Of a DNA stretch of 64,000 nt, positions 1-64,000 are shown in pieces; position 1 is the stretch's first letter; each line of letters starts with the position of its first letter. The notes below the pieces were generated by a model. It was not told the DNA's origin and made no database searches. It saw only the letters and a list, made by a program, of their open reading frames with translations. Made by a program: the position numbers and the translations under genes. Source of the stretch: an uncultured Actinomycetes bacterium (GTDB lineage: Bacteria; Actinomycetota; Acidimicrobiia; Acidimicrobiales; RAAP-2); assembly GCA_903875425.1 (NCBI GenBank), contig CAIQWC010000024.1:1-64000 (forward strand). Reading direction: 5' to 3'.

Positions 1-473
1 ATCTTGTCCGTAAACTTTGTGTCCTTGATGTAGGGATTGGCGTACACCTTGGGCGCTACTACTGCCTTCTTGACTGGTGCCGCCTTCTTATCTGGCGCAG
101 CCTTTTTGGCTGGTGCTGCCGTCTTGGCTGGTGCAGCCTTCTTGGCTGGTGCCGCCTTTTTGGCGGGTGCCGCCTTTTTGGCTGGTGCCGCCTTTTTGGC
201 TGGTGCCGCCTTTTTGGCTGGTGCCGCCTTCTTGGGAGCAGCCTTCTTCGGGGCCACCTTCTTGGCCGGTGCCGCCTTCTTGGCCGGTGCCGCCTTCTTG
301 GCTGGTGCAGCCTTCTTCGGGGCCACCTTCTTGGGAGCAGCCTTCTTCGGGGCCACCTTCTTGGCGGGTGCCGCCTTCTTGGCGGGTGCCGCCTTCTTGG
401 CTGGTGCAGCCTTCTTCGGGGACACCTTCTTGGGAGCAGCCTTCTTCGGGGCAACCTTCTTGGCGGGGGTCAT
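1..473 (-). CDS. Lys/Ala/Pro-repeat protein, 5'-complete but cut by the window edge; possible TraR/DksA-type protein
   Basis: The ATG at 473-471 follows a clear AGGAGG ribosome site with ideal spacing, and the frame stays open to the window edge. From residue 2 to about residue 137 the protein is almost only AAPAKK, VAPKK and AAPKK units, a strongly basic, disordered tail like those of histone H1 or mycobacterial HupB. The repeat ends in a short non-repetitive stretch with the motif NPIYIKDTKFTDK just before the edge, so a folded domain probably follows outside the window. Position downstream of divIVA, and the fact that some actinobacterial DksA/TraR zinc-finger proteins have such an N-terminal tail, suggest that family; this is inference. 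An HU-like protein is less likely because its tail is C-terminal. Confidence 0.6.
   Translation of the reverse strand, partial: MTPAKKVAPKKAAPKKVSPKKAAPAKKAAPAKKAAPAKKVAPKKAAPKKVAPKKAAPAKKAAPAKKAAPAKKVAPKKAAPKKAAPAKKAAPAKKAAPAKKAAPAKKAAPAKKAAPAKTAAPAKKAAPDKKAAPVKKAVVAPKVYANPYIKDTKFTDK
62..471. repeat. Degenerate 12/15-base minisatellite coding the Lys/Ala/Pro tail
   Basis: Tandem 15-base units (reverse strand GCACCAGCCAAGAAG and variants) alternate with 12-base units lacking one codon. A higher-order block containing GGGAGCAGCCTTCTTCGGGG recurs at about 235, 330 and 434, so whole blocks were duplicated as well as single units. All units are multiples of three, so the reading frame survives length changes. 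Confidence 0.85.
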
Positions 474-556
474 GGTTCCTCCTGGTAGGGGTACCACTTC
501 TTAGTGGCGCGCAGCACCCTAGCAGCCAACACACTGCCTTTGGGCAATAAGCGAGC

Positions 557-1210
557 TTATTGAATGGTGGGTGTGGTGGATTCTGGTTCGTGAGCAGCAG
601 GCTCAGAGCCGCCCTGGCGTAAAGCCAGGATGGCGGCACCTGGCTGCACGTTGTCTTCGATCCACTGGATCATTTCGGCCAGCGAGGTACGCAGACGGGT
701 GCGCTCCCCTTCGAGCTGACGAGCCATCGCTTCAACATCAGCGGCAAGCTTGGTCTTTAGACCTTCGAGACGCGACAGGTCACTACGGTAACGACCTTCT
801 GCTTCAGCTTGCATCGTCGCTGCTTTCGTCTTGGCCTCTTCGAGAACGCGTGCAGCCTCTTGCTCGCTTTCGCGTTTCGTCTGATCAACGAAGCGCTGTG
901 CCATCTCCATGGTGCGAGCAAGCGATTCAGTGCCTGCCGCATCAACCGCAGCGGTTGCTACGGCAGCTTGCTGAGGCTTGACCTCTGCGGGTCGCCCAGC
1001 ACGGTCGGCGTCAAGTTGACCAATACGCTCAGCAGCGAGACGGAGTCGCTCGGTGAGTTGACGATTTTGCTCAAGCAAGGTGTCAGCTTCTACGGCTACC
1101 TTCTCAAGGTAATCGTCGACTTCGTCCATGTCGTAGCCACGCAAACCAGTGCGGAACTCAACGGTACGAAGAGATTCAAGAACGGACTTTGATTTTGAAG
1201 CGTTATCCAT
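557..1210 (-). CDS. divIVA: DivIVA/Wag31 polar growth and septum-site protein
   Basis: A protein of about 217 residues that marks curved membrane at poles and septa and recruits the wall-synthesis machinery. The N-terminal lipid-binding motif is visible (VEFRTGLRGYDMDEVDDYL), followed by a coiled coil (about residues 35-70), an Ala/Lys/Glu-rich linker, and a second long helical segment (about 100-185). The start is taken at ATG 1210; a GTG three codons upstream is also possible, and neither has a strong ribosome site. It follows yggT, sepF and ftsZ as in other actinobacteria. Shorter than mycobacterial Wag31 but ordinary in design. Confidence 0.92.
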   Translation of the reverse strand: MDNASKSKSVLESLRTVEFRTGLRGYDMDEVDDYLEKVAVEADTLLEQNRQLTERLRLAAERIGQLDADRAGRPAEVKPQQAAVATAAVDAAGTESLARTMEMAQRFVDQTKRESEQEAARVLEEAKTKAATMQAEAEGRYRSDLSRLEGLKTKLAADVEAMARQLEGERTRLRTSLAEMIQWIEDNVQPGAAILALRQGGSEPAAHEPESTTPTIQ

Positions 1211-1254
1211 GGCGCGCACTTTACCAATCTCTGGGGCCCGCGTCTCAAACGGGC

Positions 1255-1518
1255 TTATCTAAGGAGAAACGGCAAGATGAGGAACTGGACGACGAAGAAG
1301 ACAATCATGATCGAGAGGTCCAATTGGGTACCCCCAACCCTCACGGCCGGAATCACCTTGCGGATGGGTCGAAGCACCGGTTCTGTCAGGGCTGCCAGAA
1401 CCGCCGAGAGGCCCATCACGAATCCAGAACGAGAAGATTGGAACCAGCTCAGGAGCGCCCTTGCAATCAGTAAAAGTAGGTAGATCTCTAGGAGGTACCC
1501 AAGAATGTGCCGGATCAT
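1255..1518 (-). CDS. YggT-family membrane protein
   Basis: An 87-residue protein with two hydrophobic segments (about residues 5-25 and 65-86) and the family core motif EPVLRPIRKVIP between them, which defines the YggT (YlmG) family. It lies between sepF and divIVA, as in most Gram-positive genomes, and starts 6 bases after the sepF stop. YlmG proteins are linked genetically to septum placement and membrane organisation, but no biochemical activity is established. ATG start at 1518. Confidence 0.9.
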   Translation of the reverse strand: MIRHILGYLLEIYLLLLIARALLSWFQSSRSGFVMGLSAVLAALTEPVLRPIRKVIPAVRVGGTQLDLSIMIVFFVVQFLILPFLLR

Positions 1519-1524
1519 ACGGGG

Positions 1525-2115
1525 CTAGCCATCAAAGCGGCCGTAACCACGATCTTCTGGACGCACCGTGACGTTGCTGGGCGAGAATAGAAAGATCTGC
1601 TTGGCAATGCGCTCCATACGGCATCCCAAGGCGTAGGCCACGCCACTACAGAAGTCAATCATGCGCCGCTGAAGGTCAGCGTCCGCCGACTCTAGGTTGA
1701 CAATGACGGGACGGTTGGCTTTGAGATGATCAGCGATCTCCTTCGCGTCACCAAAGGTTCTCGGTGCAACCGTACTGACTTCTCCAGCAGTTTCCTTAGG
1801 CTGAGGCGAGATGCGTAATCCTCCGCCGCGACGCGCGAGTGGTTCTGGTTGCCCTGCGCCGCCCACTGGCCGCACCGGCACAGGACGCAGCCGTGGTTCC
1901 CGAGGATCCTGGTAGGCGTCGTCACGCTCATAGCCCGACTCAGGACGACTTGGACGCGAAGCGCGCCGAGGTGGTTCTGGGGCGTAGTCGTCCTCGTATC
2001 GATCCGATACCGATCCACTGCGTGGATAGGTACGACGATCAAGGTCGTCGTAATCGCTGTACTCATCGTCAGCAAGGCCTAGGTAGGCCAAAATCTTGCG
2101 CACGCTTCCCGCCAT
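1525..2115 (-). CDS. sepF: SepF cell division protein
   Basis: A 196-residue SepF. The N-terminal amphipathic membrane-binding helix is seen (MAGSVRKILAYLGL), then an acidic and Arg/Pro-rich disordered linker (about residues 15-105), then the C-terminal SepF fold with the motif RPVIVNLESADADLQRRMIDF. SepF ties FtsZ filaments to the membrane and is essential for that in actinobacteria, which lack FtsA. The start is placed at ATG 2115, where the membrane helix begins and a GAGG lies 8 bases upstream; an upstream in-frame extension to 2175 has no family support. Confidence 0.93.
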   Translation of the reverse strand: MAGSVRKILAYLGLADDEYSDYDDLDRRTYPRSGSVSDRYEDDYAPEPPRRASRPSRPESGYERDDAYQDPREPRLRPVPVRPVGGAGQPEPLARRGGGLRISPQPKETAGEVSTVAPRTFGDAKEIADHLKANRPVIVNLESADADLQRRMIDFCSGVAYALGCRMERIAKQIFLFSPSNVTVRPEDRGYGRFDG

Positions 2116-2204
2116 GAGGGATGCCTCGTCTTTCTGCCGGGAACCATGCCCCGGCCAAGGTCTAGAAAACTCCAAGACACTCTATGCGACGCAGACCACC
2201 ACCG

Positions 2205-2858
2205 TCATCTCGCCGGCGGGCGAAGGCCAAAGAGGGCCCTTCCGACGCGGATTTCGGTGCTTCCCTCTTGCACCGCTATCTCTAAATCATCCGTCATGCC
2301 CATGGAACATTCGCTCACCCCGAGATCATCGGCCAAGGTTTTGAGCTGACGAAAGGAACGGCGGGCATGATCAGGATCTGGCAAAGCCACCGTCATGAGT
2401 CCGGCCACATCGAGGCCCAGCCCTCGAGCCCGGGTCACTAGAGCCTCGACTTCATCGCGATGAGCCCCATTTCGCTGCGGCTGGCCGGTCAGGTCCACCT
2501 GAATGAATACACGGGCCCCCGGAGCACGGGTGGCGATCGTCGATACCTCACGTTCACGAGCGACGGACTCAAAGCAGGTGACGAAGGGGGCCAGCGTTCC
2601 AACTTTGTTGGTTTGAATGGCGCCAAGGTAGTGCCAGGCGATCGCTATCTCTGAAAGCGCTTCAGCCTTCATGGTTAACTCCGCCGCATAATTTTCGCCG
2701 AGGTGATTCAGGCCCGCGGCAAAGGCGGCGCGAGCAACATCGGCATCAAAGGTCTTGGTGACCCCGAGAACACGAACTCGCTCCGGGTCTCCCCCGGCAG
2801 CACTGATGCGATCACGAATGCCAGCTAGTCGCTCAGCTATCTCCTCGATGAGCGCCAC
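2205..2858 (-). CDS. YggS/PLPBP-family pyridoxal-phosphate homeostasis protein
   Basis: A protein of about 217 residues with the fold-III PLP barrel of the YggS/PROSC family. The PLP lysine lies in the motif VLGVTKTF, followed by HLGENYAAEL, WHYLGAIQTNKV and the phosphate-binding region SMGMTDDLEIAV near the C-terminus. These proteins buffer cellular PLP and have no known enzymatic reaction. The chosen start is GTG 2858, ten bases after the ftsZ stop; the longer frame would overlap the ftsZ end by about 80 bases. The neighbouring position between ftsZ and sepF is the usual one. The YlmD-type oxidoreductase gene often found here is absent. Confidence 0.9.
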   Translation of the reverse strand: MALIEEIAERLAGIRDRISAAGGDPERVRVLGVTKTFDADVARAAFAAGLNHLGENYAAELTMKAEALSEIAIAWHYLGAIQTNKVGTLAPFVTCFESVAREREVSTIATRAPGARVFIQVDLTGQPQRNGAHRDEVEALVTRARGLGLDVAGLMTVALPDPDHARRSFRQLKTLADDLGVSECSMGMTDDLEIAVQEGSTEIRVGRALFGLRPPAR

Positions 2859-2868
2859 GGAGGCGTTG

Positions 2869-3975
2869 CTACTGAAGGAAGGAGGGAACGTCGAAGTCGT
2901 CGTCTCCGCCCACAGAGAAACTCGTCTTGGGAGAGTCGGTGACGTCGGCAAAAATGTCTACCGGCTCCGGCTCGCTCAAAAGACCCAAGCTTGCGGGCGC
3001 CGACGATGCCCCTGAACGATCTTCCCAGCGATCGAAGCCAGCAGCAATCACCGTGACACGGACTTCATCACCCATGTTCTCGTCGATCACCGTACCGAAG
3101 ATGATGTTGGCGTCGGGGTGGGCAACGGAGTGAATGATCTCAGCAGCTTCATTGGCCTCAAAGAGTCCAAGGTCAGGACCAGCCGCAATGTTCATCAAAA
3201 TCCCTCTCGCCCCTTCAATTGAGGCCTCAAGGAGCGGGCTAGTAATCGCCGACCGGGCAGCGTTTACAGCGCGGCCTTCGCCACGAGAACTACCGATACC
3301 CATAATGGCGGTTCCCGCGTTACTCATAATCATCTTCACGTCCGCAAAGTCGGTGTTGATGAGTCCAGGCGTCGTGATCAGATCGGTGATGCCACGAACA
3401 CCCTGCAGCAAGACCTCGTCGGCCATCTTGAAGGCGTTCATCATGGAAGTCTGCTCATTAGAAACGGTAAGCAAGCGATCGTTCGGAATCACGATCAGCG
3501 TGTCGACTTTTTCCTTCAAAATCTGAATGCCCTTGTCGGCTTGGTTCGCTCGACGGCGTCCTTCAAAGGCAAAGGGGCGAGTAACAACGCCGATGGTCAG
3601 AGCACCAAGGCCCTTGGCGATCTCAGCAACGACAGGAGCGGCACCGGTGCCGGTACCGCCACCCTTGCCAGCCGTGATGAAAACCATGTCGGCGCCTCGA
3701 AGTGCCTCTTCGATCTCACTACGATGCTCCTCGGCAGCCTGGCGACCAATGTCCGGGTCCGACCCAGCACCAAGGCCACGAGTCAACTCACGGCCGATGT
3801 CGAGCTTGAGGTCAGCGTCACTCATCAGCAGTGCTTGTGCATCAGTGTTGGCCGCGATGAATTCGACATTTCGAAGACCAGCTTCGATCATCCGATTGAC
3901 CGCGTTCACGCCTCCACCACCGACGCCGACGACCTTAATTACGGCCAAGTAGTTGCTCTGCGTTGAGATCGTCAT
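2869..3975 (-). CDS. ftsZ: Cell division GTPase FtsZ
   Basis: A 368-residue tubulin homologue that forms the Z-ring. Seen directly: the N-terminal nucleotide loop [15 protein letters not shown], the tubulin signature [12 protein letters not shown], the T7 synergy loop NTDFADVK, and a C-terminal peptide [10 protein letters not shown] of the kind that binds SepF and FtsW. The variable linker before that peptide is about 40 residues. ATG 3975 is chosen because the family N-terminus begins there and AAGGA lies upstream; the longer frame to 4029 has no support. It is separated from ftsQ by 135 bases, so it probably has its own promoter. Confidence 0.97.
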
Positions 3976-4110
3976 GAGGGTTGTCCTTCCAAGGGTTCTG
4001 TTTGCATCAAAAATTAACGAGCGCCCCACTCGAGCGCCTTAGTTGTATCCGCTAAGCGTAGTCTCCACCTCTAGGCAAGGGGGATATTGAGGTATTTCTC
4101 GTGGTGACCC
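3976..4110 (-). promoter_or_regulatory. ftsZ leader region, probable separate promoter
   Basis: This 135-base gap is the largest break between ftsI and divIVA, where most other junctions overlap or nearly touch. It contains two copies of the 8-mer CGAGCGCC (4019-4026 and 4031-4038) with a 12-base period, and an AT-rich stretch next to them. A separate ftsZ promoter is common in actinobacteria; I could not assign clear -35 and -10 elements, so the promoter itself is inferred. Confidence 0.4.
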
Positions 4111-5088
4111 TCACGGCCCGCTAATAGTTGAGGATTGAGGAACGCTCACGTTGAGCACGTCGCCAGCATGCAGCGTGGCCCCTGCCACCACAGCAGCAAT
4201 GTCCTCGTATTTCTGGCCTAACTCCGTGGGCTGGCCCATCTCTATGATTACCGGGCGCACCAAGTGCAAGGTTACGGTCCCGACCCCGTGGACTACTACC
4301 AGGGCCACCTGGGCCTTAAAAGCCGGGGGTAGTGTGCCCGCGACCATGAAGCCATGGAGCGAGGTGCCTGTGAAGAATCCACCCACCGCCGGCGGTGCCT
4401 GCGCGACGGGGAGTTGGATCAGAGGAATCCCCACCGGCTGCGTCTTGCTTCGAGACAGGACTCGACCCGTTCCATCGACGATGACCCAGCCGCCTGGGGC
4501 GCTCATCGCTCCCGCTGGTCGACGCTCCGTGATCGCCACCTTTACGGTTGCCGGCCACACAACCGATACCTTGGCTGCTTTGACCCAGGGTAAGGCGACG
4601 AGGTGCTGTTCGATTCCCCCGGCACTGAGGTCAATGAGCGCTGGCGAACCCGACAAGCCCGCCGTCATTGCGATCTGACTTTGCGTTTCATGGATGTTGC
4701 CCGATATCGCAAGGTGATGTAAACGGAAAACCGAAAGGTGGAGCGCAGCCCACACCGCGATAGCAAGAACGACTGTTCCCGCGGCACCTGCGACAATCAA
4801 GAGTCGCTTACGACGTCGGCTGGCCTCCACCCCATCTCGGCGTGATTCGATGCGACGATGCGCGCGTGAACCTTCGATTCTCTTTGGAGCGCTGGACTCG
4901 CTCCGTTGTTTTTGTCTCGAACCACCAACGGCCTTAGATGTCGATGCTGCTCGTGACCTCTTAGCAACAGGCTTCGTCTTGGGCTTCGTCTTAGCCTTAG
5001 CCTTTGATGCTGACTTGACCTTCGCCTTGGCCGAAGGCCTACGCGAGGATGATCCGCCGCGCTTTGGGGCATTGAGCGGTTCAGTCAT
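4111..5088 (-). CDS. ftsQ: Division protein FtsQ (POTRA domain)
   Basis: A 325-residue single-pass membrane protein of the divisome. The first ~90 residues are a long cytoplasmic tail rich in Lys, Ser, Ala and Arg; one transmembrane helix follows (about 92-115), then the POTRA domain (motif FRLHHLAISGNIHETQSQI) and the FtsQ beta domain (motif LPWVKAAKVSVVWPATVKV). FtsQ links FtsL and FtsB-like partners to the FtsWI synthase. The ATG overlaps the murB stop in ATGA (5088-5085), so translation is probably coupled. The tail is longer than usual for the family. Confidence 0.93.
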   Translation of the reverse strand: MTEPLNAPKRGGSSSRRPSAKAKVKSASKAKAKTKPKTKPVAKRSRAASTSKAVGGSRQKQRSESSAPKRIEGSRAHRRIESRRDGVEASRRRKRLLIVAGAAGTVVLAIAVWAALHLSVFRLHHLAISGNIHETQSQIAMTAGLSGSPALIDLSAGGIEQHLVALPWVKAAKVSVVWPATVKVAITERRPAGAMSAPGGWVIVDGTGRVLSRSKTQPVGIPLIQLPVAQAPPAVGGFFTGTSLHGFMVAGTLPPAFKAQVALVVVHGVGTVTLHLVRPVIIEMGQPTELGQKYEDIAAVVAGATLHAGDVLNVSVPQSSTISGP

Positions 5089-5969
5089 GCGTCACGATCT
5101 CCAAACCCGACCATGCGTACTTCCGTCGTGAGCCGGACTCCGCTGTCTTGCTCTACGCGCTCGGTAATGTCACGTATTAAGGCAGCGACATCATCTGCGC
5201 GACCGCCCGCATCGGCTTGTATGAAATTCGCATGTTTGCTTGATACTGCTGCGCTACCGCGTCGATAGCCCTTGAGCCCCGCACGATCAATGAGCGCACC
5301 CGCCGAGTCGGTACTCGGATTGGTAAATACGCTGCCACAGTTAGCACCGCCTGGTTGGTTTGCTCGCCGCCACTGCACGATAGAACTCAAACCTAAGCGT
5401 TCAACGTCTTGATCTCCGGGCATTAATTTGAGCTTGGCCGATACGACAACATCGGTCGCGGCGATAGTGGAATGTCGATAGGCGTAACCAAGATCCTCCA
5501 CGGATTTTGTTACATAGTGCTTCGTCGCCAGGTCAAAGACCGTCACAGAAACGACACTGGCGCTCATATCCGAACCGTGTCCCCCCGCATTCATCCGGAT
5601 AGCGCCGCCAAGACTGCCGGGGACACCAACCGCCCAGGTAAAACCTTCGAGGCCCTGTTCGACACACCGCCTCGCCAACACCGGTAGGTCAACGCCGGCA
5701 CCGGCTTCGACCACGCAGTATTCACCATGGTCCACAAACTCAATGCCTTGAAAACCCTCGCCTAGCTGAAGTACCGTTCCCTCGAAACCTGCGTCGGCAA
5801 CCAAGGTGTTGGATCCTCGACCCAAAATAAAGATGGGCTCATCGATCGAGAGTCCGTGAGCGATCGCTTCGAGTTCGGTCAAATCGCTAACGCTAAAGAA
5901 TCGTCGTGCCAAGCCCCCAACGCGCAGGGTCGTACGAGCCCCTAAGGATCGATCACTGAGCTCGGGCAT
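5085..5969 (-). CDS. murB: UDP-N-acetylenolpyruvoylglucosamine reductase MurB
   Basis: A flavoprotein of about 294 residues that reduces UDP-GlcNAc-enolpyruvate to UDP-MurNAc with NADPH. The FAD-binding motif ILGRGSNTLVAD, the loop GVPGSLGGAIRMNAGGHG, and the active-site serine motif CGSVFTNP are all present. The start at ATG 5969 shares its first base with the murC stop (TGATG). A longer frame reaching 6032 would lie inside murC. It catalyses the step just before the ligase MurC, whose gene is directly upstream. Confidence 0.95.
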   Translation of the reverse strand: MPELSDRSLGARTTLRVGGLARRFFSVSDLTELEAIAHGLSIDEPIFILGRGSNTLVADAGFEGTVLQLGEGFQGIEFVDHGEYCVVEAGAGVDLPVLARRCVEQGLEGFTWAVGVPGSLGGAIRMNAGGHGSDMSASVVSVTVFDLATKHYVTKSVEDLGYAYRHSTIAATDVVVSAKLKLMPGDQDVERLGLSSIVQWRRANQPGGANCGSVFTNPSTDSAGALIDRAGLKGYRRGSAAVSSKHANFIQADAGGRADDVAALIRDITERVEQDSGVRLTTEVRMVGFGDRDA

Positions 5970-7330
5970 CAGAGCCGCCCCATCACGAGGCCCGCGAGCC
6001 TCGTGATGTCTCCAGCCCCAAGACTCAGACAAAGGTCGCCAGGGACCACCATGCCCGAAACCAACGAGGCTGCTTCTTCGACGCTTTCGACGTAGTACAC
6101 GTCGGCGGTAGACGAGGCTTGTACGGCCTCGAATACGACTCGACCGGTTACACCAGGGATGGGTGCTTCGCCAGCAGAGTAAATATCGGTCACCACCACC
6201 ACATCAGCACCATGGAACCGGTCACCGAATTCGGCACCAACCGCTTGCGTGCGAGTGAAACGATGAGGTTGAAATACAGCCACGATTCGTTGGTAATCAC
6301 CTGCCCGAGCAGCCTCGACGGTGGCCGCTACTTCGCTCGGCAAATGGGCGTAATCGTCGACGAAGCTCACACCTTCGCACTGGCCAAGAAATTCGAAGCG
6401 ACGAGGCACCCCGGTAAAGGTTTCAAGACCCCGAGCAATATCGACGCCGCTGACTCCGACGAGATGAGCCAAAGTGGCCGCAACACTTGCGTTAGCAACG
6501 TTATGTCTTCCGGGCGCTTGAAGCCTGACGACAAGGGGCCCGTCAGGTAAGCCAATGGTGAATGATGAACCACTTCTCGTGAGTACGACGTCGACGATGG
6601 GCAGCTCCTCGGAGCCAATCCGAAGGGCTTGAAGTTCGCGGCCAATGCGGTCGGCCCCCTCATCCCACGCCATAACTGCACTTGTCCCCTCAGTACGCCT
6701 CAGTAAATCCATAAAGGCTTCTTCGAGGACGTCGATGGTTCCGTAATAATCAAGGTGGTCAGCTTCAATATTGGTAATGCCCGTGTTGACTGGTGACAAC
6801 GAAGCGAAGCTGCCGTAGCTTTCATCGGCTTCGAGTATGAGTACGTCGTCCGCACCCCAATGAGCGTTGCCTCCCTGGCCTACGAGGTCTGCGCCAAGGA
6901 GATAACTCGGATCGAGCCCAGCACTAATTAGAACCGAGGCCAACATCGAGGATGTCGTCGTCTTGCCGTGCGTCCCCGCCACCGCAATCGTTGGTCGAAG
7001 TTTGCTGAGAGCGCCGAGCAAGTCTGAACGATGCGCTAGGGGGATAGCTGCACTCCGTGCAGCGAGTAGCTCCGCGTTATCAGCACTCACGGCGGGAGAC
7101 GCGGTCACTAAATCAACGTCACCAAGATTGCTGGCGTGGTGACCAATCGAGACCGACATGCCGAGCCCACGCAAGCGCTCTGTCACGCTGCTCTCGACAA
7201 GATCAGAGCCGCTCACCCTATGGCCCATGGTGTGGAGTACTTGGGCGAGACCGCTCATACCGGCCCCGCCGATACCAAGAATGTGAATACGCCGCAGGGC
7301 GCTGAGATCTAAGACGTTGTCAACGGGCAT
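5969..7330 (-). CDS. murC: UDP-N-acetylmuramate--L-alanine ligase MurC
   Basis: A Mur ligase of about 453 residues that adds L-Ala to UDP-MurNAc using ATP. Seen: the UDP-binding glycine loop HILGIGGAGMSGLAQ, the ATP P-loop AGTHGKTTTSSM, the central motif EADESYGSF, and the C-terminal-domain motif VFQPHRFTRTQ. ATG 7330 is chosen over a TTG two codons upstream. The gene overlaps the murG end by 11 bases, in line with coupled translation through this operon. Confidence 0.96.
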   Translation of the reverse strand: MPVDNVLDLSALRRIHILGIGGAGMSGLAQVLHTMGHRVSGSDLVESSVTERLRGLGMSVSIGHHASNLGDVDLVTASPAVSADNAELLAARSAAIPLAHRSDLLGALSKLRPTIAVAGTHGKTTTSSMLASVLISAGLDPSYLLGADLVGQGGNAHWGADDVLILEADESYGSFASLSPVNTGITNIEADHLDYYGTIDVLEEAFMDLLRRTEGTSAVMAWDEGADRIGRELQALRIGSEELPIVDVVLTRSGSSFTIGLPDGPLVVRLQAPGRHNVANASVAATLAHLVGVSGVDIARGLETFTGVPRRFEFLGQCEGVSFVDDYAHLPSEVAATVEAARAGDYQRIVAVFQPHRFTRTQAVGAEFGDRFHGADVVVVTDIYSAGEAPIPGVTGRVVFEAVQASSTADVYYVESVEEAASLVSGMVVPGDLCLSLGAGDITRLAGLVMGRL

Positions 7331-8432
7331 GGTCAAGTACTACTTTTGCAGCCTCTCGTGCCGCGTAGGGGTGCGCCAGGGAAGAAACTGCTTCTTCCAT
7401 ACTGTGGCGGAGCGTAGCGTCGTCCAGCAAGGGACTTAACACCTCGTCGAGCCGAGCAGCACTGAGCTCGGCATCGCTCAAGAGACAGGCGCCTCCCGCG
7501 TTCACCAGGGCTAAGGCATTTTTGGTTTGATGGTCGCCGGGAGCGCCTGGAAGCGGGATGAGGACAGCACAGAGCCCCGCAGCGCATAATTCAGCAACCG
7601 TGAGGGCACCTGCGCGCGTAATACCGAGATCACTCGCCTGGTACAGTCCTGCCACGTTGGCTTCGAAGGACAGCACGCGGTAGTCCAGTTTTCCGTGCAT
7701 ACCCCCGTAATGGGAAAATTTCTCAGCATCGCGTGATCCGGTCACGTGGTAGATCGTGATCTCCCGTTCGCGCCAGCGTTCCACCAAATCAGCAACGGCT
7801 TGATTCACCGATCCCGCACCAAGTGAACCGGTGACAACCGCGATTAATGGACGATCCGCGTTGACCCCAAGTACTTCTTTGGCGGCACGGCGTGCGCTCT
7901 CTTCACGACTTAGGTTTATAAATCCCGGTCTCACGGGGGCACCCGTCACTACCTCGCGCTTGAGACCACTTCCCGAGAACGCAACGCACGACGCAACTGC
8001 TCGTAATCCAAGTAGGCGATTGGTACGCCCAGCGACGGCATCTACGTTGATCACGACGATGGGACAACGCCACGCCCAAGCGGCCAATCCGGCCGGGAAT
8101 GCTGCGTAACCACCAACCGACACCATGGCTCGGGGACGCTGTCGCCCGATGATCCAGAGTGCGTGACTCAGCGCACCAAGTAGCCCCACGGCGGCGCCAA
8201 GGTTGTCGAGCAGGGCACGAGGTTTCCACGAGCGCTTGATACCACGCCCACCGAGCAAGATCACGGGCGAGGACTCCTCAGCGAGCAGTTCGCGTTCCAT
8301 GCCTCGCTTCGAGCCTATAAAGCACAGTTCTTCGTCACTGCAACCGGCTTGGCGCAGTGCCTCGGCGATGGCGGAAGCCACAAACACGTGACCTCCCGTC
8401 CCGCCACCAGCGATGACGATGCCCCGAGTCAC
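7320..8432 (-). CDS. murG: Lipid II synthase MurG
   Basis: A 370-residue GT-B glycosyltransferase that adds GlcNAc to lipid I on the inner membrane face, giving lipid II. The N-terminal loop IAGGGTGGHVFVA and the C-terminal UDP-GlcNAc site (TRAGALTVAELCAAG, then LPGAPGDHQTKNA) are characteristic. The GTG start overlaps the ftsW stop in GTGA. Length and motif order are normal for the family. Confidence 0.96.
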   Translation of the reverse strand: MTRGIVIAGGGTGGHVFVASAIAEALRQAGCSDEELCFIGSKRGMERELLAEESSPVILLGGRGIKRSWKPRALLDNLGAAVGLLGALSHALWIIGRQRPRAMVSVGGYAAFPAGLAAWAWRCPIVVINVDAVAGRTNRLLGLRAVASCVAFSGSGLKREVVTGAPVRPGFINLSREESARRAAKEVLGVNADRPLIAVVTGSLGAGSVNQAVADLVERWREREITIYHVTGSRDAEKFSHYGGMHGKLDYRVLSFEANVAGLYQASDLGITRAGALTVAELCAAGLCAVLIPLPGAPGDHQTKNALALVNAGGACLLSDAELSAARLDEVLSPLLDDATLRHSMEEAVSSLAHPYAAREAAKVVLDHAR

Positions 8433-9787
8433 CGGGCCTTTCGCTGCCGCGTACTCGGTGCTTGAACGGGGCGTCGACTGCTCGAACCTATCCTTTGCGA
8501 GGCCGCCGTTGCCGATGATCGAGGCTTCGAAGCGATGCTCGCGCGCTTCGATGCTGGTGCTTTATTCGGCGATGGTCTGGTCCCTTTCCTCGCGGTAGGG
8601 CTCGCAGTGCTTGATCGTGGCTTTGGTGAAGCGCTCCTCGTTGGCCGCGACATGGACTGCTTCGAGATATTCACGAGTATTCCTGCTGCTGCCATAGTGA
8701 TGACCAAGGAGGATCCGCCGAAAGAAATGAATGGCAAAGGTATCCCCGTTACGGGGAGAACGTCGAGGGCTGCGCCGATGTTGATAATTGCTTCCGCCCC
8801 GATCCAGGTGATCAAGCCAACGGCAAGGTATGCCGAAAAGCGGTCTGGCGCCTCTCGGGCAGCTCGCAGTCCCTTGCTAATTAAAAAGCCCAAAATGCAA
8901 AGCACGGCGATAATCCCAACGAGACCCAGTTCTTCACCAATTACCGATGCAATGAAGTCCGTATGAGCATTGGGGAGCAATCCCCACTTCTCCCGGGAGT
9001 TGCCTAGACCAAGCCCGACAAGGTGACCGGAACCCAGCCCAATGAGTGACTGAACCACCTGGTAACCCGTCGTCGTAGCATGACCCCACGGGTTAAGGAA
9101 GCTGGTCATTCGAGCGCGACGATAGGGCATCGCGAAGGCAAGCACGGTAACGCCAACAATCACGACTCCCATGCCTTTAGCGAGCACCACCTTTGGCACA
9201 TCGGCAGCCACGAGCATGGAGACCAAAATCACCATCAACACCATTGCGGTGCCAAGGTCAGGTTGTGCGACCACGAGTACCACTGCTGCTCCCGTCACGC
9301 AACATAAAGGTCCGAGAAGTCGTTTAAGGGGAACGCCTGCTTCTTGTTTGAGGGCTAAGAAGTGTGCGATAAAGAGTGCCAACGCCAGCTTCATCAATTC
9401 AGATGGTTGGATACGAAGCAGTCCATAACCAATCCAGCGACTTGATCCCCCCGATGCCACGCCAAGTCCTGGAACCATGACGATTAACAAGAGCCCAAAG
9501 GTTCCAAACAACACAATAGGAATCCAACGGCGCCAAGCCTCGTAGTGAATTCGAGTGCAGAGATAGAAGGTGACCGTACCCGCAATAATCCAGATCAGCT
9601 CGCGGATGAATATGGCCCACGGCGATCCATACAGTGTCATGGAGATGACAGAGCTAGCCGAACCCACCATAATGACGCCAATGACGCAAAGGATTGCCAC
9701 CGCGATCGTGATCCATTGAGCCGTCGTGATTCGGCTCCGCTTTCTTGATGAAGGAGTAACGAGACGGAGATGCTTTGCTTGAGTCAT
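8429..9787 (-). CDS. ftsW: SEDS-family septal peptidoglycan polymerase FtsW
   Basis: A protein of about 452 residues with some ten membrane segments; with FtsI it forms the septal glycan synthase. SEDS motifs are seen: QPSELMKLALALFIAHF, the region with AQPDLGTAMVL, and TGIPLPFISFGGSS near the last helices. The last ~75 residues are a basic Ser/Arg/Lys/Pro-rich cytoplasmic tail of low complexity. ATG 9787 follows an AAAGG and lies 2 bases after the mraY stop; a TTG two codons upstream is less likely. Confidence 0.95.
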   Translation of the reverse strand: MTQAKHLRLVTPSSRKRSRITTAQWITIAVAILCVIGVIMVGSASSVISMTLYGSPWAIFIRELIWIIAGTVTFYLCTRIHYEAWRRWIPIVLFGTFGLLLIVMVPGLGVASGGSSRWIGYGLLRIQPSELMKLALALFIAHFLALKQEAGVPLKRLLGPLCCVTGAAVVLVVAQPDLGTAMVLMVILVSMLVAADVPKVVLAKGMGVVIVGVTVLAFAMPYRRARMTSFLNPWGHATTTGYQVVQSLIGLGSGHLVGLGLGNSREKWGLLPNAHTDFIASVIGEELGLVGIIAVLCILGFLISKGLRAAREAPDRFSAYLAVGLITWIGAEAIINIGAALDVLPVTGIPLPFISFGGSSLVITMAAAGILVNISKQSMSRPTRSASPKPRSSTASPTARKGTRPSPNKAPASKRASIASKPRSSATAASQRIGSSSRRPVQAPSTRQRKAR

Positions 9788-9789
9788 AA

Positions 9790-10821
9790 TCAAACCTTTG
9801 CCACCGATAGGAAACCTGCATAAAAGATTCCAAGACCAAGCACCGCGCTGAGGCCGGCGAAGATCCAGAAGCGTACGATCACCGTCGTTTCGGGCCAGCC
9901 CGAAACCTCGAAGTGGTGGTGAATGGGAGCCATACGAAGCGCTCGACGACCGAAGACTCGGAAGCTAACAACTTGGAGCATGACCGAAAGCGTCTCAACT
10001 ACGAAGAGCCCACCCACGATGATTAGAAGTAAATCAATGTTGAGCAGCAAACAAATAGCGGCGAGTCCCGCACCGATTGCCAAGGATCCTGTATCGCCCA
10101 TATATATTTTCGCTGGTGCGGCATTCCACCAGAGAAAACCTGTGCATGCGCCAGCGAGGGCGACGCTACAAAGGCCAATGTCGAGCGCCGAACTGACGTG
10201 GTAGATGCTGAAGTGACGAAACGCCCAGTACGCCATAATCGAAATAACCGCGAAGGAAAAGGTTGCTGATCCTGCGGCGAGGCCGTCGAGGCCGTCAGTG
10301 AGATTTACCGCGTTAGAACTACCGACCATCACCAATACGGCGAATAAGACCCAGCCGATCTCTCCGAGCTGCCAACCTGGCATCGCCGCTCGTGTGAAGG
10401 ACAAAACGGTGGGTTGGTGTGCCCAGTGCACGGCGAGTTCCGCGAAGATGATCGAGATGCCAAGCTGCAGAAAACTTTTAGCACGCTTGTTAAGCCCAAG
10501 GCTGCGCTGGTTTCTTACCTTGATGATGTCATCGATGAAGCCGATAACACCAAAGGCCGCGACCGAGAAACAAATAAGCATGCCATCGCGCGTAAAGGCT
10601 ACGGACGTACCGAGGTGACCACCGAGATAGCCCAACAGCATGGCGACCACGATGAAAACGCCACCCATCGTCGGCGTACCAGCTTTAACGGCGTGCGATT
10701 CGGGTCCGTCATCGCGAATGTGCTGCCCTATCTTTCGTTCGGTAAACCAGCGAATTAATACAGGGGTGGCCAAGACGGCTAGCCACATTGCAACGCCGCC
10801 TGCCAGCATCAGACTTAACAC
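9790..10821 (-). CDS. mraY: Phospho-MurNAc-pentapeptide transferase MraY
   Basis: A 343-residue polytopic enzyme that moves phospho-MurNAc-pentapeptide to undecaprenyl phosphate, giving lipid I. The PNPT family motifs are seen: KAGTPTMGG, FGVIGFIDDIIKV (catalytic Asp pair), NAVNLTDGLDGLA, and the terminal MAPIHHHFE. The GTG start shares a base with the murE stop (TAGTG). It follows murE directly, where most relatives have murF in between. Confidence 0.96.
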   Translation of the reverse strand: MLSLMLAGGVAMWLAVLATPVLIRWFTERKIGQHIRDDGPESHAVKAGTPTMGGVFIVVAMLLGYLGGHLGTSVAFTRDGMLICFSVAAFGVIGFIDDIIKVRNQRSLGLNKRAKSFLQLGISIIFAELAVHWAHQPTVLSFTRAAMPGWQLGEIGWVLFAVLVMVGSSNAVNLTDGLDGLAAGSATFSFAVISIMAYWAFRHFSIYHVSSALDIGLCSVALAGACTGFLWWNAAPAKIYMGDTGSLAIGAGLAAICLLLNIDLLLIIVGGLFVVETLSVMLQVVSFRVFGRRALRMAPIHHHFEVSGWPETTVIVRFWIFAGLSAVLGLGIFYAGFLSVAKV

Positions 10822-12254
10822 TAGGCATCCCCCTCGCGAGATCTAAGGCATGTTTGTGCAATCAAGACGTCATCAAATGGAATAAATTGTCCCGAAATTT
10901 CTTGTGTACTTTCATGACCCTTACCGGCGACGACAACCATGTCGTAGCGACCCGCGGTCGCGATCGCTGAGCGTATTGCCTCTTCTCGATCTTCGATAAT
11001 CCGGGCAACTCCAGGAATTCCTGCGGTGATGCCTTCAATGATTGCGCCTGGATTTTCGGATCGTGGGTTATCCGAAGTCACCACTACTTCATCGGCGAGC
11101 CGAGCGGCAATGGCTCCCATGATCGGTCGCTTGGAGCGATCCCGATCCCCCCCGCAACCAAACACAACGACGAGCCGCCCGTTCGGGCTTACAGTCCCTT
11201 TAAGGTCGCTGAGTACCTGCTCAAGTGCATCGGGGGTGTGTGCGTAATCCACGACCACGGTTGGATCAGTGAGCGAACCGTGAAGCACCTGCATACGACC
11301 TGGGGCTGGAGTGAGGATCGCCATAGCATCGGCAATTTGTTCCGTCGCAATTCCGAGAGCAACGCACGCTTCGGCTGCAAGGAGTAGATCGATGATGGCA
11401 GTTCGGCCTAACAGCGGTGTGGTCACCGCTGTGCCTCTCCAGCGAAAGCTCGTACCTAGCAGATCAAAGGTGAGGTCCTCGACGAGGTGCCATCCAACCT
11501 CAATGCATGAGCTCTGACGGCCACTCACCAGACGTCGACCAGCTTCCGATTCAATCCATACAACGGCTTGGCGCGAAACCAACGGATTAAACAATTTGGC
11601 CTTCGCTTCGAAGTAGGCCTCCATGGAGCCGTGATAGTCGAGGTGATCTTGAGTCAGGTTGGTAAAAACAGCTACATCAAAGACAATGCCATCCACCCGA
11701 CATTGATCCAGAGCGTGACTCGAAACTTCCATAGCAACGACGCCAGGGAGGCCAGCATGCCGCGCAGCATCGCGGATAGACGACAGCTCCCGGTGAAGAT
11801 CTGGAGCAGATGGCGTTGTGCGTACACTCGTAAGGGTTCCGATCATGGACCCGAATCGACCGGCATGGTTAACCATGGAACTCATCAGGTGGGCGACGGT
11901 GGTCTTCCCATTGGTTCCGGTGATTCCTACCATCGATAGCTCGCGCGATGGATATTCACAGACAGCGGCGCTTAGGAGTGCGGTGGCATGCCGGGCACTA
12001 CCGAGAGGAACGCGGATCTCGAGGCCCGTGTGCTCAATACCTGCGTGCTCGGTGAGCAAGCCACTAGCGCCGGCTTGAATCGCCGCCGCTGCAAAATCAT
12101 GTCCATCGTGCTCCATGCCGGGGATACAGCAAAACAGAGATCCTGGCTGAACGAGGCGATGATCGATCTCCACCGACTTGAATGTCTCGACGGCCGAGGC
12201 TGTTACCACGGATGCCTGCGGAAGAATCTTAAGGATGGTGTCGACGCTCAGCAT
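10821..12254 (-). CDS. murE: UDP-MurNAc-tripeptide synthetase MurE (meso-DAP type)
   Basis: A Mur ligase of about 477 residues that adds the third stem amino acid. The P-loop GITGTNGKTTVAHLMS, the motif FTNLTQDHLDYHGSMEAYF with the lysine region that follows (AKAKLF), and the specificity motif DNPRSENP are present; DNPR is the signature of meso-diaminopimelate addition. ATG 12254 has AGAGG at good spacing. A GTG at 12314 that overlaps the ftsI stop in GTGA would add 20 residues and cannot be excluded, since that overlap style is used all along this operon. Confidence 0.95.
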   Translation of the reverse strand: MLSVDTILKILPQASVVTASAVETFKSVEIDHRLVQPGSLFCCIPGMEHDGHDFAAAAIQAGASGLLTEHAGIEHTGLEIRVPLGSARHATALLSAAVCEYPSRELSMVGITGTNGKTTVAHLMSSMVNHAGRFGSMIGTLTSVRTTPSAPDLHRELSSIRDAARHAGLPGVVAMEVSSHALDQCRVDGIVFDVAVFTNLTQDHLDYHGSMEAYFEAKAKLFNPLVSRQAVVWIESEAGRRLVSGRQSSCIEVGWHLVEDLTFDLLGTSFRWRGTAVTTPLLGRTAIIDLLLAAEACVALGIATEQIADAMAILTPAPGRMQVLHGSLTDPTVVVDYAHTPDALEQVLSDLKGTVSPNGRLVVVFGCGGDRDRSKRPIMGAIAARLADEVVVTSDNPRSENPGAIIEGITAGIPGVARIIEDREEAIRSAIATAGRYDMVVVAGKGHESTQEISGQFIPFDDVLIAQTCLRSREGDA

Positions 12255-12310
12255 GGAGTGTGCCTCTGCAGAGCGGACGGGCAATGTGGATTCAAGGAGG
12301 CCATAGCAAC

Positions 12311-14299
12311 TCACGTCAGGTCCTGCGCTGCATTAAAGCGCGCTGCGTTGGTTTGCGCTCCGCTTCCCCCAGGTGAGGTGGGGATCCCATAGCGATGTAG
12401 GGCGTACTTCATAATTTTGCTGAACACGGGCGCAGCGTTCGTCGCGCCAAAGATATCGGGCGTCGGCCGCTGCAGCACCACGATGGCAGAAAGTACCGGG
12501 TGGTTCGCTGGCGCGAAGCCAACAAATGATGCGTCATAGGCTCCTGTGATGAAAGAAGCTTTACCCGGCGTCGGAATCTGTGACGTTCCCGTCTTTCCCG
12601 CAATGAGGTAGCCAGGGATCGCAGCTTTCGTTCCCGTACCTGAGGCCACAACCTCTTCAAGCATGGCGGTAATTGTTTGCGCCACATTCGGAGTGAGCAC
12701 GCGGTGCGATACACCAGCATTCACTTTTGAGATCGTTCCATTAGCGCTCACGGTTGAGCGCACCAGACTGGGTTGGGTGAAGATTCCGTTATTAGCCACC
12801 GCGTTGTACGCGTCAAGGACCTGAAGGACCGTGGTCGCGTCCACTTGGCCAATAGGGAGATCGACAATATCGGTGGGCGACCACCCGGCCGCGTTCATGA
12901 GCAAACCACCAGACTCACCTGGGAAGTGCAGCGCTGTTGCTTGACCAAAGCCAAGTTGCTGGACTTGAGCAAGAAGCCGGGACTCCCCCACAGAGTTAGC
13001 AATCTCATAGGTGCCAATGTTCGAAGACTGGGAAAGGATCTGGGTTGCGCTGAGGTGCTGGAGTGGGTGCGGTTCGGCATCGTGGAAGGTGTGGCCATCC
13101 ACCGCGACGTAGTCCGGGACGCTGAACACTTGCTTCGGACTCACAAGACCCGCTTGGAGAGCCGCAGAGAAGGTAACAAGTTTGAATACCGAACCAGGAA
13201 GGTAGGTCTGGGTCACCGATAAGTTGTTCTGCGCTTGGGCGATTCCCTTTAGCGAAGGATCGGGGTTGCCAATAATGGGTACCGGAACGGCACCAGCCGA
13301 CTTAGCTGTCTTGGTATTGACGAGATTAGCCATCGCCAAAATTTGTCCGGTGCGCGTATCCATCACAATCGCCTCGCCCGAAACTGCATTTTTGGCTAAC
13401 ATTTGCGCGCCGAGTGCCTGCTCCGTTACGTATTGCAACGGCTCATCGAGCGTCAGTTCGAGTCCAGTCCCCGGCACTGAAGCTCGCTGGTGAACGACGC
13501 CACCTTGGGGAAGTTGGACACCGAAGGGAGTTTCAAGCAGCGTTTCGATACCCGTACTGCCCGCCAGCGATTTCTGATACTGATACTCGAGGCCTGCTGC
13601 ACCCACTCCTTGCGCGTTAACGAGCCCAATCACTGAATTCGCCAGTGAACCGTTAGGGACAACACGCTGAGAGGTATCAACCATCGTGATCCCGGGGAAG
13701 TTGTCGCGCGCAATCGTGGCGGCAGGTCCCGTCGGCAAGTGCGTTCGGAGCACCACGTAGCCACTGTGGCGCTGCAGCATCGGCTCTAGGGTACTGACGG
13801 GAATGCCCACCAAAGGTGACAGCGCAGCTGCTTCGCCCACAGGATCGGTGATTTGGAAATTGTCAGCGATCACCATCTTGGTTGGTACTGAGAGTGCGAG
13901 GACGGCACCGTTGCGGTCATAGATACCGCCGCGAAGTGCGGGTACCGTGATGGTCTGTCGCAGCTGTGCTGCTGCAATTCGTTGAAGATGCGGCGATTGG
14001 AGAACTTGGATCTGGAATGCCCGAAACCCAAGAATGACCAACATTGTCGCGATGCCAATTGATAGTGCTCGGACTCGTCGGTTAAGGCGAGGACGCTGCT
14101 CATTGAAGGTGCTCGGTCGCTTGTGGCGAAGTGGGGCATTACGTCGGCGCGGATCCGCACCCATGTGATCCCTGGTGCGGCGTGGACCGACGGGAACCTG
14201 GGAGCGAGAACGAGGAGTACGACTCGACGTCGGTTGGCGAGTTTTGCCCGTACCGCGAGGGTGTGCGGTCAAGGGCCGATTATCTGGGGGTCTCGTCAC
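12311..14299 (-). CDS. ftsI: Septal transpeptidase FtsI (class B PBP)
   Basis: A 662-residue class B penicillin-binding protein that cross-links septal peptidoglycan with FtsW. The first ~75 residues are a basic Pro/Arg-rich cytoplasmic tail, then one transmembrane helix (about 77-95), a dimerisation domain containing RGGIYDRNG, and the transpeptidase domain with SxxK (PGSVFKLV), SxN (SQSSNIGT) and KTG (AGKTGTSQ) motifs. The GTG start overlaps the ftsL stop in GTGA. There is no visible PASTA domain after the catalytic domain. Confidence 0.96.
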   Translation of the reverse strand: MTRPPDNRPLTAHPRGTGKTRQPTSSRTPRSRSQVPVGPRRTRDHMGADPRRRNAPLRHKRPSTFNEQRPRLNRRVRALSIGIATMLVILGFRAFQIQVLQSPHLQRIAAAQLRQTITVPALRGGIYDRNGAVLALSVPTKMVIADNFQITDPVGEAAALSPLVGIPVSTLEPMLQRHSGYVVLRTHLPTGPAATIARDNFPGITMVDTSQRVVPNGSLANSVIGLVNAQGVGAAGLEYQYQKSLAGSTGIETLLETPFGVQLPQGGVVHQRASVPGTGLELTLDEPLQYVTEQALGAQMLAKNAVSGEAIVMDTRTGQILAMANLVNTKTAKSAGAVPVPIIGNPDPSLKGIAQAQNNLSVTQTYLPGSVFKLVTFSAALQAGLVSPKQVFSVPDYVAVDGHTFHDAEPHPLQHLSATQILSQSSNIGTYEIANSVGESRLLAQVQQLGFGQATALHFPGESGGLLMNAAGWSPTDIVDLPIGQVDATTVLQVLDAYNAVANNGIFTQPSLVRSTVSANGTISKVNAGVSHRVLTPNVAQTITAMLEEVVASGTGTKAAIPGYLIAGKTGTSQIPTPGKASFITGAYDASFVGFAPANHPVLSAIVVLQRPTPDIFGATNAAPVFSKIMKYALHRYGIPTSPGGSGAQTNAARFNAAQDLT

Positions 14300-14691
14300 G
14301 GTGTCATTCCGTAAATCTTGATAGCCGGCAAGGGCACATTCAACGGAACTGACGGGAGTTGAATAACGTCACTCGGCTGCACCAAGTGCAAAGTTCCTGC
14401 GGCCTGAGCAATGCGCTCAGGGGTCTCAAGGCTAGAGACTTTCAATACGGTAGATCGATTAGTGGCTTGGATAGCGGTCGCCTGCGTCTGTAGCTTTCCA
14501 AGCCGCACCTGGCCCTCGGCGAGTAGGGCGTGGCCCACTACCGCGGTGAATAGTCCGCTAATCACGATGGCAGCAGCAACGAAGGTTGGATTCATTTTAC
14601 GGCGGTGACGCCGAACGACGCGAAGCGGAGTACGGGCCGATGCCACCTTGCGGTGCTGGCCTGCCCTTCTCGTTGTGACCGCAACGCTCAC
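14296..14691 (-). CDS. ftsL: FtsL-like divisome protein
   Basis: A 131-residue bitopic protein recognised mainly by position between rsmH and ftsI and by design: a basic N-terminus (about 35 residues), one transmembrane helix (about 36-57), then a short helical, coiled-coil-like periplasmic segment (LLAEGQVRLGKLQTQATAI) and the typical motif SLETPERIAQAAGTL. FtsL works with FtsQ and the FtsB-type protein to activate FtsWI. Its GTG start overlaps the rsmH stop in GTGA. Confidence 0.85.
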   Translation of the reverse strand: MSVAVTTRRAGQHRKVASARTPLRVVRRHRRKMNPTFVAAAIVISGLFTAVVGHALLAEGQVRLGKLQTQATAIQATNRSTVLKVSSLETPERIAQAAGTLHLVQPSDVIQLPSVPLNVPLPAIKIYGMTP

Positions 14692-15629
14692 GATGCCACC
14701 TCGAAACTTCGGAGGCGAGCACTACGCGATCGGGGGTTGCGAGAAATTTCTTCCTCATCGGCCACAATGGCTCGCCGCTGTACGCAGTGTCCCTTGGCCG
14801 TTGCTCCGCAGACGCAGGGAAGCGTTGCCGGACAGGTGCAGCCACCGAGTTCCCAATCGCGCATGGTGTGCTTGACCATGGCGTCTTCACCAGAGTGATA
14901 CGAGATAATTTCGAGACGACCACCAGGTGACAGCAGCGGGAGCGATGCCTCAAGCAGAGCCGAGAGTTCTTCGAGTTCTTGATTGACGGCGATACGAAGT
15001 GCTTGGAACACACGGGAAGCCACGTGACCGCGACGGCGGTCACTTTTGGGGATAGCTCCATCAACGAGAGCCACTAACGACGCTGTCGTTTTGGGTTGAC
15101 CCTCAAGCAAGGTCGTCGCAAGTCGGCGTGCGTACTTTGCTTCACCGTTATCACGAAGTAGTTGGATGAGATCTTCCATACTGATACTCTCGAGAAGCGC
15201 CGCTGCTGTCGCGTCGTGCTCGGGATCCATGCGCATGTCTAAAGGTGCATCCACGTTGAACGAGAAGCCACGATGACCCTGATCAAGCTGCGGTGAACTC
15301 ACGCCGAGATCAGCCAAGATCCCAACCACCGGAGCACTGCTCGAGAGTTGGCGCCGGCCTTGTTCAACGGCGACAACGATGTCGCTGAATCTGGCGGCAA
15401 TGAGAGCAAAGCGGCCAAGAAAAGGTGCGAGTCGCTCAGCAGCAGCAGCTCGAGCTTGCGCATCTCGATCGAGACCGATAATCATCAGGTCAGGTCGGCT
15501 GCTCAGAATTGCCGAGGCATGTCCGCCTCCCCCAACGGTGGCGTCAATAATCAAACCCGCTGATACGGGTTCGAATGCGGCGACTACCTCGGTGAGGAGC
15601 ACCGGATGGTGGGTGAAATCCTGGGCCAT
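14688..15629 (-). CDS. rsmH: 16S rRNA m4C1402 methyltransferase RsmH
   Basis: A protein of about 313 residues that N4-methylates C1402 of 16S rRNA using S-adenosylmethionine. The N-terminal motif HHPVLLTEVVAAF, the SAM loop DATVGGGGHASAIL, and GILADLGVSSPQLDQGHRGF and ISYHSGEDAMVKHTM are diagnostic. ATG 15629 fits the family N-terminus, but the frame stays open upstream with ATGs at 15656 and 15737, so a longer form is possible. The leader to mraZ is 155 bases, longer than any other gap in the mraZ-ftsI block. Confidence 0.94.
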   Translation of the reverse strand: MAQDFTHHPVLLTEVVAAFEPVSAGLIIDATVGGGGHASAILSSRPDLMIIGLDRDAQARAAAAERLAPFLGRFALIAARFSDIVVAVEQGRRQLSSSAPVVGILADLGVSSPQLDQGHRGFSFNVDAPLDMRMDPEHDATAAALLESISMEDLIQLLRDNGEAKYARRLATTLLEGQPKTTASLVALVDGAIPKSDRRRGHVASRVFQALRIAVNQELEELSALLEASLPLLSPGGRLEIISYHSGEDAMVKHTMRDWELGGCTCPATLPCVCGATAKGHCVQRRAIVADEEEISRNPRSRSARLRSFEVAS

Positions 15630-15784
15630 TCGCAGCCCCCCGACGGACGAACTCATCGGGGAGTGGAGGCTCCCTGGTGACACGAGAAAGAGGGCGGAGG
15701 AGTTTCTTTCTTCGCGGTCTATCGAGAGGCTGCGCATGGTCCTGGTTTGTGAAGTTCGGTGGTCTTCCTCCTTAAGGGTCAACA

Positions 15785-16201
15785 TCAGACGTCATCTCCG
15801 AGAAACCATTGCTCAGAAGGTTGGATTCGTTCTGCCCACATGGAGGGGGCCCAAATTTCGATGCGATCAATTGCCCCTTGAATCAGCACCTCGCCATCGA
15901 GTTGGGCTAAGTCTCGAAGTCGAGCGGGAATGGGCATACGTCCCTGACGATCAACTTCTACGTCAGCTGCCGTTGCCGCCCACATGCGGGCTAGATCTCG
16001 GCCAGCAGAAGATTCCCGAGACATTTGGAGCATTTGTTCTGTCTGGCGTTCAAATTCACCAGGAGTCCACAGCGCCAAGCAACCGCCTTGGCTAGGAGTT
16101 AGGTACCCACCACGAAGGAAGGGTTCACGGAAGCGCACGGGCAGAATGACCCGTCCCTTCACGTCAAGGCTGTGTTCAAAACTGCCTACGAAGCCCGCCA
16201 C
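15785..16201 (-). CDS. mraZ: MraZ, transcriptional regulator of the dcw cluster
   Basis: About 138 residues with two SpoVT/AbrB-like half domains: motif SLDVKGRVILPVRFRE in the first and EVDRQGRMPIPARLRD in the second, which together define MraZ. MraZ binds short direct repeats upstream of its own gene and represses the operon; matching repeats are seen here at 16239-16283. Start choice: a perfect AGGAGG sits one base before an ATG at 16210, too close to serve it, but ten bases before the in-frame GTG at 16201, which I prefer. Confidence 0.93.
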   Translation of the reverse strand: MAGFVGSFEHSLDVKGRVILPVRFREPFLRGGYLTPSQGGCLALWTPGEFERQTEQMLQMSRESSAGRDLARMWAATAADVEVDRQGRMPIPARLRDLAQLDGEVLIQGAIDRIEIWAPSMWAERIQPSEQWFLGDDV

Positions 16202-16238
16202 CCGGAACATTCCTCCTACCAATCCAAGTAGCACTCCA

Positions 16239-16283
16239 CCACTTGGAACCCTTAGAAACCACTTTACGCCCTTTTGCCCCACT
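16239..16283 (-). promoter_or_regulatory. MraZ operator: five pentamers, exact 10-base period
   Basis: On the plus strand, CCACT, CCCTT, CCACT, CCCTT, CCACT start at 16239, 16249, 16259, 16269 and 16279. On the coding strand these read AGTGG or AAGGG with 5-base spacers. MraZ boxes in other bacteria are short G-rich direct repeats, classically TGGGN with 5-base spacers, so the spacing matches exactly. The array ends about 37 bases before the ATG at 16210 and would lie over or just after the operon promoter. Confidence 0.85.
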
Positions 16284-16457
16284 ATGCAACCATTTCAAGG
16301 GGTTTTTCCTCCCCAAAGCGAGAAAAAAATGAAAAAGGTGCTTCAGGGAGATGGGCGGGACCTCAGACAGCACAAAATCACCTGTTTTGCGAATAGTCAG
16401 CCCGCCCCTGAGGGGACGGTCGCTTCTAGCAACTCGAGTTTCTACCTTTGAGGTTCG
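16284..16457 (-). promoter_or_regulatory. dcw operon upstream region, promoter not resolved
   Basis: This noncoding stretch lies between the lipoate-ligase-like gene and the mraZ operator. A hairpin with a stem near GTCCCC/GGGGC (about 16402-16419) lies about 40 bases after the upstream gene's stop and may end that transcript, though no T tract follows. An extended -10 like TGCATAGT overlaps the last operator repeat (16282-16289 region), but no good -35 was found, so the promoter is only inferred. Confidence 0.35.
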
Positions 16458-17114
16458 CTAGCTCAGTCGGGCGTGCGTTATTTCGGGAGTCTTGGACCCC
16501 AGCAGCCTTAACGCGGAGGCCAATTCAGCAGCGAGAGATTCACCGCTGAAATCCTCGATACCTAATGAAGCAAGTGTGGCCACGGCTTCGGTGGGCTCCC
16601 TTTCGGGGATTGCCAAAAGGGTATGTAGTGGGGTGGGTTGTTGTTGATACAGCGCAGTTTGGAACAGCGCGCCTTCGCGACCTCTCCATGCCGTCATGCC
16701 AACAAGCTTGTTCGATCCGACCATGACTTCGCCAGGACCTGAACTGGCAAAGCACACTGCAGAAGGTGTAGCGCGGTGCGTGGCATCGAGCACCGTCGCA
16801 CCGTGGACACCTAGTTGCCCTAGTGCGTCTCGAAAGAGTTCACCGATCAGCACCATGGCAGTTTGGACATCAGACCGGTGGCAGGGGTCATCGCGCGGTA
16901 TCCAAAGATCAATCCATGTCACACACTCAGCATCGAGAAATACCGCCCCACCCCCGCCACGCCGTCGCACGATTTCAACGCCGCTCGAAGCATTAATCAG
17001 CGACTCGTCTTGGGTGCTCCCCAGGACGATGGTCGCAACGTCAACGTGGCGCAACACAATAAGGGGATGGTCGACAACGCGAAACTCGTCAACGGAAAAG
17101 CGAGGAATACTCAC
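16458..17114 (-). CDS. Lipoate-protein ligase A / octanoyltransferase family protein
   Basis: A 218-residue protein of the BPL/LplA/LipB fold. The lipoyl-binding motif VRRRGGGGAVFLDAECVTW and the catalytic-lysine region GEVMVGSNKLVGM are clear. Such proteins attach lipoate or octanoate to carrier domains of 2-oxoacid dehydrogenases or the glycine cleavage system. Which reaction applies (ligase, transferase or amidotransferase) cannot be told from sequence alone. The GTG start overlaps the stop of the HNH gene in GTGA. It has no obvious link to wall synthesis. Confidence 0.8.
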   Translation of the reverse strand: MSIPRFSVDEFRVVDHPLIVLRHVDVATIVLGSTQDESLINASSGVEIVRRRGGGGAVFLDAECVTWIDLWIPRDDPCHRSDVQTAMVLIGELFRDALGQLGVHGATVLDATHRATPSAVCFASSGPGEVMVGSNKLVGMTAWRGREGALFQTALYQQQPTPLHTLLAIPEREPTEAVATLASLGIEDFSGESLAAELASALRLLGSKTPEITHARLS

Positions 17115-17626
17115 GCGGCATTAAGCCGAAGAAATGGACTCCACCCTGGCTGCAGCACACTGTCACTAGGGATTCGCCACAGCAATCCAAAAGGCGCTTC
17201 AGGAGTAATGCGTAGCTCCCAGCCCAACTCCTCCAACAGGCGATTGCCCTTGTCGTGATTGTGCTTCTTACAGGCTGCGACGACATTGGTCCATGTGTGA
17301 GCACCACCACGACTTCGCGGTACGACATGATCGATCGTGTCCGCATGATTACCGCAGTACGCGCAGCGGTAATTATCCCGGGCCAACACTCCCCTGCGAC
17401 TAACCGGCGGGGTGAATGCTTGACGCGGAACACGAACGTACGTGGTTAGTCGCACCACGCTAGGGATACTGATGGACATCGAAGGTGAGTGCATGATCAC
17501 TGGTTCCTCATCATCGATCAGGACAGGTTCAGCCCGTTGTTCGATCAGCAAAAGGACAGCTCGGCGTAACGAAACAAGCCGGAGCGGTTCAAAGGTCGCG
17601 TTAAGAAGAAGGACCCGATCCACCAT
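17111..17626 (-). CDS. HNH endonuclease-domain protein (chromosomal actinobacterial type)
   Basis: About 171 residues. The N-terminal part (MVDRVLLLNATFEPLRLVS) is typical of a conserved chromosomal HNH family, and the HNH site is intact: CAYCG, then TIDHVVPRSRGG, then CKKHNHDKGN, with a zinc-binding Cys pair. Members are widespread in actinobacteria next to housekeeping genes and their target is not known; this one does not look mobile. ATG 17626 is chosen at the family N-terminus; the longer frame to 17725 overlaps the upstream gene. Confidence 0.85.
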   Translation of the reverse strand: MVDRVLLLNATFEPLRLVSLRRAVLLLIEQRAEPVLIDDEEPVIMHSPSMSISIPSVVRLTTYVRVPRQAFTPPVSRRGVLARDNYRCAYCGNHADTIDHVVPRSRGGAHTWTNVVAACKKHNHDKGNRLLEELGWELRITPEAPFGLLWRIPSDSVLQPGWSPFLRLNAA

Positions 17627-17636
17627 CGACCTCGTC

Positions 17637-17906
17637 TTAGCGCTCGAACCGACGCATCGTGTGAGACCACTCGAGAACTTCGGCAACATCTTCACTACGT
17701 GGCTGAACATCCCCCGAGCCCCCATAGGCAGTCTCGAGACGAAAGCGCCAGTAGCGCGGATCAGGAATCGGAAGGTGGGGCGAACTTGCCCACCACCTGA
17801 TAGGTCGCAGCGCTCTCATTTGATCCCAGACACCCCTTACGAGAAGGGGGTGTCGAGCAATGATCAAGGGGAGGCCGCGTGGAAGTTTCAAACGCATACC
17901 TGTCAT
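17637..17906 (-). CDS. Small conserved actinobacterial protein of unknown function
   Basis: An 89-residue basic protein whose ATG overlaps the ROK gene stop in ATGA, good evidence that it is translated. The first third is basic and hydrophobic with Pro and Arg (MRLKLPRGLPLI), the middle has paired Trp (RPIRWWASSPHLPIPD), and the end carries the motif YWRFRLETAYG followed by DVAEVLEW. I recall this Trp-rich and RFR(L/M)xTxYG pattern from uncharacterised actinobacterial proteins. No catalytic motif is seen. Confidence 0.75.
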   Translation of the reverse strand: MTGMRLKLPRGLPLIIARHPLLVRGVWDQMRALRPIRWWASSPHLPIPDPRYWRFRLETAYGGSGDVQPRSEDVAEVLEWSHTMRRFER

Positions 17907-18772
17907 TGTTGCCCGAACAGGCCTTGGGCGCGAGCGATACTCGCAGCACCGATGAGGGGGGCCGAGGCGCCAAGGCCGACCGGTCGAATCTGAACGCCTT
18001 GGGCGTAGGGCATGCCGAGATGGCTACTGAGTGCAGCTTGGGCAGAATCAAAGAAATCCTGACCAAATCCCAAGGCTACCGAACCTGCCACCAAGACCAA
18101 TTCGAGGTCGAGCACCGTGACTACCTGGGCCACGGTCTCCCCTACGAGTCGACCTACTTCTTGGCGCAGCGACGGTACCGCTTGGCGCGGCGGCCTTCCC
18201 GTTTTCGCCAAAATGGCGAGTCCTGAAGCTTCCGCCTCAAGACAGCCGGCGACACCACAAACGCAACGCCTCCCTCCGGGCACCGCCACGATGTGGCCAA
18301 TATGGCCGGCGTTGCCAGTCCGGCCATCAAGGATGTGTCCGTCGACAACGATGCCCGCGCCAATGCCACTTGAGACGACCATCGCCATGTAATTATCGAC
18401 GCCTTGCGCAGCACCGCGCCACCCTTCTCCAAGAGCCAGCGCCTTGGCATCGAGATCAAGAGCAACGGGCACCGAGAAATCTTGTTCAAGGCGCTCGCGC
18501 AGAGAGAAGGCATTCCAGGCTGGAATGTTGATCGGAGAAACTAACCCGCGAGTGAGATCAAGAGGCCCCGCACACCCAACTCCACACCACGCCACGCCCT
18601 CATTACAAGTCTCCTGGAGTGACCGTGCCACCTTGTACAGCGACGTGTAGAGATCTTCTGAATTTTGGTCCTGCCGAGTAGGAAGGCTTTGCTGCTCAAG
18701 GAGTACGCCTTGCTCGGTTACCAGAGCTACCGCAATCTTGGAAGCGCCAATGTCAATAGCGAGACCCGTCAC
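17903..18772 (-). CDS. ROK-family sugar kinase (glucokinase-like)
   Basis: A 289-residue ROK kinase. The N-terminal phosphate loop GLAIDIGASKIAVALV, the catalytic region LDLDAKALALGE, SSGIGAGIVVDG, and the ROK zinc motif CVCGVAGCLEAEASG with the preceding GNAGHIGH are seen. It has no N-terminal helix-turn-helix, so it should be an enzyme and not a NagC-type repressor. Glucose is the likely substrate by family, but N-acetylglucosamine or mannose kinases share these motifs. GTG start, 21 bases after the DUF3040 gene. Confidence 0.85.
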   Translation of the reverse strand: MTGLAIDIGASKIAVALVTEQGVLLEQQSLPTRQDQNSEDLYTSLYKVARSLQETCNEGVAWCGVGCAGPLDLTRGLVSPINIPAWNAFSLRERLEQDFSVPVALDLDAKALALGEGWRGAAQGVDNYMAMVVSSGIGAGIVVDGHILDGRTGNAGHIGHIVAVPGGRRCVCGVAGCLEAEASGLAILAKTGRPPRQAVPSLRQEVGRLVGETVAQVVTVLDLELVLVAGSVALGFGQDFFDSAQAALSSHLGMPYAQGVQIRPVGLGASAPLIGAASIARAQGLFGQQ

Positions 18773-18793
18773 GTCGGCGAGTCCTCGTGATGA

Positions 18794-19192
18794 CTACTCG
18801 TCAGCGTGGGGCATGCGGTCGCGAAGCCAACGACGAACATGGTGCACGGTGTGCTCAATTCGACCGTCTGGGCCCGATGGCTCATCTTCGTGAAGCGATC
18901 GTGTGATGTCATGCCATCCGGCTTTGCCCACGCGCCGAAGATTACGCTCGAAAATTACCGCGGAGGCAAACATCATCGCCACACCCACGAGTCCCAACGC
19001 GACTGAAATCGAGAACAGCAACACGGTGACGACAAGACCAAGCACAAAGCCCAACGCAGCCCACTTGACTGAACGACCTGCGTGGCGATAGAGCGTGTCT
19101 TTGCGGACCCGCTGCGCAAAGGAGGGATCCTGTTGGCTCAGCGACTGTTCAAGTTGGGCCAAGATTTGCTGTTCGTGGTCCGAGAGCGGCAC
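18794..19192 (-). CDS. DUF3040 membrane protein
   Basis: A 132-residue protein with the DUF3040 opening (MPLSDHEQQILAQLEQSL) and two adjacent transmembrane helices (about residues 42-62 and 65-84). In actinobacteria this family is often found just upstream of mraZ, as here. Function is unknown; genetic position suggests a role near the envelope or division. It is the first gene of the long minus-strand block, with a GTG start and a divergent neighbour about 130 bases away. Confidence 0.88.
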   Translation of the reverse strand: MPLSDHEQQILAQLEQSLSQQDPSFAQRVRKDTLYRHAGRSVKWAALGFVLGLVVTVLLFSISVALGLVGVAMMFASAVIFERNLRRVGKAGWHDITRSLHEDEPSGPDGRIEHTVHHVRRWLRDRMPHADE

Positions 19193-19324
19193 TGCTACCT
19201 ACCTTGTCCTACGGGCTGCCTCATACTTCGATACTAGGCCTCAGCCACGGTCTTGTGGCCAGCGGGAAGCAAAATCTTCGCCGTCATTCCTGAGGAAACC
19301 GACAATCGCGTCTATTCTTTGCCC

Positions 19325-20632
19325 ATGACCGAACAATTTGTATCCGAAATCACAGCGAGCCCTGATGCTGGCAAGGTCCCTGTCCGGGCTCGGCGTACTC
19401 GCACCATGGTCGCATGGATTTTGATTGTCTTGTTCGGCATCCTAACCCCCATCACCATTGTTTCGGGTTGGGCGGTCAAGACCGTAACCAACACTGATCG
19501 ATTCGTGGCCACCATGGGGCCGCTAGCGAGCGATCCCGTCATCACTACCTACCTCGCCGACCAAACTACCCAAAAACTATTTAGGGAATTTAAGGTTGAA
19601 GACAAGGTCAAGCAACAATTACCGCCGGCCGTGCAATTCCTCGCTGCACCGCTGACCGCCCAGCTCCAGACCTACACCGACAAGGTGGTTCGGATCTTCT
19701 TTCAATCAAAAGCCTTTCAGATCTTTTGGAATAAAGAGAACCGCTACCTCCACGCCAATATGGTTGCAATTTTAGAAGGTAAGACTCCAACATCTATTTC
19801 AAAAACTCAAGCGATGATCGTTAACTTCACCCCCGTAATCGTCACAGCAATCGACGAGCTCAACACCAAGGGGATTACGGTTTTCAATCCCATCCGAACG
19901 CAGTTGCTAGCGCACCGCGTTGTCACGCTCCAAATCATCGACCCAAAACAGCTCGCTACGGCAAGGACCATATTCTCCCTCGCAATTTTAGGGCGTAGTG
20001 TTCTCTTCGTTCTGACACCCGTCGTGGCCATCGCTGCGATTTTGGTGGCGTGGCGGCGGCGAGTCACGGCACTACGCCTCGCGGTAGCAGGACTGATCGG
20101 CTCTACGGTCGCCCTTGTCCTCCTCAAGGTCCTTCGAACCTTGTTTACGAGCCATGCCCCAGGTTCGCAAGGCCCCTTGGCCGCGGCTCATGTCTTTGAC
20201 GCCTTATTCCGGTACATGCAAAGCAGCACCACGTGGCTAGTCATTATCTTTGCGGTACTTTCAGCGTTGCTTTGGCTGATCGGCCCGTCCACGTGGGCGA
20301 CGGCGACGCGGCGCGTGTTTGCTAATTCAAAGACGAAAATCGCATCGAGTACGGATACAGTCATGCAATCTGAAGCTGGGCAGCGCGCAGCGGACGCCTT
20401 GCGGGCGATGCTTGCTTGGAAAGTACGTTACGCCAAGCAACTTGCCTGGGCCGGTGTCATCGTGGGTGCTCTCGTACTCATCATTGTTCAATCCACGGGA
20501 GCCATCGTGGCTACCGTCATCGTGATCGCGATCTATGAGATTGCTCTCGCGCTACTCGTCATCAAGACACGACGCGAGGCGCATATGCCTTCTCCTAACA
20601 GCGATTCACAAGAACAGCACCAAGACGTCTGA
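19325..20632 (+). CDS. Conserved actinobacterial integral membrane protein
   Basis: About 435 residues. One transmembrane helix near the N-terminus (about 29-50) is followed by a large outside domain with the family motif NTDRFVATMGPLASDPVI, then four membrane helices (about 215-235, 245-265, 300-320, 375-415 region) and a hydrophilic tail. I recognise the tDRYV...PLASDP pattern from a widespread uncharacterised actinobacterial family. No enzymatic motif is seen. ATG 19325 precedes the basic cytosolic N-terminus; an upstream frame extension is unlikely. Confidence 0.75.
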   Translation: MTEQFVSEITASPDAGKVPVRARRTRTMVAWILIVLFGILTPITIVSGWAVKTVTNTDRFVATMGPLASDPVITTYLADQTTQKLFREFKVEDKVKQQLPPAVQFLAAPLTAQLQTYTDKVVRIFFQSKAFQIFWNKENRYLHANMVAILEGKTPTSISKTQAMIVNFTPVIVTAIDELNTKGITVFNPIRTQLLAHRVVTLQIIDPKQLATARTIFSLAILGRSVLFVLTPVVAIAAILVAWRRRVTALRLAVAGLIGSTVALVLLKVLRTLFTSHAPGSQGPLAAAHVFDALFRYMQSSTTWLVIIFAVLSALLWLIGPSTWATATRRVFANSKTKIASSTDTVMQSEAGQRAADALRAMLAWKVRYAKQLAWAGVIVGALVLIIVQSTGAIVATVIVIAIYEIALALLVIKTRREAHMPSPNSDSQEQHQDV

Positions 20633-20635
20633 GCC

Positions 20636-20866
20636 TCAGGCTTGGGTGCGCTTTTTTCGGCCTCTTAGCCACAGTCCAACCACTGCGCCAAGTACGGCGG
20701 ACAAAATAATGACAAGCGACAGCGAAATGTGGACGGTTACAATCCAGAGGGTGACGCCGACCTTGCCTGAGTTCGCAGCAATGAACCAGACGAGGAGCGC
20801 GATGGCCGCACCTGCAAGCACCATGGATACGTCACGCTTGTGGACCTTGTTATTTTCTTCAGCCAT
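20636..20866 (-). CDS. LapA-domain (DUF1049) small membrane protein
   Basis: A 76-residue protein with two transmembrane helices (about residues 13-30 and 41-64) and a basic C-terminus ending in RGRKKRT. This is the LapA-like layout seen in many bacteria; in E. coli LapA affects lipopolysaccharide assembly, which cannot hold here because there is no outer membrane. GGGAGG lies 7 bases before ATG 20866. It converges with the membrane protein gene upstream (3-base gap) and diverges from nhaA. Confidence 0.75.
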   Translation of the reverse strand: MAEENNKVHKRDVSMVLAGAAIALLVWFIAANSGKVGVTLWIVTVHISLSLVIILSAVLGAVVGLWLRGRKKRTQA

Positions 20867-20929
20867 CATGGGCCTCCCATTCCTCTCATATGGTGCCAGA
20901 AGTCGCGCCGTCTTCGGTGGACGCCTCTC

Positions 20930-22105
20930 ATGATGACGCCTCAGCGACGTCGAATCACAACACTGATTGAGCATGAGATGGCAGGGACATGGTTCCTCGG
21001 CCTCGCGGCCATCATGGCCATGGTTTGGGCGACGATGGCGCCCACGAGTTACCAACTCGCCGGCAATGCATCACTCACGATCCCTAGTATCCCCTCCTCG
21101 AGCATCAACTCCATTCATACCTTGATCACCAACGGCTTTATGGTGGTGTTCTTTCTCGCCATCGGCTTAGAGATGGGTCGGGAGCGCCGAGCCGGTGCTC
21201 TTCAGCGTCTGGGTCAGGCACTAGCTCCCCTCCTTGGGGCTATCGGCGGCATGATTGGCGCTGCTCTGTTCTACGAAATCATTTGCCTCGCCTTTGGCTC
21301 CGCGCAGAGCCGACATGGCTGGGGTATTCCTATGGCTACTGATATTGCTTTCACCCTTGGTGCCCTCAGCGTAGTGAAGCGACGAGCCGCTCCAGGTCTT
21401 CGAACCTTCCTCCTCACCTTGGCTATTTGCGACGACATCGCAACCGTTCTTGTGTTGGCCGTGGTGTCGCACCATGCAAGTTCACCTCACGACATCCTCT
21501 ACGGCGCTTTCGCGATAGCGGTCTCTGGCGCGCTCACCGCCGTCGCACTACGACGACGTTCGCCCCTTGCGCTCTGCGCAGCGACCGTAGCCCTGTGGTG
21601 GGCATTCGCACACCTCGGGGTTGAGCCGCCCTTGGCCGGCGTCGCTACCGGTGCCGCCATGGCCATGTATCGACCGAGTTATCAAGCCGCCGAGCGTTTT
21701 GAGCACTATGTCGTAGCGCTTTCGACCTGGGCCGTACTTCCTCTCTTCACGCTGTGTGCACTAGGCATTGACCTTGGATCATCAATGTGGCGCGCCACCC
21801 CGGTAATTTTGGTGGCCGTATTGATTGCTCGTCTCTTCGGTAAGCCCCTCGGCGTCCTTGGCGGAGTAGGCATCGCGCAACGCTTTGATGGCCCCAATGA
21901 TCGATGGAACCTTCCTACCCTTCAAGTGACGGGCGCCGCGATCCTGTGCGCTATCGGCTTTACAGTGCCACTGATTTTTGCGGCAAACATCTTTGGGGCG
22001 AGTTCAAGTTCCTACGCAGCATGTCAGTTCGCACTAGCGGCTGCCTCAATGCTGGCCATGGTGATTGGTGCGAGCCTCATCGCTCGCCGACGGGCTACTC
22101 AGTGA
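20930..22105 (+). CDS. nhaA: Na+/H+ antiporter NhaA
   Basis: About 391 residues with some twelve membrane segments. The two functional aspartates of the NhaA ion site appear in [14 protein letters not shown], and [14 protein letters not shown] and the N-terminal helix motif [12 protein letters not shown] also fit NhaA. It exchanges external protons for internal sodium at the membrane, giving salt and pH tolerance. ATG 20930 or 20933 is the start; the upstream frame into the LapA gene region is a chance extension. The 3' end overlaps msrA on the other strand by 7 bases. Confidence 0.93.
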
Positions 22106-22746
22106 GACGCGAAGAGTCCTACCGGGCAGCTCAGGCCTGTTCCACCCAAGCCGCAGTATCCGTTCGGCACCTTTACGAGGTACTGCTGGTGATACTCCTC
22201 GGCGTAGAAGAACGGGGTAGCGGGACGAATCTCGGTAGTGATAGTGCCAAGACCAGCCTGCGTCAGTTGAGCCTGAAATGCTTGCGCGCCAGCAATTGCA
22301 ACGCGTAGCTGTTCATCACTCGTGGTGTAGATCGCGGAACGATACTGCGTACCAACGTCGTTACCTTGGCGGTATCCCTGTGTTGGGTCATGACTTTCAA
22401 AGGTTAGTGATATGAGTTCCGCGTAGCTGACGATGCTCGGATCAAACACGACCATGACCGCTTCAGTATGGCCGGTACGCCCAGTACACACTTGTTCATA
22501 ACTCGGATGGGGCGTAAAACCACCCTGATAGCCAACGGCAGTCGTGAAGACGCCCGCTTGCTCATAGAAAATGCGCTCAGCGCCCCAGAAGCATCCCAGC
22601 GCAAGGTAGGCAATTTCCATACCCTCAGGAAAGGGGCCCACCAACGCGGTCCCCAGTGACGCATGGACGCCGCGAACTACCATCGGCTCACTGCTGCCCA
22701 CGAGGGCATCTTCTGCGGTAACCATCTCCGGCTTAGACCAGCCCAT
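22099..22746 (-). CDS. msrA: Peptide methionine-(S)-sulfoxide reductase MsrA
   Basis: A 215-residue MsrA of the longer type. The catalytic cysteine lies in [15 protein letters not shown], followed by [23 protein letters not shown] and [20 protein letters not shown]. Near the C-terminus, [14 protein letters not shown] holds two Cys that likely act as resolving residues. It repairs methionine oxidation using thioredoxin. No signal peptide is seen, so it is cytoplasmic. ATG start; the N-terminal ~45 residues match the extended form of the family. Confidence 0.95.
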
Positions 22747-22906
22747 CGTTCCTCACCCCTGCGATTCTCAATCGTCTCTATGGCTTACGATAACGGCATT
22801 CGTCGTGCTCGCGACTATCTATTTTGACTAAGCAAACTGCTAAAAGTCGACGAAAACGCCAAGCAGCTTCATGGTCTTCTAGCATCGTTCCCAGTAAGGA
22901 GGCCCT

Positions 22907-23236
22907 ATGACAGGCGATCACGATGACCAGAGTACGGCGAACGCTTTGAAAGGCCGTATCTTGGGAAATCTTAAAAAACTCACCGGGCGTGGTGAAATCA
23001 ATGCGCTCCGTCTCGAAATCATGGCGCTCCGGGCCGAATTTGAAATGCTTCCCAATGGCCCAAAGGGAAGAATCGAAACGCTTCAAGAACTATGCGACCG
23101 GCTCGAGGTGCGACTCAGCGAGGTCGTCGAACTCGCGGGCCAACCTCGGGCAAGCGAGCGCCGTGACGCACGTATCATCGCGGACCTCGAACGTCGCATC
23201 CAGGCGCTCGAGCAATCCAAAGGCGACGGCTCCTAG
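22907..23236 (+). CDS. Coiled-coil protein of unknown function
   Basis: A 109-residue, charged protein without membrane segments. AAGGAGG lies 4 bases before the ATG. Residues about 30-105 are rich in Leu/Glu/Arg heptads (for example LRLEIMALRAEFEML and DRLEVRLSEVVEL), which suggests a coiled coil. It ends two bases before the glycosyltransferase GTG, so the two are probably co-transcribed; a scaffold role for that enzyme is only a guess. I do not recognise a family. Confidence 0.65.
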   Translation: MTGDHDDQSTANALKGRILGNLKKLTGRGEINALRLEIMALRAEFEMLPNGPKGRIETLQELCDRLEVRLSEVVELAGQPRASERRDARIIADLERRIQALEQSKGDGS

Positions 23237-23238
23237 CG

Positions 23239-24576
23239 GTGAACCCATTGCTGACTCCGCGCGTCAGTGTGGTTGTTGCCACGATTGATCGTCTCGATGC
23301 GGTAGAACTTTGCCTTGATCGACTCATGCAAACGATCGATGTAGCGATTGAGACCATCGTGGTAGTTGGACCCGGCGGTGATTTGGTAGCCGAACAGATC
23401 GCCAAGCGTCATGATGTCGCTGCGCTCCTTCGCAACCCAGAGCGTAACCTTGCACGTTCGAGAAATATGGCGCTCAGTGTCGCTCGCGGCGAATTCGTTG
23501 CATTCATCGATGATGACGCCTATCCAACCGAATGGTGGTTAGAGGATCTTCTCGGCGAATTCGATGATGCTGAAGTCTTGGCCGTCGGTGGCTCGGTCTA
23601 CGACTACACCGGCTACACCTACCAAATGCGCTACGGCCGATGTACTAACGCAGGCGATGCCACGCCCGTCAATGCCGCTCCCGTCATTGGACTCAGTGAA
23701 TGCCCCTCGGCCACGACCTTCACCTACGCGACGGGTGGGAACTTGGTGGCAAGAACCGCCGAACTCATTGCCTTGGGGGGCTTCGATGAGCAATTCGATT
23801 ACTACCTCGAAGAGACGGATCTATGTCGTCGAATGCTTGATGTAGGAGGCATCGTACGGGTTGTCGACGGCGGTCAAATTTTCCATAAGTTCCTACCCTC
23901 CGCGATCCGCTCGAGTGATCGGATCGCGCTCGATCGTCGAAGCATCTTGATTAACCGTGCCTACTTCGCTGCACGTCACCAGCTCCCCGATACCTCATCG
24001 GCTGAGGTTCTCGCTGACTTCGAGCGTTTCGCGACGAACGCTGTGGCCGAGATCGAAGCTGCTTGCAGAGCAAGTATCGCTAGTACCGAGCATGTCGAAA
24101 AAGTCCACCGAGATGTCGGCGAAGCCAAGGAACTTCTTTCATCTTGGTTACTCAGGCCTCCAACGATGCGGCCATCAACGCGGTCACCGGGTGCCGATGT
24201 CATCGTGAATCCCGATGCAGTCGCCCTGCGCTCTAGCGAGGATGTCTCACACCTCGCCTTCGTCAGCGACCACGTGCTTTCAGAGGAGAGCATCGCCTAT
24301 CGCCGCGCCAAAGCGATGCGAGATCAAGGACACATCGTACGAATTCTCGAACCATCGTCGGGACACAGTACGGTCGACGTCGAAGAGGGCATCTGGCGTC
24401 ATCGAATGGCGCTTACTCCCGCATGTCACAATCTTACGACGACCGTGCTTCTAGAGCTCGAACGCATCACCGCTGAGCAGCGAATACTGGATCTGGTTTA
24501 CCTTGATGCTTCCATGGCGCACGATGCGGTAGAACGTTCCGGATTAGCCTTCTTGGATTTCGAGACCTTGCCATGA
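23239..24576 (+). CDS. GT2 glycosyltransferase with an unassigned C-terminal region
   Basis: A 445-residue protein. Residues about 8-220 form a GT-A family 2 domain: VSVVVATIDRLDAVELCLD, the substrate region NLARSRNMALSVARGE, the DXD-type motif VAFIDDDAY, and FDEQFDYYLEETDLCRRM. Residues about 330-445 are different and recall the start of a GT-B enzyme (HLAFVSDHVLSEESIAYRRA...GHIVRILEP), but the frame ends soon after, so a second enzyme is either cut off or this is an accessory region. The donor and acceptor sugars are unknown. GTG start; the stop overlaps the fur start in ATGA. Confidence 0.78.
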   Translation: MNPLLTPRVSVVVATIDRLDAVELCLDRLMQTIDVAIETIVVVGPGGDLVAEQIAKRHDVAALLRNPERNLARSRNMALSVARGEFVAFIDDDAYPTEWWLEDLLGEFDDAEVLAVGGSVYDYTGYTYQMRYGRCTNAGDATPVNAAPVIGLSECPSATTFTYATGGNLVARTAELIALGGFDEQFDYYLEETDLCRRMLDVGGIVRVVDGGQIFHKFLPSAIRSSDRIALDRRSILINRAYFAARHQLPDTSSAEVLADFERFATNAVAEIEAACRASIASTEHVEKVHRDVGEAKELLSSWLLRPPTMRPSTRSPGADVIVNPDAVALRSSEDVSHLAFVSDHVLSEESIAYRRAKAMRDQGHIVRILEPSSGHSTVDVEEGIWRHRMALTPACHNLTTTVLLELERITAEQRILDLVYLDASMAHDAVERSGLAFLDFETLP

Positions 24577-25013
24577 GTGACCACCGTGACACTGATGGTG
24601 CCCTCGACGCCATTAGGTCGAGTGGCGGTCGGATCACCGAGACCAAGCGTTCGGTTATCGAGATTCTTGCCGCAGCCAACGAGCACCTCAGTGCTGAAGC
24701 GGTCACCGCAGTCGTCCACCAAACAACGCCAGGCGTCGCTCCCTCAACGGTGTACCGAATTCTTGAAGAGCTCGTACGCCTCAAACTCGTCGAGCACTCC
24801 CACGCTGGTCGAGGACCCGTCACCTACCACCTAGGAACGCACGACCACGGACACCTCGTTTGTCAAGAGTGCGGATTAATTACTGAAGCAGAACCGGAAC
24901 TCTTTGAGACCCTGACCTCACTAGGTCTTAGCCGCCACGGATTCGTTGTCGATGCACACCACTTTGCGGTATTGGGAACGTGCGTGAGTTGCGCGTCACG
25001 TCTCTCGCGCTGA
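24573..25013 (+). CDS. Fur-family metal-responsive transcriptional regulator
   Basis: A 146-residue Fur-type repressor. The winged-helix part has SGGRITETKRSVIEIL and APSTVYRILEELVRLKLVEH; the metal-binding C-terminal part has the HDHGHLVCQECG motif and a final CVSC pair, so the structural zinc site is complete. Which metal or signal it senses (iron, zinc, peroxide) is not decided by the sequence. Its ATG overlaps the glycosyltransferase stop, and its 3' end overlaps the MFS gene on the other strand by 18 bases. Confidence 0.88.
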   Translation: MSDHRDTDGALDAIRSSGGRITETKRSVIEILAAANEHLSAEAVTAVVHQTTPGVAPSTVYRILEELVRLKLVEHSHAGRGPVTYHLGTHDHGHLVCQECGLITEAEPELFETLTSLGLSRHGFVVDAHHFAVLGTCVSCASRLSR

Positions 25014-26447
25014 CCGAAGCGCAGCACTCGCAAATATTCCGGCTAGAGCACCCAGCCCCGCAACCATCGTCATAGCGAGCGCAAAGGCCGATTGCACTTC
25101 ATGCGAGAGCGCGCTCGCTCCCCCACAGGCTACGAAGACAGCACCACCGATAGCGAGACCCATTGCGGTTCCCAAACCTCGAACGGTGTTGATAGTTCCC
25201 GATCCAACGCCAGCACTCATGGCGGGGAATGCCTTCATCACCCCGTGATTGTTTAGGGTGTTGAGTACGCCAAGACCAGCCCCCATAAGCGCGAGCCCCC
25301 CTGCGGCAATGGGTAGATGCTCTCCGGCATGACCAAGCATCATTGCCCCACCAGCCATAGTGATTCCACTAAACGCCACCATCGTTGATGCACCAAAACG
25401 ACTACTGAGTCGACCGGCTAAGGGAGCAAACAGCGCGAGGGAACCAGGCAGTCCAAGCAACACGAGCCCAGCAACGCCCGATGACCGAAACAGGGCGCGC
25501 TCGATATCAAAGGGCACCAGGAACAAGGTCGAATAGAGCACGAAGTAACTCAATGCTCCAGCAGTAATACCGAACGAAACATTTCGCGTTCGAAGGAGTG
25601 CAATACTCACGAGTGGTTTCGCAGCACGCTGTTCGTGAACTACAAACGCCACCATAATGACGGCACCCACGGCCAGACTGCTCACGATGCCGGGCGATGA
25701 CCAACCGAGGTGTTCGCCTGAGGAAAGGCCCACGAGAATGAGGCCGATCCCCAAAAATAGGTACGCAGAGCCCCACCAGTCCAACGGCTCGCGTGGGGCC
25801 AAATTGCGACTTCTGGGGATGAAGGCCAGTGATGCAATCAAGGCCACCACTCCGATTGGTAGATTCACCATGAATAAGAAACGCCACGTCACCACTTGCA
25901 ATAACAAGCCACCAAGCGTCGGACCAATGGCAAGGCCCACTGCTTGGCTCGCAGCTTGGATACCAAGAGCTCGAGTTCTCGACGTAGTCGGTACCGCCAA
26001 GTACACAATGGCCACGCTATTGGCCTGAATCATCGCAGCGCCGATACCTTGTACGACGCGGCCCGCTACCAAAAAACCCAAACTCGGCGCCAACGCACAT
26101 AAGACGGAGGCGCCGGTAAAGACGACAAAGCCGTAAACGTAGATCAACTTGCGACCCACCATGTCTGAAATACGGCCCATTAATACCAACGTGGCAACCA
26201 CGGTTAGGAGATACGACAAACCAACCCAGGTGATCGCACCAATGGTTACTGAAAATGATCGCTGCATTGAGGGGTACGCCAGCGACACAATGGACGCGTC
26301 AACCTGAGAAAGAATCGCTCCGACACATACGGCCAGAACCGCTAGCCAGGGAGCTCCGCCCCACGATCGAATCGCTCGGATGCGACGAGACTCGTTAAAC
26401 GGAGGAAAGGTGCTTGGAGCCCGTAACCCATCATCGTGAGCGTTCAC
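24996..26447 (-). CDS. MFS drug transporter, DHA2-like
   Basis: A 483-residue major facilitator protein with about 14 hydrophobic segments. The loop motif LMGRISDMVGRKLIYVYG between helices 2 and 3 and the motif-C-like GLAIGPTLGGLL in helix 5 mark an H+-coupled drug exporter of the EmrB/QacA group. A hydrophilic N-terminus of about 30 residues precedes the first helix. The substrate cannot be read from the sequence. Whether Fur controls it is not shown; the genes converge. Confidence 0.88.
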   Translation of the reverse strand: MNAHDDGLRAPSTFPPFNESRRIRAIRSWGGAPWLAVLAVCVGAILSQVDASIVSLAYPSMQRSFSVTIGAITWVGLSYLLTVVATLVLMGRISDMVGRKLIYVYGFVVFTGASVLCALAPSLGFLVAGRVVQGIGAAMIQANSVAIVYLAVPTTSRTRALGIQAASQAVGLAIGPTLGGLLLQVVTWRFLFMVNLPIGVVALIASLAFIPRSRNLAPREPLDWWGSAYLFLGIGLILVGLSSGEHLGWSSPGIVSSLAVGAVIMVAFVVHEQRAAKPLVSIALLRTRNVSFGITAGALSYFVLYSTLFLVPFDIERALFRSSGVAGLVLLGLPGSLALFAPLAGRLSSRFGASTMVAFSGITMAGGAMMLGHAGEHLPIAAGGLALMGAGLGVLNTLNNHGVMKAFPAMSAGVGSGTINTVRGLGTAMGLAIGGAVFVACGGASALSHEVQSAFALAMTMVAGLGALAGIFASAALRSARET

Positions 26448-26477
26448 ATCCCCATTCTGCCCTATGACCTAGCTTCA

Positions 26478-26640
26478 CTAACGCCCCCTTCGACGGCGAT
26501 CTCGCCAAGGAGACCGATCGTCACTGCTGAAGCGCAGGATAAGCACCAGGCCCAGTACTAGGAGCCACACGATCAGCGGCGCTTTCGATGGTATGTACCG
26601 CGCACCTGCATCAAGGTTCCTCGTGGTGACAGCTGGCGTA
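26478..26640 (-). CDS. Possible small single-helix membrane protein
   Basis: An open frame in the gap between the MFS gene and the ABC transporter. Its end encodes one clear hydrophobic helix (APLIVWLLVLGLVLILRF) followed by a strongly basic tail with Arg runs, and its codons look like those of neighbouring genes. No good start codon with a ribosome site could be fixed; the frame reaches further upstream to 26759 but would overlap the ABC gene start. Treat as a candidate only. Confidence 0.3.
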
Positions 26641-26733
26641 ACGACAAGGAGTAACCATCCTCCGCACCGCGACGCGCGGCCGTGAGTAGATTGGAGATGT
26701 GAGAGAACATTCAAATCATTGCGTGCGCGGCTA

Positions 26734-27642
26734 GTGATTAGCGTTTCGGGTTTAACCAAGACCTACGGCGAAACCGTCGCCGTTGATGATTTGAGTTTCA
26801 CGGTTCCCCCAGGCGTGGTCACAGGCTTCTTGGGACCTAACGGCTCAGGTAAGTCAACCACGATGCGAATGATTCTGGGTCTTGACCGTCCCGATCAGGG
26901 CAGCATCACCGTGGACGGAAAGGCGTACCGTGACTTACAGTGGCCGCTGCGCGAAGTTGGTGCCTTACTTGACGCCAAGGCGCTACACCCCGGTCGATCA
27001 GCACGATCGCATCTTCGGAGTTTGGCTGAGTCCAATAGCATTGACGCGAAACGCGTGAGTGAGGTACTCGAACTCGTTGGTCTCGAATCAGTGGCGAAAC
27101 GCAAAGTCGGTAAGTTCTCACTCGGCATGGGGCAGCGACTAGGGATTGCCGCCGCGCTGCTCGGCGATCCCCAAATTCTGCTCTTCGATGAGCCCGTGAA
27201 CGGTCTAGATCCCGAGGGAATCTTGTGGGTTCGTACCCTCCTCCACGATCTTGCTCGTCAGGGTAAGACGGTATTTGTGTCTAGCCATCTCATGAGTGAA
27301 ATGGCGTTAACCGCTTCGAACTTGGTGGTTATTGGTCGGGGAAAGTTGCTCGCCGAAACAACGGTCGAGAACTTCATCGCCTCGCGCACAACACCGACGA
27401 TCAAAGTCGCCTGCAGGGACCTCGCCGGGCTCAATACGGCGCTCCTGGCGGCTGGTGCCGAAACTACCCAAGAAAGCGACCACTTACTCGTTACGCAAAT
27501 GAGTCAAGAAGAGGTCGGACTGATTGCCTTAGAGAATCAGCTTGCCCTTACGGAGCTAACCCTTCAGTCGGCAAGTTTAGAAGAGGTTTTCATGGAACTC
27601 ACCGCAGGAGAAGGCGACTACGAAACAGGAGTCACTCAGTGA
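26734..27642 (+). CDS. ABC-2 type transporter ATP-binding protein
   Basis: About 302 residues. Walker A GPNGSGKSTT, signature FSLGMGQRLG, Walker B ILLFDEPVNGLDP and the switch histidine in FVSSHLMSEM are present. The layout matches the bacitracin/daunorubicin export group (one ATPase with one ABC-2 permease), with a C-terminal extension of about 80 residues. GTG 26734 gives the standard start (V-I-S-V-S-G-L-T-K); a TTG five codons upstream is possible. It overlaps the permease gene by 4 bases (GTGA), so they form a two-gene exporter. Confidence 0.92.
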   Translation: MISVSGLTKTYGETVAVDDLSFTVPPGVVTGFLGPNGSGKSTTMRMILGLDRPDQGSITVDGKAYRDLQWPLREVGALLDAKALHPGRSARSHLRSLAESNSIDAKRVSEVLELVGLESVAKRKVGKFSLGMGQRLGIAAALLGDPQILLFDEPVNGLDPEGILWVRTLLHDLARQGKTVFVSSHLMSEMALTASNLVVIGRGKLLAETTVENFIASRTTPTIKVACRDLAGLNTALLAAGAETTQESDHLLVTQMSQEEVGLIALENQLALTELTLQSASLEEVFMELTAGEGDYETGVTQ

Positions 27643-28526
27643 CGACGAACTTGCTCGATAATCTGGCTGCGTCCAAGGGTTCCCACTTCACGAATGCCGT
27701 TCGTTCTGAGTGGACCAAGATCCGGACGATTCGATCAACCTGGATCTGCCTCGGTCTTGCTGTTTTCGTCGGCATCGGACTATCGATCTTGGTTCCCTCA
27801 CTTGTCGCTCACAATTGGGCAACGCGAGGTATCAGCGACAAAGCAAACTATGACCCCACTAGCCTTCCCCTTGTCGGCGTAGGCTTAGCGCAACTTGTCA
27901 TGGGTGTATTCGGTGCTCTCGTCATCACGAGCGAGTACTCGAGCGGATCCATTCGAACTACATTCGCTGCTGTTCCCCGTCGAGGAATCCTGCTTAGTGC
28001 CAAGGCGACGGTGCTAGGAATCTTGACCTTTTTCGTTGCCGAACTCTTCACCTTTGCAGCTTTCTTGATTGGGAGTTCGGTTCTCTTGGCTTCGGGCGGC
28101 CGAACCATAAATCCCACCGACACCTTGGCGCAGCAACTGACGTCGAGCCATATTCCTGTGGCCACGCTTGGCACCAGCGGCGTGGCCTTCGCGGTGTTTC
28201 GCTCCGGTCTCTACCTTGCCCTCATCACCCTATTTGTGCTCGGCCTCGGATTCATAATTCGAAACACCGCGGGCACCATTGCCACCTTCGTCGCAATCAT
28301 CCTCATTATTCCGGCCATTCTGGGTGTCTTGCCTCACAGCATCAGCCGCCCGATTGTCGAGCACATGCCGTCCGCCCTCGGTAGTTCTATGGCATCAACA
28401 CACCAACGAACGACCGATTATGCGGGCACATTGATCAATCCGTGGGGTGCGACCGCACTCTTGGCCATCTATGTCATCATCATCTTGCTGATTGCCTGGG
28501 CGCTCGTTAAACGACGCGACGCATAA
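27639..28526 (+). CDS. ABC-2 type transporter permease
   Basis: A 295-residue membrane protein with about six helices. The N-terminal motif RSEWTKIRTIRSTW and the region EYSSGSIRTTFAAVPRR are typical of ABC-2 permeases paired with bacitracin-type ATPases. GTG start overlapping the ATPase stop. The exported substrate is unknown; there is no adjacent two-component system that would suggest peptide-antibiotic sensing. The gene converges with the hypothetical gene on the other strand with a one-base gap. Confidence 0.88.
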   Translation: MTTNLLDNLAASKGSHFTNAVRSEWTKIRTIRSTWICLGLAVFVGIGLSILVPSLVAHNWATRGISDKANYDPTSLPLVGVGLAQLVMGVFGALVITSEYSSGSIRTTFAAVPRRGILLSAKATVLGILTFFVAELFTFAAFLIGSSVLLASGGRTINPTDTLAQQLTSSHIPVATLGTSGVAFAVFRSGLYLALITLFVLGLGFIIRNTAGTIATFVAIILIIPAILGVLPHSISRPIVEHMPSALGSSMASTHQRTTDYAGTLINPWGATALLAIYVIIILLIAWALVKRRDA

Positions 28527-28527
28527 A

Positions 28528-28989
28528 TCAAGGGCGCGTAAAGAGTTCTACAAGATACGCCCCCGTAGTGGGAACGGTGGCGAGTTCGTCGCTCACCGCT
28601 ACCATCACCGCGGCGAGATCTTCGTTCGCTACCGCGGGGACCTCAAAGAGGAGTCCACGCCGATTGTGATCTTGCCGACATTTCCATGAGGACGGGATAC
28701 TTGCCAGGGTCGACCCTTGGTGAAGGCCGATTCGGCCCTTGGCGTGGAGTACCCCTAATGTGTCAGGCTGACCCGCAACACCGGGCATCAAGGTAACGAT
28801 GGGTGCACCCGGTGGCGTTGGCCCGGTAAGCCACGCGAATAGCGAAGGTCGAAACTGCGGGTAGTCCTCAGGAACGCCTGGCGTGCAATTAACCCATCCT
28901 TTGCTTGCCCGAGCACTACCTAGGGCCGCGACGAATTCACCTAAGTCTTGCTCTTTGACCTCGAACGAGGAACGTTGCGTCGAGCTCAT
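28528..28989 (-). CDS. Conserved-looking hypothetical protein
   Basis: A 153-residue soluble protein that I do not recognise. Its ATG overlaps the stop of the CoA-transferase gene in ATGA, so it is very likely translated from the same message. The central part is rich in Pro, Gly and aromatic residues (PGVPEDYPQFRPSLFAWLTG), and the last third has alternating hydrophobic residues as in an alpha/beta fold. A role with the CoA-transferase is only inferred from coupling. Confidence 0.65.
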   Translation of the reverse strand: MSSTQRSSFEVKEQDLGEFVAALGSARASKGWVNCTPGVPEDYPQFRPSLFAWLTGPTPPGAPIVTLMPGVAGQPDTLGVLHAKGRIGLHQGSTLASIPSSWKCRQDHNRRGLLFEVPAVANEDLAAVMVAVSDELATVPTTGAYLVELFTRP

Positions 28990-30185
28990 GAGCGGTGCTC
29001 CTTGACGTACGCCAGTACTTCCTCAGTATGTTGGCCGAGCGTCGGAGCCGGCCGACGCAACCGGGGACGAACCCCATCAATCGTAAGCGGGAATCCGACT
29101 ACCTTCACGGGTCCACCTTCTAATTCCATCGTCTCGATGAGGTCCCCTGTCGCAATCTGCGCTTGCGCAAATACCGCTGGTAGGTCATTGACGGGTGCAC
29201 AAGGAATCTCTTTCGCCACCATCCGTGGCATCCAGGCTTCAGCTCCCTCGGAGCAGAGTACTGCTTCAATTTCCTGCCGTAACGCTTCTCGATTTTTAAC
29301 CCGGGCCTCGTTATTATTAAAGCGCGGATCAAGACTCCATTCTTCGTGCCCAAGCGCTTCACACAGCCCCTGCCATTGCTTCTCAGACGCAACCGCGAGC
29401 AGGAGAGGCAGATCTTTCGTTTGGTAGGGGGCGTAGGGGGCAATATTGGGATGATCATTACCGATGAGCGTTGGGATCACTCCCCCCGCGAGGTAGTTCG
29501 AGGCTTGATTCGTCAGAATAGATACCGCTGATTCAAGGAGTGGAACTTCAATCCGTCGCGCTGATTCATCGGGCTTCGCAGCACGCTCAAAGAGACCCGC
29601 GAGGATCGCGATCGCTGCGTAGAGGCCCGTTGTGATGTCGGTAATGGGGATGCCGACCTTGGTCGGCCCTGACTCTGGCGTTCCCGTAACGCTCATAATG
29701 CCGCTTCTAGCTTGTGCGATGAGATCGAAGTTCGGCTCATCCGCGAGCGGCCCGCCGCTCGCCGCAGACGCCACCTTGACCCAAAGCACATGAGGCAGCG
29801 CATCTCGAAGAGCCGTGAGACCGAGACGCTCGGCCTGGGAGGGAAGGTAATTTTCAATAACCACATCGGCAGCACCCGCTAAGTCGGCGACAAAGCGCTG
29901 ACCCTCCTCGGTGCGTTGATCAATGACAACCCCCCTACGGTTTCGATTAACACTCAAAAAGTAGGTCGCGACGCCATAGACGCTCGGAGGGCTCAGGGTC
30001 CTGATCATGTCTCCACCAGGCTGCTCAACCTTAATGACGTCTGCACCGAGGTCACTTACAATCTGAGCGCCGAGGGGTCCCGCCACCACGCGCGTGAGAT
30101 CGAGAACGCGGATTCCTTCTAAGGGAAGACCAGTTCCCACGGTCGTCTCATCAACGGGCCAGCAATCTCTCGGGTCACGATTCAC
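28986..30185 (-). CDS. Class III CoA-transferase (CaiB/BaiF family)
   Basis: A 399-residue CoA-transferase. The family N-terminus LEGIRVLDLTRVVAGPLGAQ, DLGADVIKVEQPGGD, the active-site Asp region DEPNFDLIAQARSG, and VGIPITDITTGLYAAIAILA are present. These enzymes move CoA between carboxylic acids, for example in carnitine, oxalate or bile-acid breakdown; the acids used here cannot be deduced. No acyl-CoA dehydrogenase or hydratase lies beside it to give a pathway. GTG start. Confidence 0.92.
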   Translation of the reverse strand: MNRDPRDCWPVDETTVGTGLPLEGIRVLDLTRVVAGPLGAQIVSDLGADVIKVEQPGGDMIRTLSPPSVYGVATYFLSVNRNRRGVVIDQRTEEGQRFVADLAGAADVVIENYLPSQAERLGLTALRDALPHVLWVKVASAASGGPLADEPNFDLIAQARSGIMSVTGTPESGPTKVGIPITDITTGLYAAIAILAGLFERAAKPDESARRIEVPLLESAVSILTNQASNYLAGGVIPTLIGNDHPNIAPYAPYQTKDLPLLLAVASEKQWQGLCEALGHEEWSLDPRFNNNEARVKNREALRQEIEAVLCSEGAEAWMPRMVAKEIPCAPVNDLPAVFAQAQIATGDLIETMELEGGPVKVVGFPLTIDGVRPRLRRPAPTLGQHTEEVLAYVKEHRS

Positions 30186-30223
30186 AGTGTCTTCAGCCTA
30201 GATCTGATGGCTGACGAAGTTGA

Positions 30224-30988
30224 TCACAGAACCTTGGAGAGGAAATTCTTGAGTCGTTCGTTCTGAGGATGGACGAGAACGTCTCGAGGCTTTCCCGCTT
30301 CTACTATGCGTCCGCCATCCATAAAGACCACGGTGTCGCCCACTTCTCGTGCAAATCCCATTTCATGGGTGACCACAACCATGGTCATTCCTGAATCAGC
30401 GAGAGCATGCATTGCATCGAGAACTTCGCCAACGAGTTCAGGGTCAAGCGCGGACGTCGGTTCGTCAAAGAGCATCAACTTAGGTTCCATTGCGAGGGCG
30501 CGCGCTATCGCGACACGCTGCTGTTGACCACCCGAAAGCTGATTGGGATAGGCCCCAATTTTATCGCTGAGGCCAACGCGCTGGAGTAACTCTGCAGCCC
30601 TATCCTTGGCCTCGTTGGCAGACTGGCGTTTTACCTTTATCGGGCCAATGGTGACGTTATCAAGCACGGAGAGATGTGGAAAGAGATTGAAGCGTTGAAA
30701 CACCATCGCGATTTCTGAGCGTTTCGCACAAATCTCGCGATCCTTTAACTCATAGAGGCGATGGTTCTTCTCTCGATAGCCCACGAGTTCGCCGTCTACC
30801 CACAAGCGGCCAGCATCGAGCTTCTCTAAGTGATTAATCAAGCGCAAGAAGGTACTCTTTCCCGATCCCGATGGCCCAATCATGCAGGTAACTTCACCTG
30901 GCGCGACTTCTAGATTGATACCTTGTAAGACTTCAAGGGAGCCAAAACTCTTATAGACCTCTTCGGCCTTTACCATGGGCGTCGTCAT
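30224..30988 (-). CDS. Polar amino acid ABC importer, ATP-binding protein
   Basis: A 254-residue ATPase of the GlnQ/HisP group. Walker [19 protein letters not shown], the Q-loop [16 protein letters not shown], signature [15 protein letters not shown] and Walker [15 protein letters not shown] are all present. It powers the importer formed with the permease and the lipoprotein encoded directly upstream; its ATG overlaps the permease stop in ATGA. A short insertion (about residues 55-80) with many charged residues is seen in some family members. Confidence 0.95.
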
Positions 30989-31974
30989 GGGTGCGCTGCT
31001 TGATGATTTTGGGGCCGGACGTAGCGAAGATTTCGCTTCAGGCGCTGCAGTGGTGTTGGGGGTAGTGCTCTCGTTGCGCCACGAGCAAAGTGCCGCTCAA
31101 CGTAGTACTGACCGATCGAGAGCACCGTCGTCATCGCGAGATACCAAATACTCGCGACGATGAGTAGCTGAATGGTCTTGTAGTTTTGTGCAGAAATATT
31201 GTTCGCTACGTGGGTTAACTCATTAACGGCAATCACGCTGGCAAGCGATGACGTCTTGAGCATGGAGATCGTCTCATTACCCGTGGGGGGAAGAATGAGC
31301 CTCATGGCTTGAGGCAACACAATACGTCTCAGGGCCATGCCTCGACGCATCCCGAGCGATTGCGCGGCTTCAACTTGACCTTCGTCAACCGAGATAATAC
31401 CTGCGCGGACAATTTCAGACATGTACGCGCCTTCATTCAAACTCAATGCAAGCGTGGCGGCCCAGAAGGCGCCTAAGACCGAGTTCAAGTTGATCGTCAC
31501 GAAACTAGGACCGAAGGGAATACCCAAGGTGATGTGGGGATAGAGCGCAGCGATGAAGAACCAAAAGTAGATCTGCACTAATACGGGGGTCCCGCGGAAA
31601 ATCCAAGCGTAGAACCAAGCCACACCTGAGATCATCCGGCTCTTGGAAAGCCGCATTACGGCGACCAAAACGCCAAGTAAAACGCCAGCAAGCATGGAGA
31701 CCACCGTCAGCTCCAGCGTGATTTCCGCACCTTTGACAACGAGCGATGAGAAAAGGTACTCGCGAACAACGCTCCAGCCAAAGCGGCTACCTCGTTGACC
31801 GGGGATTTGCGTCTGCGAGAAGACCAGCGTGTGGACGGCCATCGCCACTAAGACCAAAAGCACCGCACCCGCCACCCAGCGACCTGGGTGGCGGACGGGT
31901 ACTGCTTTAATAATTTCAGGCTTCGTAGCTGAGTGCGTTTCTGAGTTAGGACCGCTCTCGCTCGATGTGCTCAC
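30985..31974 (-). CDS. Polar amino acid ABC importer, permease
   Basis: A 329-residue permease of the His/Glu/Gln/Arg/opine group. An extra N-terminal helix (about residues 33-52) precedes the permease core, whose EAA loop reads [21 protein letters not shown] (split here as [10 protein letters not shown] then [10 protein letters not shown]). The region [14 protein letters not shown] is also typical. The C-terminal ~30 residues are basic and hydrophilic. It lies 22 bases after the binding-protein gene. Confidence 0.94.
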
Positions 31975-31996
31975 CCGTGGTTCCTCGAACCAGGAC

Positions 31997-32926
31997 CTAG
32001 CTAGTTGCGCCGTTAATCGTGATGGAGCTTACCGAGCCAGATTCGGTACCCCACTTCTTAAGAATTTCGGCGTAGATGCCGTTGCTCACCAACTTCTTCA
32101 TCGCTGCCTGAATGGCAACATCAAGCGTTGATCCCTTGGGAACGGCGATACCGTAGGGAGCGACGTTGAAGGCGGTACCCGTCAGCATGAACTCGCCACC
32201 CGACTGAGCCACAACGTAGCCAGCAACTTGACTGTCAGCAAAACCAACGTCGGCGCGACCCGATGCCACCGCCAAGTTCACCGAGTTCTGATCAGCGAAG
32301 CTGAGCGTCGTCACCGCTTTATGGCCAGCCTTCTTACAAGCAAGGGACGCTGCTTGGGAGTCGGTTTGTTCAACCGTTCCCGTCTCGACAGCCACCGTGT
32401 GGCCACAGAGTGACTTGAGGCCGTTAAAGCTCATTCCAGAGCCTTTCTTTACGTAAAAGGCTTCGCCGGCCGTAAAATAGTCGACGAAATTCACGCTCTG
32501 CTGTCGGGCCAAGGTGTCCGTGAATGAAGAGTTGCCAATGTCGTACTTGCCAGCTTGTAGGCCAGCGATGATGGATCCGAAGGTGACGTTCTGGAGCACG
32601 GGCTTTAAGCCGAGTACTTGAGCGATCGCCGTACCCAAGTCAGCGTCCATGCCGACGATGGTGGTGGTGCCCGGAGCAATGAACTCGTCGGGCGGATAGG
32701 TCGCATCCATGGCTTGCGTCAATTGACCAGTCATAGCCACCGACGAAGGAACCAAGGCGGCAATGGCGGCGTCCTTGGATTGGACGGGAATGGCCTTCGA
32801 CGGAATCGTCGTGGTCGTCGTTGCGGGTGTCGAAGAACTTGAGCCACAAGCGGCAGCAAGAACTGCGACGCCTACTAGGGCTGCTCCAAGCGCTGAGCGC
32901 CCAAAGGTAGTGGTGATACGTGACAC
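31997..32926 (-). CDS. Polar amino acid ABC importer, substrate-binding lipoprotein
   Basis: A protein of about 309 residues. The signal peptide ends in a lipobox (VLAAAC, Cys near residue 27), so it should be anchored outside the membrane. A Thr-rich spacer follows, then a periplasmic binding fold of the family 3 type (motifs VGMDADLGTAIAQVLG and GKYDIGNSSFTDT). GTG 32926 is chosen because GAGGGG lies 7 bases upstream; the frame extends further to 32971 without support. The ligand is probably a polar amino acid. Confidence 0.93.
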   Translation of the reverse strand: MSRITTTFGRSALGAALVGVAVLAAACGSSSSTPATTTTTIPSKAIPVQSKDAAIAALVPSSVAMTGQLTQAMDATYPPDEFIAPGTTTIVGMDADLGTAIAQVLGLKPVLQNVTFGSIIAGLQAGKYDIGNSSFTDTLARQQSVNFVDYFTAGEAFYVKKGSGMSFNGLKSLCGHTVAVETGTVEQTDSQAASLACKKAGHKAVTTLSFADQNSVNLAVASGRADVGFADSQVAGYVVAQSGGEFMLTGTAFNVAPYGIAVPKGSTLDVAIQAAMKKLVSNGIYAEILKKWGTESGSVSSITINGATS

Positions 32927-33000
32927 AGGAATACCCCTCTCGAGAAATGGTGTCTTCATCTTGCCACGCATGGGGCGCTACGTCACCTTTTCGTCGAAAT

Positions 33001-33936
33001 CTAGGCCGAAACGAGGTTTGCCACGGCGGCGCTCAGCCGGTCAATGGCATCGCGGACTCCCCCAGAAATGCCCGCCAGCGAGAGATAGCCATGGACCAGA
33101 CTTGGTTCGGACAAGAAGGCGACGTCGACGCCGCCACTTTGGAGTAGGCCACACAGGGCTACGCCCTCATCGTGGAGAGGATCAAATCCCGCCACGCTCA
33201 GTACTGTTGGCGGTGCCTCATGGAGGTCGCGAGAGAGCAGCGGCGAAATGCGAGGGTCGGCGTGGTTCTCGACCCCGGCTAAGTACAGCTCGTAGTAAAA
33301 ATTCATAGCATCAGCTGACAAAAGGTAGCCGTCAGCCAAGTCGTGCATCGATGCTGTCTTGATTTCAGGGCCCGCCGTGGGATACGCCAGCACGAGACCA
33401 CGGAGCGATCGCCCTCGCTTCCCCATCACCAAGGCTGCCTCAAGCGCGAGCAGTGCACCGGCTGAATCGCCACCCACCACAATCTGTTCAGCACTCACCC
33501 CAAAGTGACTCGCATTGTCTTGCGCCCAAGCGACGGCATCGAGGACGTCTTCGAAGCCAGCGGGGAAGGGGTGTTCGGGCGCAAGTCGATAGGTAATGCC
33601 AAGTACCCACATGCCCGTTCCTGCGCTCAGCCTTCGATAGGTAGGGTCATAGCCTTCCAAACTGCCAACGACAAAGCCGCCGCCGTGCACCCAGATCAAG
33701 AGCCCGCTCGGTGCGTGGTGCACATCCATTTCGTAGAGACGAGCTGCACGTGGTCCTGATGCGACAGGAACCTCCATGAGCCGAACTCGTTCGACCTGGG
33801 GCGGTTGAGAATCAGTCAACATTGCCTGCTCATCGGCGAAACGACGGAGTTGGTCAATGGTGAAGTCCCGGATTGCCGGTGCATGTTTTCCTACCCCAAC
33901 GCCCAAGGTTGCTTCGAGTTCGGGATCAAGTACCAC
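33001..33936 (-). CDS. Alpha/beta-hydrolase, HSL-type esterase
   Basis: About 311 residues. The oxyanion motif WVHGGGFVVGS and the nucleophile elbow VGGDSAGALL identify the hormone-sensitive-lipase family of esterases; the Asp lies in VAGFDPLHDEG and the His in LVHGYLS. The enzyme is soluble with no signal peptide. Its substrate is unknown, typically a short-chain ester. GTG 33936 is placed where the family N-terminus begins; the longer frame to 34029 would reach into the divergent MFS gene. Confidence 0.9.
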   Translation of the reverse strand: MVLDPELEATLGVGVGKHAPAIRDFTIDQLRRFADEQAMLTDSQPPQVERVRLMEVPVASGPRAARLYEMDVHHAPSGLLIWVHGGGFVVGSLEGYDPTYRRLSAGTGMWVLGITYRLAPEHPFPAGFEDVLDAVAWAQDNASHFGVSAEQIVVGGDSAGALLALEAALVMGKRGRSLRGLVLAYPTAGPEIKTASMHDLADGYLLSADAMNFYYELYLAGVENHADPRISPLLSRDLHEAPPTVLSVAGFDPLHDEGVALCGLLQSGGVDVAFLSEPSLVHGYLSLAGISGGVRDAIDRLSAAVANLVSA

Positions 33937-34012
33937 TAGGACGAGCCTAGATCGGACTTTCCAGCGCCTGCCAGTCCCTTGTCTAAATCTTGGTGCCCTA
34001 GTATTCGAACCT

Positions 34013-35578
34013 ATGAACCCCACAATCAACGCCGATCAAGATCGAGTTCCCCTCCGACAACACTGGGTCCTCATCGCCCTGATCGCCGTTGCCTCTGTGG
34101 CGAATTTAAACCTTGCCGTAGCCAACGTCGCCCTTCCATCGATTGGGATCGCCTTTCAGGCTTCTCAACTGCAACTAACCATTGTGTCTATTGGTTTCTC
34201 GGTGGGTCTTGCCTCAACCGTGCTCTACTTGGGAGCCATCGGCGACCGCTACGGCCGCAAGACGATGCTCATCCTGGGTATGGCGCTCACTATCCCTACC
34301 TCGCTGCTCGCCGCGTGGGCACCTTCTGTCGAAATCCTCATCCTCGCTCGCATCCTCGGCGGTGTCGCTGCCGGTATGGCCTTCCCGACGACGCTGTCGC
34401 TGATTACAGCCCTGTGGACAGGCCATGGACGCACCCGCTCTATCGCGCTGTGGTCAGCAATCGGAGGATCAATGATCGCGGTCGCTTCCTTGCTGTCGGG
34501 GTGGCTACTCGGCGTCGCATGGTGGGGATTGGTGTTTGCTATTACTGCTCCCTTGGCCGCTATTTCGTTGCTTCTCGCATGGATCGTGGTTCCCGCACAC
34601 GTGAACGAAACCAAGGATAAGGTCGACCACCTCGGCGGCATCCTCTCGCTACTAGGGATCTTGTCCTTGACTTTGGCTATTGACTTCGTAGCCGATCCAG
34701 CCGAACGCCGAGCCAGCATCATCGCGGGCGCCATCGCCATCATCTCCCTACTCGGTTTTTTCATAGCGCAACGCCGCGTCGCCAACCCCCTCTTCGACTT
34801 GGCCTACGCCAAGCGTCGTACTTTCTGGGTAGCGGCCGCAGCAGGGCTCATCGTCTTCGGCAGCTTGATGGGCGTCACCTACGTAAGCCAGCAATTTATG
34901 CAAAACGTCTTGGGCTACTCACCCCTCAAGGCCGGCGCCACGATTGTGCCCGCCGCACTAAGCATGATTCTGACTGCCCCGCTCTCGGCCAAACTCATCT
35001 CCCGCTATGGCTCACGAATCACCTTATTAATTGGTTACGTCTTTTTATTCTTTGCGCTCTTGGTCAGCTTGGTCTCGTGGAATGCCAACGCCAGTATCTG
35101 GGTTGTTGAACTCTCCATTGTTTTGATGGGCGCCGGCGTAGGATTCGCGGGTACTCCAGCGTCACACTCGCTGACCGGCTCGGTCCCCGTCCATCGCGCC
35201 GGCATGGCATCGGGAACAGCCGATCTGCAGCGAGACCTCGGCGGATCAGTCATGCAGTCTTTGCTCGGCACCATCCTCACCGCCGGGTATGCCGTGAGTA
35301 TTGCCAATCAGGCTGCTGCTGCGAAGCAGCCTGTTCCGACCAACGTTGTGGCTGAGATTCAGCGCAGTTTCTCGGGAGCCGAGATTATTGCGAAGCAGTA
35401 CCCCACACACGCAAATCAAATTATCGAAGCTGCCAAGAGCTCATTTATGGATGGTTCCCATTGGGCCTACGCGGCCGGACTCATTGCCATTGTCGTCGGA
35501 GCCATCGTCGTAGCCATATTCTTTCCCGGCAAGACGGCGGAACAAAGCCAATTCAAGCAATACCAGAGCGAGGACTAA
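34013..35578 (+). CDS. MFS drug transporter, EmrB/QacA (DHA2) type
   Basis: A protein of about 521 residues with 14 likely membrane segments. The helix 2-3 loop motif LGAIGDRYGRKTMLILG and helix-1 motif NLAVANVALPSIG are typical of DHA2 exporters. The start ATG 34013 lies 76 bases from the divergent esterase start. The 3' end overlaps the MMPL gene by 4 bases on the other strand. The substrate is unknown. Confidence 0.9.
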   Translation: MNPTINADQDRVPLRQHWVLIALIAVASVANLNLAVANVALPSIGIAFQASQLQLTIVSIGFSVGLASTVLYLGAIGDRYGRKTMLILGMALTIPTSLLAAWAPSVEILILARILGGVAAGMAFPTTLSLITALWTGHGRTRSIALWSAIGGSMIAVASLLSGWLLGVAWWGLVFAITAPLAAISLLLAWIVVPAHVNETKDKVDHLGGILSLLGILSLTLAIDFVADPAERRASIIAGAIAIISLLGFFIAQRRVANPLFDLAYAKRRTFWVAAAAGLIVFGSLMGVTYVSQQFMQNVLGYSPLKAGATIVPAALSMILTAPLSAKLISRYGSRITLLIGYVFLFFALLVSLVSWNANASIWVVELSIVLMGAGVGFAGTPASHSLTGSVPVHRAGMASGTADLQRDLGGSVMQSLLGTILTAGYAVSIANQAAAAKQPVPTNVVAEIQRSFSGAEIIAKQYPTHANQIIEAAKSSFMDGSHWAYAAGLIAIVVGAIVVAIFFPGKTAEQSQFKQYQSED

Positions 35579-37758
35579 CTCCCGACTGATTCGTCGGCGT
35601 GTTCGCGTTCCTCCGGAGGCTCCACCGAGAGATCGGGCAAGATTCGATCGAGCCACTTCGGGAACCACCAGTTCGATCGGCCAAGCAACTGCATCACTGA
35701 TGGCACGACGGCCATACGAATGATGATGGCATCGACAATTACCCCAGCCGCGAGACCCAGACCAAACTCCTTGATAACAATCTGGCCACCAAGGATGAAC
35801 GACGCGAACACTAAGACCATGATGAGCGCAGCAGCGGTAATCGTTTTACCCGTCGCAGCGAGACCATTTCTAACCGCCAATTTGTTGTCGCCGGTATGGA
35901 GCCATTCTTCGTGGATGCGGGTGAGTAAGAAAATCTCGTAGTCCATCGAGAGTCCAAAGAGAATCGCAAACATCATAACGGGGATGAAGGATTCAATCGG
36001 CCCTGTTCTTGTCACCCCAAAGAGGCTCCCGAGGACACCATGTTGGAATACAGCGGTCAATATTCCATAGGCCGCACCAATAGAAATTAAGTTCATGACC
36101 GCGGCAGTGACGGGAATCACGATGGAACGAAATACCCAACCCAAGAGCAAAAAACTCACCAAGACGACGAGACCCACGAAGAGCGGGAGTTTGGCGCCGA
36201 GCACATGAGCAAAATCAACGAAGATGGCCGTGAACCCACCGACGTAGACCGTTAGTCCCGTTCCTGCGGTGGCAGCTGGAATCGTCGTCGAACGAAGATG
36301 ATTAATCAACGCCGTCGTCTCAGCAGCCTGCGGCGAGGTCGAGGGAAACACTTGAACAATCTCGACCAATGAATGAGGCAGCTTCACCGGCGGTGCTACA
36401 AACACCACCCCAGGCTGCATGGCGACGTCTTTCGCAACCTTCGCCATGGCCGCCTCTTGCTCAGCACCGTGAACCTTGGCGACGAGCTGTAGCGGTCCAT
36501 TGAACCCAGGACCGAATCCTTGTGCCAAGAGATCGTAGGCAACGCGAGTCGTTGACCCATTCGGGTCATTGCCCTGATCCGAGCTCCCCAAGCGCATGGA
36601 TAAGAAGGGCGCAATCAGAATCGCGATGACCAGTAGGGCAATGACTGCTGGAACGAGGGGGCGACGGCGCATGAAGTCTGCCCATCGAGCCCAGAAACCC
36701 GTGGATGAGTCGGTAGCCAAGGCCGGTCCCGTCTGGGCTAAGGCTTTTCGTTGGCGGCGGCCCATCGCCTTGGGACCAATGAATGAAAGCATGGCCGGAA
36801 GCAAGGTGAGCGCAGCGATCATGGTGAAGAGCACACCAATCGAAGACGCAATGGCGAGGCCGTAGAGGAAACTCACCCCAAGCGCAAACATCCCCAGGAG
36901 CGCAACGCAGACGATGATGCCGGCAAAGAGCACGGCTCGACCCGAGGTGTCGACTGCTTTGGTAATGGAATCTTTTACCGACATACCAGCACGGAGACCT
37001 TGACGATGTCGAGTAACAATGAACAGGGCGTAGTCAATACCTACGCCGAGTCCAATTAACAAAACCAGCTGGTCAGAGAACGAGGGCATCTGTAAGACGT
37101 TCGAGAGCAAAGCAATGATGCCGACTGCCGTTCCCAGTGACAAGATGGCAGACAGTAGGGGAAGTACCATCGCAAAGATGGAACCAAATACGAGGAAAAG
37201 TACGACACCCGAAAGTAAAACCCCAATAAGCGTGCCATCGAATTTCACTTGAATCGATGACTCCGCAATTTGACCGCCGACCGCTACGGTCACGTTTTTG
37301 TCGGCGACCGAGGTTGCTTCCCTAACGAAACGCTTCGCCTCGGCACTAGAGACCTTGAAGGAAGGTTCGGAGAACTGAACCGTGGCATAGGCAACCCGAG
37401 CCGTTTTAGAAATCTGCTGAGCGCCCGTCGGCGTGAAGGGTGAGGTGATCCCCGATACACCCGGAAAGGATTCAAGCTTCGTTAGCGACTTCGTAATCGC
37501 TTCAACATTGCCAGGAGCGGTAATGCTTTGTCCCGCGGGCACCGCGTAGACCACTCGCTCAAGGTCGCCAGACTGCTTTTGGTCAGCAGACTTTATGAGG
37601 TTGTAGGCGCTCGTCGAAGGGGTATTGGGGAGCGTGAAGGAATCCGAGAAGTTTGACCCTACGGCGTTCGATGCGCTAATCGATCCGATGAGTACCGCGA
37701 GCCATACGAGGACCACCGTCCATCGGTGATCGATACACCACAGGGCAAGACGCTTCAT
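35575..37758 (-). CDS. MMPL-family RND-type transporter
   Basis: A complete 727-residue MMPL protein. Two repeated halves each have one helix, a large outside domain, and a block of about five helices; the conserved motifs are GVGIDYALFIVTRHR in the first half and GLSMDYEIFLLTRIHE in the second, with the Asp-Tyr pairs needed for proton transfer. The family exports lipids, glycolipids or drugs in actinobacteria. The C-terminus is short and acidic. No lipid-synthesis gene lies beside it, so the cargo is unknown. Confidence 0.93.
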   Translation of the reverse strand: MKRLALWCIDHRWTVVLVWLAVLIGSISASNAVGSNFSDSFTLPNTPSTSAYNLIKSADQKQSGDLERVVYAVPAGQSITAPGNVEAITKSLTKLESFPGVSGITSPFTPTGAQQISKTARVAYATVQFSEPSFKVSSAEAKRFVREATSVADKNVTVAVGGQIAESSIQVKFDGTLIGVLLSGVVLFLVFGSIFAMVLPLLSAILSLGTAVGIIALLSNVLQMPSFSDQLVLLIGLGVGIDYALFIVTRHRQGLRAGMSVKDSITKAVDTSGRAVLFAGIIVCVALLGMFALGVSFLYGLAIASSIGVLFTMIAALTLLPAMLSFIGPKAMGRRQRKALAQTGPALATDSSTGFWARWADFMRRRPLVPAVIALLVIAILIAPFLSMRLGSSDQGNDPNGSTTRVAYDLLAQGFGPGFNGPLQLVAKVHGAEQEAAMAKVAKDVAMQPGVVFVAPPVKLPHSLVEIVQVFPSTSPQAAETTALINHLRSTTIPAATAGTGLTVYVGGFTAIFVDFAHVLGAKLPLFVGLVVLVSFLLLGWVFRSIVIPVTAAVMNLISIGAAYGILTAVFQHGVLGSLFGVTRTGPIESFIPVMMFAILFGLSMDYEIFLLTRIHEEWLHTGDNKLAVRNGLAATGKTITAAALIMVLVFASFILGGQIVIKEFGLGLAAGVIVDAIIIRMAVVPSVMQLLGRSNWWFPKWLDRILPDLSVEPPEEREHADESVGS

Positions 37759-37832
37759 GACAAGACTCCAAGGCTCGAGGGGTTGGCGCTAGCGAGATGT
37801 AGCCCCTCAAGCGTAGCGTTGGGGATCCCAAA

Positions 37833-39074
37833 TCAGTCGGGGATCTCCGCGACGACGTCACCCGCGAGTTCCCGATAGAGCGTCGGACTGACGAGGCGAA
37901 GACCCAGCAAAGCAAGGGCTAAGACCACGGCTGCGAGCGCCATCACCATGCGCACCCCAATGACTTGTCCGATAGCACCCTCCGCTACCAAACCAATGGG
38001 ATAGATCACCCCAAGACAGGTCATATAGATACTCAAGATTCTCCCCCGCTCGGCCTTTGGGGCGTGGAGTTGGACCACCGTATTGAGTCCGGACAAGATC
38101 GCTATATAGGTAATACCCACCAGCAAGATTCCCAACGCCGCTAACGGCAAGGTCGGGGCTGCTGCGTAGCAAGCAAGGGCTAAGCAAAAAGCCCCGAGGG
38201 CCAAGGGCAGTAAGCGCCGATGTCCAAGGCGATGTGCCAGGGGCGCGAGCACCATGGCGCCAATCACCGCTCCAATACCTTGCGCTGTTGTCAAGACTGC
38301 CGGTCCCCCGGCTTTTCGATGCAAGCCTTCGACGGCCTCGGCGGCTACGAGCCCAATAAAAGGAGCGCCTACGAGGGCTACGACGCTTATCAAGACGATG
38401 GCATTACGGCAGGCTCGGTTTTGGCGTGCGGCCACGACCCCTTCCATGAAGCGTTCACGAACACTCTTGGCGTCATTACTGCGTGACGAATGTGGAATCT
38501 CGACCATCAAGAGGGCGATAACGACAGCGCCAAAGGAAAGCGCGTTCACCGCAAATGCGCCCGTCGCGGACCACAGCACCAAGAGCACCCCTGCCAACGC
38601 CGGACCCACGACGCGACCGAGGTTCCATTGCGCCGATGAAAGTGACACCGCTGCGAGTAAGTCCTCTTTGGCCACGATCTCGGGGATAATGGACTGGTAG
38701 GCGGGAAAGCCCAAGGCACCAATACTCGAACCACAAAACACCACGGCCATCAGGGCCGCGACGGGATCGTGGTGCGTCCCCACCAAGATGGTCAGCACCG
38801 TAGCCGAGCCAGCTTCGCCAATGGTGGTGACAATGAGTAGGCGCCGCCGATCTACTCGGTCGGCGAGGACCCCGCCAAGCGGAGCCAACAGCCCTAGGGG
38901 GATAAACGCGGCTGCCATCGTGAGGGCCGACCATAAAACGCTGTGAGTCCGAAGCGTTACGAGTGTCCCCAAGGCCACGGTTTGCATCCAACTGCCGATA
39001 TTGGAGATGAGCGCTGAGGACCAAATCAAAGTAAAATTTCGAGACCCAAACGGTCTCAGGGAGCGCCAGGTCAC
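37833..39074 (-). CDS. MFS transporter, EntS-like
   Basis: A protein of about 413 residues with twelve hydrophobic segments. The opening FGSRNFTLIWSSALISNIGSW and the loop LGGVLADRVDRRRLLI match the group that includes the enterobactin exporter EntS, but the substrate here is not known. The GTG at 39074 begins one base after the stop of the upstream SDR gene, in keeping with this genome's tight coupling; ATGs at 39113 and 39122 give a longer N-terminus and remain possible. Confidence 0.85.
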   Translation of the reverse strand: MTWRSLRPFGSRNFTLIWSSALISNIGSWMQTVALGTLVTLRTHSVLWSALTMAAAFIPLGLLAPLGGVLADRVDRRRLLIVTTIGEAGSATVLTILVGTHHDPVAALMAVVFCGSSIGALGFPAYQSIIPEIVAKEDLLAAVSLSSAQWNLGRVVGPALAGVLLVLWSATGAFAVNALSFGAVVIALLMVEIPHSSRSNDAKSVRERFMEGVVAARQNRACRNAIVLISVVALVGAPFIGLVAAEAVEGLHRKAGGPAVLTTAQGIGAVIGAMVLAPLAHRLGHRRLLPLALGAFCLALACYAAAPTLPLAALGILLVGITYIAILSGLNTVVQLHAPKAERGRILSIYMTCLGVIYPIGLVAEGAIGQVIGVRMVMALAAVVLALALLGLRLVSPTLYRELAGDVVAEIPD

Positions 39075-39075
39075 C

Positions 39076-40524
39076 CTAGGTAAACTCGCCGGCGTTCCTG
39101 CGCCGCTCAGCATCTGCGACAATACCGTTCAGCATGCCCGGAAACACCCAACGGTGGAAGGGGGCAACCCCATACCAATAGGCTCGGCCCAACAGTCCGC
39201 GCGGACGATACTCCGCACGCTGCACGATGTGGGTCCCGAAGCGATCCTCGCTGATCTCCCACGTGAGCCAGGCATCGCCGGGCAGCCGCATCTCGGCGTG
39301 GAGTCGAACCCGAGCCCCGGGTTGAAGATCTTCAACCCGCCAAAAGTCCAGGGCGTCGCCAATTGCTAGTTTCGCACGCCTCCCTCTGCGCATACCGGGG
39401 CCGCCGAAGAGTTGATCAATAATTCCTCGTACCTTCCAGAGAAACTCACCGGCGTACCAGCCTCTTGCGCCACCGATTCCTGAGACCACCTCGTAGAGCT
39501 GCTCTGGAGAAACCGTGGTCTTAGCACTACGTAGATCGCGGAGCATGGTGCCACCAGACCATTCAGGATCCGTTTCGATCAGGCGGTAGTAGTTGCTATC
39601 GGCATCGAAAAATTCGGTCGGCACATTATCGTTAGCAATAGCCGCGAGCGCTCGCTCGAAGGCCTCACGTAGTGAAATGGGTTCCACCCCGGCAACTTCC
39701 GTGGCGCTACGGCCCGACACCACCACGTCGTTGACTAGGGATCGTACGAGTTCCCTCGCGAGGGGAACCGGTACCGGCGTCACCAGTCCCACCCAGTGCG
39801 AGGACAAATTGGGACCCACGAAGGGAACGACGAAGATCCGGCGGTGCGATAGCCCAGCAACCGACGCATAGGTTTTCATCATCTGGGCATAATCCACAAT
39901 GTCCTTACCACCGAGTTCGTAGACCCCTGGTAGCACTGACGACTCGTTAATCATGTAGACCAGAACTTTGATGCAGTCTGCAATACCGATGGGCTGACAC
40001 TTCGTGATTACCCACCGGGGCGTGATCATCACGGGGAGTACGTCAACGAGGTAGCGCAACATCTCAAAACTCGCGGAACCTGATCCGATAATCACGCCAG
40101 CTCGAATCTCGACCACCTCCACACCCACCGAGGCCAACACGCGCCCCACATCGTGGCGACTCTCGAGGTGAGCGCTCAAAGTATCGTCATCGCGTCCAAG
40201 TCCACCAAGGTAAACCATGCGTTTAATTCCCGCATCGCGCGCCGATTGAGCAAAATGGAGAGCGTCACTTCGCTCCAGGGCTTCCCAGTCCGAACCTACG
40301 CCGATGGAGTGCACGAGGTACACCGCAATGTCTTGGCCAGCCATTGCGGCGGTCAGGTCGCTTCCAATACTTCCTTGAACGACGTCAACACGATCTCGCC
40401 AGGGAGATCTGTCTAGTTTGGCTGGCGTCCGTGCCAAGCAGCGGACCTGATGACCTTCGGCTAGGAGCGCCGGAACGAGTCTGCCTCCTACGTACCCGGA
40501 CGCACCCGTTACCAAAATCTTCAT
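39076..40524 (-). CDS. NAD(P)-binding SDR-type protein fused to DUF2867
   Basis: A protein of about 482 residues. Residues 1-290 form an atypical short-chain dehydrogenase domain (MKILVTGASGYVGGRLVPAL, then VYLVHSIG and MVYLGGLGRDD), of the NmrA/YwnB-like type. Residues about 310-482 form a DUF2867 domain (motifs GWYAGEFLWKVRGIIDQLFGG split at the glycines, LTWEISEDRFGTHIVQ, HRWVFPGMLNGI). This fusion is widespread and uncharacterised. The reaction is unknown. ATG 40524 is the start; the frame extends upstream without support. Confidence 0.88.
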   Translation of the reverse strand: MKILVTGASGYVGGRLVPALLAEGHQVRCLARTPAKLDRSPWRDRVDVVQGSIGSDLTAAMAGQDIAVYLVHSIGVGSDWEALERSDALHFAQSARDAGIKRMVYLGGLGRDDDTLSAHLESRHDVGRVLASVGVEVVEIRAGVIIGSGSASFEMLRYLVDVLPVMITPRWVITKCQPIGIADCIKVLVYMINESSVLPGVYELGGKDIVDYAQMMKTYASVAGLSHRRIFVVPFVGPNLSSHWVGLVTPVPVPLARELVRSLVNDVVVSGRSATEVAGVEPISLREAFERALAAIANDNVPTEFFDADSNYYRLIETDPEWSGGTMLRDLRSAKTTVSPEQLYEVVSGIGGARGWYAGEFLWKVRGIIDQLFGGPGMRRGRRAKLAIGDALDFWRVEDLQPGARVRLHAEMRLPGDAWLTWEISEDRFGTHIVQRAEYRPRGLLGRAYWYGVAPFHRWVFPGMLNGIVADAERRRNAGEFT

Positions 40525-40704
40525 CAGCGGTGCACGTTCGTTAACGAGGTCATGTCGAAACTCTACCGGCGTACAGCGATGCAAACTCCATCGCTCACCA
40601 AGATGTAAGCCCTTTCGCAGCCTAAAAAACAGAACTCCTCGCATCGGAGCGGTCATGGCAGACTGCGCAGACTCGATGATCCAAGACGGAAATCAAAGAC
40701 TTAC

Positions 40705-40780
40705 TGGAGCGGACGACCGGGCTCGAACCGGCGACCTCGACCTTGGCAAGGTCGCGCTCTACCAACTGAGCTACGTCCGC
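40705..40780 (-). tRNA. tRNA-Gly (GCC anticodon)
   Basis: The reverse strand folds as a full cloverleaf: acceptor stem GCGGACG/CGTCCGC, D-arm AGCTCAGTTGGTAGAGC, anticodon arm GACCT-TGCCA-AGGTC with GCC in the loop, and T-arm GCCGGTTCGAGCCCGGT region. A 3' CCA is encoded. It reads GGC and GGU glycine codons. Confidence 0.96.
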
Positions 40781-40873
40781 GTTGGATACCACTTTAGCGT
40801 CTCGATACTGGCTTGCCAACACCATGCCGTTCCGGGCCCGAGTAGCCACTGATCATGAATGAGCGACGCCTGG

Positions 40874-40895
40874 GTCCCGATGCTTCATCCGGGAC
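40874..40895 (-). terminator. Hairpin after dut
   Basis: GTCCCGATG and CATCCGGGAC form a stem of nine pairs with one bulge around a 3-base loop, beginning 4 bases after the dut stop codon. No T tract follows on the dut strand, so it may act as a weak terminator or a message-end stabiliser. Confidence 0.4.
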
Positions 40896-40899
40896 ACTG

Positions 40900-41343
40900 C
40901 TACGCCACGCCGGTACTGCCGAAACCGCCCGATCCACGATCGGTTTCCGATAGCTGCTCCAAAGGGATATCGACAAACATGGCATGTTCCACACGCTGGA
41001 TGACTAGCTGGGCAATACGATCACCAATGTTGATCTCAAAGGCCTCATGAGGATCGGTATTAACCAGAAGCACCTTGACCTCGCCGCGGTAGCCGCTATC
41101 GATCAGTCCTGGAGAGTTCAGGCAGGTCACCCCATGGCGCATCGCTAGGCCACTACGAGGCAAGATCAAGCCGGCGAAGCCTTCTGGAATCGCCAACGCG
41201 AGACCCGTCGCCACCAGCGCCCGACCGCCCCCCGGGGCAATACGCAAAGCTTCTGCGGCTCGTAAGTCAGCACCAGCATCGCCAGGATTGGCGTACGCGG
41301 GCTTCACAGCTTCAGGCTTCAAAGCGGCGGTATCAATTTCCAC
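40900..41343 (-). CDS. dut: dUTP diphosphatase
   Basis: A 147-residue trimeric dUTPase. All five motifs appear: AGADLRA, LPRSGLAMRHGV, GLIDSGYRGEVKVLLVN, GDRIAQLVI and the flexible C-terminal arm RGSGGFGSTG. It hydrolyses dUTP to dUMP, keeping uracil out of DNA and supplying thymidylate synthesis. GTG start. It diverges from orn with a gap of about 60 bases. Confidence 0.96.
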   Translation of the reverse strand: MEIDTAALKPEAVKPAYANPGDAGADLRAAEALRIAPGGGRALVATGLALAIPEGFAGLILPRSGLAMRHGVTCLNSPGLIDSGYRGEVKVLLVNTDPHEAFEINIGDRIAQLVIQRVEHAMFVDIPLEQLSETDRGSGGFGSTGVA

Positions 41344-41405
41344 AACTCCAAGCGTACCGGTGATGGCGCAACGCTTCCGGCAGGAGTGATCTAACCTTCG
41401 TCCTC

Positions 41406-41945
41406 ATGCTCGTATGGATTGATTTAGAGATGACTGGCCTTGACCCAGAACGTCACAGCATCGTAGAAATTGCGTCGCTTATCACCGACGATGATCTCAA
41501 TATTATTGCTGAGGGCCCAGACCTTGTGATCGGAGCCAGTGACACGCAACTCGCAACAATGGACGACTTTGTACGTCACATGCACAGCGCATCAGGGCTT
41601 CTCGACGAAATTAGCGTTTCGAGCTTAACGATCGAAGAGGCTCAGCGCGAGACGATGGCATTTCTCGCAACCCACATCAGCGAGGCCGGTACCGTACCCC
41701 TAGCCGGAAATTCCATTGGCACCGACCGAAGGTTCTTGGCGACACAGATGAGTAAGATCGAATCGTTCTTGCACTATCGCTGCATCGACGTATCAACCCT
41801 TAAGGAACTTGCTCGGCGTTGGTATCCCGAGATCGCGGCCAAGGCACCCTCAAAGCACGGTGCGCACCGTGCGTTAGGCGATATCCGCGAGTCACTCGAA
41901 GAACTGCGCTTTTATCGCGAACATCTCTTTCCCCGTCGAAGCTAG
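41406..41945 (+). CDS. orn: Oligoribonuclease
   Basis: A 179-residue DEDDh exonuclease that degrades 2-5 base RNA and pGpG. Exo motif I is WIDLEMTGLD, motif II lies near LAGNSIGTDRRFLATQM, and motif III is HRALGDIRESLEEL with the catalytic His just before. The length is normal. ATG start. It is followed by a small gene 2 bases downstream. Confidence 0.95.
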   Translation: MLVWIDLEMTGLDPERHSIVEIASLITDDDLNIIAEGPDLVIGASDTQLATMDDFVRHMHSASGLLDEISVSSLTIEEAQRETMAFLATHISEAGTVPLAGNSIGTDRRFLATQMSKIESFLHYRCIDVSTLKELARRWYPEIAAKAPSKHGAHRALGDIRESLEELRFYREHLFPRRS

Positions 41946-41947
41946 CG

Positions 41948-42280
41948 ATGTTTATCTCGCCCAGCGCTGAGGATATCGAGCGCGTCGAGTCCGTACTATC
42001 CGAACATCTCGATACCAAAGAACTTGCAGTATTGCCGGCGACCCACACCACGTTGGGGAACGTCCTCACTGCTGTCGTGGTGCTAGCAGAAGGCTGCAAC
42101 TTTCGAGCAGAGCGCCTCCTCGTTACTAGCGCATCGAAGCTTCCCGACGCCACGGTGCTAGGTCGCCTTATTTTCACCGCTGGTCCCCTGCCTCGTGATC
42201 CAAGAGCTTCACTCCTGATTCAAGAGCGGCGCGCAGTGCTTGAGCGCAGCGGAGGCTTCTTAGGAGGCCAACGCGTTTAG
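41948..42280 (+). CDS. Hypothetical protein downstream of orn
   Basis: A 110-residue soluble protein starting 2 bases after the orn stop, which supports co-transcription. It has an acidic N-terminal helix-like part ([16 protein letters not shown]) and a hydrophobic alternating middle ([10 protein letters not shown]). I recognise no family. Its 3' end overlaps the aldo-keto reductase gene on the other strand by 21 bases. Confidence 0.55.
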
Positions 42281-43114
42281 CGACGCGATGTGAGCCTCGC
42301 TCAAGGTCAGCGATGAAGCTGCGCAGTTCTCTTCAAGGTGCGCTCGTGAACCGGTGCCAGGAATTGGCAGGATAACCGGCGAACGCTGGAGTAGCCACGC
42401 GAGGGCAACCTGGGCCACACTGGCGCCAAGTTCTGTAGCGATGGTATCGAGTGCGCCGCCAGGCTTGGTATAGGTACCCCCTCCAACGGGGAACCACGGA
42501 ATAAAGCCAAGGCCATGAGCCTCGCAGTAGTCAACGACCGCTTCTGAGCCACGGTGACCGAGGTTGTAGAGGTTCTGAACGGTTGCGATCTCTACGATGG
42601 CGCGAGCTTGTTCAATCGTCGCCACGTCAACTTCCGAGAGGCCCACGCTACGAACCTTGCCCTCGGCTTTGAGTTCCGCCAAGAGTCCAAACTGTTCTTC
42701 GGCTGGAACGAGGGGATCGACGCGGTGGAGCTGGAATAAATCAATCGTGTCAACCCCGAGGCGGCGTAGGCTCATTTCGCACTCTTGGCGTAAGTACTCA
42801 GGCCTCCCCACAGGGGCCCACGCATCGGGGCCCGTACGGACTAACCCGGCTTTCGTGGCAATCAGCACGTCGCCATAGGGCAACAGTGCTTCGGCAATCA
42901 ACTCTTCAGAGATGTAGGGGCCATAGCTATTCGCCGTATCAATGAGGTTGACGCCGAGTTCGACGGCACGACGCAGCACCGCAATAACGGTGTCGTGGTC
43001 CTTCGGTGGGCCCCATACGCCGGTTCCCACAATGCGCATAGCGCCGAATCCCAAACGAAAGACCGACCGGCCTTCAATGGAAAACGTTCCGCTTGCTTCA
43101 ACAACATTCGTCAT
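42260..43114 (-). CDS. Aldo/keto reductase
   Basis: A 284-residue (alpha/beta)8 NADPH-dependent oxidoreductase. The catalytic tetrad is visible: Asp and Tyr in [12 protein letters not shown], Lys in [10 protein letters not shown], and His in [10 protein letters not shown]. The C-terminal cofactor part has [16 protein letters not shown]. It is of the YajO/Tas-like type whose natural substrates are mostly unknown. AGAGGA lies 8 bases before ATG 43114. Confidence 0.92.
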
Positions 43115-43170
43115 GAACTATTCCTCTCACTTTGCTGCCCACCTTAGTGCCGGGAATCAGGACGAGACGA

Positions 43171-43806
43171 CTACTTATTCGGTTGTGGCGTCATGCGCAG
43201 GTACGGCTTCAAGGCGGTAAAACCCTTAGGGAACTTCGTCTTGGCCTCTTCGTCAGACACCGCGCCTGAAATAATGACGTCCTTACCATCGGTCCAGTTG
43301 ACCGGCGTAGCGACGCTATAGCCGGCAGTGAGTTGCAGCGAGTCAAGAACACGCAGCACTTCGTCGATGTTTCGTCCCGTGGACGCAGGGTAGGTCAAGG
43401 TGAGTTTGACCTTCTTGTCGGGGCCAATAATGAAGACACTTCGCACCGTCAAGGTCTCCAGCTCATTGGGGTGAATCATGTCGTAGAGCGTGGCTACCGT
43501 TCGATCGTCATCGGCGATGAGCGGGAAGTTAAGCGCCGTTCCCTGCGTCTCGGCGATATCACCCTTCCAGGCATCGTGGCTTTCGAGCGAGTCAACCGAC
43601 AAGCCAATGATCTTGGTGTTGCGAGCATCGAAATCTCCCTTGCGGGCCGCAAACGCTCCTAGCTCAGTGGTGCAGACCGGGGTGAAGTCCTTGGGGTGGG
43701 AAAACAAAATTCCCCACTGCTCTCCGAGCCAGTCGTGGAAGCGAATTTCGCCGTCGGTGGAAGAGGCTGTGAAGTCGGGGGCGATGTCGCCAAGGCGGAT
43801 GGCCAT
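43171..43806 (-). CDS. Peroxiredoxin, Prx6 (1-Cys) type
   Basis: A protein of about 211 residues. The peroxidatic Cys lies in HPKDFTPVCTTELGA, with the supporting Arg in the RSVFIIGPDKKVKL region, and the extended C-terminal domain typical of the Prx6/AhpC-TSA 1-Cys group (TPVNWTDGKDVII). It reduces hydrogen peroxide and organic peroxides. AAGGAG lies 6 bases before ATG 43806; the frame upstream to 43917 is not supported. It diverges from the HAD gene over a 122-base AT-rich gap that likely holds both promoters. Confidence 0.94.
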   Translation of the reverse strand: MAIRLGDIAPDFTASSTDGEIRFHDWLGEQWGILFSHPKDFTPVCTTELGAFAARKGDFDARNTKIIGLSVDSLESHDAWKGDIAETQGTALNFPLIADDDRTVATLYDMIHPNELETLTVRSVFIIGPDKKVKLTLTYPASTGRNIDEVLRVLDSLQLTAGYSVATPVNWTDGKDVIISGAVSDEEAKTKFPKGFTALKPYLRMTPQPNK

Positions 43807-43928
43807 GAAGCACTCCTTAATTGGTTGATGGCCCACGATGGGCCGTTCGCTTCTAAACCCTACTATTTTGATCTTATTAATACAATTACCAACCGCAACC
43901 GTTCGACCACGCGCCACATGGGAGACTG

Positions 43929-44657
43929 ATGCTTATGGCTAAGGCTGTCCCACCTCGCACCCAGGTCGTCGTAGCGGCCTTTGACCTCGATGGAACCCTC
44001 ACCAACGGCGGTTCAGTCTTCGACTGGCTCCGCGCGATCTGTGGCACCAAGCGCACCTATGAGGCGACGTTGCGACTCGGCCCCGCTCTTGCGATGGCCG
44101 CGCTCAAAGGTGGTAAAGCGGCGGACATGACGAAGGAGGACCTCTTTAGTGAATTGCTCCGTGGTCGAGACCTTGAAGAAGTCCAGGCCATATCGAAGCG
44201 CTACGCCGCTAAGCACGTAGCGACGGCGCTTCGCACCGATACCAAGGCCCGACTTGATTACCACGTGGCAGCAGGACACCATACGGTGATTGTGTCTGCT
44301 TCACCCGAGCTCTACGTTAATGAGGTTGCCGGCTTACTCGGAGTGCACGGTTCGGTGGCCACCAAATTGGCAGTGGATGCTCAGGCAAAACTCACCGGCC
44401 GCTACGAGGGTAAGAACTGCCGAGGTTCCGAAAAATTCTCTCGCGTCACTACGTGGATGCGTAGCCAAGGTTTGCTTGGCTCCTCGGAACAGACTCCCTT
44501 ACTCTGGGCCTATGGAAATTCACGGGGCGATAGCCGGCTCCTTGAAGCGGCTGACCATGGCGTGAGTTGTGCGCGCTTAGGTCAATTCAGTCGCTTACGC
44601 GGCTACCCCACGCTCGCCGAGATCGTCGCTGCACCGGTCGTCGCCCCGACCCCATGA
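43929..44657 (+). CDS. HAD-superfamily (IB) hydrolase
   Basis: A 242-residue HAD hydrolase of the SerB-like IB subfamily. Motif I is AAFDLDGTLTNGGS, motif II is TVIVSASPELYVNEVA, and motif III with the acidic residues is YGNSRGDSRLLEAAD. These enzymes remove phosphate from small molecules such as phosphoserine or lysophospholipids; here the cargo is not known. The ATG of the next gene overlaps its stop in ATGA, tying it to a GT4 enzyme. Confidence 0.88.
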   Translation: MLMAKAVPPRTQVVVAAFDLDGTLTNGGSVFDWLRAICGTKRTYEATLRLGPALAMAALKGGKAADMTKEDLFSELLRGRDLEEVQAISKRYAAKHVATALRTDTKARLDYHVAAGHHTVIVSASPELYVNEVAGLLGVHGSVATKLAVDAQAKLTGRYEGKNCRGSEKFSRVTTWMRSQGLLGSSEQTPLLWAYGNSRGDSRLLEAADHGVSCARLGQFSRLRGYPTLAEIVAAPVVAPTP

Positions 44658-45739
44658 ACATCGTTCAGGTTCTTCCGAGCCTCGCGAGTCGAGATGCCAT
44701 TGGCGTTCACACCCTCAACCTCGATGCAGCGTTGCGCGCAGCCGGTATCGAAACGGCGATCTATTACGGCAATGCAGGTAATGACGTCGCCGATCGAGGT
44801 CTTCCCCTAACCCAGCTCGATCGCAGCGATGCCCATCGCATCATCCTCTATCACGCCTCCATCGGGAGTCCCGTTGTTGGGACCCTCGAAACCTCCGCCG
44901 GGATCCTGGCCCTGAACTATCACAACATCACACCGGCGCGACTGCTCGCGCGCTGGGCACCGGGCCTTGGCTACGAAGTAAGCCTAGGTCGGGCGCAACT
45001 TAGCGACCTCGCTGGTCGCACCCGATTCGCTCTCGCCGATTCTGAATTTAACCGTCGCGAACTCGTCGACCTCGGCTACCGAACCACTGAGACTGCTCCT
45101 CTGCTGCTCAACATGCGCCAAGCCGACGCAAGCTGCGATGATGCACTACTCACCGCGCTCAAGAGCATCCCCGATCAGGGCCCTCGCTTCCTCTTCGTTG
45201 GCAAGGTCGCACCCCATAAGGCGCCCCACGACCTCTTGGCCATGCTGGCGGCATACCGGGCTACCTACCACCCGGGCGCAACCCTAACGCTGGTGGGAAC
45301 GCCCATTTCGGAGCGCTACCTCCAAGCCCTCGAGTCCTACATGGAAGACCTTGGTCTCTCCCAAGCAGTGACGATTACCGGCTCGATTTCTGGTGCTTCG
45401 CTGGAAGCCTATTGGCGTTCCTCGGACGTCTTTGTCTGCGCGTCAGACCATGAAGGCTTCTGTGTGCCCCTCGTCGAAGCTATGGGTCACGAATTACCCA
45501 TCGTGGCCTTCGCCGCTGCGGCTATCCCTGAGACCATCGCCGATGCTGGTCTTGTCATCAGCGATAAAGCACCGCTTGCCTTCGCTGCCGCCGTTCATCG
45601 CGTCGTCACCGACCACGACCTCGCCAAGGCGCTAACGAACCGCGGTAAGGATCGAGTCTCGTCGCTAGATCTAGAGACGGCCACCGGCATTTTTATGGAG
45701 CGACTTATCCGAAATGCCGAGACAGCGCTTAGCGCTTAA
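44654..45739 (+). CDS. GT4-family glycosyltransferase
   Basis: About 361 residues in a GT-B fold. The donor-binding C-terminal half has LFVGKVAPHKAPHDLLAML and the E-x7-E motif region DHEGFCVPLVEAMGHELPI. The N-terminal half begins MNIVQVLPSLASRDAIGVHT. Such retaining enzymes often add mannose or glucose from nucleotide sugars to polysaccharide. ATG overlapping the HAD gene stop. It faces a second GT4 gene and overlaps its 3' end by 11 bases. Confidence 0.9.
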   Translation: MNIVQVLPSLASRDAIGVHTLNLDAALRAAGIETAIYYGNAGNDVADRGLPLTQLDRSDAHRIILYHASIGSPVVGTLETSAGILALNYHNITPARLLARWAPGLGYEVSLGRAQLSDLAGRTRFALADSEFNRRELVDLGYRTTETAPLLLNMRQADASCDDALLTALKSIPDQGPRFLFVGKVAPHKAPHDLLAMLAAYRATYHPGATLTLVGTPISERYLQALESYMEDLGLSQAVTITGSISGASLEAYWRSSDVFVCASDHEGFCVPLVEAMGHELPIVAFAAAAIPETIADAGLVISDKAPLAFAAAVHRVVTDHDLAKALTNRGKDRVSSLDLETATGIFMERLIRNAETALSA

Positions 45740-46928
45740 CCTCACTGCGGCGGCCTCTCGCTACCACTGATTCTAAAAACGCTTCGTAGCGTCGAATCAG
45801 CACCGGCCAGTCATAGCGACTCGCGACGTATCGCGCGCCTTGCTCGCCCATGTGCTCTCGTAACGCAGCGTCGCCTAGCAGACGCTCCAGGGTTACTTCA
45901 AAGGAGAGGTAGCCCTCGAAACTAAGTCCACCTCCAGATGCTTTAATATGTTCCATCGTCGGGCCGCATACGGCGTTAACCATGACCGCTCGGCGAGCGA
46001 CCCACGCCTCCAGCACAACGAGTGAGAACGACTCCATGGCGGAGGGTGAAATCGCTACCTCTGCTCCTGCGACGATGTCCCACTTATCAGCTTCATTGAC
46101 GATACCGGCAGCCACCACATCAGGGTGCTCAGGTAGGGGACGCGATACGGGTCCGACCAGAGCGAGGGCAAGGGGGCCGGGATGGCGCTTTTTGTACTCG
46201 ACAAAATACTCATAGAGCATCGTTGAGCCTTTCTGCTCATCGACGCGACCGACACTGACTAGGTAGGGTCGTCCAGCGATACCGAGTATCGCCGCACCAT
46301 CTCGACCTGAACCGCTCGCTTGACCAGTACCGAGCCCAAGAACAATCTGGTCGGTAGCTGCCGTGTGGAGTACGGGTTCTACCAAGGAACGCTCCGCTTC
46401 TGTGTGGAAACATATAGCGTCAGCGCTGTCGAAAACTCGTTGAAATATCGGGAGATAGAGCGATGGCTCATCGTGCGCAGCTGGGTGGAGCACCGCTGGT
46501 TGGCGCACCCGGGTGATGCCATGGACGCTCATGTAAAACAAGTAAGGGTAGAACGCTACGACATCAGCATCACAATCGCCGAGCGCCTCCACCAAGCTTT
46601 CGGAAACCGGTCCATTCGCTGCCACCCACGCAACCGAGTCTTCGATGCTGCGAGAACTCGGCGCTACACGAATTCTCGCATCAAGGTCCGAAAACTTTGG
46701 GTCCCGGCCCGCTGCTGAGGTGAATCGACGAACCGTGACGCCGTGGAGCTGTGACACGCCGGGACTAAGCACGTCAGCCCAGGTGAGATGGTCGATGGCG
46801 CAGGTGGTATAAATCTCAACCTCGTGGCCGAGGTCGGCGACGAGGTGCTCGGCGAGGGAGCGGGCCGCGCCTTCTGCTCCACCCATAACCTCCTCGCCAT
46901 AGCGAGGCGTAACAAAGGCAATCTTCAT
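45729..46928 (-). CDS. GT4-family glycosyltransferase
   Basis: About 399 residues. The N-terminal half opens with MKIAFVTPRYGEEVMGGAEG, the acceptor-side loop with glycine, and the C-terminal half has YLVSVGRVDEQKGSTMLYEY and the E-x7-E-like region PSAMESFSLVVLEAWVARR. It starts 7 bases after the methyltransferase stop and belongs to the Wzm/Wzt block, so it probably builds the exported glycan. ATG 46928; the frame extends upstream without support. Confidence 0.9.
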   Translation of the reverse strand: MKIAFVTPRYGEEVMGGAEGAARSLAEHLVADLGHEVEIYTTCAIDHLTWADVLSPGVSQLHGVTVRRFTSAAGRDPKFSDLDARIRVAPSSRSIEDSVAWVAANGPVSESLVEALGDCDADVVAFYPYLFYMSVHGITRVRQPAVLHPAAHDEPSLYLPIFQRVFDSADAICFHTEAERSLVEPVLHTAATDQIVLGLGTGQASGSGRDGAAILGIAGRPYLVSVGRVDEQKGSTMLYEYFVEYKKRHPGPLALALVGPVSRPLPEHPDVVAAGIVNEADKWDIVAGAEVAISPSAMESFSLVVLEAWVARRAVMVNAVCGPTMEHIKASGGGLSFEGYLSFEVTLERLLGDAALREHMGEQGARYVASRYDWPVLIRRYEAFLESVVARGRRSEVKR

Positions 46929-46935
46929 ACCAAGC

Positions 46936-47883
46936 TCAGTTGGCGCGTGGGCCGCGCGAAGCAATGATGAGCGCATCGGGACCCCCATCGACAAGGTTCA
47001 CGCCGAAGCCCCGATCGTGAAGAACCGAGACCCATGTACTCGGTCGCAAGGGTTCGACACCAGCGAGCTCCAGGGCTACGGGCCGCGCTTCTCCCGATAG
47101 AAACTCGGGCTTGAGTAAGTGGAGGACGACAATACCGTCAGCGGCCAGTACGCGATCAAGGGCCCGAAGCAGCCACGTTCGCTGCGCCGGGAGCATGGCT
47201 TCGGTAACGCCGGTCAGCACAACGCCAGCCAACATCGCGTCAGCGACCGCGTCGAGATGTTCAATCACGCCCTCCCGGCGAAGATCCAGACTGTCGCCGT
47301 GCGTTGGTACTACCTCGGCGCGAGGGTCAGTTCCGTAGGCGTCGTGTCCTAAGGCTGTGAGCGTCGCGACGAAGGATCCGTCCCCGCAGGCCGCAACCAG
47401 AACTCGGCCCTTCGCTCTCGCCACTGCTTCGGACGCTCGGTTGTGCCACCAGGCGTCGGCGTCAGCGAGTTGAATCACAGCCGGCGTATCATTGCTGACC
47501 AAATCGAGTCGTCGATTGATGCGGTCTAGTTCTGATCCGACTTGGTGGAGTACTCCCGCAATATTGGAGAGCGCCTTCGTGACCTGCGTGGTGACCCATC
47601 GCATGTACCAATAGTTGGCTTTGCGCACGGTCTTCTTAATGGCAGCTCCCGCTGGCTGGCTTGAGGCCACCGGAACGTCGGGATCAATAAAAATCGTGGC
47701 ATCAACAGAGCGAAGTGCGTCGGAGAGGGCGCCGACCCCACCGGCATGCGGTGAATACTGTTCAAAGAGACGCTGTAAGCGGCGCTCTTCAACGGCGTCG
47801 ACCGATCCAGAAGTTCGCCGCGCTAGAACTTCGGCGGCAATCTCCCTGCGAACCTGGTCTAAATCAAAACCGTCAACGCCCAC
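46936..47883 (-). CDS. SAM-dependent methyltransferase with helical N-terminus
   Basis: A 315-residue protein. The C-terminal half (about residues 150-300) has a divergent class I methyltransferase loop (VLVAACGDGSFVATL) and a following acidic turn. Residues 1-145 are mostly helical, with amphipathic stretches (for example QVTKALSNIAGVLHQVGSEL), and may form a coiled coil. It lies between Wzt and a GT4, where chain-terminating methyltransferases occur in some O-antigen export systems. GTG start. Its acceptor is unknown. Confidence 0.8.
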   Translation of the reverse strand: MGVDGFDLDQVRREIAAEVLARRTSGSVDAVEERRLQRLFEQYSPHAGGVGALSDALRSVDATIFIDPDVPVASSQPAGAAIKKTVRKANYWYMRWVTTQVTKALSNIAGVLHQVGSELDRINRRLDLVSNDTPAVIQLADADAWWHNRASEAVARAKGRVLVAACGDGSFVATLTALGHDAYGTDPRAEVVPTHGDSLDLRREGVIEHLDAVADAMLAGVVLTGVTEAMLPAQRTWLLRALDRVLAADGIVVLHLLKPEFLSGEARPVALELAGVEPLRPSTWVSVLHDRGFGVNLVDGGPDALIIASRGPRAN

Positions 47884-47887
47884 AGAC

Positions 47888-49126
47888 CTACTGCTCCCTC
47901 AAAACGATTTCGTAGGGAAGACTCAACATGCCCTCGTTTCGTCCTGAGTAGACCGTCTCGAACATGACGGCTTTCTCCTTCCAGTCGAACATCATCCCCT
48001 CATTGCGTGTAGCCACGCCCACATTAAGGAAGTAGGAACCATCCGTCATCGGCCACGTTGGAAGAGTGATCAGAGCGGTGTTGTATCCCTCGTTGAGATC
48101 AAAAACTAGACCTTCTTCGTCGGACGCACAGCGCACGACCAAGACGGGTTCAGTAGAGCCATCGCCCGCGTAGATCTCAAAGGTGAACGCAGCGTTCTCA
48201 ACCGCTGAGGTCGCGTGGTAGTCAATGTCAATTTTAATTGGCTCACCCGTCGTGATTACAGGCTGAACGCCGGGAATTGAACCGTTTACTCTGACCTGGT
48301 CGATACGCACTGATCGTGCAGGATTTGTTGAGCTTGGTAGCGCTTGATCGTCCTGGTTTGGCACCTGCTGGGGATTCACTCGATCCTCGACTGCGAGTAG
48401 CGAATCACGGAACACACGGATTGCCTCTCCGGGATTGGCGACCGTAATGATTTTCCCCTGATCAAGCACGACGGCGCGATCACAGATTGCTCGAACTTGC
48501 GCGGCAGCGTGTGAGACGAAAATGATGGTACGTCCCTGATCTTGGAATTCACGAATCCGATTTATACATTTACGTTGGAAGCGCTCATCGCCAACGGCTA
48601 ACACTTCATCGATCACCAAGACGTCCGGATTCACGTTCACTGCCACCGCGAAACCGAGCCGAACGTACATTCCCGACGAGTAAAACTTCACTTGATTGTC
48701 AATGAATTTTTCAAGTTCTGCAAACTCGACAATGTCGTCGAAGATATCGTCGATTTCTTTCTTAGAAAGACCCAACATGGAGCCATTGAGGTAGATATTG
48801 TCGCGCCCCGAGAGCTCGTGCTGAAAGCCGGCACCGAGCTCTAGCAAGCCAGCAATGGTTCCATTCACGACGATTTGGCCCTCCGATGGCTGGAGCACGC
48901 CACAAATGGACTTGAGCAAGGTTGACTTGCCTGATCCATTGTGACCAATGATGCCAACCGTCTCGCCCTCTCCTACTTCGAAGGAGATATGTTTCAAAGC
49001 CCACAGGTCTTCGTAACGAGTCTTACCTCGCTTGACGAGGCGTTCTTTTAACGACGTTCCCCGATCTTGGTAGAGGCGGAAACGCTTAGAGACGTCTTCA
49101 ACCGATACCGCGACACCATCAGCCAT
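47888..49126 (-). CDS. Polysaccharide ABC exporter ATPase (Wzt/TagH type) with C-terminal domain
   Basis: A 412-residue protein. Residues about 1-240 are the ATPase: GIIGHNGSGKSTLLKSI, the signature YSSGMYVRLGFAVAV, and Walker B DVLVIDEVLAVGDE, all characteristic of polysaccharide or teichoic-acid exporters. Residues about 270-412 form a beta-rich extension like the Wzt carbohydrate-binding domain that recognises the finished chain end. The ATG overlaps the permease stop by one base (TAATG). It acts at the inner membrane face with Wzm. Confidence 0.93.
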   Translation of the reverse strand: MADGVAVSVEDVSKRFRLYQDRGTSLKERLVKRGKTRYEDLWALKHISFEVGEGETVGIIGHNGSGKSTLLKSICGVLQPSEGQIVVNGTIAGLLELGAGFQHELSGRDNIYLNGSMLGLSKKEIDDIFDDIVEFAELEKFIDNQVKFYSSGMYVRLGFAVAVNVNPDVLVIDEVLAVGDERFQRKCINRIREFQDQGRTIIFVSHAAAQVRAICDRAVVLDQGKIITVANPGEAIRVFRDSLLAVEDRVNPQQVPNQDDQALPSSTNPARSVRIDQVRVNGSIPGVQPVITTGEPIKIDIDYHATSAVENAAFTFEIYAGDGSTEPVLVVRCASDEEGLVFDLNEGYNTALITLPTWPMTDGSYFLNVGVATRNEGMMFDWKEKAVMFETVYSGRNEGMLSLPYEIVLREQ

Positions 49127-50079
49127 TAGAGCGTCTCCGCAAAGTTGCCTTCAAGCCGGCCGAAGATGACGAGCGAGATCCACAACAGTATTGAACTAAC
49201 GGAAATAACAATCATGTCCATCCATAGGTACGTTCCCCAGCCCCAACTCGGCAAGAGTTCCATCAAGGGTGCCCCAGGCGACGTTAAGTGGACGATGGGG
49301 TGCGCATAGATAACGCGCTGCGTCGTCAACACCACCGGGCTCATGGGGTTGAGCATGTAGATCCAAGTAAGACCGTGATGACTGATGTGGGGATAAATCG
49401 TATTAACGAAGGAGTAGACGATGGGCGTTCCCCAGAACCATGCCGTCAGGACAACTTCAATGAGGTGCTTCGTGTCACGTAGGTACACATTGACCGCAGC
49501 CAAAGCGATTCCTAGCGCCGACGAGAAAATCGCCGTTGCCAAAAAGGCGGGAATCAAGAGCCACAGCAGTCCCCAATCAGGCGCATACTGCAGTACGACG
49601 AGGAATATCACCATGACAATGGCTTGGAAGAATAAGAACACCCCCGATGTACCAACGGCGGCTAAGCAGAGAATCTCCCGGGGGAAGGAGACCTTTTTCA
49701 CAAGTCCGGCGTTGTCGACAATGGTGCCCGTCGCCATCTGAACGCCCGTTTGGAAGAAGTTGAAGAACAGTAAGCCGGAAAATAGGTAAATCACGAAGTT
49801 GGGGATCGCGTTGTGAAGGACCACACCAAAGACCAGCCAAAAAATAATCAAGGTCATAGCTGGGCTCACCATTGACCAAATCAGTCCTAAGGCTGAGTTC
49901 TTGTACTTGACCTTGATGCTCGATCGCACCAAGTGGCCTAATAACTCACGGCTAGCCCAGATAGCAACGATGCGTTGTGGAACCGAGGTCTTGGCCGAGA
50001 CAACTCTCGAAACCTTCTTGCGTTCTACAACTCCAGGCGAGCTCGGGGTGCCCCCGGGCTTGTCGGCATCGATGCTCAC
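49126..50079 (-). CDS. Polysaccharide ABC exporter permease (Wzm/TagG type)
   Basis: About 317 residues with six membrane helices after a 60-residue hydrophilic N-terminus. The motif YKNSALGLIWSMVSPAMTLI and the late region YMLNPMSPVVLTTQRVIY are typical of the ABC-2 polysaccharide permeases. It forms the channel driven by the ATPase encoded next. GTG 50079 is chosen because it follows the clpP stop by 4 bases; the longer frame to 50190 overlaps clpP. Confidence 0.92.
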   Translation of the reverse strand: MSIDADKPGGTPSSPGVVERKKVSRVVSAKTSVPQRIVAIWASRELLGHLVRSSIKVKYKNSALGLIWSMVSPAMTLIIFWLVFGVVLHNAIPNFVIYLFSGLLFFNFFQTGVQMATGTIVDNAGLVKKVSFPREILCLAAVGTSGVFLFFQAIVMVIFLVVLQYAPDWGLLWLLIPAFLATAIFSSALGIALAAVNVYLRDTKHLIEVVLTAWFWGTPIVYSFVNTIYPHISHHGLTWIYMLNPMSPVVLTTQRVIYAHPIVHLTSPGAPLMELLPSWGWGTYLWMDMIVISVSSILLWISLVIFGRLEGNFAETL

Positions 50080-50083
50080 GGGG

Positions 50084-50698
50084 TCAGCTTCCAGCGCGTG
50101 ACGTCGAGCGCTCGATAACGGCGTCGATGAAGCCGTATTCCTTGGCTTCTTGTGCGGTGAACCACCGGTCGCGGTCAGAGTCAGCTTCAATACGCTCGAC
50201 GGGTTGGCCCGTGTGGTGCGCGATTTGTTCGGCGAGCATGCGCTTCATGAAACCGATTTGCTCTGCTTGAATAGCAATATCCGACGCTTGACCCTGGAAG
50301 TTACCTCCCGTTGAGGGCTGGTGCATCAAGATGCGCGAATGAGGAAGGGCGTAACGCTTTCCTGGAGCGCCTGCACAGAGCAAGAACTGACCCATCGATG
50401 CGGCCATACCAACACAAATTGTTCTCACGTCACAAGAGACGTACTGCATGGTGTCGTAAACAGCGAGACCATCGGTAACCGATCCACCGGGCGAGTTGAT
50501 GTAGAGGGAGATGTCCGCCTCGGGATCTTCGGCCTCCAAGAGAAGTAATTGTGCACAGAGCGTGTTGGCGGCCGCTTGGTCCACCACAGAGCCGAGAAAC
50601 ACGATGCGATCCTTCAAGAGTCGCTGGGTCAGGTCAAGGGTGATGTCGGCAGACCCGCTAGAGCCGGCCATCATCGCGGGAAGATTGGGAGTATTCAT
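50084..50698 (-). CDS. clpP: ATP-dependent Clp protease proteolytic subunit
   Basis: A 204-residue serine protease subunit. Catalytic Ser in [12 protein letters not shown], His in [11 protein letters not shown], and Asp in the C-terminal [11 protein letters not shown] region are all present. Tetradecameric ClpP degrades proteins fed by ClpX or ClpC, including tmRNA-tagged ones. It is encoded singly here, without clpX; actinobacteria usually need two ClpP subunits, and the second is not in this window. It lies directly upstream of the Wzm gene on the same strand. Confidence 0.96.
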
Positions 50699-50786
50699 CC
50701 ATTACAGGCTACCCGCCACGCCTTGGAAGTGGGCTCATGAGGATTCTCTAAGATGAGGAGGCACCTTCGCGTGAGCGCAGGAGCAT

Positions 50787-50869
50787 GCGAGCGTGGCGGA
50801 ATTGGCAGACGCGCTGGGTTTAGGTCCCAGTCCTTTCGGGGGTGCAGGTTCAAGTCCTGTCGCTCGCAC
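50787..50869 (+). tRNA. tRNA-Leu (UAG anticodon)
   Basis: Acceptor stem GCGAGCG/CGCTCGC, anticodon stem CTGGG/CCCAG with loop TTTAGGT and TAG as the anticodon, a long variable arm (TCCTTTCGGGGG), and T-arm with GGTTCAAGTCC. The long variable arm fits the class II tRNA-Leu. A 3' CCA is not encoded. Confidence 0.95.
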
Positions 50870-50901
50870 CCTTATTCCCTTCTATGGCCTAATCTCATGG
50901 C

Positions 50902-51276
50902 ATGACACAGCAACGGCCAATCATCGATCCTCCCGAAGGTGAAGCACCGACCGAACTTCTCCTCGAAGACCTCGTTATTGGAGAGGGCGGTGAAGCGCTC
51001 GCTGGAAAAACCGTGGTCGTTGACTACGTCGGCGTCTCGTGGTCTACCGGTGAAGAATTTGATGCTTCCTGGAATCGCAACGAAACGTTTTCCTTCGGTC
51101 TTGGCGCAGGCATGGTGATCGCAGGTTGGGACCAAGGGGTGGCTGGCATGAAGGTCGGCGGCCGTCGGCGCATCACGATTCCGCCCCACTTGGGTTACGG
51201 ATCACAAGGTGCTGGGGGTGTTATCGCTCCGAACGAAACACTGATCTTTGTGGTCGACCTCCACGAGGTGCGCTAG
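50902..51276 (+). CDS. FKBP-type peptidyl-prolyl isomerase
   Basis: A 124-residue single-domain FKBP. The motifs VVVDYVGVSWSTGEEFDASW, FSFGLGAGMVIAGWDQGVAGM (split at the glycines) and GVIAPNETLIFVVDLHEV follow the FKBP12 pattern, including the aromatic pocket residues. No signal peptide is seen, so it acts in the cytoplasm as a folding helper. It starts about 33 bases after tRNA-Leu. Confidence 0.92.
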   Translation: MTQQRPIIDPPEGEAPTELLLEDLVIGEGGEALAGKTVVVDYVGVSWSTGEEFDASWNRNETFSFGLGAGMVIAGWDQGVAGMKVGGRRRITIPPHLGYGSQGAGGVIAPNETLIFVVDLHEVR

Positions 51277-51280
51277 CCAC

Positions 51281-51907
51281 TCAGCGTTGCTGTAACACCA
51301 TCTCAAGATCTTTAATCTTGAGGGTGCATAATTCATTGAGACGATGAATTCTTCTCAACGGATCTGACTCTTCGAGGAGGAGTTGCGCATCGCTAAGACC
51401 CAAGGGGGCAAGCGCACAAATCGTCCACGCAGCTTCTTCTACGTCATCACAGAGTTCGACCTCAATGGAGCATCCGGGCCCGTCATCGAGTTCAGCGAGC
51501 AACATACGTAAGCGACGCACCACAGCTTTGGCGGCACTTAACGGCTCACGGAGATCACAGGTAACGGGAGTTGGAGCCGGTAGCACCATGGCTTGGGGGT
51601 AGGGAGCGTCCGCGAGCCACTCGCTTACTTCAATACGCTCAACCGATCTCACCTGGAGAATCCAACGCCCGTCAGGGAAGGGCACCGACCCGGTGACTAC
51701 GAGCCGCGTTCCAAGGTGAACGCGCCGATCCCCTCCTCCAACCTCTGAGCCAGCCGAGATCAACACGGTCCCAAAGGTGGCGTCGCCACCCAACACGTCA
51801 TTGACGAGCGCTTGGTAGCGAGGTTCAAAGACGTGCAGGGGAATCTCGGCACCAGGAAAGATCACCGTTGATAACGGGAACATAGGGAGGCGCGTTGCGA
51901 TCGACAT
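51281..51907 (-). CDS. Lon N-terminal (LON substrate-binding) domain protein
   Basis: A 208-residue protein consisting of a stand-alone Lon substrate-binding domain, with the motif LPMFPLSTVIFPGAEIPLHVFEPRYQ (shown here in two halves: LPMFPLSTVIFPGAEIP and LHVFEPRY). It lacks the ATPase and protease parts, so it is not a Lon protease. Such short proteins are common in actinobacteria and their role is unknown. ATG 51907. It converges with the FKBP gene (4-base gap). Confidence 0.85.
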   Translation of the reverse strand: MSIATRLPMFPLSTVIFPGAEIPLHVFEPRYQALVNDVLGGDATFGTVLISAGSEVGGGDRRVHLGTRLVVTGSVPFPDGRWILQVRSVERIEVSEWLADAPYPQAMVLPAPTPVTCDLREPLSAAKAVVRRLRMLLAELDDGPGCSIEVELCDDVEEAAWTICALAPLGLSDAQLLLEESDPLRRIHRLNELCTLKIKDLEMVLQQR

Positions 51908-51955
51908 GGCATGCTCACCCTAAAGGTGCTCGACCCACTTGCTGCCGCTCTCTCG

Positions 51956-52543
51956 TCAAGAAACCGCCTGGGCGATCAGTGCGGCGAGTTCTCGAAACGC
52001 TCGACCACGATGGCTGATCTCGGATTTCTCTACCGCCGTCATCTGGGCAAAGGTGAGCCCGTCGGACTCAAGCGGTTCAAATACCGGGTCATAGCCAAAG
52101 CCCCGATCTCCTCGTTCTGAAGTCGTGATCACGCCGTATACCGTCCCGGTCGCGATTACCTCTTGGCCTCCAGGCAAAATCGCAATCGCCACCGTTTCGA
52201 ATCTCGCTTCGCGGTTTCGCTTACCTGTCATATCTTTGAGTAGGCGCGCCACATTGTCTTGATAGGAGGCGTTCTCACCGGCAAATCGAGCTGAACGAAC
52301 CCCTGGCGCACCGTTCAGCGCATCAACCAGCAGCCCCGTGTCATCGGCGATGGTGAGATCACCGGTCGCCTCGAAGAGTGCCCATGCCTTTAAGCGGGCA
52401 TTCTCGAGCAAGGTCTCCCCCGTCTCCTCCACGTCGGGAACCCCTAGCGGTCGTGCAAGCAAATGGAGATCGATGGCTTCACCCATGATGGCCACAATTT
52501 CAGCAGCCTTATCGGGATTGGCCGTGGCCACAACACAACGCAC
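51956..52543 (-). CDS. rdgB: Non-canonical purine NTP pyrophosphatase RdgB/HAM1
   Basis: A 195-residue Ham1 family enzyme that hydrolyses dITP, ITP and XTP to monophosphates. The N-terminal motif VVATANPDKAAEIVAI, IADDTGLLVDALNG, GVRSARFAG, and the late motif GYDPVFEPL are diagnostic. GTG start 2 bases after the rph stop. Pairing with rph is very common in bacteria. Confidence 0.95.
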   Translation of the reverse strand: MRCVVATANPDKAAEIVAIMGEAIDLHLLARPLGVPDVEETGETLLENARLKAWALFEATGDLTIADDTGLLVDALNGAPGVRSARFAGENASYQDNVARLLKDMTGKRNREARFETVAIAILPGGQEVIATGTVYGVITTSERGDRGFGYDPVFEPLESDGLTFAQMTAVEKSEISHRGRAFRELAALIAQAVS

Positions 52544-52545
52544 CG

Positions 52546-53304
52546 TTAGCGGTGGCGTGGGGCTGGGGGTGTTGCTAACACGACTTGCTGGGCCGCCAAT
52601 AATTCTGTAATGCCTGATTCAGCGAGACCGAGAAGCGTGTCGAGTTCTGAGCGACTGAAGGCCTCATTCTCAGCGGTGCCCTGCACCTCTACGAAGCCGC
52701 CAGCACCGGTCATAACGACGTTCATGTCGACGTCTGCTCGAGCGTCTTCAACGTAGGGAAGATCCAGCATCGGAACGCCATCGATAATGCCAACGCTTAC
52801 TGCTGCTACCGAATCAGTGAGGGGATGAGCCGAGATATCGCCGCGTGCCACCAGTCGGCTACAGGCATCATGGAGTGCGACATAGGCACCACAAATAGAT
52901 GCGGTTCGAGTCCCGCCGTCAGCTTGAAGCACGTCGCAGTCCACGGTGATCTGCCGTTCTCCTACCGCAACAAGGTCAGTCACGGCACGAAGCGAGCGAG
53001 CAATAAGCCGTTGAATCTCTTGGGTTCGGCCTGACTGCTTACCCTTTGCGGCTTCTCGACTAGCGCGATCAGGCGTTGAGCCCGGCAGCATGGAGTACTC
53101 GGCGGTGACCCAGCCTTTACCCGATCCCCGAAGCCACGGTGGAATTCGATCTTCCACCGATGCAGTACACAGGACACGCGTCTGACCAAACGATACGAGC
53201 ACGCTACCTAAGGCCATAACCGTGAAGTCACGTTCGAAGGTGACGGGGCGAAGTTGGGCGACAGTTCGTCCATCTCCGCGAAGGGCGCGAGGGTCAGTGG
53301 TCAT
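52546..53304 (-). CDS. rph: Ribonuclease PH
   Basis: A 252-residue phosphorolytic 3'-5' exoribonuclease that trims tRNA 3' ends. The motifs [51 protein letters not shown] and the C-terminal [15 protein letters not shown] are those of the RNase PH family. ATG start. It is translated just before rdgB. Confidence 0.96.
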
Positions 53305-53343
53305 GGGAACAATCCTTCTGTCAGTAGTGCTAAGACGATGTTG

Positions 53344-53886
53344 CTAGGCGGACTTCGGCCGGCGATAGCAGGCAGCAAGCTGCAAGAAGGCACCCCCGAT
53401 GCCGAGAATGCCAGTAATGGCAAGAGCAGCCCTGGGATTGATGTTGACGAAATTTGTCACGTGATCAATCGAGTAATTCCCGGCACCCAGACCACCAATA
53501 GCTAAGGCCACGAGCGAGATGAGAAGGCAGTACTCAATACCTCCTCCGTTAGCGTTGAAGATAAAATATCCGTTCTTGATATGAACGGTCACCATCGCCA
53601 CAACCATCAGGGCGATTACTCCGGCACACGCTAAGGGGGTCACGAATCCTAGGATGAGTAGTGCGCCTGAACCGATTTCGGTGAGTGCTGCGGCCCAGGC
53701 GTTGGCCTTGCCCGGTCGAACGCCAATAGATTCGAACCAAGCAGCGGTGCCAGCAATCTTGCCGCCACCAAAAATCTTGTTGAGTCCATGGGAAGCCACC
53801 ATCGTTCCAAGTGCCAAACGAAGGATGAGAAGGCAAACGCTAAAGGCCACGGGATGAGCGACAAAAACGAAGATATCTACATTCAC
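53344..53886 (-). CDS. DoxX-family membrane protein
   Basis: About 180 residues with four hydrophobic helices. The family motifs LALGTMVASHGLNKIFGGG and LTEIGSGALLILGFVTPLA are seen. DoxX-like proteins have been tied to redox or small-molecule handling, without a settled reaction. GTG 53886 is preferred, since GAGGAG lies 6 bases upstream. The C-terminal part is less conserved. Confidence 0.85.
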   Translation of the reverse strand: MNVDIFVFVAHPVAFSVCLLILRLALGTMVASHGLNKIFGGGKIAGTAAWFESIGVRPGKANAWAAALTEIGSGALLILGFVTPLACAGVIALMVVAMVTVHIKNGYFIFNANGGGIEYCLLISLVALAIGGLGAGNYSIDHVTNFVNINPRAALAITGILGIGGAFLQLAACYRRPKSA

Positions 53887-53988
53887 GGTGTACTCCTCAG
53901 CATTGGTGTCCCTTAAGGCTAGCCATGCGGACTGCATATCTGGCTGACCATGGGAACCACGGGAGGTTCCCCACTAGCCTTAAGGACT

Positions 53989-54507
53989 ATGGCACAGGCA
54001 AAAAAGACGAAGGCGATGCGTGAGGCCAAGCGCGACCAGCCGCCCGGTGACCGCACCGTCGCCACTAATCGTCGTGCCCGCCACGACTACGACATTCTCG
54101 AATCACTGGAATGTGGCATTGTCCTTCAAGGCAGCGAAGTCAAGTCGCTACGCGAAGGTAAAGCCCAAATCACTGACTCCTATGCACGGATCGACTCAGG
54201 GGAACTCTGGCTTTTTGGACTGCACATCCCACCCTGGAAGTTCGCCACGGGCTTTGGGAGCCACGATCCAGATCGCAAACGAAAACTACTGGTTCACCGG
54301 AAGCAAATAACCGATTTCATAAAACTGACCCAAACGCAGCCCCTCACCTTGGTCCCCTTGAAGATCTACTTTCACGAGGGTCGCGCAAAAATCGACCTTG
54401 GCGTGGCTCGAGGTCGAAAGCTCCACGATAAGCGCGCGGCCATCAAGGAGCGCGAGAGTAAGCGTGAAACGGATCGCTACATCAAGGAAGTTCGGCGCTC
54501 AAGTTAG
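53989..54507 (+). CDS. smpB: tmRNA-binding protein SmpB
   Basis: A 172-residue SmpB with a basic N-terminus of about 20 residues. The motifs TNRRARHDYDILESLECGI, LQGSEVKSLREGKAQI, and YFHEGRAKIDLGVARGRKLHDKR (split here) are diagnostic, with a basic C-terminal helix (RETDRYIKEVRRSS). SmpB carries tmRNA to stalled ribosomes. It is followed 71 bases later by the ssrA gene that it serves. Confidence 0.97.
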   Translation: MAQAKKTKAMREAKRDQPPGDRTVATNRRARHDYDILESLECGIVLQGSEVKSLREGKAQITDSYARIDSGELWLFGLHIPPWKFATGFGSHDPDRKRKLLVHRKQITDFIKLTQTQPLTLVPLKIYFHEGRAKIDLGVARGRKLHDKRAAIKERESKRETDRYIKEVRRSS

Positions 54508-54578
54508 GTCGCCATGGCGCCGGCAGGCAGGGCCAAGTACCATGGAGAGGTTAGCGAGATTCGTTAACGACCCATAAC

Positions 54579-54926
54579 GGGGGTGATTGGTTTCGACATT
54601 GGCTATCAAGGTAGGTGAAGCGAGCCGTGGTCTCAGGATCCACGTTAAAGAGCCTGAAACAAAAATAAACGCCGAGCCTCAGCTCGCACTCGCTGCCTAG
54701 AGCAGCGACGTTCAGCCGGTCCCAGTCCCACGGATCGGAATCTGGACGCCATCTTGTGGGACTTACTTCTAGTTAGCGCGCTGCCTGACTAAAAGGACAC
54801 TTCAGTAGCGATAGTTGCAAGAAAAGTCGCCAATCGGCTTCTCGCAGCGAAATCTTCCGATTGGCTGCGCTCGGAGAAGAACTATTGAGATACTGATGGT
54901 CGCGGGTTCGATTCCCGCCACCTCCA
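54579..54926 (+). ncRNA. ssrA: tmRNA (ssrA)
   Basis: A 348-base transfer-messenger RNA directly after smpB. The 5' end GGGGGTGATTGG pairs with the 3' end CACCTCC, and the T-arm GCGGGTTCGATTCCCGC is present. The resume codon follows AAAAATAAAC; the tag reads AEPQLALAA and ends in TAG within the hairpin CGCTGC-CTAGA-GCAGCG. Nine residues is short for a tag, but the LALAA end is the normal protease signal. CCA is not encoded. Confidence 0.95.
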
Positions 54927-55430
54927 AGAGCGCTCAGGGTTCGCCGTGAGCGTTGTTGGAGGTGATGACCGTTCATCGTCGCAATAGAGGTTGAGAATTT
55001 TATGTGCCCACTCGATCGCGTCGGCAACCCTGATGCCAGTCGGCTGCGGCCTCGTCCACAGTTCGAGGTTCTCTGGGCGATTGTCGTCTTTGACCCCATT
55101 TCGATGGTGGACAGATTCGCCCCTGGCTAGCAATCTCCCGAGCATTTGCTCAGCGACCAAAATGTGTTCAAAGACGTAGCCACCTTGATCACCTCGAGGG
55201 TGGTCGATTGCCTTCACCATGACATAACCAGCCTTGTGGCGAGTTCTGCCACCCTTCCAATTCCCGTTCGCCGGACCGGAAAAGTCCCGGCACACCAAGC
55301 ATGAGCGAGAACTCCGTTGTTTGGGTCTTCCGCATTCACAGGAGTTGCGTGAACGGCAAGCAGGGCAGCGTAAGTGCCTCGATGAAGGTTCAAAATCTCT
55401 GTCACACTCAGTGCAAGTTCTTGTCGCCAC
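54882..55430 (-). CDS. HNH endonuclease, mobile type, running into ssrA
   Basis: About 182 residues. An N-terminal zinc-ribbon-like part has paired Cys (CTECDRDFEP, RCPACRSRNSCECG, SCLVCRD), followed by a homing-type HNH core with NGNWKGGRTRHKAGYV, FEHILVAEQMLGRLLARGE, VHHRNGVKDDNRPENLELW. The stop lies inside the tmRNA sequence on the other strand; the last ~15 residues (ending RESNPRPSVSQ) are simply the antisense of the tmRNA 3' end. This suggests insertion at ssrA. GTG 55430 is the proposed start; the frame is open further upstream. Confidence 0.75.
   Translation of the reverse strand: MATRTCTECDRDFEPSSRHLRCPACRSRNSCECGRPKQRSSRSCLVCRDFSGPANGNWKGGRTRHKAGYVMVKAIDHPRGDQGGYVFEHILVAEQMLGRLLARGESVHHRNGVKDDNRPENLELWTRPQPTGIRVADAIEWAHKILNLYCDDERSSPPTTLTANPERSWRWRESNPRPSVSQ
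54929..54954 (+). terminator. Hairpin after tmRNA
   Basis: CGCTCA (54931-54936) pairs with TGAGCG (54947-54952) around a GGTTCGCC inner stem-loop, starting 3 bases after the tmRNA end. Only a weak T-rich stretch follows (GTTGTTGG), so strength is uncertain. Confidence 0.4.
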
Positions 55431-55701
55431 AACAGAAACTGTCGCAACTGGTTGTATCAACGGACGAATTCGCGTTTGACGCGAACTACAGCGACTTCGA
55501 TATGCACTACGAGGTTCTGAACGTGCAAACCGACAAAATAGCCTCTCCCTCGGGCGGAAAACAACGACGCATGAACGAGCCTTCCTTGGGAGATATCTCA
55601 TCGGCCGGGGCCGTAGTGGTAACCGATGGTTCAGCTGGTCTCGATCGCCTTCGCAGAAGGTGGAGTTATATCGGAGTTACACCGAGGCATAAGATTCGAT
55701 C
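55431..55701. other. Noncoding gap between HNH gene and amidase
   Basis: 271 bases with no convincing gene; an open frame here on the plus strand has no plausible motif or ribosome site. It probably holds the divergent promoters of the HNH gene and the amidase gene. The base composition is somewhat lower in GC than the flanks by eye. No repeat of the tmRNA 3' end was found. Confidence 0.4.
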
Positions 55702-57105
55702 GTGGACTTTCGTACCTATCGAGTGAGCGAACTCGCCGCACAGGTGCGATCGAGCGAAATTTCGGCCACTGAGTTAACCCGCTACAGCCTTGAGCGAATC
55801 GAAGCACTCAACCCCACGGTTAATGCCTTCGTTGCCATTGACGCCGAGCAAGCGCTGGCTCAAGCGGCAATCATTGACCAACTCGTCGTCGATGGAATCG
55901 ACCCCGGCCCCTTGGCGGGAATTCCCATCGGCGTCAAAGACCTTGAGGATGCGGCGGGCTTTCGCACTACGCAAGGTACGACCATATTCGCCGACATCCC
56001 TAAAGCAACGAAGGACTCGTCCTTCGTTGCCCGACTTCGCCGAGCCGGCTGTGTGGTGGTGGGTAAAACCAATACTCCAGAATTTGGCTGGACCTCTCGA
56101 ACGCAGAACGCACTCTTTGGACTCACAAAAAATCCTTGGAATCTTGAACACTCCCCCGGCGGATCATCCGGTGGCTCGGCTGCGGCAATCGCTGCGGGCA
56201 TGATTCCAATGGCGACTGGCTCAGACGGTGGTGGTTCGCTGCGGATTCCCTCTGCGGCCTGTGGTCTCTCGGGATTTAAGGCCTCTCTTGGGCGCATCCC
56301 TAATGGTGAAGACACCCCGCCGGGTTGGTTGGATCTCGCTACGAAGGGACCTATGGCTCGGTCAATAAGCGATATCGCCCTAGCCCTCGATGCCGTAGCT
56401 GGGCCCAACCCTAAGGATCTCTCATCGCTCCCTCGAGTCGATAGCTCTTGGGCCGATGCCGTTAGGGATCCCCAACTACCGGCTCGCGTTTTGTGGTCAC
56501 CCAATCTCGGATACGCAAGGGTCGATAATGAGGTGCTCCGCGCCTGCGAGCGAGCGCTCGACCTGCTCGAAGCAGAAGGGACGCAGATCATAGAAATTAC
56601 TGGTCCCTTCCCTGCGGATCCCCTTGACGCTTGGTTGGTAATCGTAGGGGTCTGCATCAAACGATCGCTTGGATATCTCGGTAACCATTCTCGTTTCGGC
56701 GAGCTCGACACCACCTTGCAGCAATGGATTTCCGACGGCGCCACGGCCTCAGGATCAGATCTGGCAAACGCGCTTGACCAAGCACATCTGCTCAACCTTC
56801 GCCTGGTCGAACATTTTAAGCTTGCGCCAATTCTGCTCTGTCCCACGACAGCCGGAGTTGCGCCTCGCAACGATCTTGGAGGACGGGGCCTCATCAACGG
56901 GGTTGAATTTGTCGACTGGGTCCAGTTGACCTACCCCTTTAATATGACTCGCTCCCCCGCTGCCAGCGTTAGCGTTGGCTGTTCTAAGACCGGAGTTCCC
57001 CTAGGCCTCCAAGTGATCGGGCCCCAACATGGCGACTCGATCGTCCTTCAAGCCGCAGCGGCTCTTGAGGCGCTGATTGGCTTCTCTGACAAAGCCCAGA
57101 TCTAA
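55702..57105 (+). CDS. Amidase-signature enzyme
   Basis: A 467-residue amidase. The catalytic triad is seen: Lys in GVKDLEDAAGFRT, the cis-Ser in SPGGSSGGSAAAIAAG, and the nucleophile Ser in the GSDGGGSLRIPSAACG loop. The family includes GatA, but GatA usually needs GatB and GatC beside it, and none is here. The substrate may be an aliphatic or aryl amide. GTG start, so the N-terminus reads M-D-F-R-T-Y-R. Confidence 0.9.
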   Translation: MDFRTYRVSELAAQVRSSEISATELTRYSLERIEALNPTVNAFVAIDAEQALAQAAIIDQLVVDGIDPGPLAGIPIGVKDLEDAAGFRTTQGTTIFADIPKATKDSSFVARLRRAGCVVVGKTNTPEFGWTSRTQNALFGLTKNPWNLEHSPGGSSGGSAAAIAAGMIPMATGSDGGGSLRIPSAACGLSGFKASLGRIPNGEDTPPGWLDLATKGPMARSISDIALALDAVAGPNPKDLSSLPRVDSSWADAVRDPQLPARVLWSPNLGYARVDNEVLRACERALDLLEAEGTQIIEITGPFPADPLDAWLVIVGVCIKRSLGYLGNHSRFGELDTTLQQWISDGATASGSDLANALDQAHLLNLRLVEHFKLAPILLCPTTAGVAPRNDLGGRGLINGVEFVDWVQLTYPFNMTRSPAASVSVGCSKTGVPLGLQVIGPQHGDSIVLQAAAALEALIGFSDKAQI

Positions 57106-57514
57106 CGTCTCTGCGGTGTCTGACCCACGATGCGATTTCGAAACGACGAGAACTAGTCCTGCAATGCTTAGGAATTAACCCATTTCGCAAGCACAACAGA
57201 TCACCATGGTCGATGTGCCGAGAATCCGGAACGAGGCGTCCGCGACGAGATTGCTGTCACTGCGAATATCTCCCCGGAGAGTATTTTCATTGGAGTGTAA
57301 GGCGGGAAGCATGCGCGTCGAGGTAGCCTGCCAGAAGTTCCCTAAGCTTCGAACTCATACTGATCCTCCTCTGGTTGGACAGTTGGTTTGCATCTCGCCC
57401 GCGTCAACCAATCAGGGTACGGTTTGCCTCAGGAGATATCCTTCTTCACGCTTCCATCGCATAGGGGTCGCGAGAGTAACACGCGTTTTGGTGGGCCCTC
57501 TTCGTCCGTAGCCA
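57106..57514. other. 409-base stretch without a gene
   Basis: No frame here has a credible start, motif or codon pattern; one plus-strand open frame of about 100 codons (57206-57511) is rich in scattered rare codons and looks accidental. No hairpin with a T tract and no repeat of ssrA were seen. It may be decayed sequence at an island join. Confidence 0.4.
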
Positions 57515-58417
57515 CTATCTCCCAGCGCTAAGCAAGCTTTGGATTTGCGACCAGACACGTCGCAGGGGCTTCGACCAGCGGAAGGTTTTGGTCTGTAAGA
57601 GCCTCTGGAGCTCTTCGACTTCCCGTGAGGAAGTCGGTGCAGAATCTGTTGCCAGAATCGCATTGAGTCGGGAAGCATAGAGCTCTTGCTCTAGGGTTTC
57701 GATACGTTGCGCCATGACCTGAAGTGCCTGGATGCCGTTGTCAAGAACAGCACGAATCACAAATTGGTACGTCTCTGCTTCAGGATCCTGGAGCACTTCA
57801 GTAATTAAATTCGCAGCGACACTTTCGCGATCAATCTGGATTTCGGTTTGAAAAAGTGGAACCGTGACTCTATATATCTCTATAGGAACAAGGCCCGCCT
57901 GTTTAAGGAGCGCTCGAACCGAGTGAATCGTAAAGAAGTGAAGATGCGTCGAGTCGAGGAGGCCAGATTCTGAGTAGTCAAAGTGGCCCGAAAGAAGGGC
58001 TAGGCGAACATCCCCATGGGCAACGTTCGGAATCGACAGAACAATAGAACCTGCGGGCTCTAGATGGCGAGCGGCGTTTTGGAGAGCACTGAGTGGATCT
58101 CTCAGATGCTCTAAAACATCCCCGGCGACAATGGTCTCGAATGTTTGATGCTCTAAGCCTGACCATACGCCCTGATCCTCCAGGTCCCCCACGATCATTG
58201 ATTCGGCAAAACCTTCAGCTTTCCGCGCCGCTCTTGCATCACGCTCGATTGCAGTGACCCGGCAACCCCTCTCGGAGAGGATCTTCGTCATAAAGCCAGT
58301 GGAACATCCGACTTCAAGTATCCGCTTGTTATGGCCTATCAACTGAAACATGAGGCCGTAGGAGGAATTTAAATTTTCAGGATCCGGAATAGTGTCATAG
58401 ATAAAGGAGTCATTCAT
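57515..58417 (-). CDS. Class I SAM methyltransferase with coiled-coil tail
   Basis: A protein of about 300 residues. Residues about 1-190 form a methyltransferase domain (RILEVGCSTGFMTKILSERG; acidic loop GDVLEHLRDPL; LDSTHLHFFTIHSV). Residues about 215-270 form a coiled coil, and the end carries the basic motif TKTFRWSKPLRRVW, a tail common on enzymes of surface-glycan synthesis, probably for membrane docking. ATG 58417; the longer frame lacks support. Likely target: a sugar or glycan. Confidence 0.85.
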   Translation of the reverse strand: MNDSFIYDTIPDPENLNSSYGLMFQLIGHNKRILEVGCSTGFMTKILSERGCRVTAIERDARAARKAEGFAESMIVGDLEDQGVWSGLEHQTFETIVAGDVLEHLRDPLSALQNAARHLEPAGSIVLSIPNVAHGDVRLALLSGHFDYSESGLLDSTHLHFFTIHSVRALLKQAGLVPIEIYRVTVPLFQTEIQIDRESVAANLITEVLQDPEAETYQFVIRAVLDNGIQALQVMAQRIETLEQELYASRLNAILATDSAPTSSREVEELQRLLQTKTFRWSKPLRRVWSQIQSLLSAGR

Positions 58418-58785
58418 AGATTGGCTCTGATCTCTCGATGTGAACGCTGAAACATTACACCGATGAGGGCTTTCTATCCGATTCGATCGCAAGACTACAA
58501 GTTTGTCGCGATACCTTAAATGAAAATCGAGAACCCAGGCTCCCCTCACCAGATCATCGATCAGACTTTGCCAGCAGGAGAAGACGTCTGTGTTGTGTCG
58601 GGTTAGATACCTCGTTGGTCAAACTTCAATCACCTCATGGGGTAAGCGCCATGATGAGGTACGTTCCGCGGCACTAACTACCTCCTCAACCCCACTGTAA
58701 ATAGCGATGTCTCGTTTCAGCCCTAGAAAGTGAACGGAACTTCTCGATGCCTCTAGATTCGAGTCAAGCCACCTAAACTGCACAA
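58418..58785. promoter_or_regulatory. Divergent promoter region of the glycan-decoration genes
   Basis: 368 bases between the divergent methyltransferase and acetyltransferase genes. It has no convincing gene. An imperfect inverted repeat (CCTCATGG ... CCATGATGAGG at about 58632-58658) is a possible regulator site, but weak. The regions just before both starts are AT-richer, as expected for promoters. Confidence 0.35.
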
Positions 58786-59409
58786 ATGGAACAACTCGTC
58801 ATCTTGGGCGGTGGACGACAAGCGTTCGAAACGAGTGGTTATCTCCTCGAGCTCGGCCACACTATTCGTTGCTTCCTAGAAAGTACGCCGGCCAAATCAA
58901 GGCCAGATGAAGAAGAATATCCTGGCGAAATTCGGGGAATCGATCAGCTGCCGCTGTTAACGGAGACCTCCCTTTTTATTAGTGCCGTCGGCGATACCAG
59001 CGTCCGCCGCCGACTCGTTGAGTTAGCGATAAACGCTAAATTTACCAATTGCATAAGTCCTCATGCATGGGTTTCGAGTCATGCGCGACTGGGGCTAGAC
59101 GTAACGATCGCACCGATGGCCGTCATCAATGCTGCTGCCGATATTCAAGACCATACCTTAATTAATGTTGGATCCATCGTGAGCCACGATGTCGTCATAG
59201 GACCGTTTGTGACACTAGGGCCGCGAAGTGCTATTGGTGGCAATGCACGTATCGGAGAGGGTAGTTATCTGGGCATAGGTTCCGTTGTGTTGGACGGAGT
59301 GACCATTGGTAAGTCTGTGGTGGTGGGTGCAGGCGCGGTGGTCATCAATGACATCAAGGATGGACAAACCGTGGTCGGAGTTCCTGCTCTACCGATCATT
59401 CAGCAATGA
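58786..59409 (+). CDS. Sugar O/N-acetyltransferase, PglD/NeuD family
   Basis: A 207-residue protein with two domains: an N-terminal nucleotide-sugar-binding fold (MEQLVILGGGRQAFETSGYL) and a left-handed beta-helix made of hexapeptide repeats (VIGPFV TLGPRS AIGGNA RIGEGS pattern), with the catalytic His in NVGSIVSHDVVI. PglD and NeuD use acetyl-CoA to acetylate 4-amino sugars or sialic acid. Followed by a DegT aminotransferase, it probably makes an acetamido sugar. Confidence 0.9.
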   Translation: MEQLVILGGGRQAFETSGYLLELGHTIRCFLESTPAKSRPDEEEYPGEIRGIDQLPLLTETSLFISAVGDTSVRRRLVELAINAKFTNCISPHAWVSSHARLGLDVTIAPMAVINAAADIQDHTLINVGSIVSHDVVIGPFVTLGPRSAIGGNARIGEGSYLGIGSVVLDGVTIGKSVVVGAGAVVINDIKDGQTVVGVPALPIIQQ

Positions 59410-60524
59410 ACGAGATACCTTTTCTCAAACCCTCGTTCCCGTCACGTGATGAGTTGTCCACGAGTTACCAAGATCTACTCGAATGCGGAATCTTCTCCAA
59501 TGATGGACCCGCGTCGACCGAGTTCATCGAAGGAATCTGCAACTTTGTTCAAACAACGCCAGAACACGTTTCACTCGTGGCAAGTGCGACATCCGGGATC
59601 GAACTGGCGCTCCAAGCACTTGACATCTCAGCATCGAGGGCGCACGTACTGGTGGCCTCGTTTACTTTTCCTGCCGGGCCGCTCGCCCTGCGTCGCCAGG
59701 GTTTGCGACCACTATTTATTGATATCGACAGCGAGACCTGGCAGCCCGATATTCATGAGGCACGCAGGGTAATCGAAAGTCGGAAATTCAAGATTACTGC
59801 CATTCTCTTGACCAACACCTTTGGCACCGCAAACGACGAAATCGAGGAATGGGAACAATTGGCCGGTGAGTACGCCCTCAAACTCGTCGTCGATTCCGCT
59901 GCTGGTTTTGGATCTCAGAGTCCCTCCGGCGAGCGGATTGGAAATAATGGAGATTGTGAAATCTTCTCGTTCCACGCAACAAAGACATTAGCGATAGGGG
60001 AAGGTGGCGCTGTTATTTCGAAGCACGCCGAAGTCATAAACAGAATTGACAGCCTAAAGAATTTTGGATTCGACGGGCATCGAATGACTACGTTGATGGG
60101 AACCAACGCAAAACTCTCTGAGCTCTCCTGTAAAATTGGGGTCTTGCAACTAGAAAAACTGATACCGCAGATTGAAGTTCGGCGCTTAATTTTCGAACGC
60201 TATCGAAACCACCTAGCCCCGCTCGGATGTAAGTTCCAAAAAAATGCCGGTTTATCTGCATTACCCTTTGTGTCCGCTGTAGTACCAAAGCAGCAACATC
60301 GACGCCATGCTGTAGAAGCACTGAAGGTGCGTGGTATTACGTCTCGGGAGTACTACAACCCACCCGTCCACCAGCATCCATTCTTTGCATCGGAAGTCAA
60401 TAGTGGCTTACCCGTAAGCAACGACGTAGCATCTCGAATTATTTCTCTGCCTACCTATCTAGATCTACAGCCGCAACAGATTGACTTTATCTGTGGCGTT
60501 TTGCAACAAGTAGTGATCACGTGA
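59406..60524 (+). CDS. DegT/DnrJ/EryC1 sugar aminotransferase
   Basis: A 372-residue PLP aminotransferase. The catalytic Lys lies in FSFHATKTLAIGEGGAV, the aspartate that holds the PLP ring in VVDSAAGFGSQ, and the N-terminal GIELALQAL region is normal. It adds an amino group to a keto sugar nucleotide. The ATG overlaps the acetyltransferase stop in ATGA. A keto-sugar-producing dehydratase is not in this window. Confidence 0.9.
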   Translation: MNEIPFLKPSFPSRDELSTSYQDLLECGIFSNDGPASTEFIEGICNFVQTTPEHVSLVASATSGIELALQALDISASRAHVLVASFTFPAGPLALRRQGLRPLFIDIDSETWQPDIHEARRVIESRKFKITAILLTNTFGTANDEIEEWEQLAGEYALKLVVDSAAGFGSQSPSGERIGNNGDCEIFSFHATKTLAIGEGGAVISKHAEVINRIDSLKNFGFDGHRMTTLMGTNAKLSELSCKIGVLQLEKLIPQIEVRRLIFERYRNHLAPLGCKFQKNAGLSALPFVSAVVPKQQHRRHAVEALKVRGITSREYYNPPVHQHPFFASEVNSGLPVSNDVASRIISLPTYLDLQPQQIDFICGVLQQVVIT

Positions 60525-61294
60525 TTGAAGGAACGGAAATTCCCTACGTCTTCTTACTTTGCTGGGAGCGACCGATCTATCTTTGGGTCACGCTCGACTC
60601 GCTCTACCGAACCACCACAACTCGCTGTAAATTTATTCTTGTCGATAACGGTTCGAAAGATCCTCTCGTTCGAAAAGTGATTGCATCGTTTGAGCGACGA
60701 TCGATGTTCCATGCGATCCACCTCATGGAAACTAACGAGCCGAGTAATATTCATAAGATCATCAATCAGTATTTGCCAGAACTAGGTGATTCATTCTTTT
60801 ATCTCGAGACAGATATTTCAATCGAGCAACCTCAGGCGCATTGCTGGTTAAGCACCATGATGCATCTCTTCAATGCAAATCCGAACTTAGGTATGCTCGG
60901 TTCGTATGCGGACAGTCGAGACTTCATCGATCCAGACGCATTGCGAAGCCAGTTCTCCCACCTGCCAGAAGACGAGTACCGAGCACTTGTCAAGGCGGAC
61001 TCGCCAGAACGTATGCACCTCATGCCGCCACCGCCCGAGCGTCTGATCAATACCCATAATCCGCCCGGTCGACTGCTACTACTGAGGACGAGCGCCGTCC
61101 AAGCAGTTGGGTTTCAATCCGATGCTGCGTTGTGTAACGCCCTTATAGGTAGCGGATGGGAAGCGGCGATCTCAACAGAAGTAGTGCATCGGCACCTTTC
61201 ATGGCTTCATGCGTTTGACGAGCCCATGTATGACACCGGTAATCGGCAACGGTTCTTTGATCTACTGACCGAAGAGGGTCGGAAGGGCGAATGA
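60521..61294 (+). CDS. GT2-like glycosyltransferase
   Basis: A 257-residue protein. The N-terminal motif CWERPIYLWVTLDSLYRTT with FILVDNGSKDP and the acidic FYLETDISIEQP resemble a GT-A family 2 domain, in which ETD would take the DXD place. The C-terminal part has RLINTHNPPGRLLLLRTSAV. The donor sugar is unknown. GTG start overlaps the aminotransferase stop in GTGA. Confidence in the family is moderate. Confidence 0.7.
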   Translation: MIEGTEIPYVFLLCWERPIYLWVTLDSLYRTTTTRCKFILVDNGSKDPLVRKVIASFERRSMFHAIHLMETNEPSNIHKIINQYLPELGDSFFYLETDISIEQPQAHCWLSTMMHLFNANPNLGMLGSYADSRDFIDPDALRSQFSHLPEDEYRALVKADSPERMHLMPPPPERLINTHNPPGRLLLLRTSAVQAVGFQSDAALCNALIGSGWEAAISTEVVHRHLSWLHAFDEPMYDTGNRQRFFDLLTEEGRKGE

Positions 61295-61398
61295 GGAACG
61301 ATGATTTCTAAGCCATTGAACAAGCCGGAAATGACGCAGTCTCATGGATATAGGCTCGAGGATTTTTTTAGACTATCCATAGCCGATAGGGAGCACGC

Positions 61399-62520
61399 AT
61401 GACTGTTGTGGTGCTGGGGATGCACCGATCAGGGACGTCAGCGGTTGCCGGATTACTCCATCACGCTGGGCTCAACGTCGGAGCTGCCGACGACCTCATC
61501 GAAGCGAACGAAGGAAACCCTAAAGGGCACTACGAGCTTCGCCCCATGATGGAACTCAATGACACAATTCTTAAACAGTGGGGTGGTACCTGGGATAATC
61601 CACCAGCGTTCCCCGATAACTGGCAGAACTCGGAACTCGCACTAGACCAGATCGCATCAATTCGAGCCCTCATCGCCGAATATCAACTCCACGACTGGGT
61701 AATCAAGGATCCACGTATTACCGTCTTGCTCCCACTCTGGAGCGCTGCCCTTGGAGATGACGCAGCATATGTGGCGATGTATCGACATCCCCGAGAAGTC
61801 GCACTCTCGTTGGAGGCTCGCGATTCGATGCCCATCGCCGTTGGCATGTCGCTCTGGTGGGAATACAACTACGCCATGATTCACCATCTTGATGGATACC
61901 GTACCTACCTACTGCCGTACCATCATTTAGTTACCTCCCCAGTTCAAAGCAGCGTCTTCCTGACAAAATTCCTCAACTCCTGGCGACCGGCGCTCGATCT
62001 GCACAGCGTCGAACAGGCGGCCAGTTTTATTGAGCCCACCTTGTGGCGGAACCAAAGTGACGAGGGGGATATTGATGACGTCAACGCTCTTTATTCGTTC
62101 CTGGTTTCTCGAACTGGAGCCCACCAATCCTGGGAAACCCCCACATCTATTCCGCGGTTGCAGTTGCCTCGAGCATTACTAGGAATCTCTGATCTCTCTC
62201 GCGCGGAGAGGAAGAAGAGTTCTGACCTCACTATGCAACTTGTAGGAATCTCTGATCTCTCTCGCGCGGAGAGGAAGAAGAGTTCTGACCTCACTATGCA
62301 ACTTGAGCTAAAAATTAATGAGCTAACAGATCTCGAACAACGAGCTGGACTGCTTCGGGCCGACTACGAGACACTTCAGTCTGACTACATACGATTAGGT
62401 GAACAGAACCATGCTCTATTTATTGAGCACCAACAACTAATCGGCTACCTTGAACGTATTCGTAATCGCTGGCCCATACGATTAGGTATCAGAATCAAGC
62501 AAACGTTGACGCGTCACTAA
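61399..62520 (+). CDS. Sulfotransferase-like protein with duplicated coiled-coil unit
   Basis: A 373-residue protein. The 5'-phosphosulfate loop VLGMHRSGTSAVAGLLHHAG and the 3'-phosphate site near MYRHPREVALSLEARDSMP identify a PAPS-using sulfotransferase. Residues about 261-302 contain two identical 21-residue units starting GISDLSRAERKKSSDLTMQL, then a coiled coil and a basic end (RNRWPIRLGIRIKQTL). It may sulfate a surface glycan. AGGGAG precedes the ATG. The doubled unit keeps the frame. Confidence 0.85.
   Translation: MTVVVLGMHRSGTSAVAGLLHHAGLNVGAADDLIEANEGNPKGHYELRPMMELNDTILKQWGGTWDNPPAFPDNWQNSELALDQIASIRALIAEYQLHDWVIKDPRITVLLPLWSAALGDDAAYVAMYRHPREVALSLEARDSMPIAVGMSLWWEYNYAMIHHLDGYRTYLLPYHHLVTSPVQSSVFLTKFLNSWRPALDLHSVEQAASFIEPTLWRNQSDEGDIDDVNALYSFLVSRTGAHQSWETPTSIPRLQLPRALLGISDLSRAERKKSSDLTMQLVGISDLSRAERKKSSDLTMQLELKINELTDLEQRAGLLRADYETLQSDYIRLGEQNHALFIEHQQLIGYLERIRNRWPIRLGIRIKQTLTRH
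62180..62305 (+). repeat. Perfect 63-base tandem duplication
   Basis: Bases 62180-62242 are repeated exactly at 62243-62305. The unit is 21 codons and the copies do not differ at any base, so the duplication is recent or kept identical by conversion. It lies in the linker between the sulfotransferase domain and the coiled coil. Confidence 0.95.
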
Positions 62521-62681
62521 GGTTTCGACACGCGAGTCACTCCCCAAGGCTTCGGGTAGAAGGTGCGGTCGGCAACGTTCTTCACCACGATGACATCGAT
62601 AAGCGGTAAGGCCCTGAGAAGGTTCTTGGATCAGGCACCGGCTAAAGCTCGAATCCACGAACTGAACAGAACTGTCGGCAC
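62517..62681 (-). pseudogene. Remnant of a minus-strand gene
   Basis: On the reverse strand one frame has strongly protein-like codons (the stretch ending VADRTFYPKPWGVTRVSKP then TAG at 62519-62517), preceded in the same frame by a segment with VPTVLFSSWIRALAGA, but interrupted by a TGA at 62633-62631 and another TGA upstream. This looks like the 3' end of a decayed gene. I do not recognise the family. Confidence 0.35.
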
Positions 62682-62890
62682 TCATCGCTCGATATGGGCC
62701 ATTGGGCTTGAGGATGCTTACACCTGCATCCAGCCTTACGAGAACAGTAGGCCACTCATCAAAGTACGCTCTCGCGGGCCTCCGGCTAAGACGTCCTGCA
62801 CTGCGACCCTCAGATCACGTCTTACCATCGCTCCATTTGTATTGAGCGTGGCAGCGACTATCGCTCCGTCAAGATCATGGGTGTCGGGCT
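62682..62890. other. Noncoding stretch between remnant and MMPL gene
   Basis: No convincing gene. Several short minus-strand frames look partly protein-like, in keeping with a decayed gene, but each is broken by stops within about 60 codons. An open plus-strand frame that spans this region and the MMPL gene end is its antisense shadow. Confidence 0.4.
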
Positions 62891-64000
62891 TTATGACCCA
62901 ACATGCTCCGTCGACTTGGCTTCACCTTCGTTCGCCGTGGACTTTTTGTGCCCCGGCCACCAGAAGAACTCGCCGAAAGAAGAAGAGAGCGCAGGCAACA
63001 TTTTCGTAGTCAAGACGTAGGCGGCAAGTAGGCAGGCGGCGAGCACTGCAAGGCCGATCTCTTGGAGGACCTGGATGCCGGTGATCAGGAGTGATCCAAA
63101 GGTGGCGGCGAGAATCAGACCAGCAGCCGTAACCGCTGGCTGGCCTGTCTCGATTGCTTGCTTTGCCGCTGCTTTTTTGTCAAGACCTTGCTTGTGGGCT
63201 TCTCTGAGCTGGTGGGCGATCAAGATGTTGTAGTCGGAACCAACAGCCATAACGAAGAGGTAAGCCACGAGCGGCAAGGTGAAGTCGACGCCGGTAAAAC
63301 CGAAACCAGCCACAAAGACCAAGAGTACCGTTCCCAACACTGCGAGATAGAGCAAGGCAACGCCGAGCAGAATCCAAAATGGTGCGGAAATAGCCAGGAG
63401 GAGGAGACCAACAATGACGCCAACAATCACGAGCGCCAAGGGAATGACATGTTCCAAACTCGACTTCATCGCTGTTCTGACATCCACGAGTTGAGCCGTA
63501 GTTCCACCCACGACGGCAAAGTCTCCTGGTACCGAGCCATTGACCTCCGGCTCAATAGTGTTTTGTACGAGGTCTATGGCTTGCGTTGAATACGGATTGG
63601 CTTGCAGCACCACACTCATCTGTACCGCTGTCGCTGCCGCGGTATTCGTGGGGTTATTGAAGGAAGGTTGGCTCACGCCAACGACGCCGGGCGTTGCCAC
63701 CAACTTGCTGTAGAGCGCCGAGATCGCGGCTTGATTCAAGGGAGCTGGACCAGAGACAAAGACCTGTGTTGGACCCAGATACCCGGCAGGGAATGACGAT
63801 GCCATGGTGTTGTAAGAGACTAAAGAAGGCGTAGAGCCAGGAAGTTCAGCAAGCTGGTTGTAGGTCGTCTTGAAACCGAGGCAACCCAGTGCCAAGCCGG
63901 CCATGATAATCAAACCGATGACCAAGCTAACGCTTCGGTGAGCCACGGTTATCTTGGCCATTCGCTCAGCCTGCGTGATCCGCTTAGGTGCGCGGGGGTG
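62891..64000 (-). CDS. MMPL-family transporter, C-terminal half (cut by window edge)
   Basis: The frame runs from the window edge to a TAA at 62891, about 370 codons. Seen: a junction helix (SLVIGLIIMAGLALGCLGF), a large outside domain, and the second helix block with VMAVGSDYNILIAHQL, whose Asp-Tyr pair is the MMPL proton-relay signature. The first half should lie beyond the edge; an internal ATG at 63961 is not the true start. The C-terminus has WWPGHKKS and ends in TEHVGS. Probably a lipid or glycolipid exporter. Confidence 0.92.
   Translation of the reverse strand, partial: HPRAPKRITQAERMAKITVAHRSVSLVIGLIIMAGLALGCLGFKTTYNQLAELPGSTPSLVSYNTMASSFPAGYLGPTQVFVSGPAPLNQAAISALYSKLVATPGVVGVSQPSFNNPTNTAAATAVQMSVVLQANPYSTQAIDLVQNTIEPEVNGSVPGDFAVVGGTTAQLVDVRTAMKSSLEHVIPLALVIVGVIVGLLLLAISAPFWILLGVALLYLAVLGTVLLVFVAGFGFTGVDFTLPLVAYLFVMAVGSDYNILIAHQLREAHKQGLDKKAAAKQAIETGQPAVTAAGLILAATFGSLLITGIQVLQEIGLAVLAACLLAAYVLTTKMLPALSSSFGEFFWWPGHKKSTANEGEAKSTEHVGS

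Follow-up and report, generated by a model that had tools for sequence, protein, structure and literature searches.

The window, by which we mean the whole 64,000-nucleotide stretch of DNA analyzed here, carries an ssrA (tmRNA) gene whose 3' end is overlapped by an oppositely oriented gene for an HNH_3 homing-endonuclease-like protein (Table 1). The Rfam match (RF00023, 54579-54927) and the ARAGORN tmRNA (54579-54926) agree to within one nucleotide. The minus-strand HNH reading frame begins at a GTG at 55430 and looks intact, and its stop codon (54882-54884) falls within the tmRNA, as the original prediction, made from the letters alone, had claimed. The same prediction had read the terminal residues RESNPRPSVSQ as antisense tmRNA, and correctly so: the last 14 codons (54885-54926) are antisense to the tmRNA, with the RESNPRPSVSQ tail lying opposite the T-arm. 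This overlap is a quirk of the window copy, as in three related loci (L035, L036 and G037) the gene stops at a TGA in the stem of the adjoining hairpin, 7 nt short of the tmRNA, and the window frame runs on past that position. The source genome holds one copy of the HNH gene.

Table 1. Features at and around the ssrA 3' end of the window (all positions are those of the window).
Feature	Position	Strand	Basis
smpB, upstream host neighbor, outside the proposed unit	53950..54507	+	ORF; tblastn matches in relatives; name by eye
ssrA (tmRNA), tag AEPQLALAA	54579..54926	+	ARAGORN; Rfam RF00023, 140.3 bits
HNH_3 homing-endonuclease-like gene, GTG start, 182 aa, stop within ssrA	54882..55430	-	ORF; Pfam HNH_3; phrog_20891
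GGTC immediately 5' of the T-stem, beside the putative insertion/cut border	54898..54901	+	border deduced from the phage pair
T-arm, acceptor 3' strand CACCTCC and discriminator A	54902..54926	+	sequence
Capped-acceptor hairpin, CACCTCCAA-GAGCGCTCA-loop-TGAGCGTTG-TTGGAGGTG	54919..54964	+	fold z -6.18; model R1; covariation
Hairpin 3' arm TTGGAGGTG, complementing the ssrA acceptor 3' end	54956..54964	+	sequence
Conserved HNH core with two cysteine-rich zinc ribbons (by eye)	54969..55424	-	alignments
Amidase-like host gene, downstream, outside the proposed unit	55702..57105	+	ORF; name by eye

A zinc ribbon joined to an HNH_3-like core had been proposed for the protein, and this assignment stands. 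The window protein matches Pfam HNH_3 at 3.9e-11, above the cut-off, and phrog_20891 at 3e-40; HNH_3 is matched in all nine family members, and the zinc-ribbon cysteines and HNH-motif residues are invariant in 9/9 aligned sequences, the window included. More distant likenesses, to I-HmuI through the HNH fold and to I-TevI through the zinc finger, are weak. The I-TevI structure 1i3j gives a profile match at E 0.013, and the related protein of phage MulchMansion scores 21.9 bits against Pfam I-TevI_ZnF, below the cut-off of 27. With the predicted structure (pLDDT 74.4), Foldseek returned no match at E<=0.001 and VIA-align ranked I-HmuI first (Z 4.8, rmsd 3.5 over 75 residues; next match 2.8), a low fold match for this predicted model, yet one consistent with an HNH nuclease. 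Both I-HmuI and I-TevI differ from the ssrA-linked protein in being intron-encoded. The anti-phage nuclease ZorE was considered and rejected, with matches of only 17-19 residues at the HNH motif (E 0.0008-0.004) and an NCBIfam score of 12.8 of 600 bits.

Profile searches with the conserved core placed close relatives of the gene at 13 bacterial loci, made up of the class and phylum matches together with G037 and L036 (the latter from the named collection), L035 being taken as the same contig as G572. At 12 of the 13 the gene is antisense, facing and abutting the ssrA 3' end, and at the thirteenth (G706) the contig ends within the HNH gene. Ten of 395 genomes pass 1e-12 in the class scan, and the four above 250 bits, our own included, all abut ssrA; 22 of 396 pass 1e-20 in the phylum scan, where eight (again including our own) reach at least 166 bits, seven of them abutting ssrA and the eighth being G706. 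In the nine abutting loci over 175 bits, the conserved core ends 32-52 nt from the tmRNA. The full gene of G037, which belongs to another family, also lies antisense at the ssrA 3' end.

Viruses carry the gene as well. Among the matches listed, four viral relatives exceed 175 bits: L090 and MulchMansion have the gene antisense at their own tmRNA, in L091 it lies in sense and 79 nt ahead of a tRNA-Lys, and in L092 a tRNA-Asn is 383 nt away. This first viral scan covered the best 80 of 341 relatives; a second viral scan and a hairpin pattern scan each returned only the already known L090, and a DNA search of phages with the window unit gave no match. Among plasmids, six records matched, all below 60% identity and none covering 80%.

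The position of the HNH gene at ssrA is far from chance. HNH genes are common in phage tRNA arrays, where several of the viral relatives lie, and they are described in mycobacterial tRNA arrays (PMC5966550 and PMC6582537), the first of these sources calling them widespread, so that nearness to ssrA could in principle be a chance or sampling effect. We regard this as extremely improbable given the fixed orientation and spacing of the loci described above. Moreover, ARAGORN scans of 11 bacterial HNH loci other than the window showed no tRNA next to ssrA, the nearest tRNA in the window is 3.7 kb away, and sister HNHs at tRNA-Glu form a separate clade at another gene.

The original prediction had suggested comparing the ssrA 3' flank across relatives, with a gene fixed in all of them beside the same neighbors speaking against a mobile origin. 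Presence proved to be patchy, with the full gene in just 1/60 other relatives (G037), a C-terminal HNH piece retained in G025, and a match to the hairpin and tmRNA only in G028. The neighbors differ too: the amidase-like gene downstream of the window copy has homologues in 35/60 other relatives at 1e-100, and in the three that hold both on one contig (G003, G030 and G038) it lies 63, 63 and 77 kb from ssrA. In the family comparison for G037, that genome was the only member.

SmpB could be located in 11 of the 13 hosts of the HNH gene (partial in G584), giving 55 host pairs, and HNH is the more similar protein in 49 of them; the window and the ten other hosts share 54-70% identity in HNH and 41-61% in SmpB. 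SmpB is more alike in the remaining six pairs, including the close pair G543/G470 (HNH 85%, SmpB 96%), in which the HNH gene of G470 may be decaying. The HNH protein therefore appears to change faster at short range and slower at long range, as expected if it moved between hosts, a contrast that leans on the single pair G543/G470. The two sets of identities are positively correlated (rank rho 0.38) and host families partly group in the HNH tree, which suggests that descent and transfer are both at work. The tree holds 60 rows of 63 named loci, with hits under 75 residues left out, gaps removed and stops set to X. A single origin of all ssrA HNHs was rejected, the tree needing two changes, with 30 of its 57 inner branches open and a bootstrap that had not settled. 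These comparisons indicate horizontal spread of the HNH gene among distant hosts, with viral copies.

Could the gene instead belong to the host, passing down by vertical descent, acting in the regulation or processing of tmRNA and being lost often? Families f80, f97 and f54 do hold related HNHs, the antisense overlap could act on tmRNA, and some relatives have the hairpin but not the full gene: among the 12 genomes of f54, two have the HNH gene, three the hairpin without a full HNH, six neither, and one has no downstream sequence. The six pairs in which SmpB is the more conserved protein also fit such descent. Set against the single full gene in 60 other relatives, the 49 pairs that run the other way, the differing neighbors and the copies in viruses at viral tmRNA genes, we judge this reading very unlikely.

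Two of the loci, L035 and L036, have CGAACGTAyGTTCG palindromes 14 nt before the HNH start, with a partial version in G037, and we take these to resemble the actinobacterial LexA box. Control of the gene by an SOS box was considered and set aside as a general feature since the palindromes are confined to few loci, the exact GAAC-N4-GTTC motif occurring only in L035 and L036, partially in G037, and in none of the 13 upstream regions that make up the rest of the 16 compared.

Phages offer a direct comparison of a filled site with an empty one. The 2-kb stretch around the MulchMansion tmRNA was matched by 103 phage records, and only MulchMansion itself covers at least 80% of it. Phage LilMartin, which is without the HNH gene, has flanks 99.6 and 99.7% identical to those of MulchMansion on the two sides; Angela resembles LilMartin at the tmRNA region, as judged from the match listing alone. 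MulchMansion and LilMartin agree up to ..GAAGCATCAGGAC, whereupon MulchMansion has 559 bp extra. This insert enters after ..CATCAGGAC and brings GGGGGTTCGAATCCCCCCATCTCCA; it comprises a fresh T-arm with acceptor strand, a hairpin resembling a terminator and, in antisense, the HNH gene, which is the only gene that it holds, with no integrase. The tmRNA end of LilMartin, GCGGGTTCGACTCCCGCCATCTCCAC, persists downstream of the MulchMansion insert, where the displaced 3' end matches the copy at 20/22 positions (0/500 shuffles as good). These junctions place the insertion at the 5' edge of the T-stem, with the gene's 3' end exchanged for a new one much as an integrase-borne element would do, but without an integrase.

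To the recurrent location, patchy presence and viral copies of the gene, the phages thus add one exact empty site and one clear displaced end. The precise empty site was seen in this one filled/empty pair, and none was found for the site of the window itself; the MulchMansion HNH forms an outlying branch of the tree, and its site is without an acceptor-matching arm. A far-side direct repeat of the gene's 3' end is clear in MulchMansion, possible in G037, and was not found in the other 12 of 14 filled loci, the window included. Beyond the window HNH, the best candidate for a decayed ssrA copy has 10 mismatches of 22 (360/500 shuffles as good). The possible displaced end in G037 begins at the T-stem and has a different acceptor sequence; it matches at 16/22 (3/500 shuffles as good), a score that stray matches with 6 mismatches also reach in 6 kb of other sequence (window, G117), and is distinguished only by its position and T-arm shape. 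The window copy presumably arose in the same way as the phage copy. Next to the putative border the window reads GGTC, where GGAC precedes the T-stem at the remaining 60 of the 61 loci tallied across relatives (some genomes being counted more than once) and some other families have AGAC or nCAC; that this change might protect the filled site is no more than a guess.

MulchMansion has a further 177 bp just past the displaced end that is not in LilMartin. Its gene 183 (L170, 3734-3913) lies in this segment, which was possibly co-converted with the HNH unit or may be a separate insertion. At about 3920-3976 of L170, GTGGAGAT just inside the displaced T-arm complements its ATCTCCAC and could give a tRNA-like minihelix. 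The paper on MulchMansion, in the part available, lists one tmRNA gene and names the HNH gene in a satellite-helper comparison, and this part of the text contains no mention that we found of an insertion at the tmRNA (PMC10690885).

The 3' ends of ssrA genes are common sites for genomic islands, and the HNH gene might accordingly be leftover cargo of an integrase-borne island that used this end as its attachment site. The displaced 3' end is att-like in look, and ordinary integrase islands do occupy the same ssrA end in G001 and G025. In G001 (L052, 57-1385), the one relative of the same genus covered by the search, ssrA is directly followed by a phage integrase gene and there is no HNH. In G025 (L050, 2456-9669), about 6.7 kb with a phage integrase separates ssrA from a 22-nt ssrA copy, which is joined to the C-terminal HNH scrap. 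Here the island apparently inserted into an ssrA that was already filled and, given its place between ssrA and the HNH scrap, most simply came later. In 9 of the 11 HNH-bearing genomes, no Phage_integrase or Resolvase match (the two families searched) was found on the HNH contig, these contigs being 10-90 kb long, and in G584 and G671 the nearest match is more than 80 kb from the HNH; the contig of L036's genome was not matched in this search. Together with a 559-bp phage insert that holds the HNH only, in a pair that comes close to having the HNH unit as its sole inserted DNA, these observations make the island reading unlikely. Of the two origins offered in the original prediction, self-insertion of a homing-type nuclease at ssrA is thus well supported, by the antisense location at ssrA in scattered hosts and two viruses and by the phage pair, and the remnant of an integrated element is not.

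Most of the bacterial copies have a further component. Past the discriminator A, the window reads AGAGCGCTCA-loop-TGAGCGTTGTTGGAGGTG, and the final nine bases complement the acceptor end CACCTCCAA, so that this strand folds as a T-arm plus a capped acceptor (z -6.18). Among the 12 abutting bacterial HNH loci, the window included, 11 carry such a hairpin with a far arm complementing the acceptor stem. The model R1 scores the window hairpin at 88.7 bits (the window being among its 8 training sequences) and matches 11/12 of these loci at 57 bits or more, seven of them in training, with G584 at 44.9. Across the class, R1 matches 15/395 genomes at 52 bits or more (four in training), the next falling below 46; 11 of these 15 are without a full HNH, C-terminal scraps being present in G220, G293 and, by eye, G120.

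The arm follows the acceptor. Acceptor and arm pair as CACCTCC/GGAGGTG, CAGGTCC/GGACCTG, CAGCTCC/GGAGCTG, CATCTCC/GGAGATG and, in a virus, CGACTCC/GGAGTCG, and the arm thus covaries with the acceptor across five acceptor types, the pairing in L035 including one U-G. In the 27 hairpin matches, 97.9% of cells pair and 71 cells are changed on both sides compared with 14.2 in shuffles; 13 of the 22 pairs change on both sides (11 of 17 within the hairpin). The underlying alignment, A6 (27 rows, two of them from G025), was fitted to R1 and shares 8 sequences with the training set of that model, toward which it leans. Alignment A3 (8 rows), made without such fitting, agrees: 98.9% of cells are paired, and double-change cells number 17, compared with 4.8 in shuffles. 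A full 7/7 arm within 100 nt occurs at 0/43 distinct tmRNA ends without the element and at 6/8 with it, identical ends having been merged and some flanks being shorter than 100 nt. The arm is typical rather than universal, as MulchMansion is without it and that of G584 is changed.

We think it most likely that the hairpin serves as an RNA-level 3' boundary for the rebuilt tmRNA. A less likely alternative, in our view, is that the arm was never selected as a device and is a side effect of a terminator palindrome that extends into the acceptor and whose symmetry is maintained by DNA template switching: the inner stem by itself looks terminator-like, quasi-palindromes are known to self-correct, and MulchMansion manages without the arm. 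Across the nine arm pairs of the 27 hairpins, however, eight cells are changed on both sides, six are of the G-U type and three are unpaired, departures such as RNA pairing would give, and the excess of G-U type over unpaired cells favors a role at the RNA level. The arm comparison of tmRNA ends with and without the element also argues against a by-product, as does the arm tracking the acceptor (CATCTCC with GGAGATG) in G153 and G293, relatives without a full HNH. A separate locus, L183 (G091, about 1501-1573), has a tmRNA 3' end with a capped hairpin where ARAGORN found no tmRNA, an orphan end.

The reading we prefer, and hold to be quite probable, is that the window contains a compact, integrase-less HNH homing unit that lives at tmRNA genes, carries a replacement 3' end and, as we infer, spreads by cutting. 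Its parts would be the replacement tmRNA 3' end (T-arm and acceptor 3' strand), the antisense HNH gene and, in most bacterial copies, the capping hairpin. In this model, the nuclease most likely cuts unit-less ssrA at the 5' edge of the T-stem (between GGAC and GCGGG in the phage), and repair with a filled ssrA as template, whether that of the same cell or one on a phage, would install the unit and so drive its spread. A complete tmRNA would be restored by the incoming T-arm and acceptor strand, and the former 3' end would come to lie downstream of the HNH gene and decay there.

The proposed unit can be set beside several known systems. It resembles the free-standing mob/seg nucleases of phage T4, of HNH and GIY-YIG types, in being a small, stand-alone intergenic nuclease gene of patchy occurrence that is expected to spread by cutting the empty allele. 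T4 segB is listed between tRNA genes (PMC2988022), SegB is described together with tRNA-Tyr amplification (PMC13096335), and phage nuclease genes are found to mark the borders of genetic exchange (PMC10448857). Free-standing phage nucleases cut hundreds to thousands of bp from their own gene (PMC2988022), whereas the ssrA unit inserts at the presumed cut; it further differs from mob/seg in occurring also in bacterial chromosomes, in bringing a replacement RNA 3' end and in its usually acceptor-matched hairpin.

LAGLIDADG-bearing group I introns of the tmRNA T-loop are likewise selfish elements that home to the tmRNA T-arm, and 883 intron forms have been counted, all in the T-loop, 36 of them with a homing endonuclease gene (PMC11915505). 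The ssrA unit differs from these in that there is no splicing, the nuclease is HNH rather than LAGLIDADG, insertion falls at the 5' edge of the T-stem, and a new RNA end takes the place of the old. A group I intron in the window was itself rejected, no Rfam intron family reaching its gathering score there and the T-arm being uninterrupted. Integrase-borne ssrA islands resemble the unit in supplying a duplicate of the 3' end of the gene and displacing the original, but the unit has no recombinase nearby, and its driver would be the HNH nuclease together with repair. The capped hairpin also recalls permuted tmRNA precursors, a form named in PMC11915505, in that the acceptor 3' strand is loop-joined to a complementary downstream strand; the comparison of folds is our own. 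Unlike in permuted tmRNA, the ordinary 5' acceptor strand is there as well, which would leave two strands in competition.

The 3' ends of tmRNA and tRNA genes are classic landing sites for integrases, as is the tmRNA T-loop for group I introns. The HNH unit would represent a third route to the tmRNA end, in which a bare HNH gene brings its own RNA end and keeps the RNA whole; this route is seen in phages and, in chromosomes, is indicated by position. We found no description of HNH units at ssrA in the literature searched (open-licence PMC papers), within which the acceptor-matched hairpin is also an undescribed structured element beside ssrA. Its presence raises the question of how maturation proceeds in a pre-tmRNA that has two competing acceptor strands, and the MulchMansion/LilMartin pair renders the HNH route directly testable. 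More tentatively, these units may exemplify a class of integrative elements without an integrase, in which the driving force is a homing nuclease that brings along a recoded 'rescue' version of the very RNA end under its attack; such an element would be a cut-and-rescue drive of natural origin. The capped-acceptor hairpin would then be a dedicated RNA device, a circularly permuted T-arm/acceptor minihelix that co-evolves with the host acceptor stem and sets or controls tmRNA 3' maturation, and a sister family would act alike at tRNA-Glu.

The sister HNHs (L211-L223 and L225 in the phylum; L085, L087 and L088 in the class) lie antisense at the tRNA-Glu 3' end. They account for 14/16 of the weaker phylum matches and 3/6 of the weaker class matches, and their clade has a support of 100/98 over 15 rows. 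Neither a capped hairpin nor a displaced tRNA end was seen at these loci, and a search for direct repeats beside the gene, allowing up to 5 mismatches of 22, found none across the 17 loci. On two large viral contigs, L098 and L100, related HNH genes lie in sense 82 and 70 nt after viral tmRNA genes, and the two group together in the tree at 97/92.
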